Shown here in pieces: positions 1 to 64,000 of a stretch of DNA of 64,000 bases. Origin of the DNA: Streptococcaceae bacterium ESL0687 (GTDB lineage Bacteria; Bacillota; Bacilli; Lactobacillales; Streptococcaceae); contig CP113940.1 of the NCBI GenBank assembly GCA_029392475.1, positions 248,001 to 312,000 of the forward strand. Reading direction: 5' to 3'. Positions within the stretch are counted from its first letter, which is position 1, and each line of letters opens with the position of its first letter. The position numbers were made by a program, and so were the translations under genes. The notes below the pieces were generated by a model that was not told the origin of the DNA, did not search any database, and saw only the letters and a program-made list of their open reading frames with translations.

Positions 1-1
1 A

Positions 2-892
2 GAACTTGATACCTTATTTAATCAGGGTAAAAATATGCTTAGATTTACCGAGGACTTACTTTTTGCCTTGAGAGATCTTCTTTTGAAGCCTGATCTTGAT
101 TTTGATAAAAATCTTATTTTTTCGTGGATTGATATAGCAAATGATAGCATGAAAACCCTGAAAAATTCCCTGCAGACCAAAATAATAGCTGATGTCATGA
201 CTATAAAATTAACCAGCAGCAAGGATCTTGGAAGTAGGAGTGCTAGTGGTCAGGAAATTCATGTTAAAAATCTAGAAGATGAAATTCTTGCCTTAAAACT
301 TAGATTAAAGGATCTTGAGGGAAGAATTTCTCAGCCGGTAGCTCCTTCAAAACCAGCCCTTCTTTCACAGGAGAAGGAAGCAGACAGTACGTTTGCTGAG
401 TATTATGACCGGGAGAAGGTCTTTAGCGTCCTAAAAGAGGCAACCATGGAAGATAGGCAGACTACAATTAATGCCTGGGACGAGTTAATAGCTCACTTTA
501 ATAAACCAAGTGAGCAGGCCCTTTTAAATAATACCAAACCTGTTGCTGCCAGCAGAAATTATGTCTTAATTACCTTCCCTCATGAAAATTTAGCCAAAAA
601 GATTATGGAAAATCAGCTTTTACAGGCCCAATTTGGTAATCATTTGAGTAATATTATAGGAGTTGCTCCTGAAATAATTGCCCTGTCAGAAGAAGATTGG
701 CTCAATCTGAGAAGTGAGTATGTGGCACAACTTAAGAAAAAGCAGACGCAAGATATCCAGGTACAGCAGCTACCAGATCAAGTTCCACTTGAAGAGGTGG
801 CAGAGGAAGCTTCTAATAATCAACTTATAGAGAATGGCTTAAAGGATTTGAAAAATCTGCTGGGTGAAAAAGTTGTTGAAATTAATGATTAA
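2..892 (+). CDS. dnaX: DNA polymerase III subunit gamma/tau, C-terminal part (5' end outside window)
   Basis: The reading frame is open from position 2 and begins inside the gene, with ELDTLFNQGKNMLRFTEDLL followed by a leucine-rich helical stretch. This is typical of the DnaX collar region after the AAA+ ATPase part. The visible 296 residues are the collar and the variable, charged C-terminal tail that in the long form contacts the replicative polymerase and helicase. The ATPase and zinc-binding parts lie upstream of the window. The ATG at 35 is internal and is not a start. A terminator shared with the convergent rnjA gene follows directly. Recognition rests on the collar motif and length, so it is good but not absolute. 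Confidence 0.8.
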   Translation, partial: ELDTLFNQGKNMLRFTEDLLFALRDLLLKPDLDFDKNLIFSWIDIANDSMKTLKNSLQTKIIADVMTIKLTSSKDLGSRSASGQEIHVKNLEDEILALKLRLKDLEGRISQPVAPSKPALLSQEKEADSTFAEYYDREKVFSVLKEATMEDRQTTINAWDELIAHFNKPSEQALLNNTKPVAASRNYVLITFPHENLAKKIMENQLLQAQFGNHLSNIIGVAPEIIALSEEDWLNLRSEYVAQLKKKQTQDIQVQQLPDQVPLEEVAEEASNNQLIENGLKDLKNLLGEKVVEIND

Positions 893-904
893 AATTAGTA
901 AAAA

Positions 905-935
905 TAAAAAAACTAGGATTATCCTAGTTTTTTTA
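905..935. terminator. Bidirectional terminator between dnaX and rnjA
   Basis: The arms AACTAGGA and TCCTAGTT are separated by three bases. An A-run lies on one side and a T-run on the other, so the hairpin can terminate both convergent genes. It touches the rnjA stop codon. Confidence 0.85.
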
Positions 936-2618
936 TTTTCCATCTGGTGTTAAGACCATTGGAATTATAATTGGATTTCTTTCAGTTTCCCTATAAAGGA
1001 AGGGACGAAGGGCATCAGTCATAGCCTTTGAAACAGTTGACTCATTAGCATTTTCAGCATTAAGAGCCTTTCTGATGGCATTAAAGAGGACGCGTTGACT
1101 GCTGCGGATTAAATCTCCTGAACCTCTCATATAGATGAAACCACGGCTTAAAAGATCAGGTCCTGCAAGGATTAATTTTGATTTAAAATCAACAGTTGCA
1201 ACAGCTAGAACCACTCCATTATCAGAAAGTTCGTGACGGTCACGTAAGACAGCATTACCGATATCTCCGATACCAGAACCATCAACATAAACGTCTTGGG
1301 CATTGAAATGTCCTGCGATTCTTGCTGAATCTTTAGTAAGGGCCAGAACGTCACCATTTTCCATAATAAAGGAATTTTCCTTTGGAACACCAGTGTCATG
1401 AGCCAGGCTAGCGTGAATCTTAAGCATGCGGTATTCACCGTGGACTGGCATGAAGAATTTTGGTTTTAGCAGGCGAAGCATTAATTTTTGCTCCTGTTGG
1501 CCCCCGTGTCCTGAAGTATGGATATTGTTCATCTTACCGTAGATAACCTTAGCCCCAGCTTCAGAAATTGAGTTGATCAGCTGATTGACCCCGTGAGTGT
1601 TACCTGGAATGGCATTACTTGAGAAGACCACAGTATCCCCTGGTTGTAGGGTAACTTGGCGGTGCATACCATTAGCGATTCGGCTAAGAGCAGCCATAGG
1701 CTCACCCTGAGAACCTGTACACATAACAAGGATTTCGTGGCCTGGATATTGGTTTAATTCATGTGGTTCAATGAAGGTTCCTTTTGGTGCCTTAATGTAG
1801 CCAAGTTCAAGACCATTAACGATGGCTTTTTCCATACTACGTCCAAAAACGACTACCTTACGTCCAGTTTTCACAGCAGCTTCAACAGCTTGTTGGAGAC
1901 GGAAGATATTTGAGGCAAAACTTGCAAAGATGATTCGTCCTTCAATTTTTTCAAAAATCTTTAAAATTGACTGTCCGACAACCTTTTCACTATGGGAGAA
2001 GGTTGGAATTTCTGCATTGGTTGAATCTGAAAGGAGAAGAAGAACTCCTTCGTCACCAAGTTGAGCCATTCGGTGTAAATCCGCAGGTTTTCCAACTGGT
2101 GTAAAGTCAAACTTGAAGTCACCAGTTGCAACAATTTTACCTGGAGGTGTTTGAACAACGACCCCAAGAGGTTCTGGAATTGAGTGAGTTGTGTTAAAGA
2201 AGCTAACGCTTGTTTTCCTGAATTTGATGACACTATCTTCATTGATTTCATAAAGGGTAGCATCACGAAGAAGACCGTGTTCTTCGAGTTTTCCACGAAT
2301 AAGGGCAAGTGCTAAAGGACCTGCATAAATTGGAATATTAGCTTGTTTTAAAAGGAAGGGAATTCCACCAATATGGTCTTCGTGACCGTGAGTTATGAAA
2401 AGTCCCTTGATGCGGTCAACATTATCAACGATAAAGCTGTAGTCAGGTATAACGTAATCGACTCCTAGAAGATCATCTTCTGGGAATTTAATACCTGCAT
2501 CAATTAAAATAATTTCGTCTTGGTACTGGATTCCATAGGTATTCTTACCTATTTCATCAAGTCCGCCGATGGCAAAAACCCCGACTTCATTATTTTTTAT
2601 ATTTAATTTTGTAGACAT
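933..2618 (-). CDS. rnjA: Ribonuclease J1
   Basis: This 561-residue protein is a metallo-beta-lactamase/beta-CASP nuclease that acts as 5'-3' exonuclease and endonuclease in mRNA decay and rRNA maturation in Firmicutes. The zinc motif HGHEDH is at residues 77-82. The GVDYVIPDY segment and C-terminal beta-CASP motifs ([25 protein letters not shown]) are also present. Length matches B. subtilis RNase J1 (about 555 residues). The ATG at 2618 has an AGGAG six bases upstream. It lies downstream of rpoY on the same strand, the conserved Firmicutes pairing, with a hairpin between the two genes. Confidence 0.96.
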
Positions 2619-2641
2619 TATTTCTCCTGTTTTTTATACGC

Positions 2642-2669
2642 AAAAAGCATCCTAAACAAGGATCTTTTT
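2642..2669 (-). terminator. Intercistronic hairpin with T-run between rpoY and rnjA
   Basis: Read on the minus strand the arms are AAAAAGATCC and GGATGCTTTTT, with a seven-base loop and a bulge, ending in a T-run. It begins eight bases after the rpoY stop and ends before the rnjA Shine-Dalgarno. It may be a partial terminator or a processing site. Confidence 0.55.
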
Positions 2670-2676
2670 GACTTTC

Positions 2677-2907
2677 TTAAAATTGTGTAATTTTGAAGTT
2701 TTCAGCTTCTCTTTCGTATTCTTCAGCGTCCTTACTTAAGGCATCGATGAATTCAACATTGTAGGCTGTATTTTTTGCAAGTAGTTCACGAGTCTTAACG
2801 ATACCAGTTTGGGCAGTTACGTCGTCAAGTTCTACGAATAGTGTTTTTGTAGTTTCACGTTTTGGTGAACGAGTTTTAGTTTCTTGGTAAAATACTTTAA
2901 ATAACAT
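2677..2907 (-). CDS. rpoY: RNA polymerase epsilon subunit RpoY
   Basis: This 76-residue acidic protein begins MLFKVFYQETKTRSPKRETTK and matches the small RNA polymerase subunit epsilon (formerly YkzG/DUF1447), which binds core polymerase in Firmicutes. The FKVFYQ start, the RTRELL-like middle (KTRELLAKNTAYNVEFI) and the acidic tail are family features. It is the first gene of the rpoY-rnjA pair. A good sigma-A promoter lies upstream with a leader of roughly 80 nt. Confidence 0.92.
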   Translation of the reverse strand: MLFKVFYQETKTRSPKRETTKTLFVELDDVTAQTGIVKTRELLAKNTAYNVEFIDALSKDAEEYEREAENFKITQF

Positions 2908-2933
2908 GTTATGTTTCTCCTGAAAATCATATT

Positions 2934-2949
2934 TATATCCGTGGATATA
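2934..2949. repeat. Perfect 16-bp dyad in the rpoY leader
   Basis: TATATCC and GGATATA are separated by GT. The dyad lies inside the untranslated leader of rpoY-rnjA, about 27 nt upstream of the rpoY start. It could form an RNA hairpin or be a protein site; nothing identifies a binder. Confidence 0.5.
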
Positions 2950-2995
2950 TTATTTTGCCTGTGCACCTAAAGGTCGCCTGATTGCAATTATCTTT

Positions 2996-3024
2996 ATAAT
3001 ATCATAAAATAGATAGGGTTGCAA
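2996..3024 (-). promoter_or_regulatory. Sigma-A promoter of rpoY-rnjA
   Basis: On the minus strand a -35 TTGCAA (3019-3024) and a -10 TATTAT (2996-3001) are separated by exactly 17 bases, upstream of rpoY. Confidence 0.75.
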
Positions 3025-3071
3025 AAGGATAACCTGAGCAGAATAAAAATAAAAATTAGTAAGAGGTAGGA

Positions 3072-3779
3072 ATGAAAATCTTAGCTTTTGACACATCTTC
3101 TAAGGCCCTATCTGTGGCCCTTATTGAAGACGATAAATTACTAGGTCAGCTGAGCCTAAATATTAAAAAAAATCATAGCATAACCCTTATGCCAGCCATT
3201 GATTTTTTACTAAGTCAGTTAGATATGAAGGCAAGTAATCTTGACCGGATAGCTGTGGCAGAAGGTCCAGGTTCTTATACTGGTCTTAGGATAGCAGTAA
3301 CGACTGCAAAAACTTTAGCCTACACCCTTAAATGCGAACTTGTCGGTATTTCAAGCCTTCAAGCCATTGCAGCTAGATTATCTTTTGAAAAAGGACTAAT
3401 TGTTCCTTTAATTGATGCCAGAAGAAAAAATGTCTATGCTGGTGCGTATTTAAAGGGAGAAAGTTTTATAAAAGATCAACATATTTCCCTTGAGAACCTG
3501 CTTGATCTACTTAAAGATTCTCAGGCAGAGAAAATAACCTTCATGGGTGAGGTCGATAATTTTGTAGAAGACATTAAGGAGAAATTGCCCCAGGCTGAAA
3601 TTATAAGAGATTCAGAACTAAATCTCCCATCAGCGTATGAAGTAGCCCTTTTAGGAGCTGAAAAAGAGGCAGCTGAAGTTCATAATTTTCTACCCAATTA
3701 TCTGAAACTCGTTGAGGCAGAGGAGAAATGGCTTGAAAACCATGATGAAAAAGATAAGGGATATATTAGTAAACTTTAA
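3072..3779 (+). CDS. tsaB: tRNA threonylcarbamoyladenosine biosynthesis protein TsaB
   Basis: This 235-residue ASKHA-fold protein begins MKILAFDTSSKALSVAL. It contains the glycine-rich EGPGSYTGLRIAVTTAK motif typical of TsaB. TsaB partners TsaD and TsaE in forming the t6A37 modification of ANN-decoding tRNAs and is thought to be a non-catalytic scaffold. It leads the tsaB-GNAT-rimI-tsaD cluster, and its 3' end overlaps the next gene. An AGAGGTAGG Shine-Dalgarno precedes the ATG. Confidence 0.95.
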   Translation: MKILAFDTSSKALSVALIEDDKLLGQLSLNIKKNHSITLMPAIDFLLSQLDMKASNLDRIAVAEGPGSYTGLRIAVTTAKTLAYTLKCELVGISSLQAIAARLSFEKGLIVPLIDARRKNVYAGAYLKGESFIKDQHISLENLLDLLKDSQAEKITFMGEVDNFVEDIKEKLPQAEIIRDSELNLPSAYEVALLGAEKEAAEVHNFLPNYLKLVEAEEKWLENHDEKDKGYISKL

Positions 3780-4290
3780 GCTTAAGGAAAAAAAGTTAGA
3801 TTATTTTCTGCTAAAGGAGTCCAGGGACGGTGTAAGCTTTAGACCTGCAAATGAAAGTGATATCTATCAACTTTTAGCCCTTGAAAGAAGTGTTTATGGG
3901 GAAAATTTACCCTGGATTTACTCCCATTTTGAGTTTGAGATAGCCGTAAATCCCCAAGCCTTCTTCCTACTAGCTGAGATTAATCATGAGCCTGTAGCCT
4001 TTTTAGGATTTAGGCTAGAGATTAAAGATTCAAGCGTCTATATTACTAATCTGGTTGTAAAAAAGGAATTTCAGAGGCAGGGCCTTGCTTCAAAGCTCTT
4101 GGATGAACTTTTAAATCAGGTTAAACCTATGGATATATCAAAGTTTAGGCTGGAAGTCAGAGTTGATAATAGGGAAGCTTTAGCTTTTTATAAGGCCCAA
4201 GGTTTTGTAATCGAGGATAAAATACTAGCTTATTATGAGGATTCGGCGGATGCCCTCTTAATGGAAAAAGAATTAGGAAGAGATTTATAA
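3733..4290 (+). CDS. GNAT-family N-acetyltransferase (RimI-like paralogue)
   Basis: This is a GNAT acetyltransferase of about 185 residues between tsaB and the canonical rimI. It has the RimI-like ERSVYGENLPWIYSHFE segment, the acetyl-CoA loop ITNLVVKKEFQRQGLASKLL and the late RLEVRVDNREALAFYKAQGF block. A poorly conserved N-terminal extension of about 30 residues precedes the domain. The start is uncertain: TTG at 3733 has an AGGAG seven bases upstream, while ATG at 3742 and 3745 are also in frame. Either way the gene overlaps tsaB by 35-47 bases, suggesting translational coupling. The substrate is unknown; it may be a diverged second protein N-acetyltransferase. Confidence 0.8.
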   Translation: MKTMMKKIRDILVNFKLKEKKLDYFLLKESRDGVSFRPANESDIYQLLALERSVYGENLPWIYSHFEFEIAVNPQAFFLLAEINHEPVAFLGFRLEIKDSSVYITNLVVKKEFQRQGLASKLLDELLNQVKPMDISKFRLEVRVDNREALAFYKAQGFVIEDKILAYYEDSADALLMEKELGRDL

Positions 4291-4742
4291 TGGATAAGAG
4301 GCAGGTAAGGATAATAAGCCACAAGGAAGAAAATTGTAAAAATGTATCGGCAAGTATCCATGATATTTTATGCCAGATTTATGAGATTTCTCCTTGGACC
4401 CTTGAACAGGTAGAGTCTGATCTCAGGCAGGAGCAGTCGATTTATTTTTTTGCCTGTAAAGATGATAGGGCCGTAGGTTTTCTTGCGGCTACTGAACTCA
4501 TGGGGGAGATTGAGATTACAAATCTAGCTGTCCATCCGGATTTTCAAGGACAGGGTCTTTCTTCAAAACTGCTGGAAAGACTCTTAGATTTTGAGGCTAC
4601 TTTCTTTTTGGAGGTTAGAAAGTCTAATGTTATCGCCCAAAACCTTTATAAAAAGTTTAAGTTTGAATCCTTCCATGAGAGAAAAAAATACTATAAAAAT
4701 CCTACAGAAGATGCAATTTTAATGCGTCTAGAAAGGTTATAA
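4290..4742 (+). CDS. rimI: Ribosomal protein S18 alanine N-acetyltransferase RimI
   Basis: This 150-residue GNAT enzyme acetylates the N-terminal alanine of ribosomal protein S18 in the known family. It has the RimI hallmarks SPWTLEQVESD, the acetyl-CoA loop ITNLAVHPDFQGQGLSSKLL and the late block FLEVRKSNVIAQNLYKKFKF. It ends with RKKYYKNPTEDAILM. Its ATG overlaps the previous stop (TAATG), and tsaD starts immediately after its stop, so the four genes form one tightly packed unit. Confidence 0.9.
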   Translation: MDKRQVRIISHKEENCKNVSASIHDILCQIYEISPWTLEQVESDLRQEQSIYFFACKDDRAVGFLAATELMGEIEITNLAVHPDFQGQGLSSKLLERLLDFEATFFLEVRKSNVIAQNLYKKFKFESFHERKKYYKNPTEDAILMRLERL

Positions 4743-5759
4743 ATGAAAGATACATATATTTTAGCCATTGAAACTAGTTGTGACGAAACTAGTGTGGCTG
4801 TTTTAAAAAATGATGATGAACTTTTAAGTAACATCATCGCCAGTCAAATTAAGAGTCACAAGCGTTTTGGCGGGGTGGTTCCTGAGGTCGCAAGCCGCCA
4901 CCATGTGGAACAAATTACGCTTGTTATTGATGAAGCCTTAGCTGAAGCTGAAGTTACGCCAGATCAATTGGACGCTGTAGCCGTGACTTATGGTCCTGGT
5001 CTTGTAGGTGCCCTTTTAGTTGGGGTAGCAGCAGCCAAGGCCTTTGCTTGGGTTCATAACCTTCCTGTAATCCCAACAAATCATATGGCGGGTCACTTGT
5101 GGGCTGCAAGACTTGAAGCAAAACTTGAATTTCCTTTAATGGCCCTTCTGGTCTCAGGAGGTCATACAGAGATTGTTTATGTCAAGGAGCCAGGAGACTA
5201 TAAGATTATTGGTGAAACCCGGGATGATGCAGTTGGTGAGGCCTATGATAAGGTCGGCCGTGTTATGGGGTTAACCTATCCAAGTGGGCGTGAGATTGAC
5301 GAGCTTGCCCATCAGGGATCTGATGTTTACAATTTCCCCCGTGCTATGATTAAGGAGGATAATCTAGAATTTAGTTTTAGTGGACTAAAATCGGCCTTTA
5401 TTAACCTTCATCATAATGCAGAACAAAAGGGTGAAAGTTTGGATGTTAAGGATCTATCGGCTAGCTTCCAAGCAGCTGTTCTTGATATTCTTATGAACAA
5501 GACTCAAAAGGCCCTTAAAAAATATCCAGTTAAACAGCTGGTTGTAGCAGGTGGAGTTGCGGCCAATCAAGGATTGCGTGAACGCTTGGCTGAGGAGATT
5601 CATGATGTTGAGGTCATTATCCCTCCCCTACGCCTATGCGGAGATAATGCTGGAATGATTGCAGCAGCTTCTGTCTGTGAGCTTAAGGGTGAAAACTTTG
5701 CAGACTTAGATCTTAATGCCCTACCAAGCTTAAGCTTTGAAACAGTGACTGAAGAATAA
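4743..5759 (+). CDS. tsaD: tRNA N6-adenosine threonylcarbamoyltransferase TsaD
   Basis: This 338-residue catalytic subunit transfers threonylcarbamoyl to A37 of tRNAs. The iron-binding HMAGH motif is at residues 114-118. The ASKHA phosphate motifs SGGHTE and the late [10 protein letters not shown] and CGDNAGMIA blocks are present, at normal family length. It starts directly after the rimI TAA with no spacer and only a weak Shine-Dalgarno, so translation probably relies on coupling. A terminator follows 0-30 bases downstream. Confidence 0.97.
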
Positions 5760-5788
5760 AAAACAGGAAATTTATTTTCCTGTTTTTT
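5758..5788 (+). terminator. Terminator after tsaD
   Basis: Arms AAACAGGAAA and TTTTCCTGTTT with a short AT loop, followed by a run of T. The stem nearly duplicates the one at 6918-6951. Confidence 0.9.
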
Positions 5789-5893
5789 TGCTTCATTAAA
5801 AAGAGGTTAATTGGATTTTATTTTTTATTAAAAAAATAAAAAGTAACCATGCTGTCAAAGTCTAGTCCTGAGATTATTACCTTAATTAATTCT

Positions 5894-6340
5894 TTAATTT
5901 TTTTCATGTATGTACCTCATCTTGATATGGGGTGTTCCCTCGTGAATAAAACTTTCACCTTCTATTTCGAAGCCAAATTTTTTATAAAATCCAACTACCT
6001 GTTCCTGAGACTCAATGCTTATTTGGCGGTTTGGCCATTTATCTTGTGCAAATGCCAAGGTATTTACTAATAGTTTTTTCCCCCAACCCTTAGCTTGGAC
6101 AGATTTACTGGTGACTACGCGGCCAAGAATGATGTCTTCTCCATCTTCAAAAATTCTAGCATAGGCTAAAACTTCTTTATTGATAGAATCTTGGTAAAAG
6201 ATATGGTAGGCTATAAGGTCTTTTTCATCCAGTTCGTGGTAAATTCTCTCTTGATCCATGATGAAGGTGTCAATTCTTAATTTTAGGGCATGATAAAAAT
6301 CTAATCCACCGAGTTCACTAATTTTTTTAATTTTCCACAT
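5894..6340 (-). CDS. ElaA-like GNAT N-acetyltransferase
   Basis: This 148-residue protein has the ElaA pattern LYHALKLRIDTFIMDQ, YHELDEKDLIAYHIF, LGRVVTSKSVQAKGWGKKLL and a late FYKKFGFEIEGESFIHEGTPHIKM. These are the substrate and acetyl-CoA regions of that GNAT subfamily, whose physiological substrate is not settled. It is transcribed divergently from the adjacent marR gene, which makes it a plausible regulated partner. No convincing terminator was seen at its 3' side. Confidence 0.8.
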   Translation of the reverse strand: MWKIKKISELGGLDFYHALKLRIDTFIMDQERIYHELDEKDLIAYHIFYQDSINKEVLAYARIFEDGEDIILGRVVTSKSVQAKGWGKKLLVNTLAFAQDKWPNRQISIESQEQVVGFYKKFGFEIEGESFIHEGTPHIKMRYIHEKN

Positions 6341-6368
6341 ATTTCTTCTCCTTTTTCTATTAATTGTT

Positions 6369-6380
6369 ATTATGTATAAT
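6369..6380. promoter_or_regulatory. Dyad at -10 of the marR promoter
   Basis: ATTAT and ATAAT flank GT, and the right arm contains most of a TATAAT -10 (6375-6380) pointing toward marR. The dyad lies in the divergent space between the GNAT and marR genes and could be an autoregulatory operator. It is short and AT-rich, so chance is possible. Confidence 0.4.
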
Positions 6381-6429
6381 GTGAGTTAGTCTTGTTTTAA
6401 TTTTTTTGTTTAAAGTTAGGAGTGTTTTA

Positions 6430-6837
6430 TTGAATAAGATTGATGTATTCAGAATGATGGGATCTATTTCACGTAGGGCTATGACCCAAATGAACCATGA
6501 GGCCAGTAAGTATGGTTTGAACAATAACCTTTTCCTTTATTTACTGAGAATAGTTGAAAATGAGGGTATTGCTCAGTCAGAATTGGTATCTCTTGTGCAG
6601 GTTGATAAGACAACTATTAGTAGAGCTATTTCAAAGCTCGAGAAACTTGGTTTTATTAGGACCTCTCAGGAGGAGGGGAAAAAATATAAGAGACTCTATT
6701 CTAGTAAAAAAGGATTGGAAGTGTATCCGAAACTAGTACAGTTAGAAAATAATTATGTAAATGGCACCCTCGAAAGACTTACGGAAGGGCAAGTATTTGA
6801 ACTATTTAAGCTTCTCGAGCAGATAAATTTGAAGTAG
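6430..6837 (+). CDS. MarR-family transcriptional regulator
   Basis: This winged helix-turn-helix repressor of about 135 residues includes LVQVDKTTISRAISKLEKLGFIRTSQEEGKKYKRLYSSKKG, the classic MarR recognition helix and wing. I place the start at the TTG at 6430 because an AGGAG lies seven bases upstream. An upstream in-frame TTG at 6406 lacks a ribosome site. It is divergent from the ElaA-like GNAT gene. A perfect 28-bp palindrome sits 18 bases after its stop. The ligand is unknown. Confidence 0.85.
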   Translation: MNKIDVFRMMGSISRRAMTQMNHEASKYGLNNNLFLYLLRIVENEGIAQSELVSLVQVDKTTISRAISKLEKLGFIRTSQEEGKKYKRLYSSKKGLEVYPKLVQLENNYVNGTLERLTEGQVFELFKLLEQINLK

Positions 6838-6855
6838 TATGTTTATATAATATCT

Positions 6856-6883
6856 CTTTTTAGTTGCATATGCAACTAAAAAG
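6856..6883. repeat. Perfect 28-bp palindrome downstream of marR
   Basis: The left arm CTTTTTAGTTGCAT is followed directly by its exact reverse complement, with no loop. It lies between the marR stop and a terminator shared with the convergent flavoprotein gene. It has no T-run of its own, so it is more like a protein-binding site than a terminator. Confidence 0.8.
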
Positions 6884-6917
6884 GATGGTCATATCTTTGA
6901 TGTTGATATATAAAAAC

Positions 6918-6951
6918 AAAAAAACAGGAAGATAAATTTCCTGTTTTTTTA
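6918..6951. terminator. Bidirectional terminator between marR and the flavoprotein gene
   Basis: Arms AAACAGGAA and TTTCCTGTTT with A- and T-runs on either side, so it can serve both convergent transcripts. Confidence 0.85.
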
Positions 6952-6960
6952 TTCTTAAAT

Positions 6961-8145
<1,185 letters not shown>

Positions 8146-8198
8146 TTAATTGTAGCATAAGTTTATTTTTTATAGAGGATAAGATGATTCATTAATTA

Positions 8199-8212
8199 TG
8201 AAAGCGTTTAAA
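8199..8212. promoter_or_regulatory. cre-like site upstream of pgi
   Basis: TGAAAGCGTTTAAA matches the CcpA consensus TGWAANCGNTNWCA at all but one position. It ends 17 bases before the pgi -35, a position where CcpA usually activates rather than represses. Confidence 0.55.
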
Positions 8213-8229
8213 AAACTTTAGGTAATTTG

Positions 8230-8258
8230 TTGAAATATAATTAGAAAAAGGATAAAAT
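8230..8258 (+). promoter_or_regulatory. Promoter of pgi
   Basis: TTGAAA (8230-8235) and TAAAAT (8253-8258) are 17 bases apart. The mRNA leader would be about 50 nt and carries a CGGAGG ribosome site. Confidence 0.7.
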
Positions 8259-8315
8259 GTTATGGAAATCATTTCATTATTGATAGATGAAATAATTAAA
8301 TAATCGGAGGAATTT

Positions 8316-9665
8316 ATGGGACATATTAAATTTGACTACAGCAATCTAGCTCCTTTTGTTGCTGAACATGAGCTTTCTTACATGCAAGATCAGGTTACAG
8401 CAGCTGATAAGATACTGCGTGAAGGGACCGGTCCAGGATCAGACTTCATCGGTTGGCTTGATTTACCTGTAGACTATGATAAAGAAGAGTTTGCTCGTAT
8501 TAAAGAAACAGCTAAAAAAATCCAATCAGATTCAGATGTCCTAATTGTTATTGGGATTGGGGGATCTTACCTTGGAGCACGTGCTGCCATTGATTTCCTA
8601 AATAATTCATTTGTTAACCTTCAGTCTAAAGAAGACCGTAAAGCACCGCAAATCCTTTATGCTGGAAACTCAATTTCTTCAAGCTATCTAGCTGAGCTAG
8701 TTGACTACGTTTCAGACAAGGACTTCTCAGTCAATGTAATTTCTAAATCAGGAACTACTACTGAACCTGCCATTGCCTTCCGCGTCTTTGAAGAACTTCT
8801 GGTTAAAAAATATGGCCGCGAAGAAGCAAATAAACGCATCTACGCTACAACTGACCGTGAGCGCGGAGCTGTAAAAGTAAATGCTGATGCCAACAACTGG
8901 GAAACTTTCGTGGTTCCTGATGATGTCGGCGGACGTTTCACAGTTCTTACAGCTGTAGGACTTCTTCCAATTGCAGCAAGTGGTGCTGATATTGATAAAC
9001 TTATGGAAGGTGCAGCAGCAGCTCGTACTGAATATTCATCAGACGATCTTACTAAAAATGAAGCTTACCAATATGCAGCATTACGTAATATCCTCTACCG
9101 TAAGGGTAAAGTTACTGAAATCTTAGCCAACTACGAGCCAAGCCTTCAGTACTTCTCTGAATGGTGGAAACAGCTGGCTGGTGAGTCTGAAGGTAAAGAC
9201 CAAAAAGGTATCTACCCAACTTCAGCAAACTTCTCAACAGACCTTCACTCACTTGGACAATACATCCAAGAAGGTATGCGCATCATGTTTGAGACAGTGG
9301 TTCGTATCGACAAGGCTCGTCTTAACATCGACATCCCTGCACTTGATGAGGATCTTGATGGACTTGGTTACCTTGAAGGACGTGATGTTGATTTTGTTAA
9401 TAAAAAAGCAGCTGACGGAGTACTTCTTGCCCACACTGATGGTGGAGTACCTAACATGATTGTAACCATTCCAGAACAAGATGAGTTCTCACTAGGTTAT
9501 GCCATTTACTTCTTTGAGATTGCAATTGGTCTATCAGGTTACTTAAACGGGGTTAACCCATTTGACCAACCAGGAGTTGAAGCCTACAAGAAAAACATGT
9601 TCGCTCTTCTTGGGAAACCAGGATTTGAAGAACTTGGAGCTGAATTAAACAGCCGTCTTAAATAA
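8316..9665 (+). CDS. pgi: Glucose-6-phosphate isomerase
   Basis: This 449-residue phosphoglucose isomerase interconverts glucose-6-phosphate and fructose-6-phosphate. Visible family features are [50 protein letters not shown] and the catalytic GQYIQEGMR region with late [10 protein letters not shown]. Length is that of the short bacterial form. It is monocistronic, with its own promoter, an upstream cre-like site and a strong terminator. Codon choice is biased as expected for a highly expressed glycolytic gene. Confidence 0.98.
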
Positions 9666-9674
9666 TAATAGATG

Positions 9675-9701
9675 AAAAGACAGGGAAACCTGTCTTTTTT
9701 T
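9675..9701 (+). terminator. Terminator after pgi
   Basis: AAAAGACAGG and CCTGTCTTTT flank a GAAA tetraloop, followed by a T-run. Confidence 0.92.
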
Positions 9702-9736
9702 GATGCCAAAAATTTTTGCTATTTTCATTTTATCCA

Positions 9737-9812
9737 CTTTAAGAAAACTTAAAGTTTTGGTTAAGGAACCTTAAAGTTTGATGTAAGCTTTGAGCAAGCT
9801 TTGTCCTATAAA
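9737..9812 (+). promoter_or_regulatory. Six tandem 11-bp repeats abutting a -10 box (VTC operon promoter)
   Basis: Six consecutive 11-bp units start at 9737, 9748, 9759, 9770, 9781 and 9792. Columns 5-7 read AAG in every unit; examples are CTTTAAGAAAA, CTTAAAGTTTT and CTTAAAGTTTG. The last unit ends four bases before a -10 TATAAA (9807-9812), so the repeats occupy the -35 region and no normal -35 is seen. Direct repeats at one helical turn are typical of OmpR/PhoB-type response regulators, which suggests an activator-dependent promoter. The identity of the regulator is an inference. Confidence 0.7.
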
Positions 9813-9840
9813 ATAAAAGCAAGTCAAGGAGGAAAATATT

Positions 9841-10608
9841 ATGAAATTAAAAAATGTTTTTCAAAGGAGAGAAGTGAAATATACCATGACCTTTGAACAA
9901 TATAAAAAGTTAAGGGAGGCAGTCGAGGGTTTACTAACAGAGGACCAATACGGGCTTCATACAATTTACTCCCTTTACTATGATACTGATGACTATGCAA
10001 TGATAAAAAAATCAATTGAAAGACCAGAATATAAGGAAAAATTTAGGGTTAGAAGCTACGGCAAACCTAAAATAGATGGAGATGTCTACCTTGAAATAAA
10101 AAAGAAGGTTTTGGGGGTGGTTTATAAAAGAAGGGTGGCCAGTAATTACGGCGGCCTATCTCTAGAGCATATTGCCTCAAACCTTGAAAGAAATTGTAGC
10201 GATTCAAGTAATTCAAACAATCAAATAGCTAATGAAATAACCTACCTTTTCAGTAACCTTACCTTAAAGCCAAAGGTCCTAATAGCCTATGACAGGAGGG
10301 CTTTGTTTTCACCAGAGGATGAAGATTTCAGGGTAACCTTTGATTTTAATATCAGATATGATTTAGACTCATTAGACTTTGAGGATGAGGATATGACTCC
10401 TCTAAGTCCAGAGGTTGATGTACTGATGGAGGTTAAAAGCCTGGGTAGCTATCCGATGTGGTTTAGCAGGGCCCTAAGTGAACTTGGAATCTTTAAGGCC
10501 AGCTATTCGAAATATGCAAATGTATATAAAAAAATTATTTATCCCTTAGAAAAAAATAGAAAATTTGATGAAAAATTAGAAGAGATAGGAGAAAAAGCTT
10601 ATGCTTAG
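9841..10608 (+). CDS. Polyphosphate polymerase (VTC) domain protein
   Basis: This 255-residue protein is made almost entirely of a VTC-type CYTH-like tunnel fold. It has a basic and acidic set of motifs: FQRREVKYTM (7-16), YYDTDD (46-51), KFRVRSYG (67-74), YLEIKKK (83-89), YKRR (95-98) and a late DVLMEVKSLG. In yeast Vtc4 such residues bind polyphosphate and metal and make polyphosphate from ATP; in bacteria the activity is mostly unproven. It is cytosolic, with no signal or membrane segment. Its last bases overlap the DUF4956 gene by 8 nt. A GGAGG precedes the ATG. Confidence 0.88.
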   Translation: MKLKNVFQRREVKYTMTFEQYKKLREAVEGLLTEDQYGLHTIYSLYYDTDDYAMIKKSIERPEYKEKFRVRSYGKPKIDGDVYLEIKKKVLGVVYKRRVASNYGGLSLEHIASNLERNCSDSSNSNNQIANEITYLFSNLTLKPKVLIAYDRRALFSPEDEDFRVTFDFNIRYDLDSLDFEDEDMTPLSPEVDVLMEVKSLGSYPMWFSRALSELGIFKASYSKYANVYKKIIYPLEKNRKFDEKLEEIGEKAYA

Positions 10609-11236
10609 CACACTAACTGGAGTAGGGGTTGCCCTAGTCCTAGGACTACTTATTGCCCTGGTACATACTTATAGGAATGTATACAGTAAAAATTTTGTTA
10701 TTACACTGGTAACTCTTCCGGTTCTGGTTCAACTGGTTATCATGCTTGTTAACGGGAACTTAGGAACAGGGGTTGCTGTTATGGGAGCCTTCTCACTCGT
10801 CCGCTTTAGATCAATTGCTGGTGGGGCGCGTGAAATTACAAGTATCTTTTGGTCAATGGCTATCGGTCTAGCAGTAGGTACAGGAGCCTACCTTGAAGCA
10901 GCAGTATTTTCACTAGTAACAGCACTTATAATTATTACCCTAAATACAATTAAATTTGGGGAAAATAACAAAACAGTTGAACGGACCCTTAAAATCACTA
11001 TAGCTGAAGATTTAGATTTTCCAGGTCTCTTTGATGACATTTTAGATAAATATGCCTATCAAGTTGAAATGGACTCAGTAAAAACAACAAATATGGGAAG
11101 TCTGTATGAGCTTAGATATAATGTTAAGCTAAAAGATTCTCAAGACGAAAAGAAATTAATTGACGATATTAGAGTACGTAATGGAAACCTACCAGTAAGT
11201 CTTGGTAGATTAGCACAAAATAGCGAGGTATTATAA
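10601..11236 (+). CDS. DUF4956 membrane protein
   Basis: This 211-residue protein has about four hydrophobic segments in its first 125 residues. They include LVLGLLIALVHTY, FVITLVTLPVLVQLVIMLV and a glycine-rich loop with GAFSLVRFRSIAGGARE, the DUF4956 signature. A soluble, probably cytosolic domain of about 85 residues follows. DUF4956 proteins regularly occur beside VTC-domain genes; their role is unknown. It overlaps the VTC gene, and its stop is directly followed by the next ATG, so the genes are probably co-translated. Transport or membrane anchoring for the VTC partner is an inference. Confidence 0.88.
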   Translation: MLSTLTGVGVALVLGLLIALVHTYRNVYSKNFVITLVTLPVLVQLVIMLVNGNLGTGVAVMGAFSLVRFRSIAGGAREITSIFWSMAIGLAVGTGAYLEAAVFSLVTALIIITLNTIKFGENNKTVERTLKITIAEDLDFPGLFDDILDKYAYQVEMDSVKTTNMGSLYELRYNVKLKDSQDEKKLIDDIRVRNGNLPVSLGRLAQNSEVL

Positions 11237-12739
11237 ATGAAGACAAAAACAAATGCAGGTAAGATCAGAAACTTTATTCTATTAGCAAGTACATCCCTTC
11301 TTCTTGCAGCATGTTCAAGTAAGGCTGCTACAAGTTCACAGACAACGACAACAAGCAGCACATCAACTGTCCAAACTGTTGCAACATCAACTACAGTTGA
11401 CGAGACTAATGCAACAACCATTGACCTATCAAAGGAAAGTGGTTCAACCGTTGAAATTACAAAGGCCGGTACCTATATTTTAACTGGGGAATACAAGGGA
11501 CAGATTCATATAAATGCCAAGGATGAAGAAGTGGTAATTATCCTTAAGAATGCAAAAATTACCTCTGATTCAGGCCCAGCCATCTATTCTGAAGCAGCTA
11601 AAAACACAGTAGTAAGCCTTCAAGGGGAAAATAGTCTGACTGACTCAAGTAATTATCCAACTGGTGACAGTGCCCCTAATGCCACCCTTTATGCAAAAAA
11701 TGATTTGGTACTTACAGGAGACGGAAGCCTAAGTGTTAAGTCTAACTACAAGGCAGCTGTTCGTAGTAAGGATATCTTGACCATTGAAAGTGGTACCTAC
11801 TCAATTGAAAGTACAACAGACGCCCTAAAAGCAACAGACCAAATCCTTGTTCTAGGTGGTAAGATTGACATTAAGTCAGGAAGTGACGGACTTCAAGCAA
11901 CAAGTACTAAAGACGGTAAGGGAATCATCACAGTTAAAGGCGGAGAACTTAATATCTCAGCAGAGAAAAAAGGTCTTAAGGCTGGTAAGGTTCTAAATAT
12001 TGAAGGTGGAACAATTAATGTAACCAAATCTTATGAAGGATTTGAAGCTGAGGTAATTAACATTAAAGGTGGTAAGAACTCAATTGTAGCTTCTGATGAC
12101 GGAATCAATGCATCAAGTTCAACTACCTCTTCATCAAAAAATAAAAATACTAATTCAAGTTCTTCAAGTAAATCTAGTGATACCCAAATGAATCAAGGCG
12201 GCCCAAGTGGTGATATGGGTCAAGGTGGACCTGGTCAAGGCGGTGGCCAAATGGGTGGTATGCCTGGTGGTCAAGAGGAAGCCGATGAAAATCTAATTGT
12301 AAATATTACAGGTGGAGAAACAGTAATCAAGGCAAGTGGTGATGGAATTGACAGTAATGGTAATGTTAACATGTCAGACGGTGTTGTCTACGTAGAACAA
12401 CATGGTGACGGAGATGCCCCTCTTGATTTCGACGGAAAATTTGTTCAAACTGGTGGAACTTTAGTAGCCATGGGTTCAGCAAGTATGGCCCAAACAACTC
12501 AAGGAGACCAAGCAGGATTTGCCCTTTATAAGGAAGCATCTGGTCAAATTACCATTGAAGATGGTAAGGAAACTTTAACTTATACTCCAAGTAACTCATA
12601 TGCCTTCCTCTTTGTTTCAACACCTAATATGTCTAAGGGTGGAACAATTAAGGTTAACGGAGAAAGCTATGACCTTACAGATACAATAACTACAAGTGGT
12701 GAGGCAAGTAATCAAATGCAAGGCGGAAGACCCTTCTAA
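11237..12739 (+). CDS. Carbohydrate-binding (DUF4353-like) surface lipoprotein
   Basis: This 500-residue secreted protein has a lipoprotein signal peptide with lipobox LAAC near residue 26. A Ser/Thr-rich linker follows, then a long repetitive beta-helix-like region (TYILTGEYKGQIHINAK, GGKIDIKSGSDGLQATS, GGELNISAEKKGLKAGK, GGTINVTKSYEGFEAE). This resembles the carbohydrate-binding DUF4353 family found with CotH/VTC genes. A low-complexity Ser/Lys then Gly/Met/Gln insert lies at about residues 288-350. It is third in the VTC operon. The ligand is unknown. Confidence 0.8.
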   Translation: MKTKTNAGKIRNFILLASTSLLLAACSSKAATSSQTTTTSSTSTVQTVATSTTVDETNATTIDLSKESGSTVEITKAGTYILTGEYKGQIHINAKDEEVVIILKNAKITSDSGPAIYSEAAKNTVVSLQGENSLTDSSNYPTGDSAPNATLYAKNDLVLTGDGSLSVKSNYKAAVRSKDILTIESGTYSIESTTDALKATDQILVLGGKIDIKSGSDGLQATSTKDGKGIITVKGGELNISAEKKGLKAGKVLNIEGGTINVTKSYEGFEAEVINIKGGKNSIVASDDGINASSSTTSSSKNKNTNSSSSSKSSDTQMNQGGPSGDMGQGGPGQGGGQMGGMPGGQEEADENLIVNITGGETVIKASGDGIDSNGNVNMSDGVVYVEQHGDGDAPLDFDGKFVQTGGTLVAMGSASMAQTTQGDQAGFALYKEASGQITIEDGKETLTYTPSNSYAFLFVSTPNMSKGGTIKVNGESYDLTDTITTSGEASNQMQGGRPF

Positions 12740-12788
12740 TAAAACTGCCAAGTAAGCTATAAGTCCACTAGGAATAGAAAGGATATAA

Positions 12789-13775
12789 ATGAAAACAACA
12801 AGAAAAAAATCAAGTCTTTTAAAGAAAATATCAGTCACCCTAGCTGGACTTCTAACACTAGCAGTCCTTGGGGTATATACCTTCTTTAAAACAGACGTTT
12901 TTGCAGACACAAGAGACTTATGGGTTCAAACTGCCATGAGTACAAGTAGTCACAAGTGGCTTGCAACATCATTTTTAAGTGATGACGAGATAAATAAGAT
13001 ACTGGCCAAATATCAGGTTACTAATGATACTAAATCAGACAGCTCAACTATAAATCTATCAACAAGTTCAACTTCATCAACCAGTGATAGCTCAAATACT
13101 TCAATCAAGGAAATAAGTGGTTCTACTTATAAAGGATATGTTGTAACCATTAAAGATCCTTCAACTGTTAAGCTTGTAAATACCCTAACCTCAACTGGTG
13201 GAGGGACCAAACTATCTGAAACAGTTAAGGATGAAGGTTATCAAATTGCCCTTAATGCAGCAGGTTTTAACTTTGACAGGAAGACTGAATCAACTGGGGA
13301 GAATGCCCTTGATTCCCTAACTATTATGGACGGAAAACTCCTTTACGGGGACGAGGATGAAAGTTACCAGATGATTGGAATGACTTCAGAAGGTAAGCTT
13401 GTCCTTGGTAATTATACCTATAGTGAAGCCATCAAGGCTGGAATCACTGATGCTATCTCCTTTGGACCATATCTTTTGGTCAACGGAGAAGATCAGGTTA
13501 CTGAAAAATCAACAGGAGGACTCCAACCTAGAACAGCTATTGGTCAGGCAAGTGACGGGACTATCTTCTTTGTAGTCATTGAAGGAAGATCATCATCAAG
13601 TGCCGGTGCTACTCTTTATGACCTCCAAGAGGTTATGAAGGACTTGGGTGCAGTTAATGCAACTAATCTAGACGGCGGTGGATCAAGTGAAATGTACTAT
13701 GATGGAAAACTAGTTAACCAATTAAGTAATGGAAGTGAAAGGGAGATACCTAATGCTTTCGTTGTAACCAAATAA
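12789..13775 (+). CDS. Phosphodiester glycosidase (NAGPA-domain) surface protein
   Basis: This 328-residue protein has an N-terminal membrane anchor or signal (about residues 15-34) and a Ser/Thr-rich spacer. The C-terminal NAGPA domain contains NAAGFNF, ISFGPYLLVNGE, PRTAIGQASDGTIFFVVIEG and the family hallmark NLDGGGSSEMYYDGK. The domain cleaves sugar-phosphate diesters in the lysosomal uncovering enzyme and is frequent on Gram-positive surfaces. Here it closes the VTC operon, 49 bases after the lipoprotein gene, and is followed by a terminator. Its target may be a phosphodiester-linked surface polymer, which is an inference. Confidence 0.85.
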   Translation: MKTTRKKSSLLKKISVTLAGLLTLAVLGVYTFFKTDVFADTRDLWVQTAMSTSSHKWLATSFLSDDEINKILAKYQVTNDTKSDSSTINLSTSSTSSTSDSSNTSIKEISGSTYKGYVVTIKDPSTVKLVNTLTSTGGGTKLSETVKDEGYQIALNAAGFNFDRKTESTGENALDSLTIMDGKLLYGDEDESYQMIGMTSEGKLVLGNYTYSEAIKAGITDAISFGPYLLVNGEDQVTEKSTGGLQPRTAIGQASDGTIFFVVIEGRSSSSAGATLYDLQEVMKDLGAVNATNLDGGGSSEMYYDGKLVNQLSNGSEREIPNAFVVTK

Positions 13776-13776
13776 G

Positions 13777-13809
13777 AAAAAACCTAGGGTTTTATAACCC
13801 TGGGTTTTT
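13777..13809. terminator. Terminator between the glycosidase and asparaginase genes
   Basis: AAAACCTAGGGTT and AACCCTGGGTTTT form a long stem with a TTAT loop and T-runs both ways. It serves the convergent VTC operon and asparaginase gene. Confidence 0.9.
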
Positions 13810-14773
13810 AATGTTCCATGTATTCAGTAAAGTTTTTTCCCTCAAGTTTGGCATTTAAGGCGATTATCAGCTTGATTCGAGCCTTTTGGGAATTGATTTC
13901 CCTACTGAATAAAACTCCTTCTTGGTGGAGAACAACTCCCCCACCCTCATAGCTGTAAACAGGTTCAGCAATTCCGTTGAAGCAGCGGGAAACAAGAACG
14001 ACTGGTACCTTAGAGGCAAGAATTCGCTCAAGGCTTTTAAAGGCTTTGGGTGGAAGGTTTCCTGCTCCCAAAGCTTCAATGACTAATCCATCAAGCTTAC
14101 TAGGATCAAGTAAGTCAATAATACTTCCATCCATACCTGCATAGGCCTTGATAATTGGCACCTGACCATCAACGGAATCGATATCCAGATGCTTGTCCTC
14201 ATGGTCGTTTTGGAAGTAGAGGATGCTATTTTTTGTTATCAGACCAAGAGGGCCGTGGGTTGGTGTTTGAAAGGTTGAGACGTTTGTTGTGTGTGTTTTT
14301 GTCACATACCTAGCTGAATGGATTTCATCATTCATGACAACAAGTACCCCGCGGTTTTTAGAGTTACTTGAAGCTGCTACCCTAATGGCAGAAAGGAAGT
14401 TATAGGTTCCATCACTTGCCAGCTCATTACTTGAGCGCATGGCACCAGTTACAACAATGGTCTTTCCTCTTTCGATGGTTGAATCAAGGAAGTAGGCTGT
14501 TTCTTCCAGGGTATCAGTTCCGTGGGTGATGACGACTGAATCAATATCCTCACTTATAAAAGCCTCTTTAATTCGCTTTTTGAGCTGAAGCATGTTTTCG
14601 AGGCTGACATGAGGGCTTGGAAGGTTTAAAAAATCTTCAACAACCAGTTCAATATCAGGGAAGTCAACCTTGATATTATTCATGGGATTAGTTTGATCGG
14701 GCCTTACATTTCCATTCTCATCTTCATGCATGGAAATGGTACCACCAGTGTGGAGCACTAATATTTTTTTCAT
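13808..14773 (-). CDS. ansA: L-asparaginase
   Basis: This 321-residue enzyme hydrolyses asparagine to aspartate and ammonia. It shows the N-terminal catalytic threonine motif VLHTGGTISM, the second catalytic block VITHGTDTLEETAYFL and VVTGAMRSSNELASDG. There is no signal peptide, so it is the cytosolic type common in lactic acid bacteria. It is monocistronic on the minus strand and ends inside the shared terminator. The symbol follows family usage. Confidence 0.92.
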   Translation of the reverse strand: MKKILVLHTGGTISMHEDENGNVRPDQTNPMNNIKVDFPDIELVVEDFLNLPSPHVSLENMLQLKKRIKEAFISEDIDSVVITHGTDTLEETAYFLDSTIERGKTIVVTGAMRSSNELASDGTYNFLSAIRVAASSNSKNRGVLVVMNDEIHSARYVTKTHTTNVSTFQTPTHGPLGLITKNSILYFQNDHEDKHLDIDSVDGQVPIIKAYAGMDGSIIDLLDPSKLDGLVIEALGAGNLPPKAFKSLERILASKVPVVLVSRCFNGIAEPVYSYEGGGVVLHQEGVLFSREINSQKARIKLIIALNAKLEGKNFTEYMEH

Positions 14774-14878
14774 GGGAAATCCTTTGTGTGTATTATGTGT
14801 ATTAATAGGTGAAATAATTCAAAGAAATTGTATAATAAATAAAAGACTTAATCAAGTTAGTGGGGAATTTGAAAGAAA

Positions 14879-16261
14879 ATGGATGTAAGAGCTGTATTTT
14901 TTGACCTAGATGGTACCTTATTCACAACTACAAGAAATATTTTACCAAGTACTAAAAAGGCCATTTTAAATCTACGCCAGCAGGGAATTCTAATAGGAGT
15001 AGCAACTGGGCGGGGGCCATCGTTTGTTAAAAATTTAATGGATGACCTCAAATTAGACTTTGCAGTGACCTATAACGGTCAGTATATTTTTACACCAGAA
15101 GAAGTTATTAGAAAAGAGCCGATTGACAAGACAAGTCTTAGGGAAATTTTGTCTTATTCTCTTAGTAACCATAGGGAGGTTTCCTTTGGTGGGGCAAATG
15201 GTATGTCTGGGAGTAGCCTGATTAAATTTGGAGAAACAAGGGTTGCCCAGTTCGTTAACCACATGCTTCCCAAAGGATTTTCAAGAGGAGTTAAGGGAAC
15301 CTTTCAAAATTTTGTAAGGCGGGTAATTCCTCAGAAGAAAGATTTGAACAGGCTTATTGAAGAACCTATCTATCAGGTTGTAATGGTAGCTACAAGAAAT
15401 GAGACAGAAAAGTTAAAGGAGAGATTCCCCAATGTTTCCTTTACCAGAAGTAACCCTTACTCAGTTGATATTATTGCTAAAGATGGTTCCAAGGTCTCAG
15501 GTATCAAATTACTTGGTGAGAAATATTCTTTTGGCCTTGAAAATGTAATGGCCTTTGGAGACAATGATAACGATATTAAGATGTTAAGAGAAGTTGGTTG
15601 GGGGGTTGCCATGGGTAACTCTAGTAGTAGGGTCAAAGAAGAAGCGGTCTATGTGACGTCTAGCAATAACCAGGACGGGATAGTTAAAGCTTTGGATCAT
15701 TTTGGTTTACTAAAAGCAGATAGGGGAGATAGTTTGAAAAGTAAAGATGAAAATTTTGAAAAGGTAAAAAAATTCCATGAATTTATGGACGGTAGCCTGC
15801 AAGAAGTTCCCAAAGTTCTTTCAGCAGAAGAAGCCAGTAATAGGGCTGATTTTCAACTGGAAGAGCTAGTTGAACTTTTATACGCAGCTTCTAAGGGGAA
15901 TCAAGAAGAATTTACCATGCTAGTTCAAAAGATGAAAAAAGATATTGATAAGGCCTATGACAAGATTACATCAAAGGAAAAAGATGTAAGTGATACTATG
16001 ACAAATGAAGTAGATGCCCTAGTTGATAGCCTTTATCTGACTTATGGTAGTTTTGTTTTAATGGGAATTGACCCAGCAGAGGTCTTTAATCTGGTTCATC
16101 AGGCGAACATGGGGAAAATCTTCCCAGATGGTAAGGCCCATTTTGATCCCCAAACCCACAAAATCTTAAAACCTGACAATTGGGAAGACGACTATGCTCC
16201 TGAAGATAGGATAAAGGAAGAATTGGAACGTCAGATAAATATAGCTTTAGGCAAGGCTTGA
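14879..16261 (+). CDS. HAD-IIB (Cof-type) hydrolase fused to an all-alpha pyrophosphohydrolase-like domain
   Basis: This 460-residue protein has an N-terminal Cof-type HAD phosphatase: FFDLDGTLFTT at 7-17, GVATGRG, DGSKVSGIKLLGEK, then FGDNDNDIKML near residue 235. The C-terminal half (about 300-460) is helical with QLEELVELLYA and NEVDALVDSLYLTYG. These acidic ExxE and ExxxD patterns belong to the MazG/phosphoribosyl-ATP pyrophosphohydrolase-like family, with ANMGKIFPDGK after them. One plausible role is two-step hydrolysis of a nucleotide or other phospho-metabolite (house-cleaning), but no substrate is known. It lies upstream of secA with its own start region. Confidence 0.82.
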   Translation: MDVRAVFFDLDGTLFTTTRNILPSTKKAILNLRQQGILIGVATGRGPSFVKNLMDDLKLDFAVTYNGQYIFTPEEVIRKEPIDKTSLREILSYSLSNHREVSFGGANGMSGSSLIKFGETRVAQFVNHMLPKGFSRGVKGTFQNFVRRVIPQKKDLNRLIEEPIYQVVMVATRNETEKLKERFPNVSFTRSNPYSVDIIAKDGSKVSGIKLLGEKYSFGLENVMAFGDNDNDIKMLREVGWGVAMGNSSSRVKEEAVYVTSSNNQDGIVKALDHFGLLKADRGDSLKSKDENFEKVKKFHEFMDGSLQEVPKVLSAEEASNRADFQLEELVELLYAASKGNQEEFTMLVQKMKKDIDKAYDKITSKEKDVSDTMTNEVDALVDSLYLTYGSFVLMGIDPAEVFNLVHQANMGKIFPDGKAHFDPQTHKILKPDNWEDDYAPEDRIKEELERQINIALGKA

Positions 16262-16297
16262 TTCCAATTTACAGCTGCAATGTACTTTTTTCTTACA

Positions 16298-16325
16298 TTG
16301 AAAAAAATTATCAAAATGATATAAT
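16298..16325 (+). promoter_or_regulatory. Promoter of secA
   Basis: TTGAAA (16298-16303) and a perfect TATAAT (16320-16325) are 16 bases apart, 29 bases before the secA ATG. Confidence 0.75.
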
Positions 16326-16354
16326 AGAACGAGTAACACACACTAGGAGAAGAA

Positions 16355-18889
16355 ATGGCTAATATTGTAAAAAAGCTTATTGAGAATGATAAGCGTGAAA
16401 TAAAAAAATTAGATAAAAAGGCTGATGAGGTCGAAAAATTCGCCGATGAGATGGCTGCCCTGTCAGATGAAAATTTAAAGGCTAAAACATCAATTCTACG
16501 CAAGCGTTATCAAAACGGTGAAAGTCTTGATGATTTGCTTCCTGAGGCGTTTGCCGTTGTTCGTGAAGGGGCTAAGCGTGTACTTGGACTCTATCCTTAT
16601 CATGTTCAAATCATGGGGGGAATTGTTCTTCATAACGGGGACGTACCAGAGATGCGTACTGGTGAAGGAAAAACCCTAACTGCGACCATGCCAGTTTATT
16701 TGAATGCCTTAAGTGGCGAAGGTGTGCATGTTGTAACAGTTAATGAATACCTATCAACTCGTGACGCCTTAGAAATGGGTGAGCTTTATAACTGGCTAGG
16801 GCTATCAGTTGGGATTAACCTTAATTCTAAGTCTGCGGAAGAAAAAAGGGAAGCCTATGCCTGTGATATAACTTATTCAACTAACTCTGAACTAGGTTTT
16901 GACTACCTTCGTGATAACATGGTAACTCAGACTGAAGAGCTAGTTCAAAGGGATTTAAACTTTGCCCTAGTTGATGAGGTTGACTCAATTTTAATTGACG
17001 AGGCGAGAACACCTCTAATTATTTCTGGTCAAGCTGAAGGATCAAGTGCCCTTTATACAAGAGCAGATATGTTTGTTAAATCTCTTGCGGATGAAGATTA
17101 TACAATTGATTTACAGTCAAAAACAATTTCCCTTGCTGAAAGCGGAATTGACAAGGCCGAAAGCTATTTTGATTTAGAAAATCTTTATGATCTTGAAAAT
17201 GCAGCCTTAACTCACTATATTGACAATGCCCTTCGTGCTAATTACATCATGATTCGTGACCTTGACTATATGGTAGACGCCAATCAAGAGGTTCTTATCG
17301 TGGACCAATTTACAGGTCGTGCCATGGAAGGACGCAGATATTCTGACGGTCTACACCAGGCTATTGAAGCCAAAGAACAAGTTCCTATCCAGGATGAGTC
17401 AAAAACAATGGCTTCAATTACCTATCAGAACTTCTTTAGGATGTATAAAAAACTTGCAGGGATGACAGGTACTGCCAAAACTGAGGCTGAGGAGTTCAGG
17501 GAAATTTACAATATGCAGATTGTTCCAATCCCTACTAATAAGCCAATTCAACGTATTGACCACCACGATGTTCTATATCCAACAGTTGATTCAAAATTCA
17601 GAGCTGTCGTAGAAGAGGTTAAGGAACGTCACCACAATGGTCAACCGATTCTTATCGGGACAGTTGGGGTTGAAACCAGTGAAATTATTTCAAACAGTTT
17701 GACCAAAGCTGGTATTCCTCATGAAGTTTTAAATGCGAAAAATCACTTCAAGGAAGCTGAAATTATCATGAATGCGGGTCAAAAGGGAGCAGTTACTATT
17801 GCAACCAATATGGCCGGCCGTGGTACTGATATTAAACTTGGTGCAGGTGTTCGTGAACTAGGTGGCCTTGCCGTAATCGGTACTGAACGCCATGAATCAC
17901 GCCGTATCGATAACCAGCTTCGTGGTCGTAGTGGTCGTCAGGGAGATCCAGGTGAATCTAAATTCTACCTATCCCTTGAAGATGAACTTATGCGCCGTTT
18001 TGGTAGTGAGCGTGTTTCAGCCTTTCTTGAAAGTATGAATCTTGCAGAAGAAGATGCTGTCATTGAATCACGTCTGATTACTCGCCAGGTTGAGTCAAGT
18101 CAAAAACGGGTTGAAGGAAACAACTACGATTCACGTAAACAAGTCCTTCAATATGATGACGTCATGCGTGAGCAGAGGGAAATTATTTACCGTCAAAGAA
18201 AAGAAGTTATGACTGCTAGTGACGACTTAAGCTCAGCTCTACTTGGTATGTTCAAACGTACCATTGATAGGGAGGTTGAAGGTCAAACCTTAGGAACCAA
18301 GGAAGTAAGTTCAGAAGCTGTTGAAGGAATTTATGACTTTGCAAAAAATTCCCTTCTTCCAGAAGATATGATTACAAGGGAAGAGTTAGAAGGAAAAACA
18401 GCAGCCGAAATTAATGATCTGCTCTTCAAAAAGGTAAAAGAACACTATGCCAGCCAGATGGAAAAACTTGTGGATCCTGAGCAAAGATTACGTTTCCAAA
18501 AGGCTGTTATCCTGAGAGTTGTTGATGGTAAATGGGCTGACCATATTGACGCTCTCGACCAAATGCGACAATCAGTTGGACTAAGGGGTTATGCCCAAAA
18601 TAACCCACTAGTTGAATATCAAACTGAAAGTTATACCATGTTTAACGACATGATTGGCTCAATTGAGTTTGAAGTAACTCGCCTGATGATGAAGGCACAA
18701 ATCCATCAAGAAGCACCAAGGGAGCAAGAGCAGGTAGCAAGAACAACTGCATCTCAAGAAAATCTACTTGTTGATAATGATGGACCTAAGTCAGAAGAAG
18801 AAATTGACTTTTCTCATGTTAAAAGAAATGATCCATGTCCATGTGGTAGTGGTAAGAAATTTAAAAACTGCCACGGACGTAACATGTAA
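16355..18889 (+). CDS. secA: Preprotein translocase ATPase SecA
   Basis: This 844-residue motor drives proteins through SecYEG. Walker A MRTGEGKT lies near residues 98-105, and the [19 protein letters not shown] block near 207. [13 protein letters not shown] and the [13 protein letters not shown] arginine-finger region are also present. A C-terminal SEC-C zinc site reads [13 protein letters not shown]. Length and motif order are normal for the housekeeping SecA. An ACTAGGAGAAGAA Shine-Dalgarno precedes the ATG. Confidence 0.99.
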
Positions 18890-18953
18890 TCTTAGCATTA
18901 CTGGTAGTTACAAATAGAAAAAGATAAGAAAGATTTAAAAGGTAGGGTAATTT

Positions 18954-19994
18954 ATGTCATTTAAAAAATTAAGTCAAGCGATTAATGTTGAAGAAGTCAG
19001 GCAGTTGGGTCAACTTGAAGGCCAGGCCCTTGAAAATAAAAAACAAAGGGACAAGGAACTTGAAGCTATTATTAGGGGAGAAGATGACCGTTTGCTTTTA
19101 ATCATTGGACCATGTTCAAGTGATAATGAAAAAGCCGTGCTAGAGTACGCTCGTCGCCTTGCTAAACTTCAGGAAGAAGTTAAGGATAAGATTTTTATGG
19201 TTATGCGCGTTTATACTGCAAAACCAAGAACTAATGGAGACGGTTATAAGGGTCTAATTCACCAACCTAATAGCATGGGACTTCCTGACCTATTAAATGG
19301 TATTAAAGCTGTTCGTGATCTTCACTATAAGGTTATTAAAGAAACTGGCCTTACAACAGCAGATGAGATGCTTTATCCAGAAAATCTAGAGTTAGTTGAT
19401 GATCTTGTAAGCTATATCGCAGTCGGAGCAAGAAGTGTTGAGGACCAACAACACCGCTTTGTAGCTAGTGGTATTGATGTGCCAGTTGGGATGAAAAATC
19501 CAACTAGTGGTAATCTTTCAGTTCTTTTCAATGGGGTTTATGCGGCCCAACAACCTCAAAACTTCCTCTTCACTGGTTCAGAAGTTGAAACATCAGGAAA
19601 TGACATGGCCCACGTTATCTTACGTGGTGCAGTTACCGAAGAAGGTAAATACCTACCAAACTACTACTATGACAACCTTCTTCGTACAATTGAAATGTAT
19701 GAAAAAATGAATCTTAAGAATCCATTTATTGTTGTGGATACTAACCATGACAATAGTGGAAAACAATTCATGGAGCAAATTAGGATTGTCCGTCAAACTT
19801 TAATTAACCGTGAGTGGAATGAAAAAATTAAGAAAAGTGTTCGCGGATTTATGATTGAAAGTTACTTGGAAGATGGACGTCAGGACAGTCCAGAAGTATT
19901 CGGAAAATCAATCACTGACCCATGCTTAGGCTGGGATAAAACAGAAGCCTTGATTAAAGAAATATTCAAGACTGAAGGAGGAGTAGAAGCTTAA
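18954..19994 (+). CDS. aroF: 3-deoxy-7-phosphoheptulonate (DAHP) synthase, class I
   Basis: This 346-residue enzyme condenses phosphoenolpyruvate with erythrose-4-phosphate at the entry of the shikimate pathway. It has the AroFGH-type motifs IIGPCSSDNEKAVLEYARRL, RVYTAKPRTNGDGYKGL, GARSVEDQQHR and DTNHDNSGKQ, and SITDPCLGWDKTE near the end. It sits 64 bases after secA, an arrangement seen in streptococci, where the gene is often duplicated; here there is one copy. Its last codons form the left arm of its own terminator. The choice between aroF and aroG symbols is conventional. Confidence 0.93.
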   Translation: MSFKKLSQAINVEEVRQLGQLEGQALENKKQRDKELEAIIRGEDDRLLLIIGPCSSDNEKAVLEYARRLAKLQEEVKDKIFMVMRVYTAKPRTNGDGYKGLIHQPNSMGLPDLLNGIKAVRDLHYKVIKETGLTTADEMLYPENLELVDDLVSYIAVGARSVEDQQHRFVASGIDVPVGMKNPTSGNLSVLFNGVYAAQQPQNFLFTGSEVETSGNDMAHVILRGAVTEEGKYLPNYYYDNLLRTIEMYEKMNLKNPFIVVDTNHDNSGKQFMEQIRIVRQTLINREWNEKIKKSVRGFMIESYLEDGRQDSPEVFGKSITDPCLGWDKTEALIKEIFKTEGGVEA

Positions 19995-20009
19995 GCTTCT
20001 ACTTTTTTT
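19983..20009 (+). terminator. Terminator overlapping the end of aroF
   Basis: GTAGAAGC and GCTTCTAC flank TTAA, followed by seven T. The left arm encodes the last sense codons of aroF, and the stop codon is in the loop. Confidence 0.9.
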
Positions 20010-20069
20010 GTAGAAAAAAGTAATATTTGCAGGATATTCACAGATAAAGAATTATATATGGAGAATTAA

Positions 20070-20098
20070 TTGCATATTAAACTGGTTTATGTTAGAAT
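20070..20098 (+). promoter_or_regulatory. Promoter of ptsHI
   Basis: TTGCAT (20070-20075) and TAGAAT (20093-20098) are 17 bases apart. The leader of about 75 nt starts with a small GC hairpin, GGGGTTACCCC at 20110-20120. Confidence 0.72.
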
Positions 20099-20180
20099 TT
20101 TTATTGTAAGGGGTTACCCCGGGTGGAAAAATGTTAATTTTTTCATAAATTAATTTAGATAATTCGAAGGAGAATACAAA

Positions 20181-20447
20181 ATGGCATCAAAAGAATTTCA
20201 CATTGTAGCAGAAACAGGAATCCACGCACGTCCTGCAACTTTATTAGTTCAAACAGCTAGCAAATTCGCAAGCGATATCAACCTTGACTATAAAGGTAAA
20301 GCAGTAAACTTAAAATCAATTATGGGTGTAATGAGCCTAGGTGTTGGTCAAGGTGCTGACGTTACTATCACTGCTGAAGGTGCTGATGCTGACGATGCAA
20401 TCGCAGCAATCGCTGAAACAATGGAGAAAGAAGGTCTTGCTGAATAA
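20181..20447 (+). CDS. ptsH: Phosphocarrier protein HPr
   Basis: This 88-residue sugar phosphotransferase carrier has the enzyme I phosphorylation site His15 in [11 protein letters not shown] and the HPr-kinase site Ser46 in LKSIMGVM. Ser-phosphorylated HPr is the CcpA co-factor in Firmicutes, which fits the cre-like site before pgi. A GAAGGAG precedes the ATG. The stop overlaps the ptsI start by one base (TAATG). Confidence 0.98.
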
Positions 20448-22180
20448 TGTCGAAAATGCTTAAAGGTATTGCTGCCAGTGATGGTGTAGCAGTAGCAAAG
20501 GCTTATCTACTTATTCAACCGGATTTGTCATTTGAGGCAGTAACTGTCGAAAATACTGACAACGAAGAAGCTCGCTTAGACGCAGCACTTGCTGCAAGTC
20601 AAAGCGAGCTTCAAGCTATCCGTGATAAAGCAGTATCAAGCCTTGGTGAAGAAGCTGCATCAGTATTTGATGCCCACTTAATGGTTCTTTCAGACCCTGA
20701 AATGATTGGTCAAATTAAGGAAACAATTCGCGCTAAAAAAACAAACGCTGAAGATGCCCTTAAAGAAGTTACTGATATGTTTGTAACTCTTTTTGAAAAC
20801 ATGGATGATAACCCATACATGCAAGAAAGAGCTGCTGATATTCGTGACGTTGCAAAACGTGTTCTTGCAAACCTTTTAGGTGTTAAACTTCCTAGCCCAG
20901 CTATGATTAATGAAGAGGTTGTTGTAATTGCCCACGACCTTACACCATCAGATACAGCCCAACTTGACCGTAAATTTGTTAAAGCATTTATTACAAACAT
21001 CGGTGGACGTACAAGTCACTCTGCTATTATGGCAAGAACTCTTGAAATCCCTGCTGTTCTTGGAACAAACAACATCACTGAGCTTGTAAAAGACGGTGAA
21101 ATGCTTGCGGTAAACGGAATCACTGGTGAAGTAATCATTGATCCAAGTGAAGCTGAGCAAGCTGAATTTAAAAAAGCTGGTCAAGCTTACGCTGAACTTA
21201 AGGCTACTTGGGAAGAACTTAAGGATGCTGAAACTGTAACTGCAGATGGTAAACACTTTGAGCTAGCTGCAAACATCGGTACTCCTAAAGATGTTACAGG
21301 TGCTAACGACAATGGTGCTGAAGCTATTGGACTTTACCGTACTGAATTCCTATACATGGATTCAAAAGACTTCCCAACAGAAGATGAGCAGTACGAAGCA
21401 TACAAGGCTGTACTTGAAGGCATGAACGGAAAACCTGTTGTGGTCCGTACAATGGATATCGGTGGAGACAAGGAACTTCCTTATTTTGATCTTCCACATG
21501 AAATGAATCCATTCCTTGGATACCGTGCCCTACGTATCTCTCTATCTGAAGGTGGAGATGCTATGTTCCGTACACAAATCCGTGCTCTACTACGCGCTTC
21601 AGTTCACGGAACTCTTCGTATCATGTTCCCAATGGTTGCACTTGTTACTGAATTCCGTGCAGCTAAGAAGGTATTTGATGAAGAAAAAGCAAATCTTAAG
21701 GCCGAAGGCGTTGAAGTTGCTGACAATATCCAAGTTGGTATCATGATTGAAATCCCAGCAGCAGCAATGCTTGCTGACCAATTTGCTAAAGAAGTTGACT
21801 TCTTCTCAATTGGTACAAACGACCTTATCCAATACACTATGGCTGCTGACCGTATGAACGAACAAGTTTCATACCTTTACCAACCATATAACCCATCAAT
21901 CCTACGCTTGATCAACAATGTTATCAAGGCAGCTCACGCTGAAGGTAAATGGGCTGGAATGTGTGGAGAGATGGCAGGAGATCAACTGGCAGTACCACTT
22001 CTAGTTGGTATGGGACTTGATGAATTCTCAATGAGCGCTACATCAATCCTTAAAACTCGTAGCCTGATGAAGAAACTTGACACTGCGAAAATGCAAGAAC
22101 TTGCTCACAAGGCTCTTACAGAAACTTCAACTATGGAAGAAGTTGTCGCACTTGTTAATGAGTACGCTCCAGAAGCATAA
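20447..22180 (+). CDS. ptsI: Phosphoenolpyruvate-protein phosphotransferase (enzyme I)
   Basis: This 577-residue enzyme takes phosphate from phosphoenolpyruvate and passes it to HPr. The active His is in [12 protein letters not shown] near residue 189. The phosphoenolpyruvate-binding domain shows [41 protein letters not shown] and [11 protein letters not shown]. It is translationally coupled to ptsH and ends in a strong terminator. Codon use is strongly biased, as expected for high expression; this also creates several long antisense open frames that are not genes. Confidence 0.98.
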
Positions 22181-22182
22181 TA

Positions 22183-22215
22183 AAAAAAGTTGAACCTTGG
22201 GTTCAACTTTTTTTA
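22183..22215. terminator. Bidirectional terminator between ptsI and the CYTH gene
   Basis: AAGTTGAACC and GGTTCAACTT with a TTG loop, flanked by A- and T-runs. Confidence 0.92.
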
Positions 22216-22796
22216 TTGTCTAAAGTTTTAAGGAAACGGACAACCTTACTTTTGGCATAGCGAAACTCAATATTTTTTTCAGCTAAAAAATTATAAAAAT
22301 CTTTTTTTCCCTTGCGCGCATCTGTTACTTCGAGTTCGAGCTCATAATCACAGATTGAGGCATAGGTATTCTTGTCTAGAGCCATAAGTCCAATATCGGT
22401 TTTAGTTTCCTGTCTGATTGTCATCAGCTTACCAAGAACCGTAATTTGATTGATATCAATTTTATTATCCCTTAAAATGCTTAGGATATCAGCTAGTTGA
22501 GGCAGGTTCTCATTGATTTTTTTCTGATCCAGCATATCTTGTGCTTCTTTTAGGGTAAGTTTAGCGTTATGCTCCATATTTCCAATAGCTTGAGGGACTT
22601 TAAGTGTCATTTCAGCTGCGTCATCAAAAGTCCTAATTCGCAGGGCCAGACGATTTTCACGCATGATAAAGTCGGTGCTATCCAGGTAATGGTTGACCTG
22701 TCTAATGGGAGGAACATGACTAAAATATTTTTTCAACCGGTCATATTCATCCATACTAAGGAGACTTTTATATTCAATTTCTAAATTTGTGGTCAT
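22203..22796 (-). CDS. CYTH-domain protein (YjbK-like)
   Basis: This 197-residue protein begins with the CYTH signature LEIEYKSLL and has RLALRIRTFDDAAEMTLKVPQ and a late YDYELELEV-like segment (CDYELELEVTDARKGKKDFYNFL). CYTH enzymes hydrolyse or bind triphosphates, including thiamine triphosphate and inorganic triphosphate. In Firmicutes this gene commonly neighbours relQ, nadK and rluD, as it does here, though on the opposite strand. Its substrate is unknown; a link to (p)ppGpp or NADP metabolism is inferred from position only. Confidence 0.82.
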   Translation of the reverse strand: MTTNLEIEYKSLLSMDEYDRLKKYFSHVPPIRQVNHYLDSTDFIMRENRLALRIRTFDDAAEMTLKVPQAIGNMEHNAKLTLKEAQDMLDQKKINENLPQLADILSILRDNKIDINQITVLGKLMTIRQETKTDIGLMALDKNTYASICDYELELEVTDARKGKKDFYNFLAEKNIEFRYAKSKVVRFLKTLDNKKS

Positions 22797-22873
22797 AATG
22801 TAATCCGTTCTAAATTATGGTAAAATTATTATAAATTATAACGTGAAAAAGGAGAAGAGGCAAGTTTTTTAAG

Positions 22874-22895
22874 AATCAGACCTACTGATTTTTTC
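22874..22895 (+). terminator. Terminator-like hairpin in the relQ leader
   Basis: AATCAG and CTGATT flank ACCTA and are followed by a T-run, 15 bases before the relQ ATG. An AAGGAGAAGAGG sequence lies upstream of the hairpin with no start codon at normal distance. Possible attenuator. Confidence 0.45.
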
Positions 22896-22909
22896 AAAAT
22901 TGTTAATTT

Positions 22910-23593
22910 ATGATTATGAGCGATATGAATTGGGAAGAATTTTTGGATCCTTATGTCCAAACTGTTGGCGAACTTAAGATAAAATTAAGGGGGATGAGAA
23001 AACAATTTCAGAAGAAAAACATGCACTCTCCGATAGAATTTGTAACGGGCCGGGTTAAACCTGTTGAGAGTATCATCAAAAAGGCCAAGTTAAGAGGGGT
23101 TAAAAAAGAAAATTTAGACCATGAAATGCAAGATATAGCTGGTATTCGGATTATGGTTCAATTTGTTGAAGATGTGGAAGAAGTTCTTGAACTTTTACGA
23201 AAGAGAAAAGATTTTACTATTATTCAGGAAAGGGACTACATAAAAAATCAGAAGGCAAGTGGCTATAGAAGCTATCATGTCGTTATTGAATACCCAGCCG
23301 AAACCATAAATGGGCATAAGGTAATTCTTGCAGAGATTCAAATTAGAACGCTTGCCATGAATTTTTGGGCTACCATTGAGCACTCTTTGAATTACAAGTA
23401 CCAGGGTGAGTTTCCTAAGGAACTTAAGGAAAGAATTGCCAAAACAGCAAAAATTGCCTATGATCTTGACCAGGAGATGAGTGAGATTCGGGAAGAAATT
23501 CAAGAGGCCCAGTTGCTTTTTAATCCCCCAGCAAGTAAATTAAATGACGGAGTAGGTAATAGTGATGACAATGATGAATATTACAGATGGTAA
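22910..23593 (+). CDS. relQ: Small alarmone synthetase (GTP pyrophosphokinase) RelQ
   Basis: This synthetase of about 227 residues makes (p)ppGpp from ATP and GTP or GDP and lacks a hydrolase domain. Motifs include SPIEFVTGRVKPVESIIKKAK, the Mg-binding DIAGIRIMVQF, GYRSYHVVIEY, EIQIRTLAMNFWATIEHSLNYK and a helical C-terminus that forms the tetramer interface. The start is uncertain: ATG at 22910, 22916 and 22925 are all in frame and none has a clear Shine-Dalgarno. It overlaps nadK and is followed by rluD, the conserved yjbM-yjbN-yjbO order. Confidence 0.94.
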   Translation: MIMSDMNWEEFLDPYVQTVGELKIKLRGMRKQFQKKNMHSPIEFVTGRVKPVESIIKKAKLRGVKKENLDHEMQDIAGIRIMVQFVEDVEEVLELLRKRKDFTIIQERDYIKNQKASGYRSYHVVIEYPAETINGHKVILAEIQIRTLAMNFWATIEHSLNYKYQGEFPKELKERIAKTAKIAYDLDQEMSEIREEIQEAQLLFNPPASKLNDGVGNSDDNDEYYRW

Positions 23594-24395
23594 AAGGGTA
23601 GCGATTGTCTCAAGTGGCTCTGAGGAATCAAAGGAGTTAGAAAGACAGATTACTCAAAAACTAAGATGTCGTCATGTCCAAGTTGATTCCAAGCATCCGG
23701 ATATAGTTATTTCAATTGGAGGAGATGGTACCTTCTTACAGGCTGTTCATATTTATGAAAGGCATTTAGATAAGGTTCGCTTTGTTGGAGTTCATACAGG
23801 TCATTTGGGTTTTTATACAGACTATCTTTCTAGTGAGCTAGATGAACTTGTTGAGGCTATAACCAACGAACAAGTTGAAAAGGCAATCTCATATCCACTT
23901 TTAAAGGTCAAAGCTGTTATGGCGGATGGCCAGACCTTTGAAAAGTATGCCTTAAATGAGTCAACAGTTAGACGGTTAAGTCATACCTTAGTGGCAGATG
24001 TCTATATTTCAGACTTTCTTTTTGAACGTTTTAGGGGAGATGGTCTTTCAGTATCAACTCCAACAGGATCAACTGCCTATAATAAGTCGATTGGTGGTGC
24101 TGTAATTCATCCTGGTTTGAAGGTCATGCAGATGGCTGAAATTGCCTCTTTGAATAACCGGGTTTACAGGACTCTAGGTGCTCCGATTGTTGTTAGTGAC
24201 AAGGAAAATATTGTTTTAAACTTGGACAAGGCTCATGATTATGGTCTTACTGTTGATCAACTAGAATATAAGTTTACCAATCTTGCTGGGATTGAATATA
24301 GGCTTGATGGTAAGGAAGTGAAATTTTTAGGGAATCGTCATAGCTCCTTTTGGAGAAGGGTTCAGGAATCCTTTATAGGTGATGATATTGACTAG
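23565..24395 (+). CDS. nadK: NAD kinase
   Basis: This protein of about 276 residues phosphorylates NAD to NADP. It has the ISIGGDGTFLQA motif with the catalytic Asp, HTGHLGFYTDY, the NESTVRR segment and DGLSVSTPTGSTAYNKSIGG. I chose the ATG at 23565, eight bases after a GGAGTAGG; GTG at 23562 and ATG at 23571 are alternatives. The start lies inside the 3' end of relQ, so translation is likely coupled. Confidence 0.95.
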   Translation: MTMMNITDGKRVAIVSSGSEESKELERQITQKLRCRHVQVDSKHPDIVISIGGDGTFLQAVHIYERHLDKVRFVGVHTGHLGFYTDYLSSELDELVEAITNEQVEKAISYPLLKVKAVMADGQTFEKYALNESTVRRLSHTLVADVYISDFLFERFRGDGLSVSTPTGSTAYNKSIGGAVIHPGLKVMQMAEIASLNNRVYRTLGAPIVVSDKENIVLNLDKAHDYGLTVDQLEYKFTNLAGIEYRLDGKEVKFLGNRHSSFWRRVQESFIGDDID

Positions 24396-24410
24396 TAGAA
24401 GTGGTAGAAG

Positions 24411-25286
24411 ATGAATTTTAAATATACAGCCGAGCAGGACCAGATAAAGATAAAAACGGTTCTTGCTAAAAATGGAATTTCAAGGAGACTACTTACAAAA
24501 ATAAAATTTAGGGGAGGAAAAATCCTCTTAAACGGTAAAGAAGAAATTGTAACAAAGTTTGCTGACAAGGGGGATGTCATTGAGGTTACTCTCCCTCCAG
24601 AAGGAGTATCAGAAAGACTTGAGCCTGAGTATTATCCCCTTGATATTGTCTTTGAAGATGAACATTTTATTGTTATTAATAAACCAGCAGGTTATGCAAG
24701 TGTAACCAGCTCAGTTCATCCCAGGGGTACAATTTCAAATTTTATTCAAGACTATCTAATAAGGCAAAATTATGAGAATAAAAAGGTGCATTTGGTAACA
24801 AGGCTTGACAGGAATACGTCTGGTCTGATGCTTTTTGCCAAACACGGATTTGCCCATTCCTTGATGGATAAGATGCTTCAAGAAAAAACAATTGAAAAAA
24901 GATATTTTGCCCTGGTTGAAAAATCAGAAAAACTTAGCCTTGAAGGAGAGATTGAAGCTCCAATTGCTAGAGAAGATGGAAGTATTATAAAACGATGCGT
25001 AGCTGAGGAGGGGAAGTATGCCCGTACAAGTTACCGGCTTGTCAAATCGTCAGCTGATATATCTTTATTGGATATCAAACTCCATACGGGAAGGACCCAT
25101 CAGATAAGAGTTCATTTCTCATACCTAGCTGCCCCTCTCCTAGGAGATGATTTATATGGGGGTTCTTTGGATAAAATAAAAAGACAGGCCCTTCATTGTC
25201 ACAAACTCAAATTTGTTCATCCTCTGACCCAGGAGCTAATTACTCTTGATAGTGATTTACCCTCAGATATGAAAAGTCTAATATAA
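24411..25286 (+). CDS. RluA/RluD-family pseudouridine synthase (YjbO-like)
   Basis: This 291-residue protein has an N-terminal S4-like RNA-binding region (GISRRLLTKIKFRGGKILLNG) and the RluA-family catalytic motif HLVTRLDRNTSGLMLFAK, in which the Asp is the nucleophile. GRTHQIRVHFSYLAAPLLGD follows. It isomerises uridine to pseudouridine in rRNA or tRNA. It follows nadK by 15 bases. The exact target site cannot be read from the sequence. Confidence 0.9.
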   Translation: MNFKYTAEQDQIKIKTVLAKNGISRRLLTKIKFRGGKILLNGKEEIVTKFADKGDVIEVTLPPEGVSERLEPEYYPLDIVFEDEHFIVINKPAGYASVTSSVHPRGTISNFIQDYLIRQNYENKKVHLVTRLDRNTSGLMLFAKHGFAHSLMDKMLQEKTIEKRYFALVEKSEKLSLEGEIEAPIAREDGSIIKRCVAEEGKYARTSYRLVKSSADISLLDIKLHTGRTHQIRVHFSYLAAPLLGDDLYGGSLDKIKRQALHCHKLKFVHPLTQELITLDSDLPSDMKSLI

Positions 25287-25314
25287 AAAAGCAGTTGCCT
25301 AGGCAGCTGCTTTT
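25286..25314. terminator. Terminator after the pseudouridine synthase gene
   Basis: AAAAGCAGTTGCC and GGCAGCTGCTTTT form an almost perfect stem with a two-base loop. It can also serve the convergent cyclophilin gene. Confidence 0.85.
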
Positions 25315-25323
25315 AATTATCTC

Positions 25324-26100
25324 TTATTTGCTAAAATCGTAATCTTTGATTACTTCAATACTTTTAATTTTTACTGGGTTAAGAGGTTTTGATTTTTCAT
25401 TAGAATCATTTGTAGTCACCTCAGCTGAGGCAATCTTATCAACAACGTCCATGCCAGAGATAACCTGACCAAAAACTGTATAATTTCCGTCAAGACTTGG
25501 AACTCCACCGGTCTTATAAGCATCAATTATCTTACTTGGATATTTGCTTGTGTTTAAGCCAGCACTGCTATCAGTAGGATTTTGTACGATAAAGAACTGA
25601 CTTCCATTGGTATTGGCACCAGCATTTGCCATTGAAAGGGCCCCTCTTATGTGGTAAAGGTTTTCTGAAATTTCATTTTTGAAACCTTGGCCAGAATCAA
25701 TACTCTTATCCCTGTCCTTCCAGATAGATTGACCTCCACGTCCTGAATTTTCTGGATCTCCGCTTTGAATCATAAAGTCCTTAACCACCCTGAAGAACTC
25801 CAGGTTATTATAGTAGCCGTCCTTGGCATGAGTTAAGAAGTTTTGTGACGCAAGGGGGGCATATTTAGGAAAAAGTTTAATGGTAATATCACCAGCTTCA
25901 GTTACCATTTTAACCTCAGCTTCATCTTCTGCAACAGTGGTTGATAGTTGGGGAAGGTTTAGTTCATTTAAACTTTCGCTCTTAGCTGATGACTTATTGT
26001 CGTCTTTATTAGCAAAGATAACAAGTGTCGCAGTTAAAATAAGTAAAAGAATTCCACCAATAATTAAGCCTATATTTTTATTAATATTATTATTTTTCAT
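25324..26100 (-). CDS. Membrane-anchored cyclophilin-type peptidyl-prolyl isomerase
   Basis: This 258-residue protein has one N-terminal membrane segment (GLIIGGILLLILTATLVIF) without a lipobox cysteine. A linker is followed by a cyclophilin domain: GDITIKLFPKYAPLASQNFL, FFRVVKDFMIQSGDPENSGRGG, SMANAGANTNGSQFFI and YTVFGQVISGMDVVDKI. It should act outside the membrane in folding of exported proteins. A diverging regulatory space separates it from the amino-acid ABC operon. Confidence 0.9.
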   Translation of the reverse strand: MKNNNINKNIGLIIGGILLLILTATLVIFANKDDNKSSAKSESLNELNLPQLSTTVAEDEAEVKMVTEAGDITIKLFPKYAPLASQNFLTHAKDGYYNNLEFFRVVKDFMIQSGDPENSGRGGQSIWKDRDKSIDSGQGFKNEISENLYHIRGALSMANAGANTNGSQFFIVQNPTDSSAGLNTSKYPSKIIDAYKTGGVPSLDGNYTVFGQVISGMDVVDKIASAEVTTNDSNEKSKPLNPVKIKSIEVIKDYDFSK

Positions 26101-26163
26101 GTTAGTATTATAACAAATTAAAATTTATAAATAAAGGAATTCCTTGTTAGACTAGGAAATATC

Positions 26164-26192
26164 TTGCAAAAATATCTAAATGTTTGTATAAT
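26164..26192 (+). promoter_or_regulatory. Promoter of the amino-acid ABC operon
   Basis: TTGCAA (26164-26169) and a perfect TATAAT (26187-26192) are 17 bases apart. Confidence 0.78.
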
Positions 26193-26220
26193 TATAGAAC
26201 TATATTTTAAGGGGTGACGG

Positions 26221-26862
26221 ATGGAGTATATACTAGAAATACTGCCACAATTATTGTCAGGCTTAAAGACAACTTTAGAAGTCTTTGCCGTTACTTTAGC
26301 CCTATCAATACCACTTGGTATGATAGTTGCTTTTTTATTAAGGGTAAAATTTTTCCCAGTCCGCCTACTAGTTAATCTCTACGTTTGGCTGATGAGGGGA
26401 ACACCTTTACTGGTTCAATTAATCATTATTTTTTATGCCCTACCCATGGTTGGAATAACCCTTGGGCGGATGCCAGCAGCACTTTTAGCCTTTGTTCTAA
26501 ATTATACAGCTTATTTTGCAGAAATTTTTAGGGGGGGAATTCAATCAATACCTAAGGGTCAGATTGAAGCTGCCAAGGTGCTTCAGTTATCAAAATGGCA
26601 AACAGCCCGCTTTGTCGTAATTCCGCAGGTTGTGCGAGTTGTTTTACCTAGTGTTTTTAATGAGGTAATCAACTTGGTTAAGGACTCTTCTTTGGTCTAT
26701 GTTGTAGGTTTAGGAGATCTTTTAAGGGCCGGAAGAATTGCTATGAGTCGGGATGTGTCTTTAGTTCCTATGATGACAGTTTCACTTATTTACCTGGCAT
26801 TAATTGGACTCTTAACTCTTCTATCTAAGAAGATTGAAAAAGAAATCAATCGTCATGGTTAG
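26221..26862 (+). CDS. Polar amino-acid ABC transporter permease
   Basis: This 213-residue inner-membrane permease of the His/Glu/Gln family has about five hydrophobic segments. The binding-protein-dependent transport motif reads EAAKVLQLSKWQTARFVVIPQVVRVVLPS. The preceding AYFAEIFRGGIQSIPKGQ is also characteristic. It heads an operon of permease, ATPase and binding lipoprotein, the reverse of the frequent binding-protein-first order. The substrate (glutamine, cystine, arginine or another) cannot be fixed. Confidence 0.92.
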   Translation: MEYILEILPQLLSGLKTTLEVFAVTLALSIPLGMIVAFLLRVKFFPVRLLVNLYVWLMRGTPLLVQLIIIFYALPMVGITLGRMPAALLAFVLNYTAYFAEIFRGGIQSIPKGQIEAAKVLQLSKWQTARFVVIPQVVRVVLPSVFNEVINLVKDSSLVYVVGLGDLLRAGRIAMSRDVSLVPMMTVSLIYLALIGLLTLLSKKIEKEINRHG

Positions 26863-26886
26863 GTCAAGTGGAAGGGAGACTGGTAA

Positions 26887-27525
26887 ATGTTAGAATTAAA
26901 GAATATTTGTAAGAAATTTGGCGATAAAATTATCTTTGATAATTTTAACTTGGTGGTAGCTGACAAGGAGCTTTTGACAATTGTAGGTCCAAGTGGGGGT
27001 GGGAAAACGACCCTTCTTCGGATGCTTGCAGGGCTTGAAAGTATTGATAGTGGAGAAATTATTTACAACGGGGAGGTAATCTCCCATGAGGACGGTTATG
27101 TTAAGGGAAATATCTTAGGTTTTGTTTTTCAGGACTTTCAGCTATTTCCTAACATGACCGTTATGGATAATTTGATTTTAAGTCCAGTCCAAACGATGGG
27201 TATGGACAAGGGAGAGGCTACTCTTAAGGCCCAGGTTTTCTTAGATAATTTAGGGATAGGTGATCAGGGGGAGGCCTATCCATCAAAATTATCTGGGGGA
27301 CAAAAACAGAGGGTAGCCCTAGCAAGGGCCATGATGATCGCCCCCAAAATTATTGGATACGATGAGCCAACTAGTGCCCTTGATCCTGGCTTAAGGGATC
27401 AGGTTGCGGACTTAATTCTTGAAAACAAGGGAGCTGGAATAACCCAAATAGTTGTAACTCATGATATGAAGTTTGCTGAAACGATTGCTGATACGATTTT
27501 AGCTGTTAACTCAAAGGAGGAGTAA
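26887..27525 (+). CDS. Polar amino-acid ABC transporter ATPase
   Basis: This 212-residue ABC ATPase has Walker A GPSGGGKTT, the Q-loop FVFQDFQLFPNMTV, signature LSGGQKQR, a Walker B ending YDEPTSALDP and the switch His in VVTHDMKFA. It is slightly shorter than usual (about 240). It lies 24 bases after the permease gene. Its stop codon is one base from the next ATG. Confidence 0.94.
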   Translation: MLELKNICKKFGDKIIFDNFNLVVADKELLTIVGPSGGGKTTLLRMLAGLESIDSGEIIYNGEVISHEDGYVKGNILGFVFQDFQLFPNMTVMDNLILSPVQTMGMDKGEATLKAQVFLDNLGIGDQGEAYPSKLSGGQKQRVALARAMMIAPKIIGYDEPTSALDPGLRDQVADLILENKGAGITQIVVTHDMKFAETIADTILAVNSKEE

Positions 27526-27526
27526 T

Positions 27527-28342
27527 ATGAAGAAAGTTTTAGGTTTACTGTCGGTTTTATTAGTTTGTTTGACTTTAGGGGCTTGTAGCAAAAAGGATTC
27601 TTCAACCAGTGATGGCTGGAAGAAAATTGAGGACAAAAAGGAAGTAGTCATTGGTTTTGACAATACTTTCGTTCCTATGGGATTCAAAGATGAGTCAGGA
27701 AATAATGTTGGTTTTGATATTGATCTTGCTAATGCCGTATTTGATAAATATGGAATTAAGGTTAAGATGCAACCGATTGAGTGGTCAATGAAGGAAACTG
27801 AACTTAACAATGGTAATATTGATTTGATTTGGAATGGTTATTCAATTACCCCTCAGAGGGAAAAACAAGTTCTATTCACTAATCCTTACATGGAAAATGA
27901 TCAGGTTCTTGTAACTAAAAAATCATCAAACATTGATAAGGTTAGCCAAATGAGCGGTAAAATTCTTGGAGCCCAAGAAGGTTCAAGTGGTTATGATGCC
28001 TTTACTAATAATCCAGATGTCTTAAAAGACATTGTAAAAGATAATGATGCAACTCTTTATGAAGGATTTAATGAAGCCCTACTTGATCTTAAAAGTGGTC
28101 GTATTGATGGACTACTAATTGACGATGTTTACGCTGAGTACTATCTCAACAAAAACAATGAAATTTCTGACTACAATATTATCCCTACTGATTATACATC
28201 TGAAGATTTCGCAGTAGGTGCTCGTAAAGCAGATAAAACTTTGGTTGAAAAAATAAACAAGGCCATTAAAGAACTTCACGAATCTGGAGATTTCCAAAAG
28301 ATTTCAGACAAGTGGTTTGGTAAGGATGTTTACCCTAAATAA
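27527..28342 (+). CDS. Amino-acid ABC transporter substrate-binding lipoprotein
   Basis: This 271-residue lipoprotein has a short signal peptide ending in the lipobox LGAC near residue 21, followed by a periplasmic-binding-protein type 2 fold. Characteristic stretches are VVIGFDNTFVPMGFKDE, GFDIDLANAVFDKYG, DLIWNGYSITPQREKQVLF and a late DFAVGARKAD. It binds a polar amino acid on the outer face and delivers it to the two preceding proteins. Confidence 0.92.
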   Translation: MKKVLGLLSVLLVCLTLGACSKKDSSTSDGWKKIEDKKEVVIGFDNTFVPMGFKDESGNNVGFDIDLANAVFDKYGIKVKMQPIEWSMKETELNNGNIDLIWNGYSITPQREKQVLFTNPYMENDQVLVTKKSSNIDKVSQMSGKILGAQEGSSGYDAFTNNPDVLKDIVKDNDATLYEGFNEALLDLKSGRIDGLLIDDVYAEYYLNKNNEISDYNIIPTDYTSEDFAVGARKADKTLVEKINKAIKELHESGDFQKISDKWFGKDVYPK

Positions 28343-28350
28343 TAAAGATG

Positions 28351-28380
28351 AAAGACCTTTAGGTCTTTTATTTTTATTTT
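28351..28380 (+). terminator. Terminator of the amino-acid ABC operon
   Basis: AAAGACCT and AGGTCTTT around a TT loop, followed by a T-rich tail interrupted by A. Confidence 0.8.
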
Positions 28381-28466
28381 AAAATCCTCTAATCAGCTAT
28401 TTATGGCTTATTTATGTATAATAAGGACATAGGAAATGAAGTTATAAAAATGAGGAGAGAAGAATC

Positions 28467-28958
28467 ATGAAAATAATTACACGTCACGGTGAAGAAGCAG
28501 CAAGAATCAATCCAATTACAGAAGGTAAGGCTCCTGATTTTACTTTGCCAGACCAAAAGGGAAGAGAAGTTAGTCTGTCTGATTTTGATAAACCAGTTGT
28601 TTTAAGTATTTTTCCAAATATTAACACTCGTGTTTGTGCCTTCCAAACTAGACATTTCAACCAAGAAGCTTCTGAAAATGAGAACATTGAATTTTTATCA
28701 ATTTCAAATAATACTAGGGAAGAGCAAAAAAATTGGTGTGCAGCTGAAGGAATTGACATGGAAGTTCTGTCAGACGAAAAAGGAGACTTTGGAAGAGCTT
28801 ATGGTCTTTTGATGAAGGAAAATGGCCTTCTAGCAAGAAGTGTTTACTTGGTTGACAAGGGTCAGATTGTTTATTGTGAAATCCTTTCAGAAATGACTGA
28901 TGAACCAAGCTACGATAAACTAACAGAGGCGATTGAAAAATTGTCTGACACAAAATAG
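28467..28958 (+). CDS. tpx: Thiol peroxidase (Tpx-type peroxiredoxin)
   Basis: This 163-residue peroxiredoxin has the peroxidatic Cys57 in FPNINTRVCAFQTRHFN and a resolving Cys91 in NWCAAEGIDMEVLSD. Both positions match atypical two-cysteine Tpx enzymes, which reduce hydroperoxides with thioredoxin. The preceding TLPDQKGREVSLSDF is the family's N-terminal block. It is monocistronic, with a GAGGAGAG ribosome site. Confidence 0.94.
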   Translation: MKIITRHGEEAARINPITEGKAPDFTLPDQKGREVSLSDFDKPVVLSIFPNINTRVCAFQTRHFNQEASENENIEFLSISNNTREEQKNWCAAEGIDMEVLSDEKGDFGRAYGLLMKENGLLARSVYLVDKGQIVYCEILSEMTDEPSYDKLTEAIEKLSDTK

Positions 28959-29023
28959 TTTATTATTTTAATATGTAAAATCTAGTGATATAATAATAGG
29001 AAGAAGGGATTGGAGGAGACCAT

Positions 29024-29335
29024 ATGAAGATAATTAATGTGACTAATAATCATCGTGGGTTGGTCAGAGAGCAGTTGAGAAATACTGATGCCGAACTTGT
29101 AGAAGTTTATTCTGCAGGGAATACAGATGTTATTTATACACAGGCTCCAAACCATTATGAAATTATTGTTTCCAATAAGTATCGAGCAATTCGTCAAGAT
29201 GAAAGAAAAGATATTAAGAATTTTTTTATTAAGAAACGAATTAATCAAAAGTTAATTGATAAAGATGGTATAACCATGCTTGAAGAACCTAACCTTATTG
29301 AGATTTCGATACCTATTATTAATAAAGTTGAATGA
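29024..29335 (+). CDS. DUF1827 family protein
   Basis: This 103-residue cytosolic protein (MKIINVTNNHRGLVREQL...) matches the small DUF1827 family restricted to streptococci, lactococci and relatives, with the NHYEIIVSNKYRAIR core. No function is known. A strong GGAGGAG precedes the ATG. An extended -10 (TGATATAAT, 28986-28994) lies 30 bases upstream, and a terminator follows. Confidence 0.78.
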   Translation: MKIINVTNNHRGLVREQLRNTDAELVEVYSAGNTDVIYTQAPNHYEIIVSNKYRAIRQDERKDIKNFFIKKRINQKLIDKDGITMLEEPNLIEISIPIINKVE

Positions 29336-29350
29336 TTTTTATAAATTACT

Positions 29351-29399
29351 CTCGTCTGATTTAGTTGCTTGCATCTAGATTGGGCGAGATTTTTATTTT
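29351..29399 (+). terminator. Terminator after the DUF1827 gene
   Basis: CTCGTCTGATT pairs with AGATTGGGCGAG using several G-U pairs, followed by a T-rich tail. Confidence 0.7.
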
Positions 29400-29427
29400 C
29401 TCATTTCTTCTCAAAGTAAGTAAAATT

Positions 29428-29436
29428 TGATAAAAT
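29428..29436 (+). promoter_or_regulatory. Extended -10 of yigZ, implying a leaderless mRNA
   Basis: TGATAAAAT ends six bases before the yigZ ATG (29443). A weak -35 TTCTCA (29408-29413) is 17 bases upstream. Transcription would start at or within a base or two of the start codon. Confidence 0.5.
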
Positions 29437-29442
29437 CTAAGC

Positions 29443-30069
29443 ATGACGATAACAATTAAAGATGATTATGTAATTTTTGAAGAAGAGATAAAAAAGTCTC
29501 GTTTTATTTGCCAACTGAAAAGGGTTTACACCGAAGATGAGGCAAGGGATTTTATTCAAAGTGTAAAAAAGGAACACTATAAGGCGACTCACAATGTTTC
29601 AGCCTTTACTCTAGGAGACAAGCAGGAGATTCAAAGGTCAAGTGATGACGGGGAACCTTCTGGTACTGGGGGAATCCCGATGCTTGAAATTCTGAAAAAG
29701 CGCGGAATAGTAAATGTTGTAGCTGTAGTAACTAGGTACTTTGGGGGCATTAAACTAGGTGCAGGAGGTCTAATTAGAGCTTATGGGGGAGCAGTGGCTC
29801 ACGCCTTAGATGGTACCCGTTTAGTTAAAAAGGTTGAGCAGCAGGAAGTGGCTATTGGCCTTGATTACTCGCTTTATGATAGTTTTAACCGCTTTTTAGG
29901 AGACAGGGGGCTTGAATTTATTAATCCTGAGTTTACAACAGGGGTCAAGGGTTCAATATTTGTTGATTTGGCCGCAGTTGATCAGGAACTGGCAGAAATT
30001 GAAAATGCTTTTAGTGGACGAGTAAATACGGAAAAGCTTGATAAAAGATTTGTGGAAGTCAAGCTTTGA
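29443..30069 (+). CDS. yigZ: YigZ/IMPACT-family protein
   Basis: This 208-residue two-domain protein of the UPF0029/IMPACT family starts FEEEIKKSRFICQLKRV. It contains the characteristic ATHNVSAFTLG, SSDDGEPSGTGGIPMLE and VVTRYFGGIKLGAGGLIRAYGG. A ferredoxin-like C-terminal domain follows. The family is linked to translation or stress, but the bacterial role is unclear. No Shine-Dalgarno is visible, and the -10 lies just before the ATG, suggesting a leaderless transcript. Its end contains the -35 of ssrA. Confidence 0.9.
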   Translation: MTITIKDDYVIFEEEIKKSRFICQLKRVYTEDEARDFIQSVKKEHYKATHNVSAFTLGDKQEIQRSSDDGEPSGTGGIPMLEILKKRGIVNVVAVVTRYFGGIKLGAGGLIRAYGGAVAHALDGTRLVKKVEQQEVAIGLDYSLYDSFNRFLGDRGLEFINPEFTTGVKGSIFVDLAAVDQELAEIENAFSGRVNTEKLDKRFVEVKL

Positions 30070-30078
30070 TGGTATAAT
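30050..30078 (+). promoter_or_regulatory. Promoter of ssrA (tmRNA)
   Basis: TTGTGG (30050-30055) and a perfect TATAAT (30073-30078) are 17 bases apart. The -35 is inside the 3' end of yigZ. Confidence 0.8.
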
Positions 30079-30094
30079 TAAACTTGTCTTACCT

Positions 30095-30441
30095 GGGGTC
30101 GTTACGGATTCGACGGGTATTATTGAGCATGAAGGGCAACTAGGTGGCAAACCTTAACCTGCAAACTTAAATTAATTGCTAACAATAGTAATTCATACGC
30201 TGTAGCTGCCTAAAAACCAGCACACGTGGACTAGCTTTCACTCGCCCATGGTGAATTTTAGTCCTCAAAATTAGTGGGATACACTTAAAGGTTGTCTAGC
30301 CCTTTGAGGAGAAGAATATAGACTCGTTAAATTCCCAGTTGAGCTATGTCTGTGGATTTAATCAAATTAATGCATAGCCTATGGTTGTAGAACTTTGTGT
30401 AGCAAGATATTCGGACGTGGGTTCGACTCCCACCGGCTCCA
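30095..30441 (+). ncRNA. ssrA: Transfer-messenger RNA (tmRNA)
   Basis: tmRNA rescues stalled ribosomes and tags the nascent protein. The 5' end GGGGTCG pairs with CGGCTCC (30434-30440) to form the tRNA-like acceptor stem. ACGGATTCGACGGG and GGACGTGGGTTCGACTCCCACC are the conserved D-like and T-arm parts. The encoded tag runs 30178-30210 as ANNSNSYAVAA and ends at TAA 30211-30213. The 3' CCA is not encoded: the discriminator A at 30441 is followed by TAA. The tag resembles the streptococcal AKNTNSYALAA. Confidence 0.97.
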
Positions 30442-30447
30442 TAAAAT

Positions 30448-30481
30448 AAAAATCAGATCTTCTTAGAGGGTCTGATTTTTT
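30448..30481 (+). terminator. Terminator after ssrA
   Basis: AAAATCAGA and TCTGATTTT form the stem with a loop of about 12 bases, ending in a T-run. Confidence 0.85.
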
Positions 30482-30519
30482 GCTGGAAAAATTATTTTAG
30501 GTGGGAAAATAAGGTTTAA

Positions 30520-30533
30520 TTTTCGTATATAAG
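30520..30533 (+). promoter_or_regulatory. Candidate competence (ComX) box of comFA
   Basis: TTTTCGTATATAAG lies directly before the comFA ATG (30537). It is identical at 13 of 14 positions to a sequence upstream of ssb at 59207-59220. Its core TTCGTATA matches the streptococcal cin-box TACGAATA at six of eight positions. Confidence 0.55.
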
Positions 30534-30536
30534 AAT

Positions 30537-31826
30537 ATGGATGAACTTTTATATGGACGAATTATAAGTAAAAGTGAACTTGATTACGAGCCTAGTGAAA
30601 AGTGCCAGGTCAAGGCAATGACTGAAGACGGTAAATATATAATTTGTAATCGGTGCACTGTAAAAAATAACAAGGCAGATGTGCTGCTTCCGATTGGAGC
30701 ATATTTTTGCCCTGATTGCTTAAAACTTGGACGGGTTAGATCAGATGAATTTCTCTATCATTTGGAGCAGGTTGACTTTCCAAGACCAGATCAAAATGTC
30801 TTGACCTGGCAAGGACAGCTGACAGATCTTCAGGAGGCAGTTTCAAAACAACTTTTGCAGGCCCTAAAAAACAAGGAAGAAATTTGGGTCCATGCAGTTA
30901 CAGGTGCTGGAAAGACAGAAATGACCTACCAGGTAGTAGCAGAGGTTATTAATCAAGGAGGTATAGTTGGATTTGCTTCTCCCCGAGTTGATGTATGCTT
31001 GGAGCTTTACAAGAGGATGGTTAAGGATTTTAATATTGATATTTGCCTCCTACATGCGGATGGGGATAAATATTTTAGAAGTCAGCTGACAATTTTAACA
31101 ACCCATCAACTCTTACGCTTTAAGGAGGCCTTTGACCTATTGATTATTGATGAGGTTGACGCCTTTCCCTTTAGGGATAATAATCTTTTATACCGGGCTG
31201 CAAGAAAATCAAGGAGGCAAGGCAGCTGCCTTATTTATCTAACAGCTACTGCCACAGATAATTTGAATGGACAGGTCAAAGCGGGAACCTTAAAAAAGGC
31301 TACTTTAGCTAGGAGATTTCACGGAAAACCTCTGGTCCTACCGCAAAATATCTGGTGTCAGATCCCTTGGAATTTAAAAGAGTTACCTAAAAAATTTATT
31401 GGGTATCTGAAAAGGCAGCGGGTAAGTGGTTATCCTCTTTTAATATTTGTGCCTGTCATATCTTTTGGTCAAAAATTTACTGACCTCCTAAAAACTATCT
31501 TGCTTGAGGAGCAAATAGCCTTTGTGTCAAGTTTGAGTGAGGATAGAAAGGAGCAGATTGACAAATTTAGGGAGGGACAAATCGATATTTTGGTTACAAC
31601 TACCATCTTAGAGAGGGGGGTGACCTTTCCAAGAGTTGACGTTTTTATTCTCCAGGCCAATCACCGTTTGTTTACCTCAAGCTCCCTAGTTCAAATAGCA
31701 GGTAGGGTTGGTCGAAGTATGGAACGGCCTGATGGTCTTATCTATTTTTTCCATAATGGCAAAAGTAGGGCCATGGTTAAGGCTCAAAAGGAAATCAAGT
31801 TAATGAATAGGTTGGGAGGGTTTTGA
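30537..31826 (+). CDS. comFA: Competence helicase ComFA
   Basis: This 429-residue DEAD-box-like ATPase drives entry of transforming DNA into the cytosol. A zinc-finger region (CNRC at about 37-40 and CPDC about 20 residues later) precedes Walker A AVTGAGKTEM. DEVDAFPF and ATILERGVTF-like helicase motifs (TTTILERGVTFPRVD) follow, with QIAGRVGRS at the end. No Shine-Dalgarno precedes the ATG, and the candidate competence box ends only three bases upstream. The 3' end overlaps comFC by one base. Confidence 0.95.
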   Translation: MDELLYGRIISKSELDYEPSEKCQVKAMTEDGKYIICNRCTVKNNKADVLLPIGAYFCPDCLKLGRVRSDEFLYHLEQVDFPRPDQNVLTWQGQLTDLQEAVSKQLLQALKNKEEIWVHAVTGAGKTEMTYQVVAEVINQGGIVGFASPRVDVCLELYKRMVKDFNIDICLLHADGDKYFRSQLTILTTHQLLRFKEAFDLLIIDEVDAFPFRDNNLLYRAARKSRRQGSCLIYLTATATDNLNGQVKAGTLKKATLARRFHGKPLVLPQNIWCQIPWNLKELPKKFIGYLKRQRVSGYPLLIFVPVISFGQKFTDLLKTILLEEQIAFVSSLSEDRKEQIDKFREGQIDILVTTTILERGVTFPRVDVFILQANHRLFTSSSLVQIAGRVGRSMERPDGLIYFFHNGKSRAMVKAQKEIKLMNRLGGF

Positions 31827-32497
31827 TGTCTTGTCTTTTATGTTCAACCCCTATAATTAATTCTATCAGTTTTTTAAATGTCCTTTTTTCAAACTACCAA
31901 AGGAAAAGAGTCTGTAAGCCGTGCCTGGATAAATTTCAAGAAATTGATAGGACAGCTAAAGATATTTGTTCTAGATGTATGAAGGAATCAAGGGAAGAAA
32001 TTTGCGAGGATTGCAGCTATTGGTTGAAAGATAATCTTTCGATGAGGCATGAATCTATCTATAAGTATGACCAGCTGATGAGGAAATTTTTTGTTGCCTA
32101 TAAACTTCAGGGAGATTACCGTTTGAAATCAGTTTTTGCTGCTAGGCTTAGAGAAAGACTGATAAAGTATGAGGACTATACAATTGTTCCAGTCCCCGTA
32201 AGTAGAAAAACCTTGGAAGAGCGTGGTTTTTGTCAGGTGACTTCCATGCTTGAAGCAGCAGACATTCCCTACCTTAACCTTTTTAATAAGAGCGAATCTG
32301 GTTCTCAAAAATTTAAGAATAGGCAGGAGCGTCTTTCTTCTCAAAATCCATTTTCTCTAATTGAAGGAATAAGTATCCCTAATAAAATTTTAATCTTTGA
32401 TGATATTTATACTAGTGGGAGAACAATTGCCCATCTTCTTAATCTTTTAAGGGACGTAAAGGGGCTTGAGATAAGGAGTTTATCTTTAGCCCGGTAA
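31826..32497 (+). CDS. comFC: Competence protein ComFC (phosphoribosyltransferase-like)
   Basis: This 223-residue protein has N-terminal CxxC pairs (CLLC, CKPC, CSRC, CEDC) for metal binding and a phosphoribosyltransferase-type motif ILIFDDIYTSGRTI near the C-terminus. It works with ComFA in DNA uptake. I chose the ATG at 31826, five bases after GGGAGGG, overlapping the comFA stop as TGATG. In streptococci the next gene is usually the ribosome hibernation factor hpf; here it is lapA. Confidence 0.93.
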   Translation: MSCLLCSTPIINSISFLNVLFSNYQRKRVCKPCLDKFQEIDRTAKDICSRCMKESREEICEDCSYWLKDNLSMRHESIYKYDQLMRKFFVAYKLQGDYRLKSVFAARLRERLIKYEDYTIVPVPVSRKTLEERGFCQVTSMLEAADIPYLNLFNKSESGSQKFKNRQERLSSQNPFSLIEGISIPNKILIFDDIYTSGRTIAHLLNLLRDVKGLEIRSLSLAR

Positions 32498-32565
32498 ATT
32501 TTAAAGTCAATTAGGATGAGAAATAGATCAATAATGTTAACATCTTTTTTTAAAGACTCATTTTT

Positions 32566-32594
32566 TTGACTTGCTCTTGATTTTCTTGTAGAAT
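32566..32594 (+). promoter_or_regulatory. Promoter of lapA
   Basis: TTGACT (32566-32571) and TAGAAT (32589-32594) are 17 bases apart. The ribosome site GGAGG follows at 32611. Confidence 0.75.
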
Positions 32595-32619
32595 GAGGGA
32601 AACAAAGGATGGAGGACAT

Positions 32620-33018
32620 ATGATGAAGGACGCTAAATCATTTTTTACCTTTAAAAGGGTGGTTGCATTAATTATTGTTGTACTTGTTGCGGTATTTGCC
32701 TTGCAAAACTGGACATCTGTAGAAGTTTCGCTTTTATTCTTCGCAGTTAAGATGCCCCTGATTATTCTAATTTTAGCTATGCTGGCAGTTGGAGTATTTG
32801 TTGGTTGGGTTTTTGAAAAGAGTGATTTTGACCACCTAGTGGTTAACTTAGAACAAGAAACTCGTAAGGAGTTGGACGATATTCAAACTCAACTCCAAAA
32901 TGATAAAACTGCTAAGAAAGAGGCAGAAAAAGCTAGCCAAGTTGCTGACAAGGCCAAGGAGGCAGATGCTGCTAGCGAAAAGACTAGTGATGAATCTAGT
33001 CAACCAGAAGACAAGTAA
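32620..33018 (+). CDS. LapA-domain (DUF1049) membrane protein
   Basis: This protein of about 132 residues has two membrane helices (VVALIIVVLVAVFALQNW and MPLIILILAMLAVGVFVGWVF) in the LapA/DUF1049 arrangement. A charged, coiled-coil-like tail rich in Lys, Glu and Ala follows. In Gram-negatives LapA works with LapB in lipopolysaccharide control; in Firmicutes its role is unknown. The ATG at 32620 or 32623 follows GGAGG. Confidence 0.83.
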   Translation: MMKDAKSFFTFKRVVALIIVVLVAVFALQNWTSVEVSLLFFAVKMPLIILILAMLAVGVFVGWVFEKSDFDHLVVNLEQETRKELDDIQTQLQNDKTAKKEAEKASQVADKAKEADAASEKTSDESSQPEDK

Positions 33019-33056
33019 GCAAAAAAAGAATCCTACAAGGATTCTTTTTTTGCTTA
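33019..33056. terminator. Bidirectional terminator between lapA and rsmG
   Basis: AAGAATCCT and AGGATTCTT with long A- and T-runs. The same stem recurs at 41461-41501 with another loop. Confidence 0.9.
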
Positions 33057-33067
33057 CTTATACTGAA

Positions 33068-33781
33068 TTAAAGAGGTTTTTTGTTAGGTGTACCAGCCTT
33101 ACGGGGATACTTATTAGGGGTATCCTTGGTCTTTTCGATTACAAGAATATGCCTTTCGTCTCCATTTGGCAGCTCGTAATCAACTTCCTTAATAAGTTTA
33201 GCTCCTAGAATAGCCAAAGAATTCTTTGCTTCAGTAACCTCGTCCTTCATCTGGCTAGCCTTAAGGGACAGGAGGATACCATTTTTTTTCAGGAAGGGAA
33301 TGGTAATCTCATTTAAGATGTTCAAACGGGCAACTGCACGTGCTGTTACAAAATCAAATTGCCTCCTAAATTCTTTATTTTGACCGAAATCTTCAGCTCG
33401 CCCGTGGAGTAATTCAAGGTCTGAGATACCAAGTTCACCACTTAGGAGTTTTAAGAAATTAATCCTTTTATTAAGGGAATCGATAATTGTTACCTTAATT
33501 TTAGGGAAGATAATTTTCATCGGGATACTTGGGAAGCCAGCACCAGCACCGATATCTAAAAGTTTAATTTCTTCATTTGGAACAAGTCCGTACAAAATAG
33601 GGGCAATTGAGTCATAAAAATGTTTGAGATAAACTTCTTTTTTTTCAGTAATTGCAGTTAGATTTATCTTCCCATTCCATTCGACTAATAGGGAAAAATA
33701 AGTTTCAAATTGTTCTTTTTGTTTGTCACTAAGTACAAGTTCAAATTTTTCAAGTTCTTTATAAAATTCTTCTGTGTTCAT
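33068..33781 (-). CDS. rsmG: 16S rRNA (guanine-527 N7)-methyltransferase RsmG
   Basis: This 237-residue S-adenosylmethionine methyltransferase (GidB) has an N-terminal [20 protein letters not shown] block, the SAM motif [31 protein letters not shown] and VTARAVARL. It methylates G527 in the decoding region; loss gives low-level streptomycin resistance in other species. It lies alone on the minus strand upstream of galU and gpsA. Confidence 0.95.
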
Positions 33782-33869
33782 TTTACCTCATCCTGTTTCT
33801 ATGCTTAATAAATAATAACATTTTTTCAATAAAAATAATGGAAAATAGAAAAAAGAGGACAAATTGTCC

Positions 33870-34817
33870 TTACTTTTCCTTATTTTCTTTAACTTGATTT
33901 TTGTCAGCCTTTTTAAGGTCTTCTTCTTCAAGTTCAAGTCCTAGTTTAATGATGTATTCCCTAAGTCCATCTTTGATTTGTGGATGTCTAAGTCCATGTT
34001 CAATTGTTGTTTCAACAAATCCAAGCTTGTCTCCTACATCGTAGCGTTTACCAGTAAATTTACGGGCAAATACTCTTTGAGTTTTATTAAGGCACTCAAT
34101 GGCATCTGTAAGTTGGATTTCTCCTCCGGCTCCTGGCTTTTGATTTTCTAAAATATTGAAAATTTCTGGCGTTAGTAGGTAGCGTCCGATGATGGCAAGG
34201 TTACTTGGCGCCTCATCAACTGGTGGCTTTTCAACAAAGTTTGCGACATTATAAAGGTCTTTTTCAACCTGACCTTCAGGAGCGATTACCCCGTACTTGT
34301 CGACATCTTTTTTAGGAACTTCCATAACGGCAATTGTTGAAGCGTGAACCTTATTGTAGTCGTTGATTAATTGCTTAGTTAGAGGAACATCGTCTTCCAT
34401 CAAATCATCACCAAGCATGACAACAAATGGTTCATCACCAATGAAGGCTCTTGCTTGAAGGACAGCATGTCCAAGTCCTTTAGGGTGGCTTTGACGAATA
34501 AAGTGAAGGTTGATATCAGTTGTTTCTTCAACAAGCTTTAAAAGATCATCTTTACCTTTTTCACGGAGGGCAGCTTCTAATTCAAAGTTTGAATCAAAGT
34601 GGTCTTCGATTGGACGTTTAGCCTTACCTGTTACGATAAGAATATCCTCAATTCCACTTGCTAGGGCCTCTTCTACGATAAATTGAATGGTTGGCTTGTC
34701 AACGATTGGAAGCATTTCTTTTGCAATCGCTTTTGTTGCTGGTAAGAACCTAGTTCCAAGTCCTGCAGCGGGAATGACAGCTTTTTTAACCTTCTTTTCT
34801 TGATAAACTCTTTTCAC
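33870..34817 (-). CDS. galU: UTP-glucose-1-phosphate uridylyltransferase
   Basis: This 315-residue nucleotidyltransferase makes UDP-glucose for wall, capsule and glycolipid synthesis. It has [26 protein letters not shown] at the N-terminus, [11 protein letters not shown], and [10 protein letters not shown] and [11 protein letters not shown] near the C-terminus. It lies 18 bases downstream of gpsA on the same strand, the common streptococcal order. A C-terminal lysine-rich extension is visible. Confidence 0.96.
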
Positions 34818-34835
34818 AATTAAATCTCCTAATTT

Positions 34836-35855
34836 TTAAATATTATATTCGTTTTCAGCCTTAAATTCACGTTCCATAACAGCAACAATTTCCTCAGGTA
34901 GATCAGCATCCTCATAAAGTACCCGGTAGATTGTCTCAGTTATGGGCATCTCGATTTTAAGATTTTGAGCTAACTCATAAGCAGCTCTTGCAGTAGCAAC
35001 ACCTTCAATAACCATACCCATATTTTTTTCAATATCTGGAAGTTTTTGTCCCTTACCAATAGCATCTCCAGCTCGCCAGTTTCTACTGTGCTGACTGGTA
35101 GCAGTCACTACTAAATCTCCAACTCCAGATAGGCCAATATAAGTCAGGGGGTTAGCTCCGAGAGCTACACCCAGGCGAGTTATTTCAGCAAGGCCACGGG
35201 TAATGATTGCAGCTTTGGCATTATCCCCGTAACCTAGGCCATGAAGCACACCAGCCCCAACAGCAATTATATTTTTTAAGGCACCGGCAGTTTCAACACC
35301 TATTACATCAACATTTGTGTAGAGGCGGAAGTAGCGGTTACTAAAAATATTTTGAGCATACAGGGCATCTTTTTCTGATTTTGAAGCACTAGTAATCAAA
35401 GTTAAATCACGTACAGCCACTTCTTCGGCATGGCTTGGTCCAGAGATGACAATTATTTCCCCTCGTAGATCCTGAGGGATTTCTTCCTCAAGAACTTGTG
35501 AGATTCTCAAATGACTTCCCTGTTCGAGCCCCTTAGAAGCGTGCATAACATTTACCTTGTGGTCAAGTACTTCAACTACTTGCTTGGCAACAAGTCTAAT
35601 AACTTTAGTAGGTACAACAAATAAGATAGAATCAATGTCTTTAAGGGCCACAGAAAGATCAGTATAACCTAAAATATCTTCTGAGAACTTTTGATCTCCA
35701 AAGAAGAATGAATTTGTATGTTCTTCATTGAATTCTTTTATTTGAGCTGGATTATTACTCCAGAGTCTTACCTCGTGTCCGTTATCGTTTAAAACTTGAG
35801 CAAGAGCTGTTCCCCAGCTACCTGCGCCAAGGACAGCAATTTTTTGTTTATTCAA
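34836..35855 (-). CDS. gpsA: Glycerol-3-phosphate dehydrogenase [NAD(P)+]
   Basis: This 339-residue enzyme makes sn-glycerol-3-phosphate for phospholipids and teichoic acids. The N-terminal nucleotide-binding motif is [46 protein letters not shown] and [19 protein letters not shown] give the catalytic lysine and substrate pocket. A strong AGGAGG precedes the ATG. It is the first gene of a gpsA-galU unit. Confidence 0.97.
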
Positions 35856-35960
35856 AAAAAAATCCTCCTATACGTAAGAATATTCTAGCATATTCTTGTG
35901 ATTTTTGTAAGTAATATTTATAAAATCAGCCCCTAGCTGTATATGGAAAAAGGAAAAGTA

Positions 35961-35969
35961 TGATAGAAT
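35961..35969 (+). promoter_or_regulatory. Extended -10 promoter of xpaC-telA
   Basis: TGATAGAAT with no clear -35. The surrounding 15 nt, AGTATGATAGAATAA, recur before the DUF4651 gene (57874-57888). Confidence 0.55.
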
Positions 35970-35994
35970 AAAATTCAAAAGGAGAGTGCAGATT

Positions 35995-36558
35995 ATGTGG
36001 AAAGCAATAATAATTTTAGTACTTATATATCTAATAATAAAAAACCTGTCTTCTGATAAGACCTGGGATAAGCATACAACTAAGACCAATAAAAAAAATA
36101 AAGCTACCAGTAAGCTAGAACACTACCGGGAAAAGGGACTGGATGACAAGGACATAAGTATCTTCCGGGGAACTATGAAAGAAACCAGGGATTATATAAA
36201 ATACTGGGAGGAAGAGATTTCAAATGACGAAAAACTGATGGTCATTGAAGATGAGACCCAGGGACTTTTTGCCAGTAAGAAAACCTTCCAGGCAATTGTT
36301 GAGGAGCCTTCAATGATGACCAAGGAGGATACTTTCTTGTACAAGGATTTACCTAACATGGCCACCTTGGTTAAAAAGTACCGTGAATTATCAGCTGTTA
36401 AACCAGTGACTCAAGAGGTTAAGCTTGAACTGGCAGAAAGGCTTCACTACATAATGAAACTTTCTGAAAAAATATCTAAAAATTATCAGGCAAGTTTAAT
36501 TGATGACCTTGAAGACATTAAACATTCCCTAAGAGAGGAGGAGGAAACCTATGAATAA
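35995..36558 (+). CDS. XpaC-like protein
   Basis: This protein of about 187 residues has an N-terminal membrane helix (AIIILVLIYLIIKNL) and a helical region (IFRGTMKETRDYIKYWEEEI...NMATLVKKYREL). It matches the XpaC family, originally named for 5-bromo-4-chloroindolyl phosphate hydrolysis, which is regularly paired with TelA. The biochemical role is unsettled. The ATG at 35995 is chosen because GGAG lies ten bases upstream; GTG at 35986 is less likely. It overlaps telA by eight bases. Confidence 0.8.
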   Translation: MWKAIIILVLIYLIIKNLSSDKTWDKHTTKTNKKNKATSKLEHYREKGLDDKDISIFRGTMKETRDYIKYWEEEISNDEKLMVIEDETQGLFASKKTFQAIVEEPSMMTKEDTFLYKDLPNMATLVKKYRELSAVKPVTQEVKLELAERLHYIMKLSEKISKNYQASLIDDLEDIKHSLREEEETYE

Positions 36559-37735
36559 TCCAATATTAGACGATTTAATGAAAGAAGATGCCCTCAAGAA
36601 TTTTGAGACTCCAAGTGATCTTGAGAGGGTTGAGCCAGGTAATATGGTAGAGCCTGATGCTTTCAAGCAAGAGCAAATGAAGTCTACAACCTTATCGACT
36701 TTGAGTCCAGATGAGATTGAGCAGGCTAAGAAGTTAGTTGAAGGGCTGGATGAAAATGATTCCCAGTCGGTTATTCAATATGGTACCAATGCCCAAAAAA
36801 AGATTGGGGATTTTTCTCAGTCAGTTTTAGACAAGGTTCAGGCCCAAGACTTGGGTGAGGTCGGTTCAAGCCTTACTGATTTGATGTTTCGCTTGAAGGA
36901 AGCAGATACCAATGATTTGGTTGCTGAGGATAAGGGATTTTTCAGTAAGATGTTTGGAAAGGTTAAAAAATCTGTTTTTGAAATTACCCAGAAATATCAA
37001 AAAATTGGGGCAGGAATTGATAAAATTGCAGGCAAGCTTGACTATGAACAGGCAGTTTTATTGGCTGATAATAAGGTTTTAGAAGATCTTTATGATGAAA
37101 ATTTAAATTATTTTAAGGCCTTGAATGTTTATATAGCTGGAGCTGAGCTTAAAATGATGGAACTTGATGAGGAGACGATTCCCCAAGCTAGACTTAAGGC
37201 CCAGGAAGCTAGTGAGGATGCTTTGGCCATTCAAAAAATTAGTGATCTTGAAGCTTATAGAAATCGTTTGGACAAAAGAACCTACGACTTACGCTTGGTT
37301 AGGCAGATAACCATTCAGCAGGCACCGCAAATTCGCTTGATTCAAAATACCAACCAGGAGCTGGCTGAAAAGATTCAAACTTCAATCAATACTGCCATTC
37401 CCCTATGGAAGAATCAGGTTGCTATAGCTTTAACCCTTTTAAAACAAAAGGATGCTTTGACAAGTCAGCGGATTGTTTCTGAAACGACCAATGATTTGAT
37501 GGCTAAAAATAGTGAGATGTTAAAAACTTCAGCCCTTGAAGCAGCTAGAGAAAACGAACGAGGAGTGGTTGATATTGAAACCCTCAAGAAAACTCAAGAT
37601 GACCTAATTTATACTATCCAGGAAACCTTGAGGATCCAAGCCGAAGGAAGCCGCAAACGCCGGGAATCAGAAGTTGAACTGGCAAAAATGGAAGAAGATA
37701 TCAAGGTCAAATTACTAGAAGTAAGTGGCAAATAA
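36551..37735 (+). CDS. TelA-family toxic anion resistance protein
   Basis: This 394-residue, mostly helical protein has VIQYGTNAQKKIGDFSQSVLDKV near residue 75 and a long coiled-coil C-terminal half (DKRTYDLRLVRQITIQQAPQIRLIQ...). These are hallmarks of the TelA family (tellurite or envelope-stress resistance). There is no signal or membrane segment, so it probably works with membrane-bound XpaC. Resistance to a specific agent is an inference from the family name only. Confidence 0.9.
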   Translation: MNNPILDDLMKEDALKNFETPSDLERVEPGNMVEPDAFKQEQMKSTTLSTLSPDEIEQAKKLVEGLDENDSQSVIQYGTNAQKKIGDFSQSVLDKVQAQDLGEVGSSLTDLMFRLKEADTNDLVAEDKGFFSKMFGKVKKSVFEITQKYQKIGAGIDKIAGKLDYEQAVLLADNKVLEDLYDENLNYFKALNVYIAGAELKMMELDEETIPQARLKAQEASEDALAIQKISDLEAYRNRLDKRTYDLRLVRQITIQQAPQIRLIQNTNQELAEKIQTSINTAIPLWKNQVAIALTLLKQKDALTSQRIVSETTNDLMAKNSEMLKTSALEAARENERGVVDIETLKKTQDDLIYTIQETLRIQAEGSRKRRESEVELAKMEEDIKVKLLEVSGK

Positions 37736-37772
37736 AAAACAAGCATCCTCTAAGTAGGGTGCTTGTTTTAAT
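37736..37772 (+). terminator. Terminator after telA
   Basis: AACAAGCA-CC and GG-TGCTTGTT with one mismatch and an eight-base loop, then a T-rich tail. Confidence 0.8.
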
Positions 37773-37791
37773 TTTAATACTAATTTCACTA

Positions 37792-37809
37792 AATAGGTAT
37801 ATACCAATT
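37792..37809. promoter_or_regulatory. NagR (GntR-family) operator-like palindrome before nagA
   Basis: The 10-bp palindrome GGTATATACC is extended by AATA on the left and AATT on the right. Read on the other strand it gives AATTGGTATATACCTATT, the kind of site bound by NagR/YvoA regulators. Its right end covers the first two bases of the nagA -35. Confidence 0.68.
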
Positions 37810-37835
37810 GACAGAGTTTTTTAAAGGAGTAAAAT
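37808..37835 (+). promoter_or_regulatory. Promoter of nagA
   Basis: A consensus TTGACA (37808-37813) and TAAAAT (37830-37835) are 16 bases apart, overlapping the operator. Confidence 0.7.
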
Positions 37836-37871
37836 AGGAAGCAAAGTAGAAATAATTAATAAGGGGAAATT

Positions 37872-39026
37872 ATGAAATACATAAAAGCGGATAGGTTCTT
37901 TTATCCTTATGAGGTTAAGGGTCCAGGATACCTTGAAATTACAGGTAAAAAATTTGGTAGCTATGTGACTGATGTACCTGAGGGATTGGAGGCTGAAATA
38001 GTCGACTACAGTGGTTACTCGATTAGTCCAGGTTTGGTTGACACCCACATCCACGGCTTTGCTGGAGTTGATATTATGGATAATAATATTGAAGGGGTTT
38101 TAGGTGACATGAGCCTAGGACTTCTTGAGACAGGAGTGACTAGCTTTTTAGCCACTACCCTCACAGGGGATCATGCCCTTTTAAAAGAAGTAGCAGAGAA
38201 TCTTGGAAAAAATTACAAGAAGGCCCAAGGGGCAAAAATTCAGGGTATCTACTTTGAAGGTCCCTATTTTACAGAAGAATATAAGGGTGCACAAAATCCT
38301 AGATACTTTTCTGACCCCTCTGTCGAAGAGTTTAGACTGTGGCAAGAAGCTTCAGGAGGAATTATTAAAAAGATTGCCCTTGCACCAGAAAGAGACGGGG
38401 TAGAAGATTTTGTTAATAAAATCAGCCGAGATGGCGTGGCTGTAGCCTTGGGTCATTCTAATGGAACCCTAGAGGATGCTACTCGGGCTGTTGAGGCTGG
38501 GGCAAGTGTCTGGGTTCATGCCTATAATGGAATGCGCGGTTTAAGCCACAGGGAAGTTGGTATGGTTGGTTCCATGTTTGAGCTTCCTCATACCTATGCT
38601 GAGTTAATTTGTGATGGCCATCATGTTCATCCTAAGGCTTGTGATATTTTAATTAAGCAAAAGGGTCATGAGCATGTAGCCCTTATAACTGACTGCATGA
38701 GGGCTGGTGGTCAAGCTGATGGAGACTATAAGTTAGGCGAATTTGACGTTATTGTTAAAGATGGTACTGCCCGCCTGAAAGATGGTGGTAATCTTGCTGG
38801 AAGTATCCTACAGTTAAAGGATGCCCTTAAAAATGTTGTAGCTTGGGGGCTAGCAAGTCCTGAGGAAGCCATAAGGATGGCCACTCTTATTCCAGCCCTA
38901 TCTTCAAAAATTGATGATAAATGCGGCCGTCTCAAGGAAGGTCGCGACGCTGACTTTATTGTTTTAGATGAAAAAATGGATCTTGTATCCACTTGGATTG
39001 ACGGAGTTTGCCGCTATAAAAGATAG
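37872..39026 (+). CDS. nagA: N-acetylglucosamine-6-phosphate deacetylase
   Basis: This 384-residue amidohydrolase converts GlcNAc-6-phosphate to glucosamine-6-phosphate and acetate. It has the metal motif VDTHIHGFAGVDIMD, YFEGPYF, VALGHSNGTLEDA, VWVHAYNGMRGLSHRE and a late LITDCMRAGGQADG. It is monocistronic under a promoter that carries a NagR-type palindrome, so induction by amino sugars is likely. nagB is not in the window. Confidence 0.96.
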   Translation: MKYIKADRFFYPYEVKGPGYLEITGKKFGSYVTDVPEGLEAEIVDYSGYSISPGLVDTHIHGFAGVDIMDNNIEGVLGDMSLGLLETGVTSFLATTLTGDHALLKEVAENLGKNYKKAQGAKIQGIYFEGPYFTEEYKGAQNPRYFSDPSVEEFRLWQEASGGIIKKIALAPERDGVEDFVNKISRDGVAVALGHSNGTLEDATRAVEAGASVWVHAYNGMRGLSHREVGMVGSMFELPHTYAELICDGHHVHPKACDILIKQKGHEHVALITDCMRAGGQADGDYKLGEFDVIVKDGTARLKDGGNLAGSILQLKDALKNVVAWGLASPEEAIRMATLIPALSSKIDDKCGRLKEGRDADFIVLDEKMDLVSTWIDGVCRYKR

Positions 39027-39082
39027 ATTTGATCTATCTTTTTTTATGTAAACAAGTTAATTATGTTTAAAAGTTAAAATAT

Positions 39083-39110
39083 TTGCTAAAATGATTGTAA
39101 TTGATATAAT
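39083..39110 (+). promoter_or_regulatory. Promoter of clpE
   Basis: TTGCTA (39083-39088) and a perfect TATAAT (39105-39110) are 16 bases apart. Confidence 0.72.
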
Positions 39111-39118
39111 AGATTAAA

Positions 39119-39135
39119 GGTCAAAAAAGGTCAAA
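39119..39135 (+). promoter_or_regulatory. CtsR operator before clpE
   Basis: Two GGTCAAA heptamers separated by three A form the classical tandem CtsR box. It begins eight bases after the -10, over the transcription start. Confidence 0.93.
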
Positions 39136-39176
39136 CTTTGAATAACTTTAAAATTTACTTATAAAAGGAGATTAAT

Positions 39177-41456
39177 ATGCTTTGTCAAAACTGTAAAAAA
39201 AATGAAGCTACAATCCATCTATACACAACTGTAGATGGAAAAAAACACCAAACAGATCTCTGCCAAAAATGCTATCAAGAGTTAAAGGTTGGAGGTCGAA
39301 CCAATCTTTTTGATGGTCCTCAAAATTCTAATACTAGTGATGAAAATAACCGCCAATACAATCCCTTTGAAGATTTATTTGGAACCTTAAATAGGGAATT
39401 TCAAATAGGCTATGGTCAGGTTCCACCAACTCAAACAGGTGGTGCTAACGGCGGAGGCAAGGGGCCAAGGAAACCAAGGAGCTCTAAACCTTCCCTTCTA
39501 GATGAATTTGGCATCAATATTACTGATTTTGCTAGGCAGGGGAAAATTGATCCTGTAATCGGACGTGATCAAGAAATCACAAGAGTAATTGAAATCCTAA
39601 ATAGGAGAACTAAAAATAATCCAGTCTTAATTGGGGAGCCTGGAGTTGGTAAAACGGCAGTTGTTGAAGGACTTGCCCAAAAGATCATTGATGAAGACGT
39701 TCCGCAAAAACTTCTTGGAAAAGAAGTTATCAGGCTTGATGTAGTAAGCCTTGTCCAAGGTACAGGAGTTCGTGGACAATTTGAAGAGAGGATGCAAAAG
39801 CTTCTTGAGGAAATAAAAGAGCGTGATGATGTAATTTTATTCATTGATGAAATTCACGAAATCGTTGGGGCTGGAAGTACCGGTGACGGAAGTATGGATG
39901 CAGGAAATATTCTAAAGCCTGCCCTTGCTCGAGGTGAAGTTCAGATGGTCGGGGCAACAACCTTAAATGAATACAGGATAATTGAAAAAGACGCAGCCCT
40001 TGAAAGAAGGATGCAGCCTGTAAAAGTTGATGAGCCAAGTGTTGATGAGACCATTACCATCCTCAAAGGAATTCAAAAGAGATATGAGGACTATCACCAT
40101 GTTAACTACACTGATGAGGCTATAATTCAAGCTGTCCAACTATCTAATCGCTATATTCAAGATAGGTTCCTGCCTGATAAGGCAATTGACCTTCTTGATG
40201 AGGCCGGTTCTAAGAAAAATCTAACCCTTCGCTTCCTTGATCCAGATGATTTGACTAGAAAAATCGAAGAGGCTGAAAATCAAAAGAATGAGGCCATGGT
40301 ACTTGAAGACTTTGAAAAGGCAGCTTTCTTCCGAGATCAGATTTCTAAACTTAAGGTTTTAAGGGAGGAAAGTGGTGAAAAAGTGGACACGCCTGTAATT
40401 TCTGAAAAGGATATTGAGGCCATTATTGAGCAAAAAACCAGTATTCCTGTTGGAAATATTAAGGAAAAAGAACAAAGTCAATTAATAAATTTAGCCAGTG
40501 ACTTAAAGGCTCATGTGATTGGTCAAGATGATGCTGTTGATAAGATTTCAAAGGCTATTCGTCGTAACCGAATTGGTCTTGGTAAGGACAATCGTCCAAT
40601 TGGATCATTTATGTTTGTAGGTCCTACTGGAGTCGGAAAAACTGAGCTTGCCAAACAACTTGCCAAGGAGTTATTTGGATCAGAAGACAGCATGATTCGC
40701 TTTGATATGAGCGAATACATGGAAAAACATAGTGTGGCCAAACTTATTGGAGCTCCTCCTGGATATGTAGGATATGAAGAAGCAGGTCAACTTTCAGAGA
40801 AGGTTCGCCGCAACCCATATTCTCTTATTCTTCTGGATGAAATTGAAAAAGCCCATCCTGATGTTATGCATATGTTCCTTCAAGTCTTAGATGACGGACG
40901 TCTAACTGATGCTCAAGGTCGAACAATCAGCTTCAAGGATGCAATCATCATTATGACCAGTAATGCTGGAAGTGGTAAGGTTGAAGCCAGTGTTGGTTTT
41001 GGAGCAGCCCGTGAGGGACGGACAAACTCTGTCTTAGGTCAACTGGGAGATTTCTTTAGCCCTGAGTTTATGAACCGTTTTGATGGAATCATTGAATTTA
41101 AACCTTTAGATAAAGAAAATCTTCTTAAGATTGTTGATTTGATGCTTGCTGGAGTTAATGGTCAACTTGCTAAAAATGACATTCACTTGGATGTAACTGA
41201 TAAAGCCAAGGAAAAATTAGTCGATTTAGGTTATGATCCAGCCATGGGGGCAAGGCCACTTCGTAGGACCATCCAAGATAATATTGAGGACGGTGTGGCT
41301 GATTTCTACCTGGAAAATCCAGATAATAATAGGCTGGTTGCTGATTTGAACAAAGATGACAAGATTGTTATTAGAAAAAAACGAGGACGCAAGAAAAAAG
41401 CAGACCTCAAAAATGACAAATTGGCCCAAGCTGAACAAGCAGAATTAGTAGAGTAA
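39177..41456 (+). CDS. clpE: ATP-dependent Clp ATPase ClpE
   Basis: This 759-residue Hsp100 chaperone unfolds damaged proteins for ClpP. The N-terminal zinc finger CQNC...CQKC, absent in ClpC, identifies ClpE. The first AAA+ Walker A is GEPGVGKT (near 152), with a UVR-type linker [17 protein letters not shown]. The second Walker A is GPTGVGKT (near 481). ClpE genes are classically CtsR-controlled, and a perfect CtsR box is present. A GGAG precedes the ATG. Confidence 0.97.
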
Positions 41457-41460
41457 GTAA

Positions 41461-41501
41461 AACAACAAAAAAAGAATCCCTTAGGATTCTTTTTTTGTTG
41501 T
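41461..41501. terminator. Bidirectional terminator between clpE and the CDF gene
   Basis: AAGAATCC and GGATTCTT with a CTTA loop and seven-base A- and T-runs. Confidence 0.9.
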
Positions 41502-42686
41502 TTGCCTGTGAATGCAGTGCCAGTCTTTATTTCTGCGCCAGATACTTGTTACTAAGTAACTATTTTTACCGGTAAAGTATTCATAGTTTAGAATAAAGGT
41601 TTTTTTACTGATTCTGGTAGGGTGGAACTGGGCAAGACCAAGTTTTCCTTGGAATTTTTGACTTAGTTTTTCTTTTTTATTAAGGGTTAGGCCTTGAGCT
41701 GTGATTTCCTTAAAGTTGCTATCTAGGAGACTATCAAGTTTTGCTCCATTTAAAATTGCTTCTTCCAGATTAAGTAGATCAAGGGCGATATAGCTGTCTC
41801 TTTCCTCATCTGCAAGATAAGACGGTTCAACATGGACATCGACATCAAAAATATCAAATTTTTGTCTGAGGAGATTTTCAATTTCTTCAGTTGCCAAGTG
41901 ACTTTCATAAACAGACATATCAGGGCTCATATCAACTACTACATCAAGGAAGATATTACTGCCATAGGTCCTTCCCCTGATGTTTTTAACATCTTCAATG
42001 TCCTTAATGGTCATGATAGCCTCTTTGTAGTCTTCAATCTTTTGTTCATCGAAACCATCAGACAGGCTAAAGGCACTTTCTGAGAAGATATCATAGGCTG
42101 TTTTAAAGATAAAGATGGTAATGATAATGGCCATTAAGCGGTCAATAAATGTTAGGTTAAAGGATGCTGCAATAATGGCAATTGAGGTTGCAATTGATGT
42201 TACGGCATCACTAAGGTTGTCCTTTGCAGCGGCCATAAGCCCTGGAGATTTTACATTATCTGCTAGCCTTTTATTATAAATATAAATTACATACATGATA
42301 ATGGCTGAAAAAATTCCAACAATGGCCCCAATAGGATCAATTTCTGTTTTTTGATTGGCTATCATGTCACCAATTGTCTGGCGAAGAACAACAAAACCTA
42401 CAGCAAACATAATAAAACTTGTTATAAGGCTTGCAACACTTTCAACCTTCCAGTGACCATAGGCGTGGTCACTATCAGCGGGACGTCTTGCCATACGGAT
42501 TCCTGCAAGAACGGCTATATTTCCCAAGATATCAGTGATGTTATTAAAACCATCAGCCCTTAAACTTTCTGAATTAGTAATATTTGCGACAGCAATCTTG
42601 ATGATTGACAAAACGACGTAGGCGATAATGCTAATTAAAGCACCACGCTCTGCTAATTTTAGTTCCTTAACTCTCGAATTACTCAT
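41481..42686 (-). CDS. Cation diffusion facilitator exporter, manganese (MntE) type
   Basis: This 401-residue membrane protein of the CDF family has about six transmembrane segments. The metal-site motifs NNITD in TM2 and DNLSD in TM5 have Asn/Asp where zinc exporters carry His, which points to manganese. The length, with a C-terminal extension after the cytosolic dimer domain, is like streptococcal MntE (about 394) rather than about 300 for zinc members. It is monocistronic and convergent with clpE. Metal choice is an inference from these residues. Confidence 0.85.
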   Translation of the reverse strand: MSNSRVKELKLAERGALISIIAYVVLSIIKIAVANITNSESLRADGFNNITDILGNIAVLAGIRMARRPADSDHAYGHWKVESVASLITSFIMFAVGFVVLRQTIGDMIANQKTEIDPIGAIVGIFSAIIMYVIYIYNKRLADNVKSPGLMAAAKDNLSDAVTSIATSIAIIAASFNLTFIDRLMAIIITIFIFKTAYDIFSESAFSLSDGFDEQKIEDYKEAIMTIKDIEDVKNIRGRTYGSNIFLDVVVDMSPDMSVYESHLATEEIENLLRQKFDIFDVDVHVEPSYLADEERDSYIALDLLNLEEAILNGAKLDSLLDSNFKEITAQGLTLNKKEKLSQKFQGKLGLAQFHPTRISKKTFILNYEYFTGKNSYLVTSIWRRNKDWHCIHRQTTKKES

Positions 42687-42738
42687 AAGGAGTATTGTAA
42701 CATAAAAAACTTAGTCTGTAATAAGTAAGGCATAAGTC

Positions 42739-42767
42739 TTGACAGTTTCTTCTAAAAGTAAGATAAT
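42739..42767 (+). promoter_or_regulatory. Promoter of the second marR gene
   Basis: A consensus TTGACA (42739-42744) and GATAAT (42762-42767) are 17 bases apart. Confidence 0.75.
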
Positions 42768-42802
42768 TTGTTAGTCAAAAAAATAAAAAACTAATTATCT
42801 TA
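42759..42802. promoter_or_regulatory. Inverted repeat over the marR -10 and leader
   Basis: TAAGATAATT (42759-42768) and AATTATCTTA (42793-42802) are perfect 10-bp arms separated by 24 bases. The left arm covers the -10; the right arm ends just before the AAAGGAGG ribosome site. It could be an autoregulatory operator pair or an RNA stem. Confidence 0.6.
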
Positions 42803-42816
42803 GAAAGGAGGAAGCG

Positions 42817-43302
42817 ATGTCTGAAATAAGTAGAAATCTGCTGGGTCTCTTTATGCAAATTGTCCATAAACCAGATCTTATGATGGCAGTTCAAGGAGTT
42901 ACAGACAAGCGAAGAATAAATGAAGACGGTAGCCACAGGGGCTCTAGAGGCCTACTTCTTTACCTGGAAAAAAAGGGAGACGGGCTTACCAATTCAGAAA
43001 TCGCAGATACCTCTAGCATAAAGCCATCAAGTGTTACAGCCATGGTCAAGCAGCTGGAGCAGGACGATTTAATTTATAGACTCGTTGATGAGGATGACAA
43101 GAGGATTAGTCGTATCTATTTGACTTCTAAGGGTAGACAGGACGTTAAGGAGCGCAAGAAACACGTAGATAAGGTTACTGAGGAGATATTTGCTTCATTG
43201 ACCTTAAAGGAGCAAGAGGAGCTTTTTCATTTGCTGACCAAGCTTGATTCTTCCTTGGAGACTAAGGGTAAGGTGTCAAAAAAGTGTATAAGTGACCTTT
43301 AA
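42817..43302 (+). CDS. MarR-family regulator preceding a drug-type ABC exporter
   Basis: This 161-residue regulator has the MarR core GLTNSEIADTSSIKPSSVTAMVKQLEQDDLIYRLVDEDDKRISRIYLTSKG; the last part holds the conserved wing DxRR/S pattern. It precedes a two-gene heterodimeric exporter on the same strand, an arrangement typical of self-regulated multidrug systems. An AAAGGAGG precedes the ATG. The ligand is unknown. Confidence 0.88.
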   Translation: MSEISRNLLGLFMQIVHKPDLMMAVQGVTDKRRINEDGSHRGSRGLLLYLEKKGDGLTNSEIADTSSIKPSSVTAMVKQLEQDDLIYRLVDEDDKRISRIYLTSKGRQDVKERKKHVDKVTEEIFASLTLKEQEELFHLLTKLDSSLETKGKVSKKCISDL

Positions 43303-43376
43303 AAAGCTTAGAGCCTTAATAAATGACAATCCTTCTTTAAATAAGTAAAATGTCATTATTGGTTCTTGTGGAGTTT

Positions 43377-43407
43377 CAATGAATTAGCTGGTTTTTAGTT
43401 GATTCAT
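43377..43407 (+). other. Potential 12-bp RNA hairpin in the ABC exporter leader
   Basis: AATGAATTAGCT and AGTTGATTCATT can pair over 12 positions with G-U pairs, around a seven-base loop. It lies 29 bases before the first ABC gene and has no T-run. A second dyad (AATGACA/TGTCATT) lies upstream in the same spacer. Confidence 0.4.
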
Positions 43408-43435
43408 TCAAAATTAAAAGTAGAAAGAGGAGAAA

Positions 43436-45142
43436 ATGCTTTTCCAATTTATTAAAAAGTACAAGTGGTATGCCTTAACATCCCTTGTGATGATTGGATT
43501 TGTTGTAGCATCAAGCTTACTGCAGCCGCAGTATTTGAAAGAGGTGCTTGCAGCAGTCCTAAATGATGATCAAGATAAGATCTTAAGTATTGGTGTTTGG
43601 CTAATCGGAATAGCTGTTGTTGGTTTACTAGCAGGACTTATTAATACAGTGCTCGCAGCTAAGATTGCCCAAGGAGTATCAGCAGATATTAGGGAGGCTA
43701 GCTTCCGTAAAATTCAAACTTTTTCATATTCAAATATTGAAAAATTTAATGCAGGAAATCTCGTTGTTAGGATGACAAATGACGTCAACCAAGTTCAAAA
43801 CTTGGTGATGATGATTTTCCAAGTTCTTTTAAGGGTGCCCCTTTTATTTATTGGGTCATTTATTCTTGCCATTAACACCCTACCTGAATTGTGGTGGTTA
43901 ATTGTGATTCTTGTTGTCCTAATTGTTCTTATTACTGGTTTTGCCATGAGTAAGATGGGACCTCACTTTGGTGCCTTCCAAAAATTACTTGATAGGAGTA
44001 ATACAATTGCCAAGGAAAACCTTCGCGGTGCCCGCGTTGTTAAAAGTTTTGTGCAAGAAAAAAGCCAAATTAAGGAATTCGATGAAACAAGTGATGAACT
44101 CCTAGGTCATAATCTGGCAGTTGGTAATCTTTTTTCAACCATGATTCCATCATTCACCCTTGTCAGCCAATTGACAATCTTTACTGCCATCTACTTGGTG
44201 TCAGGCTTCATTACTAGTAAGCCAGAAGCTCTAGGATCAGTTGCAAGTTTCATGACCTACATGAGTCAGATTATGTTTGCAATTATTATGGGTGGAATGA
44301 TGTCTATGATGGCAAGTCGTGCCTTCATTTCAATCCGTCGTATCAATGAGATTCTCAAAACAGAACCTGAAATGTACTTTAAAGACGGACCGGCTGAGGA
44401 TTTAAACGGATCAATTGAATTTAATCATGTATCCTTTACCTATCCAAATGATGAAAAACCAACCCTTAAAGATGTAAGCTTTAAGATTAATCCAGGCCAA
44501 ACTGTAGGGGTCGTTGGAGCAACTGGTTCGGGTAAAACGACCCTAGCTCAATTAATTCCAAGACTTTTTGATCCAAGTAAGGGTGAGATTAAAATTGGTG
44601 GTGAGGACTTAAAAGATTTAAGTCGTGCAACCATTAAGAAAAATATCTCAATCGTTCTTCAAAAGGCCATTCTTTTTAGCGGAAGTATCGCTGATAACCT
44701 TAAACAAGGTAAGGAAGATGCAAGTAATGCTGAAATGGAGAAGGCCAGTGAAATTGCTCAAGCCAAGGAATTTATTGAAAAAATGCCTGATGCTTACGAG
44801 TCAGAGGTTGAAGAGCGTTCAGCTAACTTCTCTGGTGGTCAAAAACAAAGGATGAGCATTGCCCGTGGTGTTATTAAAAATCCTAAGGTTTTAGTGCTTG
44901 ATGATTCAACAAGTGCCTTAGATGCCAAGAGTGAAAAACTGGTTCAAGAAGCCCTTAATAAGGACCTAAAAGGAACTACAACAGTTATTGTAGCTCAAAA
45001 AATATCAAGTGTGGTAAAAGCTGATAAGATTTTAGTTCTTGATGAAGGAAAACTAATTGGTGAAGGAAGTCATAAGGAACTTCTTGAAACAAATGCTGTT
45101 TACCGTGAAATTTATGAAACACAGAAAGGAAGTGATGAATAA
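43436..45142 (+). CDS. Heterodimeric ABC multidrug exporter, degenerate-site subunit
   Basis: This 568-residue half-transporter has six membrane helices, then an ATPase domain with Walker [10 protein letters not shown] (near 361) and signature FSGGQKQR (near 464). The residue after Walker B is Asp instead of the catalytic Glu ([12 protein letters not shown]), and the switch His is replaced by Gln (IVAQKISS). These are the hallmarks of the LmrC/BmrC-type subunit that forms a non-hydrolytic site with its partner. It overlaps the next gene by one base. Confidence 0.93.
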
Positions 45143-46950
45143 TGGGTGAATACAAGCAGGCAGCTAAATTTTTCTATCAATACTTTAGAAAATACAAGCT
45201 TTCATTTTTTATCATCTTCCTGGCTATCATTACTGCGACCTACTTGCAGGTTAAGGCACCAGTTTTCTTAGGAGACGCCCTAACAAGCCTTGGAGAATGG
45301 CTTGGTGATTATATGAAAGCCAAGGGAATTGCTCAGGCAGCAGGAACACCTTTTGTTAGCCCAAGTAAGCAACCTTTTTATGATATTATGTGGAAACTTC
45401 TTCTAACCTATGTTTTCACAACTGTTGCAACTCTTATCTACTCAATCCTATTTACTAGGGTAGTAAGTTACTCTACTAATGAGATGCGTAAGGGATTATT
45501 TGGAAAACTTGAGCGCCTTACAATTTCATTTTTTGACCGCCATCAAGACGGAGACATTCTAAGTCGATTTACTAGTGATCTTGATAATATTCAAAACTCA
45601 TTTAACCAGTCACTAACTCAGGTGGCAACAAACTCAGCCTTGTTTGTAGGTCTCCTTATTATGATGTTCAGGCAAAATGTTAACATGGCCTGGCTTACTA
45701 TCGCATCAACTCCTGTAGCCCTTATTCTTGCAGTGGTTATTGTCCGTCAGGCTAAAAAATATACTGATATCCAACAGGATGAGGTTGGTAAATTAAATGC
45801 CTACATGGATGAGAAGATCTCAGGACAAAAGGCTATCATCGTTGAAGGATTACAGGATGATGCTATTAAAGGTTTTGTTAAACAAAATGAAAAAGTTAAA
45901 GCAGCAACCTTTAAGGCGCGTGTTTTCGGTGGAATGCTCTTTCCTACCATGAATGGAATTAGTTTGATTAATACAGCTCTTGTAATTTTTGGTGGATCAT
46001 ACCTAGCCTTAAATGATAGTTCAATGTCAAGGGCAGCAGCTCTTGGTCTTGTAGTTATGTTTGTTCAATATTCACAACAGTACTACCAACCAATCATGCA
46101 AATTTCAAGTAGCTTCACTGAACTTCAAATGGCTATAACAGGTGCTCACCGTCTAAATGAAATGTTTGAAGAACCTGAAGAAATTCGTCCTGATCAAGGT
46201 CTTAAATTTGAAAAACTTGAATCAGCAGTTACTATCAATGATATTGATTTCTCATATGTTCCAGGAAAACCAGTCTTAAAAGACGTATCAATTGAAGTTG
46301 ATAAAGGTCAAATGGTGGCCTTGGTTGGACCGACTGGCTCTGGTAAAACCACTATTATGAATCTGATGAACCGTTTCTATGATGTTGATTCTGGATCAAT
46401 CAAGATTGACAACACTGACATTCGTGAGATGGATCTTGATAGTTTAAGGTCAAATGTGGGAATCGTTCTACAAGAATCAGTTCTTTTCAGTGGTAGCATT
46501 CGTGATAATATCCGCTTTGGAAAACCTGATGCCAGCGAAGAAGAAATTATAACAGCTGCTAAAACGACTCATATTCATGATTTCATTATGAGCCTTCCTG
46601 ATGCTTATGATACTCATGTTGATGATGATGAAAATGTCTTCTCAACAGGACAAAAGCAGTTGATTTCAATCGCAAGAACTATTCTTACAAATCCAGAACT
46701 TTTAATTCTTGATGAGGCAACAAGTAATGTCGATACAGTTACTGAAAGCAAGATTCAAATGGCCATGGAAGCTGCCATTGCTGGTCGAACAAGCTTTGTA
46801 ATTGCCCACAGACTTAAGACAATTTTAAATGCGGATAAAATCGTGGTTCTTAGGGACGGACAGGTAATTGAGGAGGGAAATCATAAGGAACTTCTCAAAC
46901 TTGGCGGATTCTACTCAGAACTTTACCACAATCAATTTGTCTTTGAATAA
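45142..46950 (+). CDS. Heterodimeric ABC multidrug exporter, catalytic subunit
   Basis: This 602-residue half-transporter has six membrane helices and an ATPase domain with Walker [10 protein letters not shown] (near 396), a normal catalytic Glu in [12 protein letters not shown] and a normal His in VIAHRL. Its signature is the atypical FSTGQKQL. Combined with the partner's canonical signature, only one of the two nucleotide sites is complete, as in LmrD/BmrD. An insert of about 45 residues between the first membrane helices is visible. Confidence 0.93.
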
Positions 46951-46992
46951 AAAAAGGCTAAACTCTTTAGAAATAAAGGGTTTAGTTTTTTT
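46951..46992 (+). terminator. Terminator of the ABC exporter operon
   Basis: CTAAACTCTTT and AAAGGGTTTAG form an 11-position stem with one G-U pair, followed by seven T. Confidence 0.88.
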
Positions 46993-47072
46993 GTCTTTAA
47001 GCTTTGAGAGGGTGCTTTTTAGGCCCTAAAATTGTATAATTAATTTAAAGACTAAAAAATAGAGGATTTAAA

Positions 47073-48092
47073 ATGAAGGTATTATACACAGGAGGGGGAT
47101 CTGCAGGACATGTTAGCCTGAATCTCCAATTGATTGAACTTTACGGAAAAGATGGTTGGGAACAAGTTTATATTGGTTCAAAAAAGGGAATTGAGCGGGA
47201 GATGCTTGAAAATTATCCGCAGGTTGACTACCATGCTATTTCAACAGGGAAATTAAGACGCTATTTTTCTTGGGAAAATTTTACAGACATCTTTAAAATT
47301 ACCCTGGGAGTTTTCCAGGCAAGAAAGATTATTAAAAAAACAAAACCTGATTTTATTTTTTCAAAGGGTGGCTTTGTTTCAGTTCCGGTTGTAATTGGAG
47401 CTAAGATGAACGGGGTTCCTGTTATTATCCACGAATCAGATAAGACCATGGGGCTTGCCAACAAGATCTCTTCTAAATTTGCCAAGGAAGTTTTGACAAC
47501 CTTTAAAATTCCAGGTCACAGGCAGGTGGGGGCAGTTATTGATGATCAAGCTACTTCTAATTTTGAGCTACCTGCTTCCTTTGATAAGAATAAGAAAACT
47601 ATTCTTTTCTGGGGTGGAAGTCTTGGGGCCAAGAATATTAATGATCTTGTTAGGGAAAATTTGGATGACCTTTTGCAAAAATATAATGTCATCCATCAAA
47701 CGGGAAGTGGTAATACCTATGAGGAAGTTCCAGGTTACTATCCCTTTGAATTTATCAATGGGGGCATGCTTGGGGTAATTAAGAGTTCTGATTTTGTCGT
47801 AGCCCGTGCAGGTTCAAATTCAATTTTTGAAATTCTTTACTGTAAAAAACCAAATATTCTAGTTCCTTTATCAGCAGCTGGAAGTAGGGGAGACCAGATT
47901 CAAAATGCCCGCTACTTTGAAGATAAGGGCTATTCTCAGGTAATTCAAGATGAGGATTTGACTTATGATAAACTAAAAGAAAAGCTCAGTGACCTTGAAA
48001 GTAACAAGGATAGTTATATTGATAAGATGGCAGAGTCTAATGAAATCATTTCAACTACTGATTTTTATCAACTTTTAAATACCCTTTATTAA
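47073..48092 (+). CDS. murG: MurG-type GlcNAc transferase
   Basis: This 339-residue GT-B glycosyltransferase resembles streptococcal MurG, which adds GlcNAc to lipid I to make lipid II. Typical segments are VLYTGGGSAGHVSLNLQLI, TGKLRRYFSW, FSKGGFVSVPVVIGAKMNGVPVIIHESD, FWGGSLGAKNIN, RAGSNSIFEIL and SRGDQIQNA. It stands alone rather than in a division and cell wall cluster with murD and divIB. It could therefore be either the only MurG or a paralogue. A -10 TATAAT is at 47035-47040, and a terminator follows. Confidence 0.78.
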   Translation: MKVLYTGGGSAGHVSLNLQLIELYGKDGWEQVYIGSKKGIEREMLENYPQVDYHAISTGKLRRYFSWENFTDIFKITLGVFQARKIIKKTKPDFIFSKGGFVSVPVVIGAKMNGVPVIIHESDKTMGLANKISSKFAKEVLTTFKIPGHRQVGAVIDDQATSNFELPASFDKNKKTILFWGGSLGAKNINDLVRENLDDLLQKYNVIHQTGSGNTYEEVPGYYPFEFINGGMLGVIKSSDFVVARAGSNSIFEILYCKKPNILVPLSAAGSRGDQIQNARYFEDKGYSQVIQDEDLTYDKLKEKLSDLESNKDSYIDKMAESNEIISTTDFYQLLNTLY

Positions 48093-48096
48093 AAAG

Positions 48097-48124
48097 AAAA
48101 AAACCTGTAAACCAGGTTTTTTTA
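48097..48124. terminator. Terminator between murG and cutC
   Basis: AAAACCTG and CAGGTTTT with a TAAAC loop and A/T-runs both ways, reaching the cutC stop. Confidence 0.85.
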
Positions 48125-48748
48125 AATTGCTACAATTTTTGTCCCGTGAACATAGTTGACACCAGTAAGCTCAGCTAGGTCCTGGGCATTTTCATAGGTC
48201 ACCCCGCCCCCAATCATAATATCAATTCGGCCAGCAGCATAAGCGACCATTTCTTTGATTTTATCGATATTTAGAACTTGATCGAGGCTGTTTCCGTGGG
48301 TTAGAATCTTTTCAACTCCTTGCTCAATTAGATAGTCCATAGCAGCCTTCCAATCAGAAATTTCATCAAAGGCCATATGAAAGGTAACAGGAAGTCCCAA
48401 ACTTGCGATTAATAGGCGTTCCATGACTTCCTCATCAATTGTGTTTTCAGGAGTTAGGGCTCCAAGAACTAAGGCAGTGGCTCCTGCTTCTGTAGCCCTT
48501 AAAATATCCTCTTCCATGATTTTAACCTCTACACTGTTGTAGACAAAGTCTCCACCGCGCGGGCGAATCATGACTGCGAGGGGGACATTATCATCCTTGG
48601 TATAGGCAGAAGCCTCCTTGATTACCCCGTAACTTGGCGTAGTTCCACCGACCGCAAGATTATCGCAAAGTTCAATTCTATTAGCACCAGCTGTAAGGGC
48701 TTTTGGAATATTAGTAAAGTTTTCAGCACAAAATTCCTTAATTAACAT
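48122..48748 (-). CDS. cutC: CutC-family protein
   Basis: This TIM-barrel protein of about 208 residues belongs to the CutC family, once linked to copper homeostasis though the true function is debated. Family features are LTAGANRIELCDNLAVGGTTPSYGVI, VMIRPRGGDFVYN, VTFHMAFDEI, ILTHGNS and IMIGGGVTYENA. I start it at the ATG at 48748, six bases after GGAG, instead of a longer upstream frame. It is divergent from the niaX-like gene. Confidence 0.9.
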   Translation of the reverse strand: MLIKEFCAENFTNIPKALTAGANRIELCDNLAVGGTTPSYGVIKEASAYTKDDNVPLAVMIRPRGGDFVYNSVEVKIMEEDILRATEAGATALVLGALTPENTIDEEVMERLLIASLGLPVTFHMAFDEISDWKAAMDYLIEQGVEKILTHGNSLDQVLNIDKIKEMVAYAAGRIDIMIGGGVTYENAQDLAELTGVNYVHGTKIVAI

Positions 48749-48861
48749 ATCATTCTCCGTTGTTTTATTTGTTGGGTCTATCATACAATAAATGACTTAA
48801 CTTGTAAAAGAAAGCTTGGTGTTAATCATTCAATAAAATTATAATATATAACAACTTAATG

Positions 48862-48892
48862 AATACTCTATCAGTTTTCAAAATAGTGTATT
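48862..48892. promoter_or_regulatory. Inverted repeat over the -35 of the niaX-like gene
   Basis: AATACTCTAT and ATAGTGTATT match as inverted arms at nine of ten positions with an 11-base gap. The right arm enters the -35, so a bound protein would block the promoter. Confidence 0.6.
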
Positions 48893-48919
48893 GACTCACA
48901 ATCTATAAAAAGTTAAAAT
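48891..48919 (+). promoter_or_regulatory. Promoter of the niaX-like gene
   Basis: TTGACT (48891-48896) and TAAAAT (48914-48919) are 17 bases apart. Confidence 0.72.
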
Positions 48920-48959
48920 AATTAAAAAAATCACAAAATTATTAGGATAATGGAGAATT

Positions 48960-49523
48960 ATGAAAAAGAACTCAATTAAAGAACTTACTGTTGTGGCAAT
49001 TTTAATAGCCATGGGGATTGCCATTCCTATGGTCATGCCCAAAATTGTTATTGGACCAGCCTCATTTACCCTAGCAAGTCACGTTCCCCTTTTTATTGCC
49101 ATGTTTTTCTCACCAGGAGTGGCCGTCTTAGTTGCCCTAGGTACCGCCTTTGGTTTCTTCCTCACTACCCCGATTATCATTGCCTTGAGGGCTCTTTCAC
49201 ATCTGGTTTTTGCCTTAATCGGTTCAATCTACCTGCAAAAAAGACCTGACACTGTTTTGAGTAATAAGAAATTCCAGATTTATAATATTCTTATTGCCCT
49301 AATTCACACTATAGTTGAGATGGCTGTTGTAGCAATTTTCTTCTTCTCAGGTATGGGAGTTAAACCACAAAATTTAGGCTACCTTCTGACAATCATGGCC
49401 CTAGGTGGATTTGTTCATAGCTTTATTGACTATAATATCGCCTATTATGTTGCCAAACCTCTAAGTAAAATATTTGATATTCCTGTCTTTAAAAAGGCAG
49501 TAATTCTTGCTAAAAATAAATAA
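48960..49523 (+). CDS. ECF transporter substrate-binding (S) component, NiaX-like
   Basis: This 187-residue integral membrane protein has about six helices. It begins KELTVVAILIAMGIAIPMVMPKIVIGPASFTLASHVPLFIAMF, which resembles the NiaX (niacin) S components of streptococci and lactococci. S components capture a vitamin and share a common ECF energy module encoded elsewhere. It stands alone with its own regulated promoter. Niacin specificity is a moderate-confidence assignment by resemblance. Confidence 0.72.
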   Translation: MKKNSIKELTVVAILIAMGIAIPMVMPKIVIGPASFTLASHVPLFIAMFFSPGVAVLVALGTAFGFFLTTPIIIALRALSHLVFALIGSIYLQKRPDTVLSNKKFQIYNILIALIHTIVEMAVVAIFFFSGMGVKPQNLGYLLTIMALGGFVHSFIDYNIAYYVAKPLSKIFDIPVFKKAVILAKNK

Positions 49524-49537
49524 GGGCTATTTATCAT

Positions 49538-49586
49538 AAAAAAGAGACTGATGAGTTTGTATCTTACAAATTTGTCAGTCTTTTTG
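49538..49586 (+). terminator. Terminator after the niaX-like gene
   Basis: AAAAGAGACTGA and TCAGTCTTTTT form the base, with an inner TTTGT/ACAAA stem and a short T-run. Confidence 0.82.
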
Positions 49587-49663
49587 ATCAAATTGTCACC
49601 TCTTACTTTAATAAATTGTGTATAATAAGTTATGATGATTAATTAATGAATGGAGAAAATTAT

Positions 49664-50449
49664 ATGAATATAATAAAAAAAGGAATAACAGGAAACGAGC
49701 TTAAGCTCCTGGGTGTTTTCCTGATGGTACTTGATCATATTCATCAAATGTTTGATTATGCAGGTGCACCGACAATTCTTTCAATGCTTGGTCGCTTGGT
49801 TTTACCAATCTTCCTATTTACCCTTTCTGAAGGTTTCCACTATACTCGCAATAAGAGCAAGTATTTAGAGCGACTTTTCGTGGGTTCTCTTGTAATGAAT
49901 GTTTTGAATCTACTTATTACAAGACTTCTTCCAATGGACGACTATAATGTTAACGTGGTCAACAACATCTTTATGACTATGTTTGTTGCAGCCCTGTTAA
50001 TGCTTGCCTATGACAAGATTCGTGCTAAAAAATATGGTTTAGGTATTGCTTTAATCCTACTTCCAGCAGTTACAGCCTTTGTTGGTATTCTTTTAATGGG
50101 ATCACTACCAATGATTGGTGCCTACTTTATGATGTTTGTTCCTAACTACATGACTCTTGAAGGTGGTTGGATTTCAGCCCTTCTAGCTCTAGGCCTTTAC
50201 ATCTTTAGGGATAAAAAAATCATTCAGTATCTATTAATTGCCCTTTATGCCTTCCTAGCATTAAACGGAGATTTTTCAAACCTATTCACAACAAACTTCC
50301 AGTGGATGTCAATCTTTTCAATTATCCCAATTGCCCTTTATAATGGACAAAAGGGTGGTGGTTCAAAATATTTCTTCTATATTTTCTACCCAGCTCACAT
50401 CTACATCCTCTACATCTTGTCATATCTATATGCTAACTACTTTATGTAG
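49664..50449 (+). CDS. TraX-family membrane protein
   Basis: This integral membrane protein of about 261 residues has around eight hydrophobic segments. It carries the TraX-family N-terminal pattern LKLLGVFLMVLDHIHQMF...GRLVLPIFLFTLSEGFHYTRN. TraX of the F plasmid acetylates pilin; chromosomal homologues in Firmicutes are presumed membrane acyltransferases of unknown substrate. The ATG at 49664 follows a GGAG; an upstream in-frame ATG at 49646 lacks one. It is monocistronic. Confidence 0.82.
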   Translation: MNIIKKGITGNELKLLGVFLMVLDHIHQMFDYAGAPTILSMLGRLVLPIFLFTLSEGFHYTRNKSKYLERLFVGSLVMNVLNLLITRLLPMDDYNVNVVNNIFMTMFVAALLMLAYDKIRAKKYGLGIALILLPAVTAFVGILLMGSLPMIGAYFMMFVPNYMTLEGGWISALLALGLYIFRDKKIIQYLLIALYAFLALNGDFSNLFTTNFQWMSIFSIIPIALYNGQKGGGSKYFFYIFYPAHIYILYILSYLYANYFM

Positions 50450-50451
50450 AA

Positions 50452-50487
50452 AAAAACATCTGGTTAATAACCAGATGTTTTTTTTAT
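50452..50487. terminator. Terminator between the TraX-like and lipoprotein genes
   Basis: AACATCTGGTTA and TAACCAGATGTT with a minimal loop and A/T-runs both ways. Confidence 0.92.
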
Positions 50488-50933
50488 TTAACTTTTTCGA
50501 CTGAAGAAACTACTTGACCAACGATTTGTGGCGGTAGAGAATTAGTCATTGCAGGATGCCCTTCAATGGTAAATGAAATTTTATCCCCTTCCTTGTAATC
50601 TCCTTCTTTAAAATCTTTTGGAAGTTGATCTTTACTGAGGTTTAGTACAATTCCATTTGCCTGTAAAATTCCTTCAATGTCATTTGGGTCACTTGTTGCT
50701 TCAACATCTTTTAAAGAAAAACGGTAGGCCTTGTCAGCATCATCAAGCTGGCTTACATCTTCAGCCAAGACACCTGTGAAAACGCCCTTTTTGTCTTCAG
50801 TTATTGATGAGCTATTAAGGCTTGTTGAAGTATCTGTTTTATCCTTTGATAGACTCTTAGAAGTACAGGCAAGTAGGCTTCCACAGGCCAAGAGACTTAT
50901 AGCAAGAAGTGGTAGGGTCTTTTTAAGATTCAT
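50484..50933 (-). CDS. Small hypothetical lipoprotein
   Basis: This 149-residue protein has a lipoprotein signal peptide with lipobox LLAC near residue 23, a Ser/Thr/Lys linker of about 25 residues and a compact beta-rich domain (GVFTGVLAEDVSQLDDADKAYRF...KISFTIEGHPAMTNSLPPQIVG). I do not recognise the family with confidence. It should be anchored on the outer face. It is transcribed alone, convergent with the TraX-like gene. Confidence 0.75.
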   Translation of the reverse strand: MNLKKTLPLLAISLLACGSLLACTSKSLSKDKTDTSTSLNSSSITEDKKGVFTGVLAEDVSQLDDADKAYRFSLKDVEATSDPNDIEGILQANGIVLNLSKDQLPKDFKEGDYKEGDKISFTIEGHPAMTNSLPPQIVGQVVSSVEKVK

Positions 50934-51099
50934 CTTAATCTCCTCATTGTTAATGGTTTTTCTTTTATTTTAATCTATTGGATCATCTGCGGCAATAGGT
51001 AGAAAGTAGGATATTTCTAGGAGTAATTGCAATTCCTAAAAATATTTGAGAGAATGAAGAATAATTTACTAGTAGTCGATGGAAATAGAAGGAGAAAAC

Positions 51100-51954
51100 A
51101 TGCTTAAAAAGATTGACCGGGCCTACAATATTTTAGAAAAAGATCTTACAAGTCTTGCCTGCCCAAAATGTAACCAAGACTTTACCTTATCAAGGTATAG
51201 TTTGAAATGTAAAAATAACCACAATTTTGATATTAATAAAAAAGGTTACGTTAATTTTTTAAGTCATAAGGTTGTTGAAAATTATACCAAGGAAATGTTT
51301 ATTCCTAGAGGGAAGATGATTCAGGCTGGGATGTATGCACCTATGCTTGCTTGGATTAAGGATCAACTTGTGGGTCAGAGCCTTTTAGATATTGGTTGCG
51401 GTGAGGGTTCATTTATTAATCTTTTAGATTTTAAGGGATCAAATTTTGCCTTTGATATTGCTCGCGATGGAATTATTCTTGCCACAAACCAAACTATACC
51501 GGCTTTTTGGTCAATTGCAGACCTAACTTGCCTGCCCTATAAAGATAAATCGATTGATAATTTATTAAATATTTTTACCCCTAGTAACTATCAAGAATTT
51601 GACCGGGTAATGAGTGATTGTGGTCAGCTAATTAAGGTTATACCAGATAGATTTTATTTGAGAGAACTCAGGGAAGCTTACGGAATCCCTCTTGATTACG
51701 ACAATAGCCTGGTTCTTGAAAAATTTAAGGACAATTACCAGGATGTGGAAGAAAAAGAGCTTTCTTATACCTTTGATATCCCTGAAGATCTAAGACTTGC
51801 CTTTTTAGATATGAGTCCACTTGAATGGCAGGTAGATCAGGCAACCAAGGAACGTGTTCGAAAGGATCCTCCGAAGACAGCAACAGTTCATGTTAAAATT
51901 CTTGTGGGGAAGAAGCCTAGTAAAGAAAATATTAAGAGTAGTAACCTAATTTAA
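51100..51954 (+). CDS. rlmA: 23S rRNA (guanine-N1)-methyltransferase, RlmA family
   Basis: This protein of about 284 residues has an N-terminal zinc ribbon (CPKC...CKNNHNFD) followed by KKGYVNFL, as in RlmA. The S-adenosylmethionine motif is SLLDIGCGEGSFI, with NIFTPSNYQEFDRVM as the family's catalytic-loop block. Gram-positive members methylate G748 and influence sensitivity to mycinosyl macrolides. I start at the ATG at 51100 behind AAGGAG; an upstream in-frame ATG at 51079 is less likely. Confidence 0.9.
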   Translation: MLKKIDRAYNILEKDLTSLACPKCNQDFTLSRYSLKCKNNHNFDINKKGYVNFLSHKVVENYTKEMFIPRGKMIQAGMYAPMLAWIKDQLVGQSLLDIGCGEGSFINLLDFKGSNFAFDIARDGIILATNQTIPAFWSIADLTCLPYKDKSIDNLLNIFTPSNYQEFDRVMSDCGQLIKVIPDRFYLRELREAYGIPLDYDNSLVLEKFKDNYQDVEEKELSYTFDIPEDLRLAFLDMSPLEWQVDQATKERVRKDPPKTATVHVKILVGKKPSKENIKSSNLI

Positions 51955-52004
51955 AGACTTACCGAAGATTTTCCAGGATAATTTACGCATTTTATATAAA
52001 TTTG

Positions 52005-52013
52005 TGATAGAAT
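52005..52013 (+). promoter_or_regulatory. Extended -10 of tpiA
   Basis: TGATAGAAT lies 47 bases before the tpiA ATG. No good -35 is at 17 bases, as at several other promoters in this window. Confidence 0.55.
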
Positions 52014-52060
52014 AATCGTGTATGGGTTTTAGCCCAAAAAAAATATAAAAGAGGTATGAC

Positions 52061-52819
52061 ATGTCACGTAAACCAATTATCGCTGGTAACTGGAAAATGA
52101 ACAAAACTTTATCAGAAGCTAAACAATTCGTTGAAGAAGTAAAAAACGCTATTCCTTCAGCTGATCTTGTTGATACAGTAATCGGTGCTCCTGCACTTTT
52201 CCTAGCTCCTATGGCTTGTGGACGTAAAGGAACTGATCTTAAGCTTTCTGCTCAAAACTGTTTCTGGGAAAATGCTGGTGCTTTCACTGGTGAAAACTCT
52301 CCAGCTGCAATTGCTGACCTTGGTGTTGAATATATCATCATCGGACACAGTGAACGTCGTGAGTACTTCCACGAAACTGACGAAGATATCAACAAAAAAG
52401 CTAAAGCTATCATTGCAAACGGTGTAACTCCAATTGTTTGTTGTGGTGAGTCTCTTGAAACTTTCGAAGCTGGTAAAACTGCTGAGTGGGTTGAAGGACA
52501 AATTACAGCTGCTCTTAAAGACCTTACTCCTGAACAAGTTTCAAACCTTGTAATTGCTTATGAACCAATCTGGGCAATCGGAACTGGTAAATCAGCAACT
52601 TCAGAAATCGCTGATAACACTTGTGGAGTTGTTCGTGCAACAGTTGAAAAACTTTACGGAAAAGAAGTTTCTGAAGCAGTTCGTATCCAATACGGTGGTT
52701 CAGTAAACCCATCAAACGTTGTTGAATACATGAGCAAAGAAAACATCGACGGAGCACTTGTTGGTGGAGCTTCTCTAGAAGTTGAATCATTCCTAGCATT
52801 ACTTGACTTCGTAAAATAA
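52061..52819 (+). CDS. tpiA: Triosephosphate isomerase
   Basis: This 252-residue TIM barrel interconverts dihydroxyacetone phosphate and glyceraldehyde-3-phosphate. The N-terminal [12 protein letters not shown], catalytic His in [10 protein letters not shown], catalytic Glu in [16 protein letters not shown] and the phosphate-binding YGGSVNPSN and GALVGGASL blocks are all present. Codon use is very biased, fitting high expression. It is monocistronic, with a GAGGT ribosome site and a strong terminator. Confidence 0.99.
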
Positions 52820-52821
52820 TA

Positions 52822-52857
52822 TAAAAAAACTGACGGTTGCCGTCAGTTTTTTTATTT
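52822..52857 (+). terminator. Terminator after tpiA
   Basis: AAACTGACGG and CCGTCAGTTT with a TTG loop and a T-run. Confidence 0.93.
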
Positions 52858-52904
52858 CCTCATACTGCACAAATTTGAGGACAACTCTACCAGGTATAAA
52901 ATAA

Positions 52905-52950
52905 TAAAAAAGGCCAATCAAGCTTTAAAAAGCTCAAATTAGACCTTTAA
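52905..52950 (-). terminator. Terminator of the small membrane protein gene
   Basis: On the minus strand AAGGTCTAATTTGAGCTTT and AAAGCTTGATTGGCCTT form an imperfect stem ending in a T-run. It begins inside the 3' end of the gene. Confidence 0.6.
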
Positions 52951-53233
52951 ATTTTTTGTTTTTTTGTAAAAATTTTTTTGCTAGAAGAACTAGGAAGAAA
53001 CTTGCTCCGAAGGCTAGAGGAACAGTTAGGAAAACAGGAAGCATCATCAGTAGTAGATAATTTAAAATAACAAAGACGATTGAAAAGATAGCCATGCTGG
53101 TAAAATAAACTAATTCTTTCAGGCGGCTTTCCATATCTTTTTCTTCATGTTCCCTTGGATCAAAATCTCTGGTCAAAGGTTTTTCTTGGCTTAGATTTGG
53201 TTGATAATTTTCTTTTAATTTAGATGCATGCAT
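52934..53233 (-). CDS. Small two-helix membrane protein (DUF3270-like)
   Basis: This 99-residue protein has a charged N-terminal half (DFDPREHEEKDMESRLKELV) followed by two membrane helices (MAIFSIVFVILNYLLLMMLPVF and VPLAFGASFFLVLLAKKFL). It resembles the DUF3270 proteins that sit beside U32 peptidase genes in streptococci, and here a U32 gene is divergent from it. No function is known. A tandem WalR-type motif lies upstream on the same strand. Confidence 0.6.
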   Translation of the reverse strand: MHASKLKENYQPNLSQEKPLTRDFDPREHEEKDMESRLKELVYFTSMAIFSIVFVILNYLLLMMLPVFLTVPLAFGASFFLVLLAKKFLQKNKKFKGLI

Positions 53234-53307
53234 GATGAGACCTTTCTACTTCAATAAAAGAATAACATAAATATTGACTTATTAATATTACGAAAACCTT
53301 TAGTATT

Positions 53308-53324
53308 ATTACAAAAATATTACA
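53308..53324 (-). promoter_or_regulatory. WalR/VicR-type box in the divergent spacer
   Basis: On the minus strand TGTAAT, five bases, then TGTAAT: an exact match to the TGTWAH-N5-TGTWAH motif of WalR. A related CGTAAT (53287-53292) lies 21 bases further. It is about 75 bases upstream of the small membrane protein gene. Confidence 0.5.
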
Positions 53325-53466
53325 ATGAAAACCTTGTGAAAACGTGATTCTATTATATTCGAAAAATATTTCTTGATTTATGATAAGTTTTTGTAATATA
53401 TGTAATCAAAATTTTGTCTAAGTTGGTCAAAAATGTGTTATATGTATAATTCCTTGGGTATTTTCA

Positions 53467-53475
53467 TGATATAAT
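53467..53475 (+). promoter_or_regulatory. Extended -10 of the first U32 gene
   Basis: TGATATAAT is directly followed by the AGGAGAGG ribosome site. A second possible promoter, TTGGTC (53423-53428) with TATAAT (53445-53450), lies just upstream. Confidence 0.6.
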
Positions 53476-53495
53476 TGAAAGCTAGGAGAGGTATA

Positions 53496-54416
53496 ATGAT
53501 AAAAATAACGGCAACTGTTCAAGATTTTGAACAGGCAAAAAAACTACTTGATGCAGGAGTTGATACTCTTTACATCGGAGAAGGAGAGTACGGACTCCGC
53601 CTTCCCAAAAATTTTACTTGGGCTGAACTTGAAGAAATCACAAAATTAGCTCATGAAAACAAGGCAACTGTAACGGTTGCAGTTAATGCACTAATGCACC
53701 CAGATAAGATGCGTAAAATTAAGGACTATCTTGATTTTCTTGAAAAAATTGGTGTGGATTTAATCACAGTTGGAGATGCAGGAGTTATTCATGTCCTTAA
53801 AAGGGATGGTTACAAACTTCCTTATTTTTATGATGCATCAACTATGGTAACAAGTGCAAGGCAGGTTAATTTCTGGTCTGAGCACGGAGCTTGTGGGGCT
53901 GTTCTTGCAAGAGAACTTCCAAAGGATGAACTTAACAGTATGCAAAATCACCTTAAAGTTCCTGGAGAAATCTTAGTTTACGGGGCAACTATTATTCACC
54001 AGACTAAGCGCCCCCTCTTACAGAATTATTATAACTTTATAAAATCTGATGAAGAAATCACCTATGAACGCGGTTTGTTCCTATCAGAGCCAAAAGATGA
54101 AGAAACTCATTATTCTGTTTTTGAAGACTCACACGGAACTCACATTTTTGCAAGTGATGATGTTGACATGATGAGTGTTCTAGGTGAGTTAACAACAATG
54201 AATTTTAATCATTGGAAGCTTGAAGGGATTTATTGTCCTGGAGATGATTTTGTTGCAATTGCAAAATTATTTATCGAAGCTAGATCTTTAATTGAAGCTG
54301 GAGTATTTACAGCTGACAAGGCCTACCAATTGGATGAGGAAGTTCGCAAACTGCATCCTAAGGGTCGAAGTCTTGGGCGTGGTTTTTATGATTTTGCCCC
54401 AGACGATATTAAGTAA
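53496..54416 (+). CDS. U32-family peptidase-like protein (small subunit, YrrN-like)
   Basis: This protein of about 306 residues is the first of two adjacent U32 proteins. It has the TIM-barrel-like N-terminus (VQDFEQAKKLLDAGVDTLYIGEGEYGLRL), VAVNALMHPDKM and VYGATIIHQTKRPLLQNYYNF. It lacks the cysteine-rich block seen in its larger neighbour. In other Firmicutes the YrrN-YrrO pair (RlhA-related) is linked to RNA hydroxylation rather than proteolysis. The ATG at 53496 follows AGGAGAGG. Confidence 0.88.
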   Translation: MIKITATVQDFEQAKKLLDAGVDTLYIGEGEYGLRLPKNFTWAELEEITKLAHENKATVTVAVNALMHPDKMRKIKDYLDFLEKIGVDLITVGDAGVIHVLKRDGYKLPYFYDASTMVTSARQVNFWSEHGACGAVLARELPKDELNSMQNHLKVPGEILVYGATIIHQTKRPLLQNYYNFIKSDEEITYERGLFLSEPKDEETHYSVFEDSHGTHIFASDDVDMMSVLGELTTMNFNHWKLEGIYCPGDDFVAIAKLFIEARSLIEAGVFTADKAYQLDEEVRKLHPKGRSLGRGFYDFAPDDIK

Positions 54417-54439
54417 TAGACTGATTTATTAAAAATCAA

Positions 54440-54492
54440 GGATAAGAGTCGATTCTTATCCGCTAAAGTTTTGGTGAAATTCAACGTTCACC
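54440..54492 (+). other. Two hairpins between the paired U32 genes
   Basis: GGATAAGA/TCTTATCC (54440-54461) and GGTGAA/TTCACC (54473-54492) are perfect stems with six- and eight-base loops. The second is followed by only four T. They may be a weak terminator or a control element for the second U32 gene. Confidence 0.5.
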
Positions 54493-54546
54493 TTTTCAAA
54501 TAGCATATGTAATTTTAACTTACAATCTTGAAAATTGGAGTAGATA

Positions 54547-55839
54547 ATGTCAAACACAAGAAATTTAAAACGCCCTGAGGTTTTAGCACCTGCAGGGACC
54601 TTAGAAAAACTAAAAGTTGCTATCCAGTACGGAGCAGATGCTGTCTATATCGGTGGTGATGCTTATGGACTGCGTTCAAGAGCTGGAAACTTTACCTTTG
54701 AAGAGATGGCAGAAGGGGTAGCCTTTGCCAAAAAATACGGAGCTCAGGTCTATGTGGCCGCAAACATGGTAACCCATGAAGGGAATGAAGAAGGAGCAGG
54801 AGAGTTTTTCCGTACCCTGCGTGATATCGGAATTCGTGCGGTTATTGTAAGTGACCCAGCCCTTATTGCCATTTGTGCAGCCGAAGCTCCAGGGCTTCCG
54901 ATCCATTTATCAACCCAGGCTAGCGCTACCAACTATGAAACATTAGAATTTTGGCGTGAACTTGGTCTTGAACGTGTAGTTTTAGCACGTGAAGTTTCGA
55001 TGGAAGAGCTTGCTGAAATCAGAAAAAATACAGAGGTTGAAATTGAAGCCTTTGTCCACGGAGCTATGTGTATCTCTTATTCAGGCCGCTGTGTTCTATC
55101 TAACTACATGAGCCACCGAGATGCCAATCGTGGTGGATGTTCTCAGTCTTGCCGCTGGAAGTATGATCTCTTTGATATGCCTTACGGGGAAGAGCGCCGT
55201 AGTATTGAAGGTCAAATTCCAGAAGAATTCTCTATGTCTGCCGTTGACATGAGTATGATTGAATATATACCTGATATCATTGAAAATGGAGTTGATAGCC
55301 TTAAAATTGAAGGACGAATGAAATCAATTCACTATGTTTCAACTGTTGCCAATGTTTATAAAAAAGGTGTGGATGCTTACCTTGAAAGTCCTGAAGCCTT
55401 TGAAGAAATTAAGCCAGCCTTGGTTGATGAATTATGGAAGGTGGCTCAACGTGAGCTTGCTACTGGTTTCTATTACGGAACTCCAAGTGAGGAACAACAA
55501 TTATTTGGTGCCCGTCGTAAAATTCCAGAATACAAGTTCGTTGGAGAGGTTGTAGACTTTGATGAGGCTACAATGACAGCCACTGTTCGCCAGCGTAATG
55601 TAATTACCTCAGGAGACGAGATTGAATTTTATGGTCCAGGCTTCCGTCATTTTTCAACTATTGTTGAAAATCTTAAGAATGAAGACGGAGAGTCAATCGA
55701 CCGTGCGCCAAATCCAATGGAGCTTCTAACAATGACTGTTCCACAAGCGGTTGTACCAGGAGACATGATTCGCCGCCACGGAGAAGGTCTTATCAATCTC
55801 TATCAAAAAGATGGAACTAGCAAAACTGTTCGAGCATAA
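54547..55839 (+). CDS. U32-family peptidase-like protein (large subunit, YrrO/TrhP-like)
   Basis: This 430-residue U32 protein begins PEVLAPAGTLEKLKVAIQYGADAVYIGG and contains the family signature EAFVHGAMCISYSGRCVLSNY. The cysteine set that follows (GGCSQSCRW) probably binds an iron-sulfur cluster. SLKIEGRMKSIHYVS is also present. Homologues (TrhP/YrrO) act in 5-hydroxyuridine formation in tRNA; earlier they were annotated as collagenase-like proteases. It lies 130 bases after its smaller partner. Confidence 0.92.
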   Translation: MSNTRNLKRPEVLAPAGTLEKLKVAIQYGADAVYIGGDAYGLRSRAGNFTFEEMAEGVAFAKKYGAQVYVAANMVTHEGNEEGAGEFFRTLRDIGIRAVIVSDPALIAICAAEAPGLPIHLSTQASATNYETLEFWRELGLERVVLAREVSMEELAEIRKNTEVEIEAFVHGAMCISYSGRCVLSNYMSHRDANRGGCSQSCRWKYDLFDMPYGEERRSIEGQIPEEFSMSAVDMSMIEYIPDIIENGVDSLKIEGRMKSIHYVSTVANVYKKGVDAYLESPEAFEEIKPALVDELWKVAQRELATGFYYGTPSEEQQLFGARRKIPEYKFVGEVVDFDEATMTATVRQRNVITSGDEIEFYGPGFRHFSTIVENLKNEDGESIDRAPNPMELLTMTVPQAVVPGDMIRRHGEGLINLYQKDGTSKTVRA

Positions 55840-55874
55840 GAAAAAAGATGAAGAATTATTCTTCATCTTTTTTA
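55839..55874. terminator. Bidirectional terminator between the U32 and proC genes
   Basis: AAAAAGATGAAGAA and TTCTTCATCTTTTT with a TTA loop. Confidence 0.93.
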
Positions 55875-56651
55875 TAAACTTTTGTCCTTTTCAATAGTTT
55901 TTGAAACTGCATCAATGACTGAGGCTACAAATTTATTTTCCTCCAGGCTAACAACCCCTTCGATTGTTGTTCCACCAGGGCTTGATACCTTATCAACCAA
56001 GGCCCAAGGATTTTCCCCACTGTCATTAACCATTTGTGCACTGGCACTCACAGTTTGGGCTACAATTTCTGTTGCAAGTTCCTTAGGCATTCCGTAGCGA
56101 ACAGCTGCCCTACTTAGGGCATCAATAAAGATGTAGATGAAGGCAGGACTTGACCCAGCAATGGCTGAAAAGGTTTGAAAATCTTTTTCACCAATTTCAT
56201 AGACCTGTCCGATACTTGTAAAAATTTCCTTAGTAATATCGACAAATTCTGTACTGGCAAGTTCATTAGGACAAATAGCAGTAGTACTCTTTGAGATTTC
56301 TGCGTTAATATTTGGCATAACCCTAATGATTTCCACTTGCTCTTGGATTAAATCTTGAAGTCTTTTCAAATCTAATCCAGCTGCTATGGAAATTATTTTT
56401 TTACCAGCAAGTTCACCCCTGATTTCTTCAATTACCTGGGGAATAATTTGAGGTTTTATACTTAAAATTATTAAATCAACTGATTTAGCCAGGGTTATAT
56501 TATTTTTACAAAAGTTAATAGCGAGTTTTTGAGCTAAATCCTTAGTTTTTTCAGAATTACGACTTGAGATTGAAAGGTCAAATCGATCTGCATCAAGTCC
56601 TCTGATGATAGCTTGTGCCATCTTGCCAGCGCCAATAAATCCTACTTTCAA
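55872..56651 (-). CDS. proC: Pyrroline-5-carboxylate reductase
   Basis: This 259-residue enzyme catalyses the last step of proline synthesis. It has the N-terminal Rossmann motif VGFIGAGKMAQAIIRGL, SIAAGLDLKRL, VIRVMPNINA and the C-terminal GSSPAFIYIFIDALSRAAV and SPGGTTIEGVVSLE. It follows pepA on the minus strand with 11 bases between the genes, so the two are likely co-transcribed. Confidence 0.96.
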   Translation of the reverse strand: MKVGFIGAGKMAQAIIRGLDADRFDLSISSRNSEKTKDLAQKLAINFCKNNITLAKSVDLIILSIKPQIIPQVIEEIRGELAGKKIISIAAGLDLKRLQDLIQEQVEIIRVMPNINAEISKSTTAICPNELASTEFVDITKEIFTSIGQVYEIGEKDFQTFSAIAGSSPAFIYIFIDALSRAAVRYGMPKELATEIVAQTVSASAQMVNDSGENPWALVDKVSSPGGTTIEGVVSLEENKFVASVIDAVSKTIEKDKSL

Positions 56652-56662
56652 GTTTTTACCTC

Positions 56663-57730
56663 CTAGTAATTTTTGATGCTATCAACAGTAGATCTGTCTA
56701 GGTTTTTGACAATTGCTTGGATATAGGCCTGAGCTTGAGCGAAATCATCAAGGTTGAAAATTGTTTGGTGGCTGTGGATGTAGCGGGCACAAACACCGAT
56801 TGTTGTAGAAGGAATTCCGTTTCCTTTAAGGTGAGCTGCCCCTGCATCGGTACCACCTTTTGAAACATAGTACTGGGTTTTAATTCCTGCATCACTTGCT
56901 GTATCAAGAAGGAATTCTTGCATATTAGGAAGCATAATGTGACCTGGGTCAAAGATTCGAAGAAGGGTTCCCTCTCCCAAACGACCATCAGCATTTTTAT
57001 CGAAGGTGTCTTGGGCAGGTGAGCAGTCTACTGCAAAGAATAATTCAGGATTAAATTTAGTAGTTGATACTTGTGCACCTCTTAAGCCAACTTCTTCCTG
57101 GACATTTGCTCCTGCAATCAGAGTATTTGGAAGCTTCTCGTCTTTTAGGGCAGTCAATAGTTCTGTGACCATTAGGCAACCGTAACGGTTATCCCAAGAT
57201 TTACTGATAACATTTTTCTTGTTGGCAGTCAGGATGGCCTTGCTTTCAGGGATTATAGGCTGACCTGGTTTAACACCGTATTCTTCAGCTTCTTTTTTGT
57301 CGGTAAATCCTCCGTCAAAGATAATATCTCCAATTTCAGGGATTTTAGGTCCAGCAGCACCTCTTAAAAGGTGAGGCGGAACACCACCACTAACAACTGG
57401 AATTTCTCGGCCGTCTTTAGCAAAAAGGGTAAAGCGTTGACCACTCACAACTAAGGGATTCCAGCCTCCAAGAGGAACGACCCTAAAGGTTCCATCTTCT
57501 TCAATGCGGCTAATCATAAAGGCCACTTCATCCATGTGGGCTGCAACCATAATTTTTGGTGCCTGAGCATCTTGGTTTTCGCGAATCCCAAAAACACCAC
57601 CAAGACCGTCAAATTCTACACGGTCAACCAAGGGTGTGATTTCCTTTTTTAGGTAGTCACGGACGGGACCTTCAAATCCTGGGGCTGCTTGTAATTCCGT
57701 TAATGTTTTAATTTTGTCAAAAAGTTCCAT
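56663..57730 (-). CDS. pepA: Glutamyl aminopeptidase (M42 family)
   Basis: This 355-residue cytosolic metallo-aminopeptidase removes N-terminal Glu/Asp and is characteristic of lactococci and streptococci. Metal ligands lie in VAAHMDEVAFM, SWDNRYGC, GANVQEEVGLRGA and FAVDCSPAQD, with a late YVSKGGTDAGAAHLKGNGIP. It works in peptide use alongside PepS at the end of the window. Its start follows GGAG. A run of three 9-bp TCTAAT-type repeats lies in the leader (57745-57768). Confidence 0.95.
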   Translation of the reverse strand: MELFDKIKTLTELQAAPGFEGPVRDYLKKEITPLVDRVEFDGLGGVFGIRENQDAQAPKIMVAAHMDEVAFMISRIEEDGTFRVVPLGGWNPLVVSGQRFTLFAKDGREIPVVSGGVPPHLLRGAAGPKIPEIGDIIFDGGFTDKKEAEEYGVKPGQPIIPESKAILTANKKNVISKSWDNRYGCLMVTELLTALKDEKLPNTLIAGANVQEEVGLRGAQVSTTKFNPELFFAVDCSPAQDTFDKNADGRLGEGTLLRIFDPGHIMLPNMQEFLLDTASDAGIKTQYYVSKGGTDAGAAHLKGNGIPSTTIGVCARYIHSHQTIFNLDDFAQAQAYIQAIVKNLDRSTVDSIKNY

Positions 57731-57877
57731 ATAATCTCCATTAATCTAATTAGTCTAATTGGTCTAGGTCTATAAGTAACATAATAACAAAAAAATAAAA
57801 AATTACCTATATGTTTAAGGTTTAATTTTTAAGAGGACCTTCTTTTAGCCTTTAATCTACAATCAAAAGCCAAAGTA

Positions 57878-57886
57878 TGATAGAAT
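57878..57886 (+). promoter_or_regulatory. Extended -10 before the DUF4651-trx-ytpR operon
   Basis: TGATAGAAT inside AGTATGATAGAATAA, which recurs before xpaC. The leader contains GTAGG/CCTAC as a small hairpin before the TTGGAGGG ribosome site. Confidence 0.55.
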
Positions 57887-57946
57887 AAAGCCACTGAGAT
57901 TGGTAGGATTTCCCTACTGGTTAGAAAATAAATTGGAGGGTGGATT

Positions 57947-58243
57947 ATGAAAACTTCGCGCAAATTAGGTTTAGGTCTTTCTGCAACGCTTGCTGCTGGA
58001 CTGGGTCTTTATGCTCTTTATCAGAATAAAGAAGCGCAAAGGCAAAAGGCCTTATTGTCCTATGTTAAAGAAGAATTAGTTGATGAAGAAATCAAGGCTT
58101 CTTGGCTGATGGAAGAGCCTGTTTATGACAATGTTTTTGAAGGTGGTCTTGTTATTGAAAAAGATGATCAGCTGGAAAGTATTGAATTTGAAGTTGATGA
58201 TGATACCCTTGAAATTACTGAAATTAGGAGGAAATTACTATGA
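57947..58243 (+). CDS. DUF4651 family protein
   Basis: This 98-residue protein has an N-terminal membrane helix (KLGLGLSATLAAGLGLYAL), a basic turn and an acidic tail (VDEEIKASWLMEEPVYDNVFEGGLVIE). It matches the DUF4651 family found before thioredoxin-like genes in streptococci. Function is unknown. Its stop overlaps the thioredoxin start (ATGA), so the genes are coupled. Confidence 0.78.
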   Translation: MKTSRKLGLGLSATLAAGLGLYALYQNKEAQRQKALLSYVKEELVDEEIKASWLMEEPVYDNVFEGGLVIEKDDQLESIEFEVDDDTLEITEIRRKLL

Positions 58244-58554
58244 TAGTACCAAATTCTTATGAAGAAATAGCAGCTTTTGTTGAAAAAGGTAAAAATGTCT
58301 TCTTCTTTACAGCTGATTGGTGCGGGGATTGCCGCTTTATAAAACCAAGTATGCCAGAAATTGAGGAAGAAAATAAAGAGTTTACCTTCATTGAAATTGA
58401 CAGGGATAAATATATGGACCTTGCCATTGAATGGGGAATTCTTGGAATCCCAAGTTTTGTTGTAACCAATGATGGTCAAGAGATTGGTCGTTTGGTTAAC
58501 AAACAAAGAAAGACCAAGGAAGAAATAAATAAATTTTTAGCAGGAGTTAAGTAA
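58240..58554 (+). CDS. Thioredoxin-family protein with a CGDC active site
   Basis: This 104-residue single-domain thioredoxin fold has the active site Cys28-Gly-Asp-Cys31 in FTADWCGDCRFIKPSMPEIE and the cis-proline region LGIPSFVV. The CGDC motif differs from the usual CGPC, so it may be a dedicated reductase for the neighbouring proteins. It is the second gene of the DUF4651-trx-ytpR unit. Confidence 0.9.
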   Translation: MIVPNSYEEIAAFVEKGKNVFFFTADWCGDCRFIKPSMPEIEEENKEFTFIEIDRDKYMDLAIEWGILGIPSFVVTNDGQEIGRLVNKQRKTKEEINKFLAGVK

Positions 58555-59178
58555 GTGATTGCAGTATATAACCAAAATTTAAAAGATGTTTTAATGTTTA
58601 TCGTGGCTAACGATGAAGGGGCAGACCTTGATTTTGTCCGTAAAGGTCAAGTTGCTCGTATTTTTAGAGAAGATACAGGTCAAACTGTAGCCTGGAATAT
58701 TTTTGAAGCTTCAAGTGTAATTGACATTATTGGTAATGGTCAGGTTGATGTTGAAGGTGAAGATTTAGAAAAAATTAATGCCCTTCTTATGAAGGAAGGA
58801 TTTGATCAGGTAATTCCTTTTGATGACCAACCAAAATTTGTTGTTGGTGAAATTGTTGACCTAAAGGCACATGAAGATAGTGATCACTTAAATATTGCCC
58901 AGGTTAAGATTTCTGATGATGAAACTGTTCAGATTGTTGCAGGAGCTCCTAACGCCCGTTTAGGTTTGAAAACAATCGTTGCCCTACCAGGTGCCATGAT
59001 GCCAAATGGTTCTTTAATTTTTGCAGGCGAGCTGCGCGGGGTACCATCTTATGGTATGATGGCAAGCCCAAGGGAGCTGGCTCTTCCTAATGCGCCGCAA
59101 AAGCGTGGTATCATTGAACTAGATAGTCAGGCTGTAGTTGGTGAAAAATTTAATCCCGAAAAACACTGGCAGGGATAA
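58555..59178 (+). CDS. ytpR: YtpR-type tRNA-binding domain protein
   Basis: This 207-residue protein starts with a GTG directly after the previous stop, under an AGGAG. Its C-terminal half is an EMAP/PheT-like OB-fold tRNA-binding domain: VGEIVDLKAHEDSDHLNIAQVKI, VQIVAGAPNARLGLKTIVALPGAMMP, and SYGMMASPRELALP. It resembles the B2 domain of phenylalanyl-tRNA synthetase; its own function is not established. It closes the operon and is followed by a terminator. Confidence 0.92.
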   Translation: MIAVYNQNLKDVLMFIVANDEGADLDFVRKGQVARIFREDTGQTVAWNIFEASSVIDIIGNGQVDVEGEDLEKINALLMKEGFDQVIPFDDQPKFVVGEIVDLKAHEDSDHLNIAQVKISDDETVQIVAGAPNARLGLKTIVALPGAMMPNGSLIFAGELRGVPSYGMMASPRELALPNAPQKRGIIELDSQAVVGEKFNPEKHWQG

Positions 59179-59182
59179 AAAA

Positions 59183-59211
59183 TTAGGACGGTAAGGAACC
59201 GTCCTTTTTTC
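59183..59211 (+). terminator. Terminator after ytpR
   Basis: AGGACGGT and ACCGTCCT with a short loop. The T-run runs into the candidate competence box of ssb. Confidence 0.9.
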
Positions 59212-59220
59212 GTATGTAAG
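59207..59220 (+). promoter_or_regulatory. Candidate competence (ComX) box of ssb
   Basis: TTTTCGTATGTAAG differs from the comFA box at one base. Its T-tract is shared with the ytpR terminator. Confidence 0.55.
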
Positions 59221-59223
59221 TAC

Positions 59224-59265
59224 GGAGGAAGGAGAAATCCATAGCCAAAATAAGAGGGTTTCTCC
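59224..59265 (+). promoter_or_regulatory. Shine-Dalgarno plus hairpin in the ssb leader
   Basis: A strong GGAGGAAGGAG (59224-59234) is about 40 bases from the ssb ATG. GGAGAAATCC (59231-59240) and GGGTTTCTCC (59256-59265) form a 10-bp stem. Folding it brings the GGAGG to about 10 bases from the ATG. The only other candidate, GGG at 59256-59258, is in the stem. Confidence 0.5.
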
Positions 59266-59274
59266 AAAATTATT

Positions 59275-59664
59275 ATGAATAGAAGTATTTTAATTGGTCG
59301 TTTAACCGGAAATCCTGAGTTGAAGAAAACAGCTAAAGATAAAAGTTTTACCCGTTTTATCTTGGCAGTAAATAGGAAATTTAAAAATAGTCAGGGCGAA
59401 AGAGAGGCTGATTTTATTTCAGTTGTTGCCTGGGGTAAACTAGCTGAACTTATTAGCTCTTATGGCAGAAAGGGTGCTCTTATCTCAATTGATGGTGAGG
59501 TTAGAACAAGTAGTTTTACAAACAAGGAAAATCAGAAATGCTACCAAACGGAGATTTTAACTACTTCCTTTGAACTTCTTGAAAGTCGCGCCGCTCAGGC
59601 TTTAAGGGAAAATAATTATGATCAAAAAGACCTAGTTTTAGAGGGCGAAGATTTTCCCTTTTAA
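59275..59664 (+). CDS. ssb: Single-stranded DNA-binding protein, competence (SsbB) type
   Basis: This 129-residue OB-fold protein starts MNRSILIGRLTGNPELKKTAK, with FTRFILAVNRKF, ADFISVVAWGKLAELI and KGALISIDGEVRTSSF. The C-terminus is short and ends GEDFPF, without the long flexible tail of the replicative SsbA. The length matches streptococcal SsbB (about 131), which protects incoming DNA in transformation. The shared promoter box with comFA supports this. The replicative ssbA is not in the window. Confidence 0.92.
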   Translation: MNRSILIGRLTGNPELKKTAKDKSFTRFILAVNRKFKNSQGEREADFISVVAWGKLAELISSYGRKGALISIDGEVRTSSFTNKENQKCYQTEILTTSFELLESRAAQALRENNYDQKDLVLEGEDFPF

Positions 59665-59764
59665 CTCCTTTTAGTAGTTTTTTATAGCAATTAACATTCA
59701 TTGATATAGGACCTTAAAAATGTTTTAATACATTAATACGAAAGAAAACAAGGAAAGGTTCCCA

Positions 59765-60430
59765 ATGATAAAAAAACAAGCGATTATTTTTGACATGGAT
59801 GGTCTTATATTTGATACCGAAAAAATTTACCACAAGGCTAATAAGGAAGCAGCAGCAACTTTTGGTATTCCCTATACCGATGATATATTTTATAGATTTA
59901 TTGGTTCAAATTATGAAGATGTAATAAATTTTTACCATACGGAGTTTGATTCTGAGTTCGGCAGAGACCAGGTTAATTCCTTTATTTTAAAGGCCGATAA
60001 ATTAGTAGAAGAATATTTCAGGGCAGGTTTAGTGGAAACTAAGCCAGGGCTTTATGAACTTCTTGATTTTCTTGATGAACGGGAGATTCCAAAACTTATA
60101 GCTTCCAGTAGTTCAGCTCAAATAATTGAGCTACTTCTTGACCGTAGTAACCTCAAGAACCGATTCCAAGCTTTTGTATCCTCAGATGATGTCAAAAGAG
60201 CCAAGCCGGATCCAGAAATTTTTGAACTAGCTAGCAAGCGATTAGGTTTATCTAAGGAAGAAATATTGATCCTTGAAGATTCTAGGAATGGGATTCTTGC
60301 AGCCAATCAAGCCGGGATTGATGTCATTATGATTCCAGATATTATAGAGGCTGATGCTGAACTTAGGGATCTAACTGAGGCAGTCCTTCCTAGCCTAGAC
60401 GAATTGATAGGACTTTGGGCGGAAAAATAA
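59765..60430 (+). CDS. HAD-family phosphatase, phosphoglucomutase-like
   Basis: This 221-residue HAD subfamily I hydrolase has the nucleophile motif IFDMDGLIFDTE, a helical cap, the second motif LIASSSSAQIIELL, and KRAKPDPEIFELASKRLG and LILEDSRNGILAANQAGI for metal binding. It resembles beta-phosphoglucomutase-like phosphatases; the substrate is not defined. A GGAAAGG precedes the ATG. Confidence 0.88.
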   Translation: MIKKQAIIFDMDGLIFDTEKIYHKANKEAAATFGIPYTDDIFYRFIGSNYEDVINFYHTEFDSEFGRDQVNSFILKADKLVEEYFRAGLVETKPGLYELLDFLDEREIPKLIASSSSAQIIELLLDRSNLKNRFQAFVSSDDVKRAKPDPEIFELASKRLGLSKEEILILEDSRNGILAANQAGIDVIMIPDIIEADAELRDLTEAVLPSLDELIGLWAEK

Positions 60431-60439
60431 GTATCCTGC

Positions 60440-60468
60440 TTGACTAAATCTGACTAAAGAATTAGAAT
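60440..60468 (+). promoter_or_regulatory. Promoter of groESL
   Basis: TTGACT (60440-60445) and TAGAAT (60463-60468) are 17 bases apart, just before the CIRCE element. Confidence 0.82.
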
Positions 60469-60478
60469 ATAGGTAAAT

Positions 60479-60505
60479 CTAGCACTCGATTAAGATGAGT
60501 GCTAA
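60479..60505. promoter_or_regulatory. CIRCE element (HrcA operator) of groESL
   Basis: CTAGCACTC, nine bases, then GAGTGCTAA. It matches the canonical TTAGCACTC-N9-GAGTGCTAA with one change in the outermost base. No tandem CtsR heptamer is present here. Confidence 0.97.
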
Positions 60506-60524
60506 TAAATAATTGGAGGGTATC

Positions 60525-60809
60525 ATGCTAAAACCAATAGGTGATCGTATTGTTTTACGAGTTAAAAAAGAAGAGGAAAAAAATGTAGGTGGTCTTGTCC
60601 TTGCAAGTTCAGCTCAAGATAAACCTCAAACAGCAGAAGTTGTAGCAATTGGAAGCGGAAGCCGTACTTTAAATGGTGATTTGGTTCCTCCTACAGTTAA
60701 GGTTGGTGACCTGGTATTATTTGAAAAATTTGCAGGCACAGAGGTTAAAATTGAAGAAGAAGCCCTATTGATCCTTCGTGAAGCTGATATTTTAGCTATC
60801 ATTGAATAA
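60525..60809 (+). CDS. groES: Co-chaperonin GroES
   Basis: This 94-residue co-chaperonin starts MLKPIGDRIVLRVKKEEEK. It has the mobile loop GGLVLASSAQDKPQTA and the VGDLVLFEKFAGTEVKIEEEALLILREADILAIIE ending typical of the family. The ATG at 60525 is chosen because GGAGG lies six bases upstream. It is co-transcribed with groEL 27 bases downstream under CIRCE control. Confidence 0.98.
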   Translation: MLKPIGDRIVLRVKKEEEKNVGGLVLASSAQDKPQTAEVVAIGSGSRTLNGDLVPPTVKVGDLVLFEKFAGTEVKIEEEALLILREADILAIIE

Positions 60810-60812
60810 TAA

Positions 60813-62465
<1,653 letters not shown>

Positions 62466-62501
62466 CCCCTAACTGGTTTGAAGTTAATCGGTAGTTGAAA
62501 A

Positions 62502-62545
62502 TAAAAATCCTGCAATCAAGATTGATTATTGCAGGATTTTTTATT
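62502..62545 (+). terminator. Terminator of groESL
   Basis: AAAATCCTGCAAT pairs with ATTGCAGGATTTT, with an internal ATCAAGATTGAT loop and a T-run. Confidence 0.92.
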
Positions 62546-62627
62546 TATTTTAAAAAGTTAGTGTTCTAGTGATAAAAAGGGTAATAAAGTCCCTAAATTT
62601 GGATATTAGATTTATAAGTTGATGATA

Positions 62628-62636
62628 TGTTATAAT
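62628..62636 (+). promoter_or_regulatory. Extended -10 of pepS
   Basis: TGTTATAAT lies 26 bases before the pepS ATG; no clear -35. Confidence 0.55.
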
Positions 62637-62661
62637 TATATTATCAGAATTGGAGGATATT

Positions 62662-63885
62662 ATGGCTACATTTGAAGAAAATTTAAAAAAATATGCAGAA
62701 TTAATTGTTAAAATCGGAGTAAACGTAGGAGATGACCACACAGTTGTCCTAAATATTTCGGTAGAACAAGCACCTCTAGCAAGATTAATTGTAAAAGAAG
62801 CTTACCGTCAAGGGGCCCGTGAGGTTATAGTAAGATGGTCGGATGAAGTTGTTAATAGGGAACGTTTGATTTCAGCTAAAAATCTAGATGAAATTAAAGA
62901 ATCGACAAGTAAGATGTTTGATGAATGGATTGAATCAGGAGCTAGCCGTATTAGTATTGTTTCAGATGACCCAGCAGCTTATGAGGGTGTTGATCCAGAA
63001 AGAATTGCCCTTGCCCAGGCTACAAATGGTAAGGCTAGTAGAAAATTAGGGGCAGCCCTTCAGGCCAACAAATTTTCATGGCTTGTAGCTGCAGCAGCTA
63101 GTCCAGCTTGGGCCCATGAGGTATTCCCAGATTTAGATCCTGAAGAAGCAACAAGTAAATTATGGGATGAAATTTTTAAGGCAACTAGAACAAATCTTGA
63201 AAATCCAGTAGAAGCTTGGGATGCACACGATAAACTTTTAACATCAAAGGCTAAGTGGCTAAATGAACAAAAATTTGATAAATTCCATTATAAAGCTCCA
63301 GGTACTGACTTGGTTGTTGGACTACCAAAGAACTATGTTTTTGAAGGACCAAGTAGTGCTAACTCTCGCGGAGAAAAATTCATAGCCAATATGCCAACAG
63401 AAGAGGTTTTCTCAGCGCCTGATAAAAGACGGGTTGACGGTGTTGTATCAAGTACTAGACCTTTAAGCTATGCTGGAACAATTATTGACGGCATTAAATT
63501 AACTCTTGAAAATGGGCGCATCACAGAAGTTTATGCTGAAAAAGGACAAGAAGTTTTAGAAAAATTAGTCGCAACAGATGAAGGTAGTCACTACTTCGGT
63601 GAAATTGCCCTAGTTCCTAATTCAAGTCCAATTTCAGCTAGTGGAATTACCTTCTTTGAAACACTTTTTGATGAAAATGCTTCAAATCATATTGCCATTG
63701 GTCAGGCCTATGCCTTTAGTGTTGAAGGTGGTACTGAAATGAGTCAAGAGGAGTTGGACCAAGCAGGTCTCAATAGAAGTGATGTCCATGTTGACTTTAT
63801 GATTGGTAGCTCTCAAATGGATATTGATGGTATTAAAGAAGATGGAAGCCTTGTTCCAATATTTAGAAAGGGTGAGTGGGCATGA
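62662..63885 (+). CDS. pepS: Aminopeptidase PepS (M29 family)
   Basis: This 407-residue metallo-aminopeptidase of the thermophilic family M29 is common in streptococci and lactococci. The metal-binding block FVGPSSANSRGEKF-like region (VFEGPSSANSRGEKFIANMPTEEVFSAPDKRRVDG) is present. Other family blocks are DEGSHYFGEIALVP, FFETLFDENASNHIAIGQAY and DVHVDFMIGS. The ATG at 62662 follows GGAGGATAT. Its stop overlaps the next gene's start (ATGA). Confidence 0.93.
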   Translation: MATFEENLKKYAELIVKIGVNVGDDHTVVLNISVEQAPLARLIVKEAYRQGAREVIVRWSDEVVNRERLISAKNLDEIKESTSKMFDEWIESGASRISIVSDDPAAYEGVDPERIALAQATNGKASRKLGAALQANKFSWLVAAAASPAWAHEVFPDLDPEEATSKLWDEIFKATRTNLENPVEAWDAHDKLLTSKAKWLNEQKFDKFHYKAPGTDLVVGLPKNYVFEGPSSANSRGEKFIANMPTEEVFSAPDKRRVDGVVSSTRPLSYAGTIIDGIKLTLENGRITEVYAEKGQEVLEKLVATDEGSHYFGEIALVPNSSPISASGITFFETLFDENASNHIAIGQAYAFSVEGGTEMSQEELDQAGLNRSDVHVDFMIGSSQMDIDGIKEDGSLVPIFRKGEWA

Positions 63886-64000
63886 GTGAACAAACCTTAA
63901 AAAATGAATTTCTAACCCTAGTTGTTAAAAGCAAGGGTGCGGAACTTCAAAGTATTAAATCTAAGGACGGGGTAGAGTACCTGTGGCAGGGAGATAAAGA
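63882..64000 (+). CDS. Aldose 1-epimerase family protein, LacX-like (3' end outside window)
   Basis: Only about 39 residues are visible: MSEQTLKNEFLTLVVKSKGAEL, then the family pattern KSKDGVEYLWQGD. This is the N-terminus of LacX/YphB-type aldose epimerases, which interconvert sugar anomers. It overlaps pepS by four bases and is likely co-translated. The catalytic residues lie beyond the window. Confidence 0.8.
   Translation, partial: MSEQTLKNEFLTLVVKSKGAELQSIKSKDGVEYLWQGDK

Follow-up and report, generated by a model that had tools for sequence, protein, structure and literature searches.

Which regulator reads the phased repeats that lie in front of a VTC-domain gene in Streptococcaceae bacterium ESL0687? 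The question arises in a window of 64,000 nucleotides (CP113940.1, positions 248,001 to 312,000; the window is this whole stretch, and coordinates without a prefix refer to it), where the array sits between pgi and the VTC-domain gene. Positions 9737-9802 consist of six 11-bp units, all of which carry AAG at columns 5-7; the 10-mer CTTAAAGTTT is common to units 2 and 4, and a TATAAA (9807-9812) begins four bases past the array end. All this had been described in a first-pass annotation and was confirmed from the sequence. The same holds for the lack of an ordinary -35, as a consensus scan gave no sigma-70-type promoter with a -35 at the array position. The surrounding features are as follows.

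9674-9703, plus strand: hairpin and T run after pgi, likely an intrinsic terminator (sequence reading; the scan gives the same stem on the minus strand only)
9841-10608, plus strand: VTC domain protein, 255 aa (Pfam PF09359, 6.2e-37)
10601-11236, plus strand: DUF4956 protein, 211 aa (Pfam PF16316)
11237-12739, plus strand: Cthe_2159 carbohydrate-binding domain protein, 500 aa (Pfam PF14262; PDB 4peu, 3.3e-26)
12789-13775, plus strand: phosphodiester glycosidase (NAGPA) domain protein, 328 aa, last of the gene run (Pfam PF09992)

Because a likely terminator follows pgi, the VTC operon probably needs a promoter of its own. The gene run is followed by an asparaginase gene. Its products would fit an envelope role; judged by eye, the Cthe_2159-domain protein has a lipoprotein-like N-terminal start. 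In the PDB, the VTC protein matched Vtc3 and Vtc4 weakly (E 0.15 and 0.18), and we therefore claim no catalysis for it.

The array is far beyond chance. Other in-phase 11-bp AAG runs in the window reach at most three units on either strand, and on its plus strand other trinucleotides, at periods 5-25, peak at five units. With zero mismatches, a four-unit phased AAG pattern found the array alone in the 1.47-Mb genome (three overlapping matches); with one mismatch allowed, 46 matches were obtained versus 15 for the reversed control. Tandem Repeats Finder reported 9739-9787 as a 22-bp repeat.

The first-pass annotation had proposed that the direct repeats suit an activator of the OmpR/PhoB class in place of a -35. 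This was borne out, and the geometry is that of CiaR. Promoters of streptococcal csRNA genes have been predicted with TTTAAG-N5-TTTAAG, ten bases and TATAAT, allowing up to two mismatches, and the revised CiaR consensus is given as NTTAAG-N5-TTTAAG, N10, TATAAT, often with a C before the start (PMC3091779). For pneumococcal CiaR promoters, the start is reported at N22 after the second box (PMC6560143). Read by these rules, the array becomes TTTAAG-N5-TTAAAG-N5-GTTAAG-N5-TTAAAG-N5-TGTAAG-N5-AGCAAG, followed by N10 and TAAAAT.

9738-9743, plus strand: unit 1, TTTAAG, a 6/6 match to the CiaR hexamer
9749-9754, plus strand: unit 2, TTAAAG
9760-9765, plus strand: unit 3, GTTAAG
9771-9776, plus strand: unit 4, TTAAAG
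9782-9787, plus strand: unit 5, TGTAAG
9793-9798, plus strand: unit 6, AGCAAG, a degenerate promoter-proximal box with a 3/6 match
9809-9814, plus strand: -10 TAAAAT, exactly N10 from unit 6 (CiaR spacing rule, PMC3091779), overlapping TATAAA
9821, plus strand: predicted transcription start, N22 past the last box, with C at 9820 (from PMC6560143 and PMC3091779)
9826-9832, plus strand: ribosome binding site AAGGAGG (sequence reading)

The array thus has the same hexamer, 11-bp period, N10, predicted start and preceding C as streptococcal CiaR promoters such as those of htrA-parB and the csRNA genes. Each of its six in-phase boxes, spaced by N5, matches TTTAAG at three to six of six positions, and ten bases separate unit 6 from a -10 that differs from TATAAT at no more than two positions (AGCAAG-N10-TAAAAT). 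As to the -10, the TATAAA named in the first-pass annotation is present, but the CiaR rule puts the element probably at the overlapping TAAAAT two bases downstream. It differs from the streptococcal promoters in its target, the VTC operon, and in box number: known CiaR sites have two boxes, and six had rightly been called unusually many. Moreover, the proximal boxes are weak and no pair is strict. The strict form, NTTAAG-N5-TTTAAG in which neither box may vary at the third T, second A or final G, is absent from the array, since every adjacent pair has the third T, reported as invariant, altered in one box; a strict two-box scan of the window's VTC upstream region had its best match elsewhere (5/17 mismatches, P 0.24). 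A change of TTTAAG to TGTAAG in the second box is reported to have left an S. agalactiae CiaR promoter unimpaired (PMC9603419), which bears on unit 5.

We scored phased TTTAAG-like boxes together with a -10 at N10, a score designed post hoc when the sequences had already been seen. The array reached 12, and the next best among 1849 candidate -10s of the window was 4; when the 250 bp upstream were dinucleotide-shuffled 1000 times, 12 was never reached (P 0.001). Taken with the evidence below, the array is very probably the activator site of a CiaR-dependent promoter.

Four regulators with an OmpR-type DNA-binding domain are encoded in the genome, and one of them is, on sequence grounds, a CiaR ortholog with CiaH beside it. 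This regulator (L012, encoded near 910 kb on the chromosome that also carries the window) has an adjacent CiaH-like kinase. Its recognition helix, VVEVYISKLRKKL versus VVEVYVSKVRKKL of S. pneumoniae CiaR, is the conserved one apart from one V to L change in addition to the V/I exchanges reported in PMC3091779. The helices of the three other regulators, one of which exceeds the cut-off of the YycF (WalR) model, differ from that of CiaR. Since none of the best 25 NCBIfam models listed fits L012 above its cut-off, CiaR was assigned by helix, adjacent kinase, kinds of target and a tree. In this tree of 34 regulators, 29 CiaR-like rows, selected by similarity, split from five paralogs, which form long branches (support 96/96). 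The own family contributes 13 CiaR rows, which group together (99/94), and L012 falls with the family's CiaR, not with the paralogs; five CiaR rows linked to VTC form no supported clade (40/86). A CiaH-like kinase match lies in the same locus for 29/29 CiaR-like regulators.

VTC was found in 37/118 genomes including our own, and upstream regions were analysed in 30 genomes, at one VTC copy per genome (the relatives' placement in families and orders is inferred). By the array score, 26/30 VTC upstream regions were significant at P<=0.05 and 23/30 at P<=0.01 against shuffles; L027, L028, L030 and L040 failed. With the strict two-box consensus, 20/30 passed at P<=0.05 (dinucleotide shuffles), our own promoter not among them; this count includes L031 and L036, whose regions were miscut at nearby contig ends. 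Near-strict box pairs occur in G072 (one mismatch) and in G084 and G104 (two each). Six boxes are present in each of the four genomes of the genus, as against two to four in the rest of the passing regions. Two-box sites in many species are near-perfect, whereas in the genus of the window poor boxes lie near the -10 and good ones behind. The first-pass annotation had made its reading depend on conservation, and phase, AAG core and unit number are indeed kept in two genomes of the same genus whose VTC proteins are 66-67% identical.

For 20 non-redundant regions (the 30 minus ten near-identical ones, removed by eye), hexamer and geometry were ranked separately, each with the other fixed. TTTAAG came first among 4096 hexamers at period 11 and N10, and period 11 with N10 came first among 408 geometries for TTTAAG (117 versus a mean of 23.8, sd 12.7). 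Among the upstream regions of 177 ORFs at 21 loci (longest ORFs, at least 200 aa), 19 scored at least 5; of these, 16 belong to VTC genes and three to genes that diverge from VTC, and the remaining 158 regions scored at most 4. Missing from the 19 are the VTC ORFs of L112, L115, L122, L125 and L129; in several of them the ORF start lies too far upstream, and two of the four array-score failures correspond to L122 and L129.

Some individual regions deserve mention. In L027 and L028 (G007 and G016), the VTC upstream region carries 11-bp phased repeats of a TTCAG type, not TTAAG; both genomes have CiaR orthologs (73-74%), and the repeats are possibly a drifted form of the motif. At L120:3472-3646 and L121:6757-6898, two CiaR-type arrays lie in the region between VTC and a divergent Cthe_2159 gene, one for each gene. 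G012 (78% complete) has VTC with a site, and its best CiaR match reaches only E 6.9e-42. When the VTC protein was run against further genome contigs, the only loci recovered were six from Paenibacillus and one from a Clostridiaceae MAG; these were not used.

CiaR-type promoters also occur elsewhere in the genome, at landmark targets that we chose afterwards by position and conservation. One precedes the gene of an HtrA-like protease, followed by parB, and the same site is present in 4/4 genomes of the genus and was also seen at htrA of G001. Another precedes the gene of a PrsA-like foldase, with a corresponding match in G003 only, among the matches listed. A third stands ahead of ciaR; good sites are also present there in G001 and G002, and none was found upstream of ciaR in G003. 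Altogether, 8/29 ciaR upstream regions have a site scoring at least 5. Genes resembling those of csRNAs are found at two places.

G000:C1 at about 175.78-176.66 kb (L166:1775-2665): four tandem csRNA-like genes between pgk and luxS
L164:2820-2945, minus strand: fifth csRNA-like gene, recurring in G001 and G002 (L192, L194)

The tandem copies are 205 to 288 bp apart (pgk was assigned by ORF reading, luxS by Pfam). Each has an array of three to four boxes, a TATACT and about 95 nt to a terminator hairpin, and the three of the four that were folded had z-scores of -4.1 to -4.2. They contain anti-Shine-Dalgarno stretches of the ACUCCU type. No Rfam match was obtained at gathering scores at the pgk-luxS locus (L056). 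G003 has two counterparts, and related genes lie at two other places in G001. The fifth gene reads TTTAAG-N5-TTTAAG-N10-TATACT, has its own terminator and lies ahead of a metallo-hydrolase gene. All five predicted genes agree with the definition of a csRNA as intergenic, with a CiaR promoter, 51-202 nt long and ending in an intrinsic terminator. The CiaR-type sites examined in this genome outside the VTC promoter have two to four boxes, in contrast to six at VTC.

Single two-box sites mean little, because across the genus the pattern is not commoner than its reversed control: the counts were 38 versus 29 in G000, 74 versus 96 in G001, 78 versus 108 in G002 and 30 versus 29 in G003, and a further count gave 29 versus 34. 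We therefore dropped an estimate of regulon size from this pattern. Three kinds of site are probably due to chance, although some of them recur in the genus: those with a single mismatch that fall within a permease gene (L160, L195) or within a long priA-looking ORF (L162), and a zero-mismatch site (L165) that leads into no gene on its strand.

The regulator genes themselves are linked to VTC outside the family. In five genomes of other families, a CiaR-CiaH pair adjoins the VTC cluster: divergently in G072, downstream in the same direction in G084, G090 and G104, and likewise in G093 after one extra gene. By coordinates, this is 5/10 of the order-level genomes with any VTC match; close linkage on one contig was seen in 0/27 VTC genomes of the own family, many of whose assemblies are fragmented. 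The ciaR genes downstream of VTC (L111-L114) have no upstream site scoring at least 5, which fits transcription from the VTC promoter, but the divergent ciaR of G072 lacks such a site too. The kinases of these clusters are just 36-39% identical to our CiaH. A plasmid from an Enterococcus faecalis isolate carries a similar cluster, with a two-box site before VTC and, upstream of an amidase gene, TTTAAG-N5-TTTAAG-N10-TATAGT.

L189, LR962858.1:50385-61080, reversed: VTC-DUF4956-CiaR-CiaH-CotH

Among 47 order-level genomes, with CiaR-like defined as a best match of at least 48% identity, strong VTC matches occur in 6/16 genomes with CiaR versus 1/31 without (Fisher P 0.004, kinship ignored). For all VTC matches, the figures are 7/16 versus 3/31 (P 0.02, kinship again ignored). 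CiaRH was reported as apparently confined to streptococci (PMC3091779), whereas we find orthologs also in other families of the order, some of them inside a VTC-DUF4956-Cthe_2159 or CotH cluster. A related gene neighbourhood has been described for Gram-positive pel clusters, which are adjoined by accessory genes for poly-phosphate polymerase (PPP), DUF4956, CotH and DUF4832 (PMC7112168). The window resembles these in combining a polymerase-type gene with DUF4956, and CotH is also present in the Enterococcus plasmid cluster; it differs in that genes for Cthe_2159 and NAGPA proteins come next, with pgi before and the asparaginase gene after. Literature searches outside subscription papers and supplements gave no link between CiaR and VTC genes among the papers listed. 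New here are the six boxes, the VTC operon as a probable target and the linkage of the regulator to its target operon in other families.

One may ask if another OmpR-family regulator of the cell, i.e. VicR/WalR L009, L010 or L011, binds the array instead. These are the three OmpR-type regulators that remain besides L012, and unit 5, TGTAAG, resembles a WalR half-site. Furthermore, G106 retains a canonical-looking site before VTC (L037, L115) without a CiaR ortholog, its best regulators being 37-40% identical; either another regulator reads the motif there, or the site has outlived its regulator. We also noted in G106 a different regulator and kinase 2-4 kb upstream of VTC, and the helix of that regulator differs. 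Against such a regulator in our genome stand the recognition helices of the three, which are unlike that of CiaR, and the rank of the WalR-type box hexamer, TGTAAT (78/4096). In addition, motif and geometry recur ahead of htrA-parB and the csRNA-like genes, which are known kinds of CiaR target, and the gene linkage of VTC in relatives is with CiaR. We consider this alternative improbable.

A regulator of the PhoP/PhoB class, binding the units as Pho-box-like repeats and tying the operon to phosphate supply, had been raised in the first-pass annotation. Direct repeats spaced by one turn are characteristic of that class, and the VTC domain is named after polyphosphate-polymerase relatives. Nonetheless, motif and spacing are those of CiaR: the Pho-type hexamer TTAACA ranks 378/4096, TTTAAG being first, and no Pho box is recognizable by this measure. 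The four OmpR-type regulators all stay below the TIGR02154 PhoB cut-off, and in relatives it is a CiaR-like regulator that is linked to VTC. Phosphate control is thus very improbable. That the units, A/T-rich, one helical turn apart and deviating from the strict CiaR consensus, act as a curved or UP-element-like upstream region without a dedicated regulator is scarcely credible, because different genera share both the G of AAG and the exact N10, and because no other hexamer ranks as high as TTTAAG at this geometry.

Returning to CiaR, we infer its binding, activation, cooperativity and physiological role from what was obtained here, namely the motif with its geometry and conservation, an ortholog of CiaR with nearly the known recognition helix, CiaR-type promoters ahead of known kinds of target, and gene linkage. 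CiaR phosphorylated by its kinase CiaH would occupy the 11-bp direct repeats in head-to-tail order along a single face of the helix. Unit 6, 10 bp ahead of the -10, would take the place of the -35, with the last CiaR subunit at the -35 contact position. CiaR would then recruit RNA polymerase, transcription would start near 9821, and VTC-DUF4956-Cthe_2159-NAGPA would be transcribed. As the proximal boxes are weak and the distal ones strong, the simplest reading is that cooperative occupancy would spread from the latter to the former. A six-box site may respond more steeply, or at a higher threshold, than a two-box site. The VTC operon would accordingly join htrA, the PrsA-like foldase and the csRNAs in the CiaR regulon, and not a phosphate regulon.

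A broader scenario is tentative, and we lean slightly against it. CiaRH may be older than the streptococci, an order-level system whose ancestral and still-linked partner would be an envelope module of VTC, DUF4956 and CotH or Cthe_2159. In streptococci and the present family, CiaRH would have left the operon and kept control at a distance. Box number (two to six) might then be an evolving dial, with distal boxes kept where proximal ones decay, and CiaR might act as a head-to-tail oligomer, not only as a dimer on two boxes.

In streptococci, CiaRH is reported to affect beta-lactam resistance, lysis, competence, biofilm and virulence (PMC8186281). A conserved link to one operon, with ciaRH beside that operon elsewhere, points to what CiaRH may have evolved to control. 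Conversely, bacterial VTC/DUF4956 genes gain a candidate context, a stress regulon, and arrays whose box number ranges from two to six lend themselves to studies of cooperative binding by an OmpR-family activator. As a minor observation, the only Rfam match in the window at gathering scores is a tmRNA gene (RF00023) at 30095-30444 on the plus strand.
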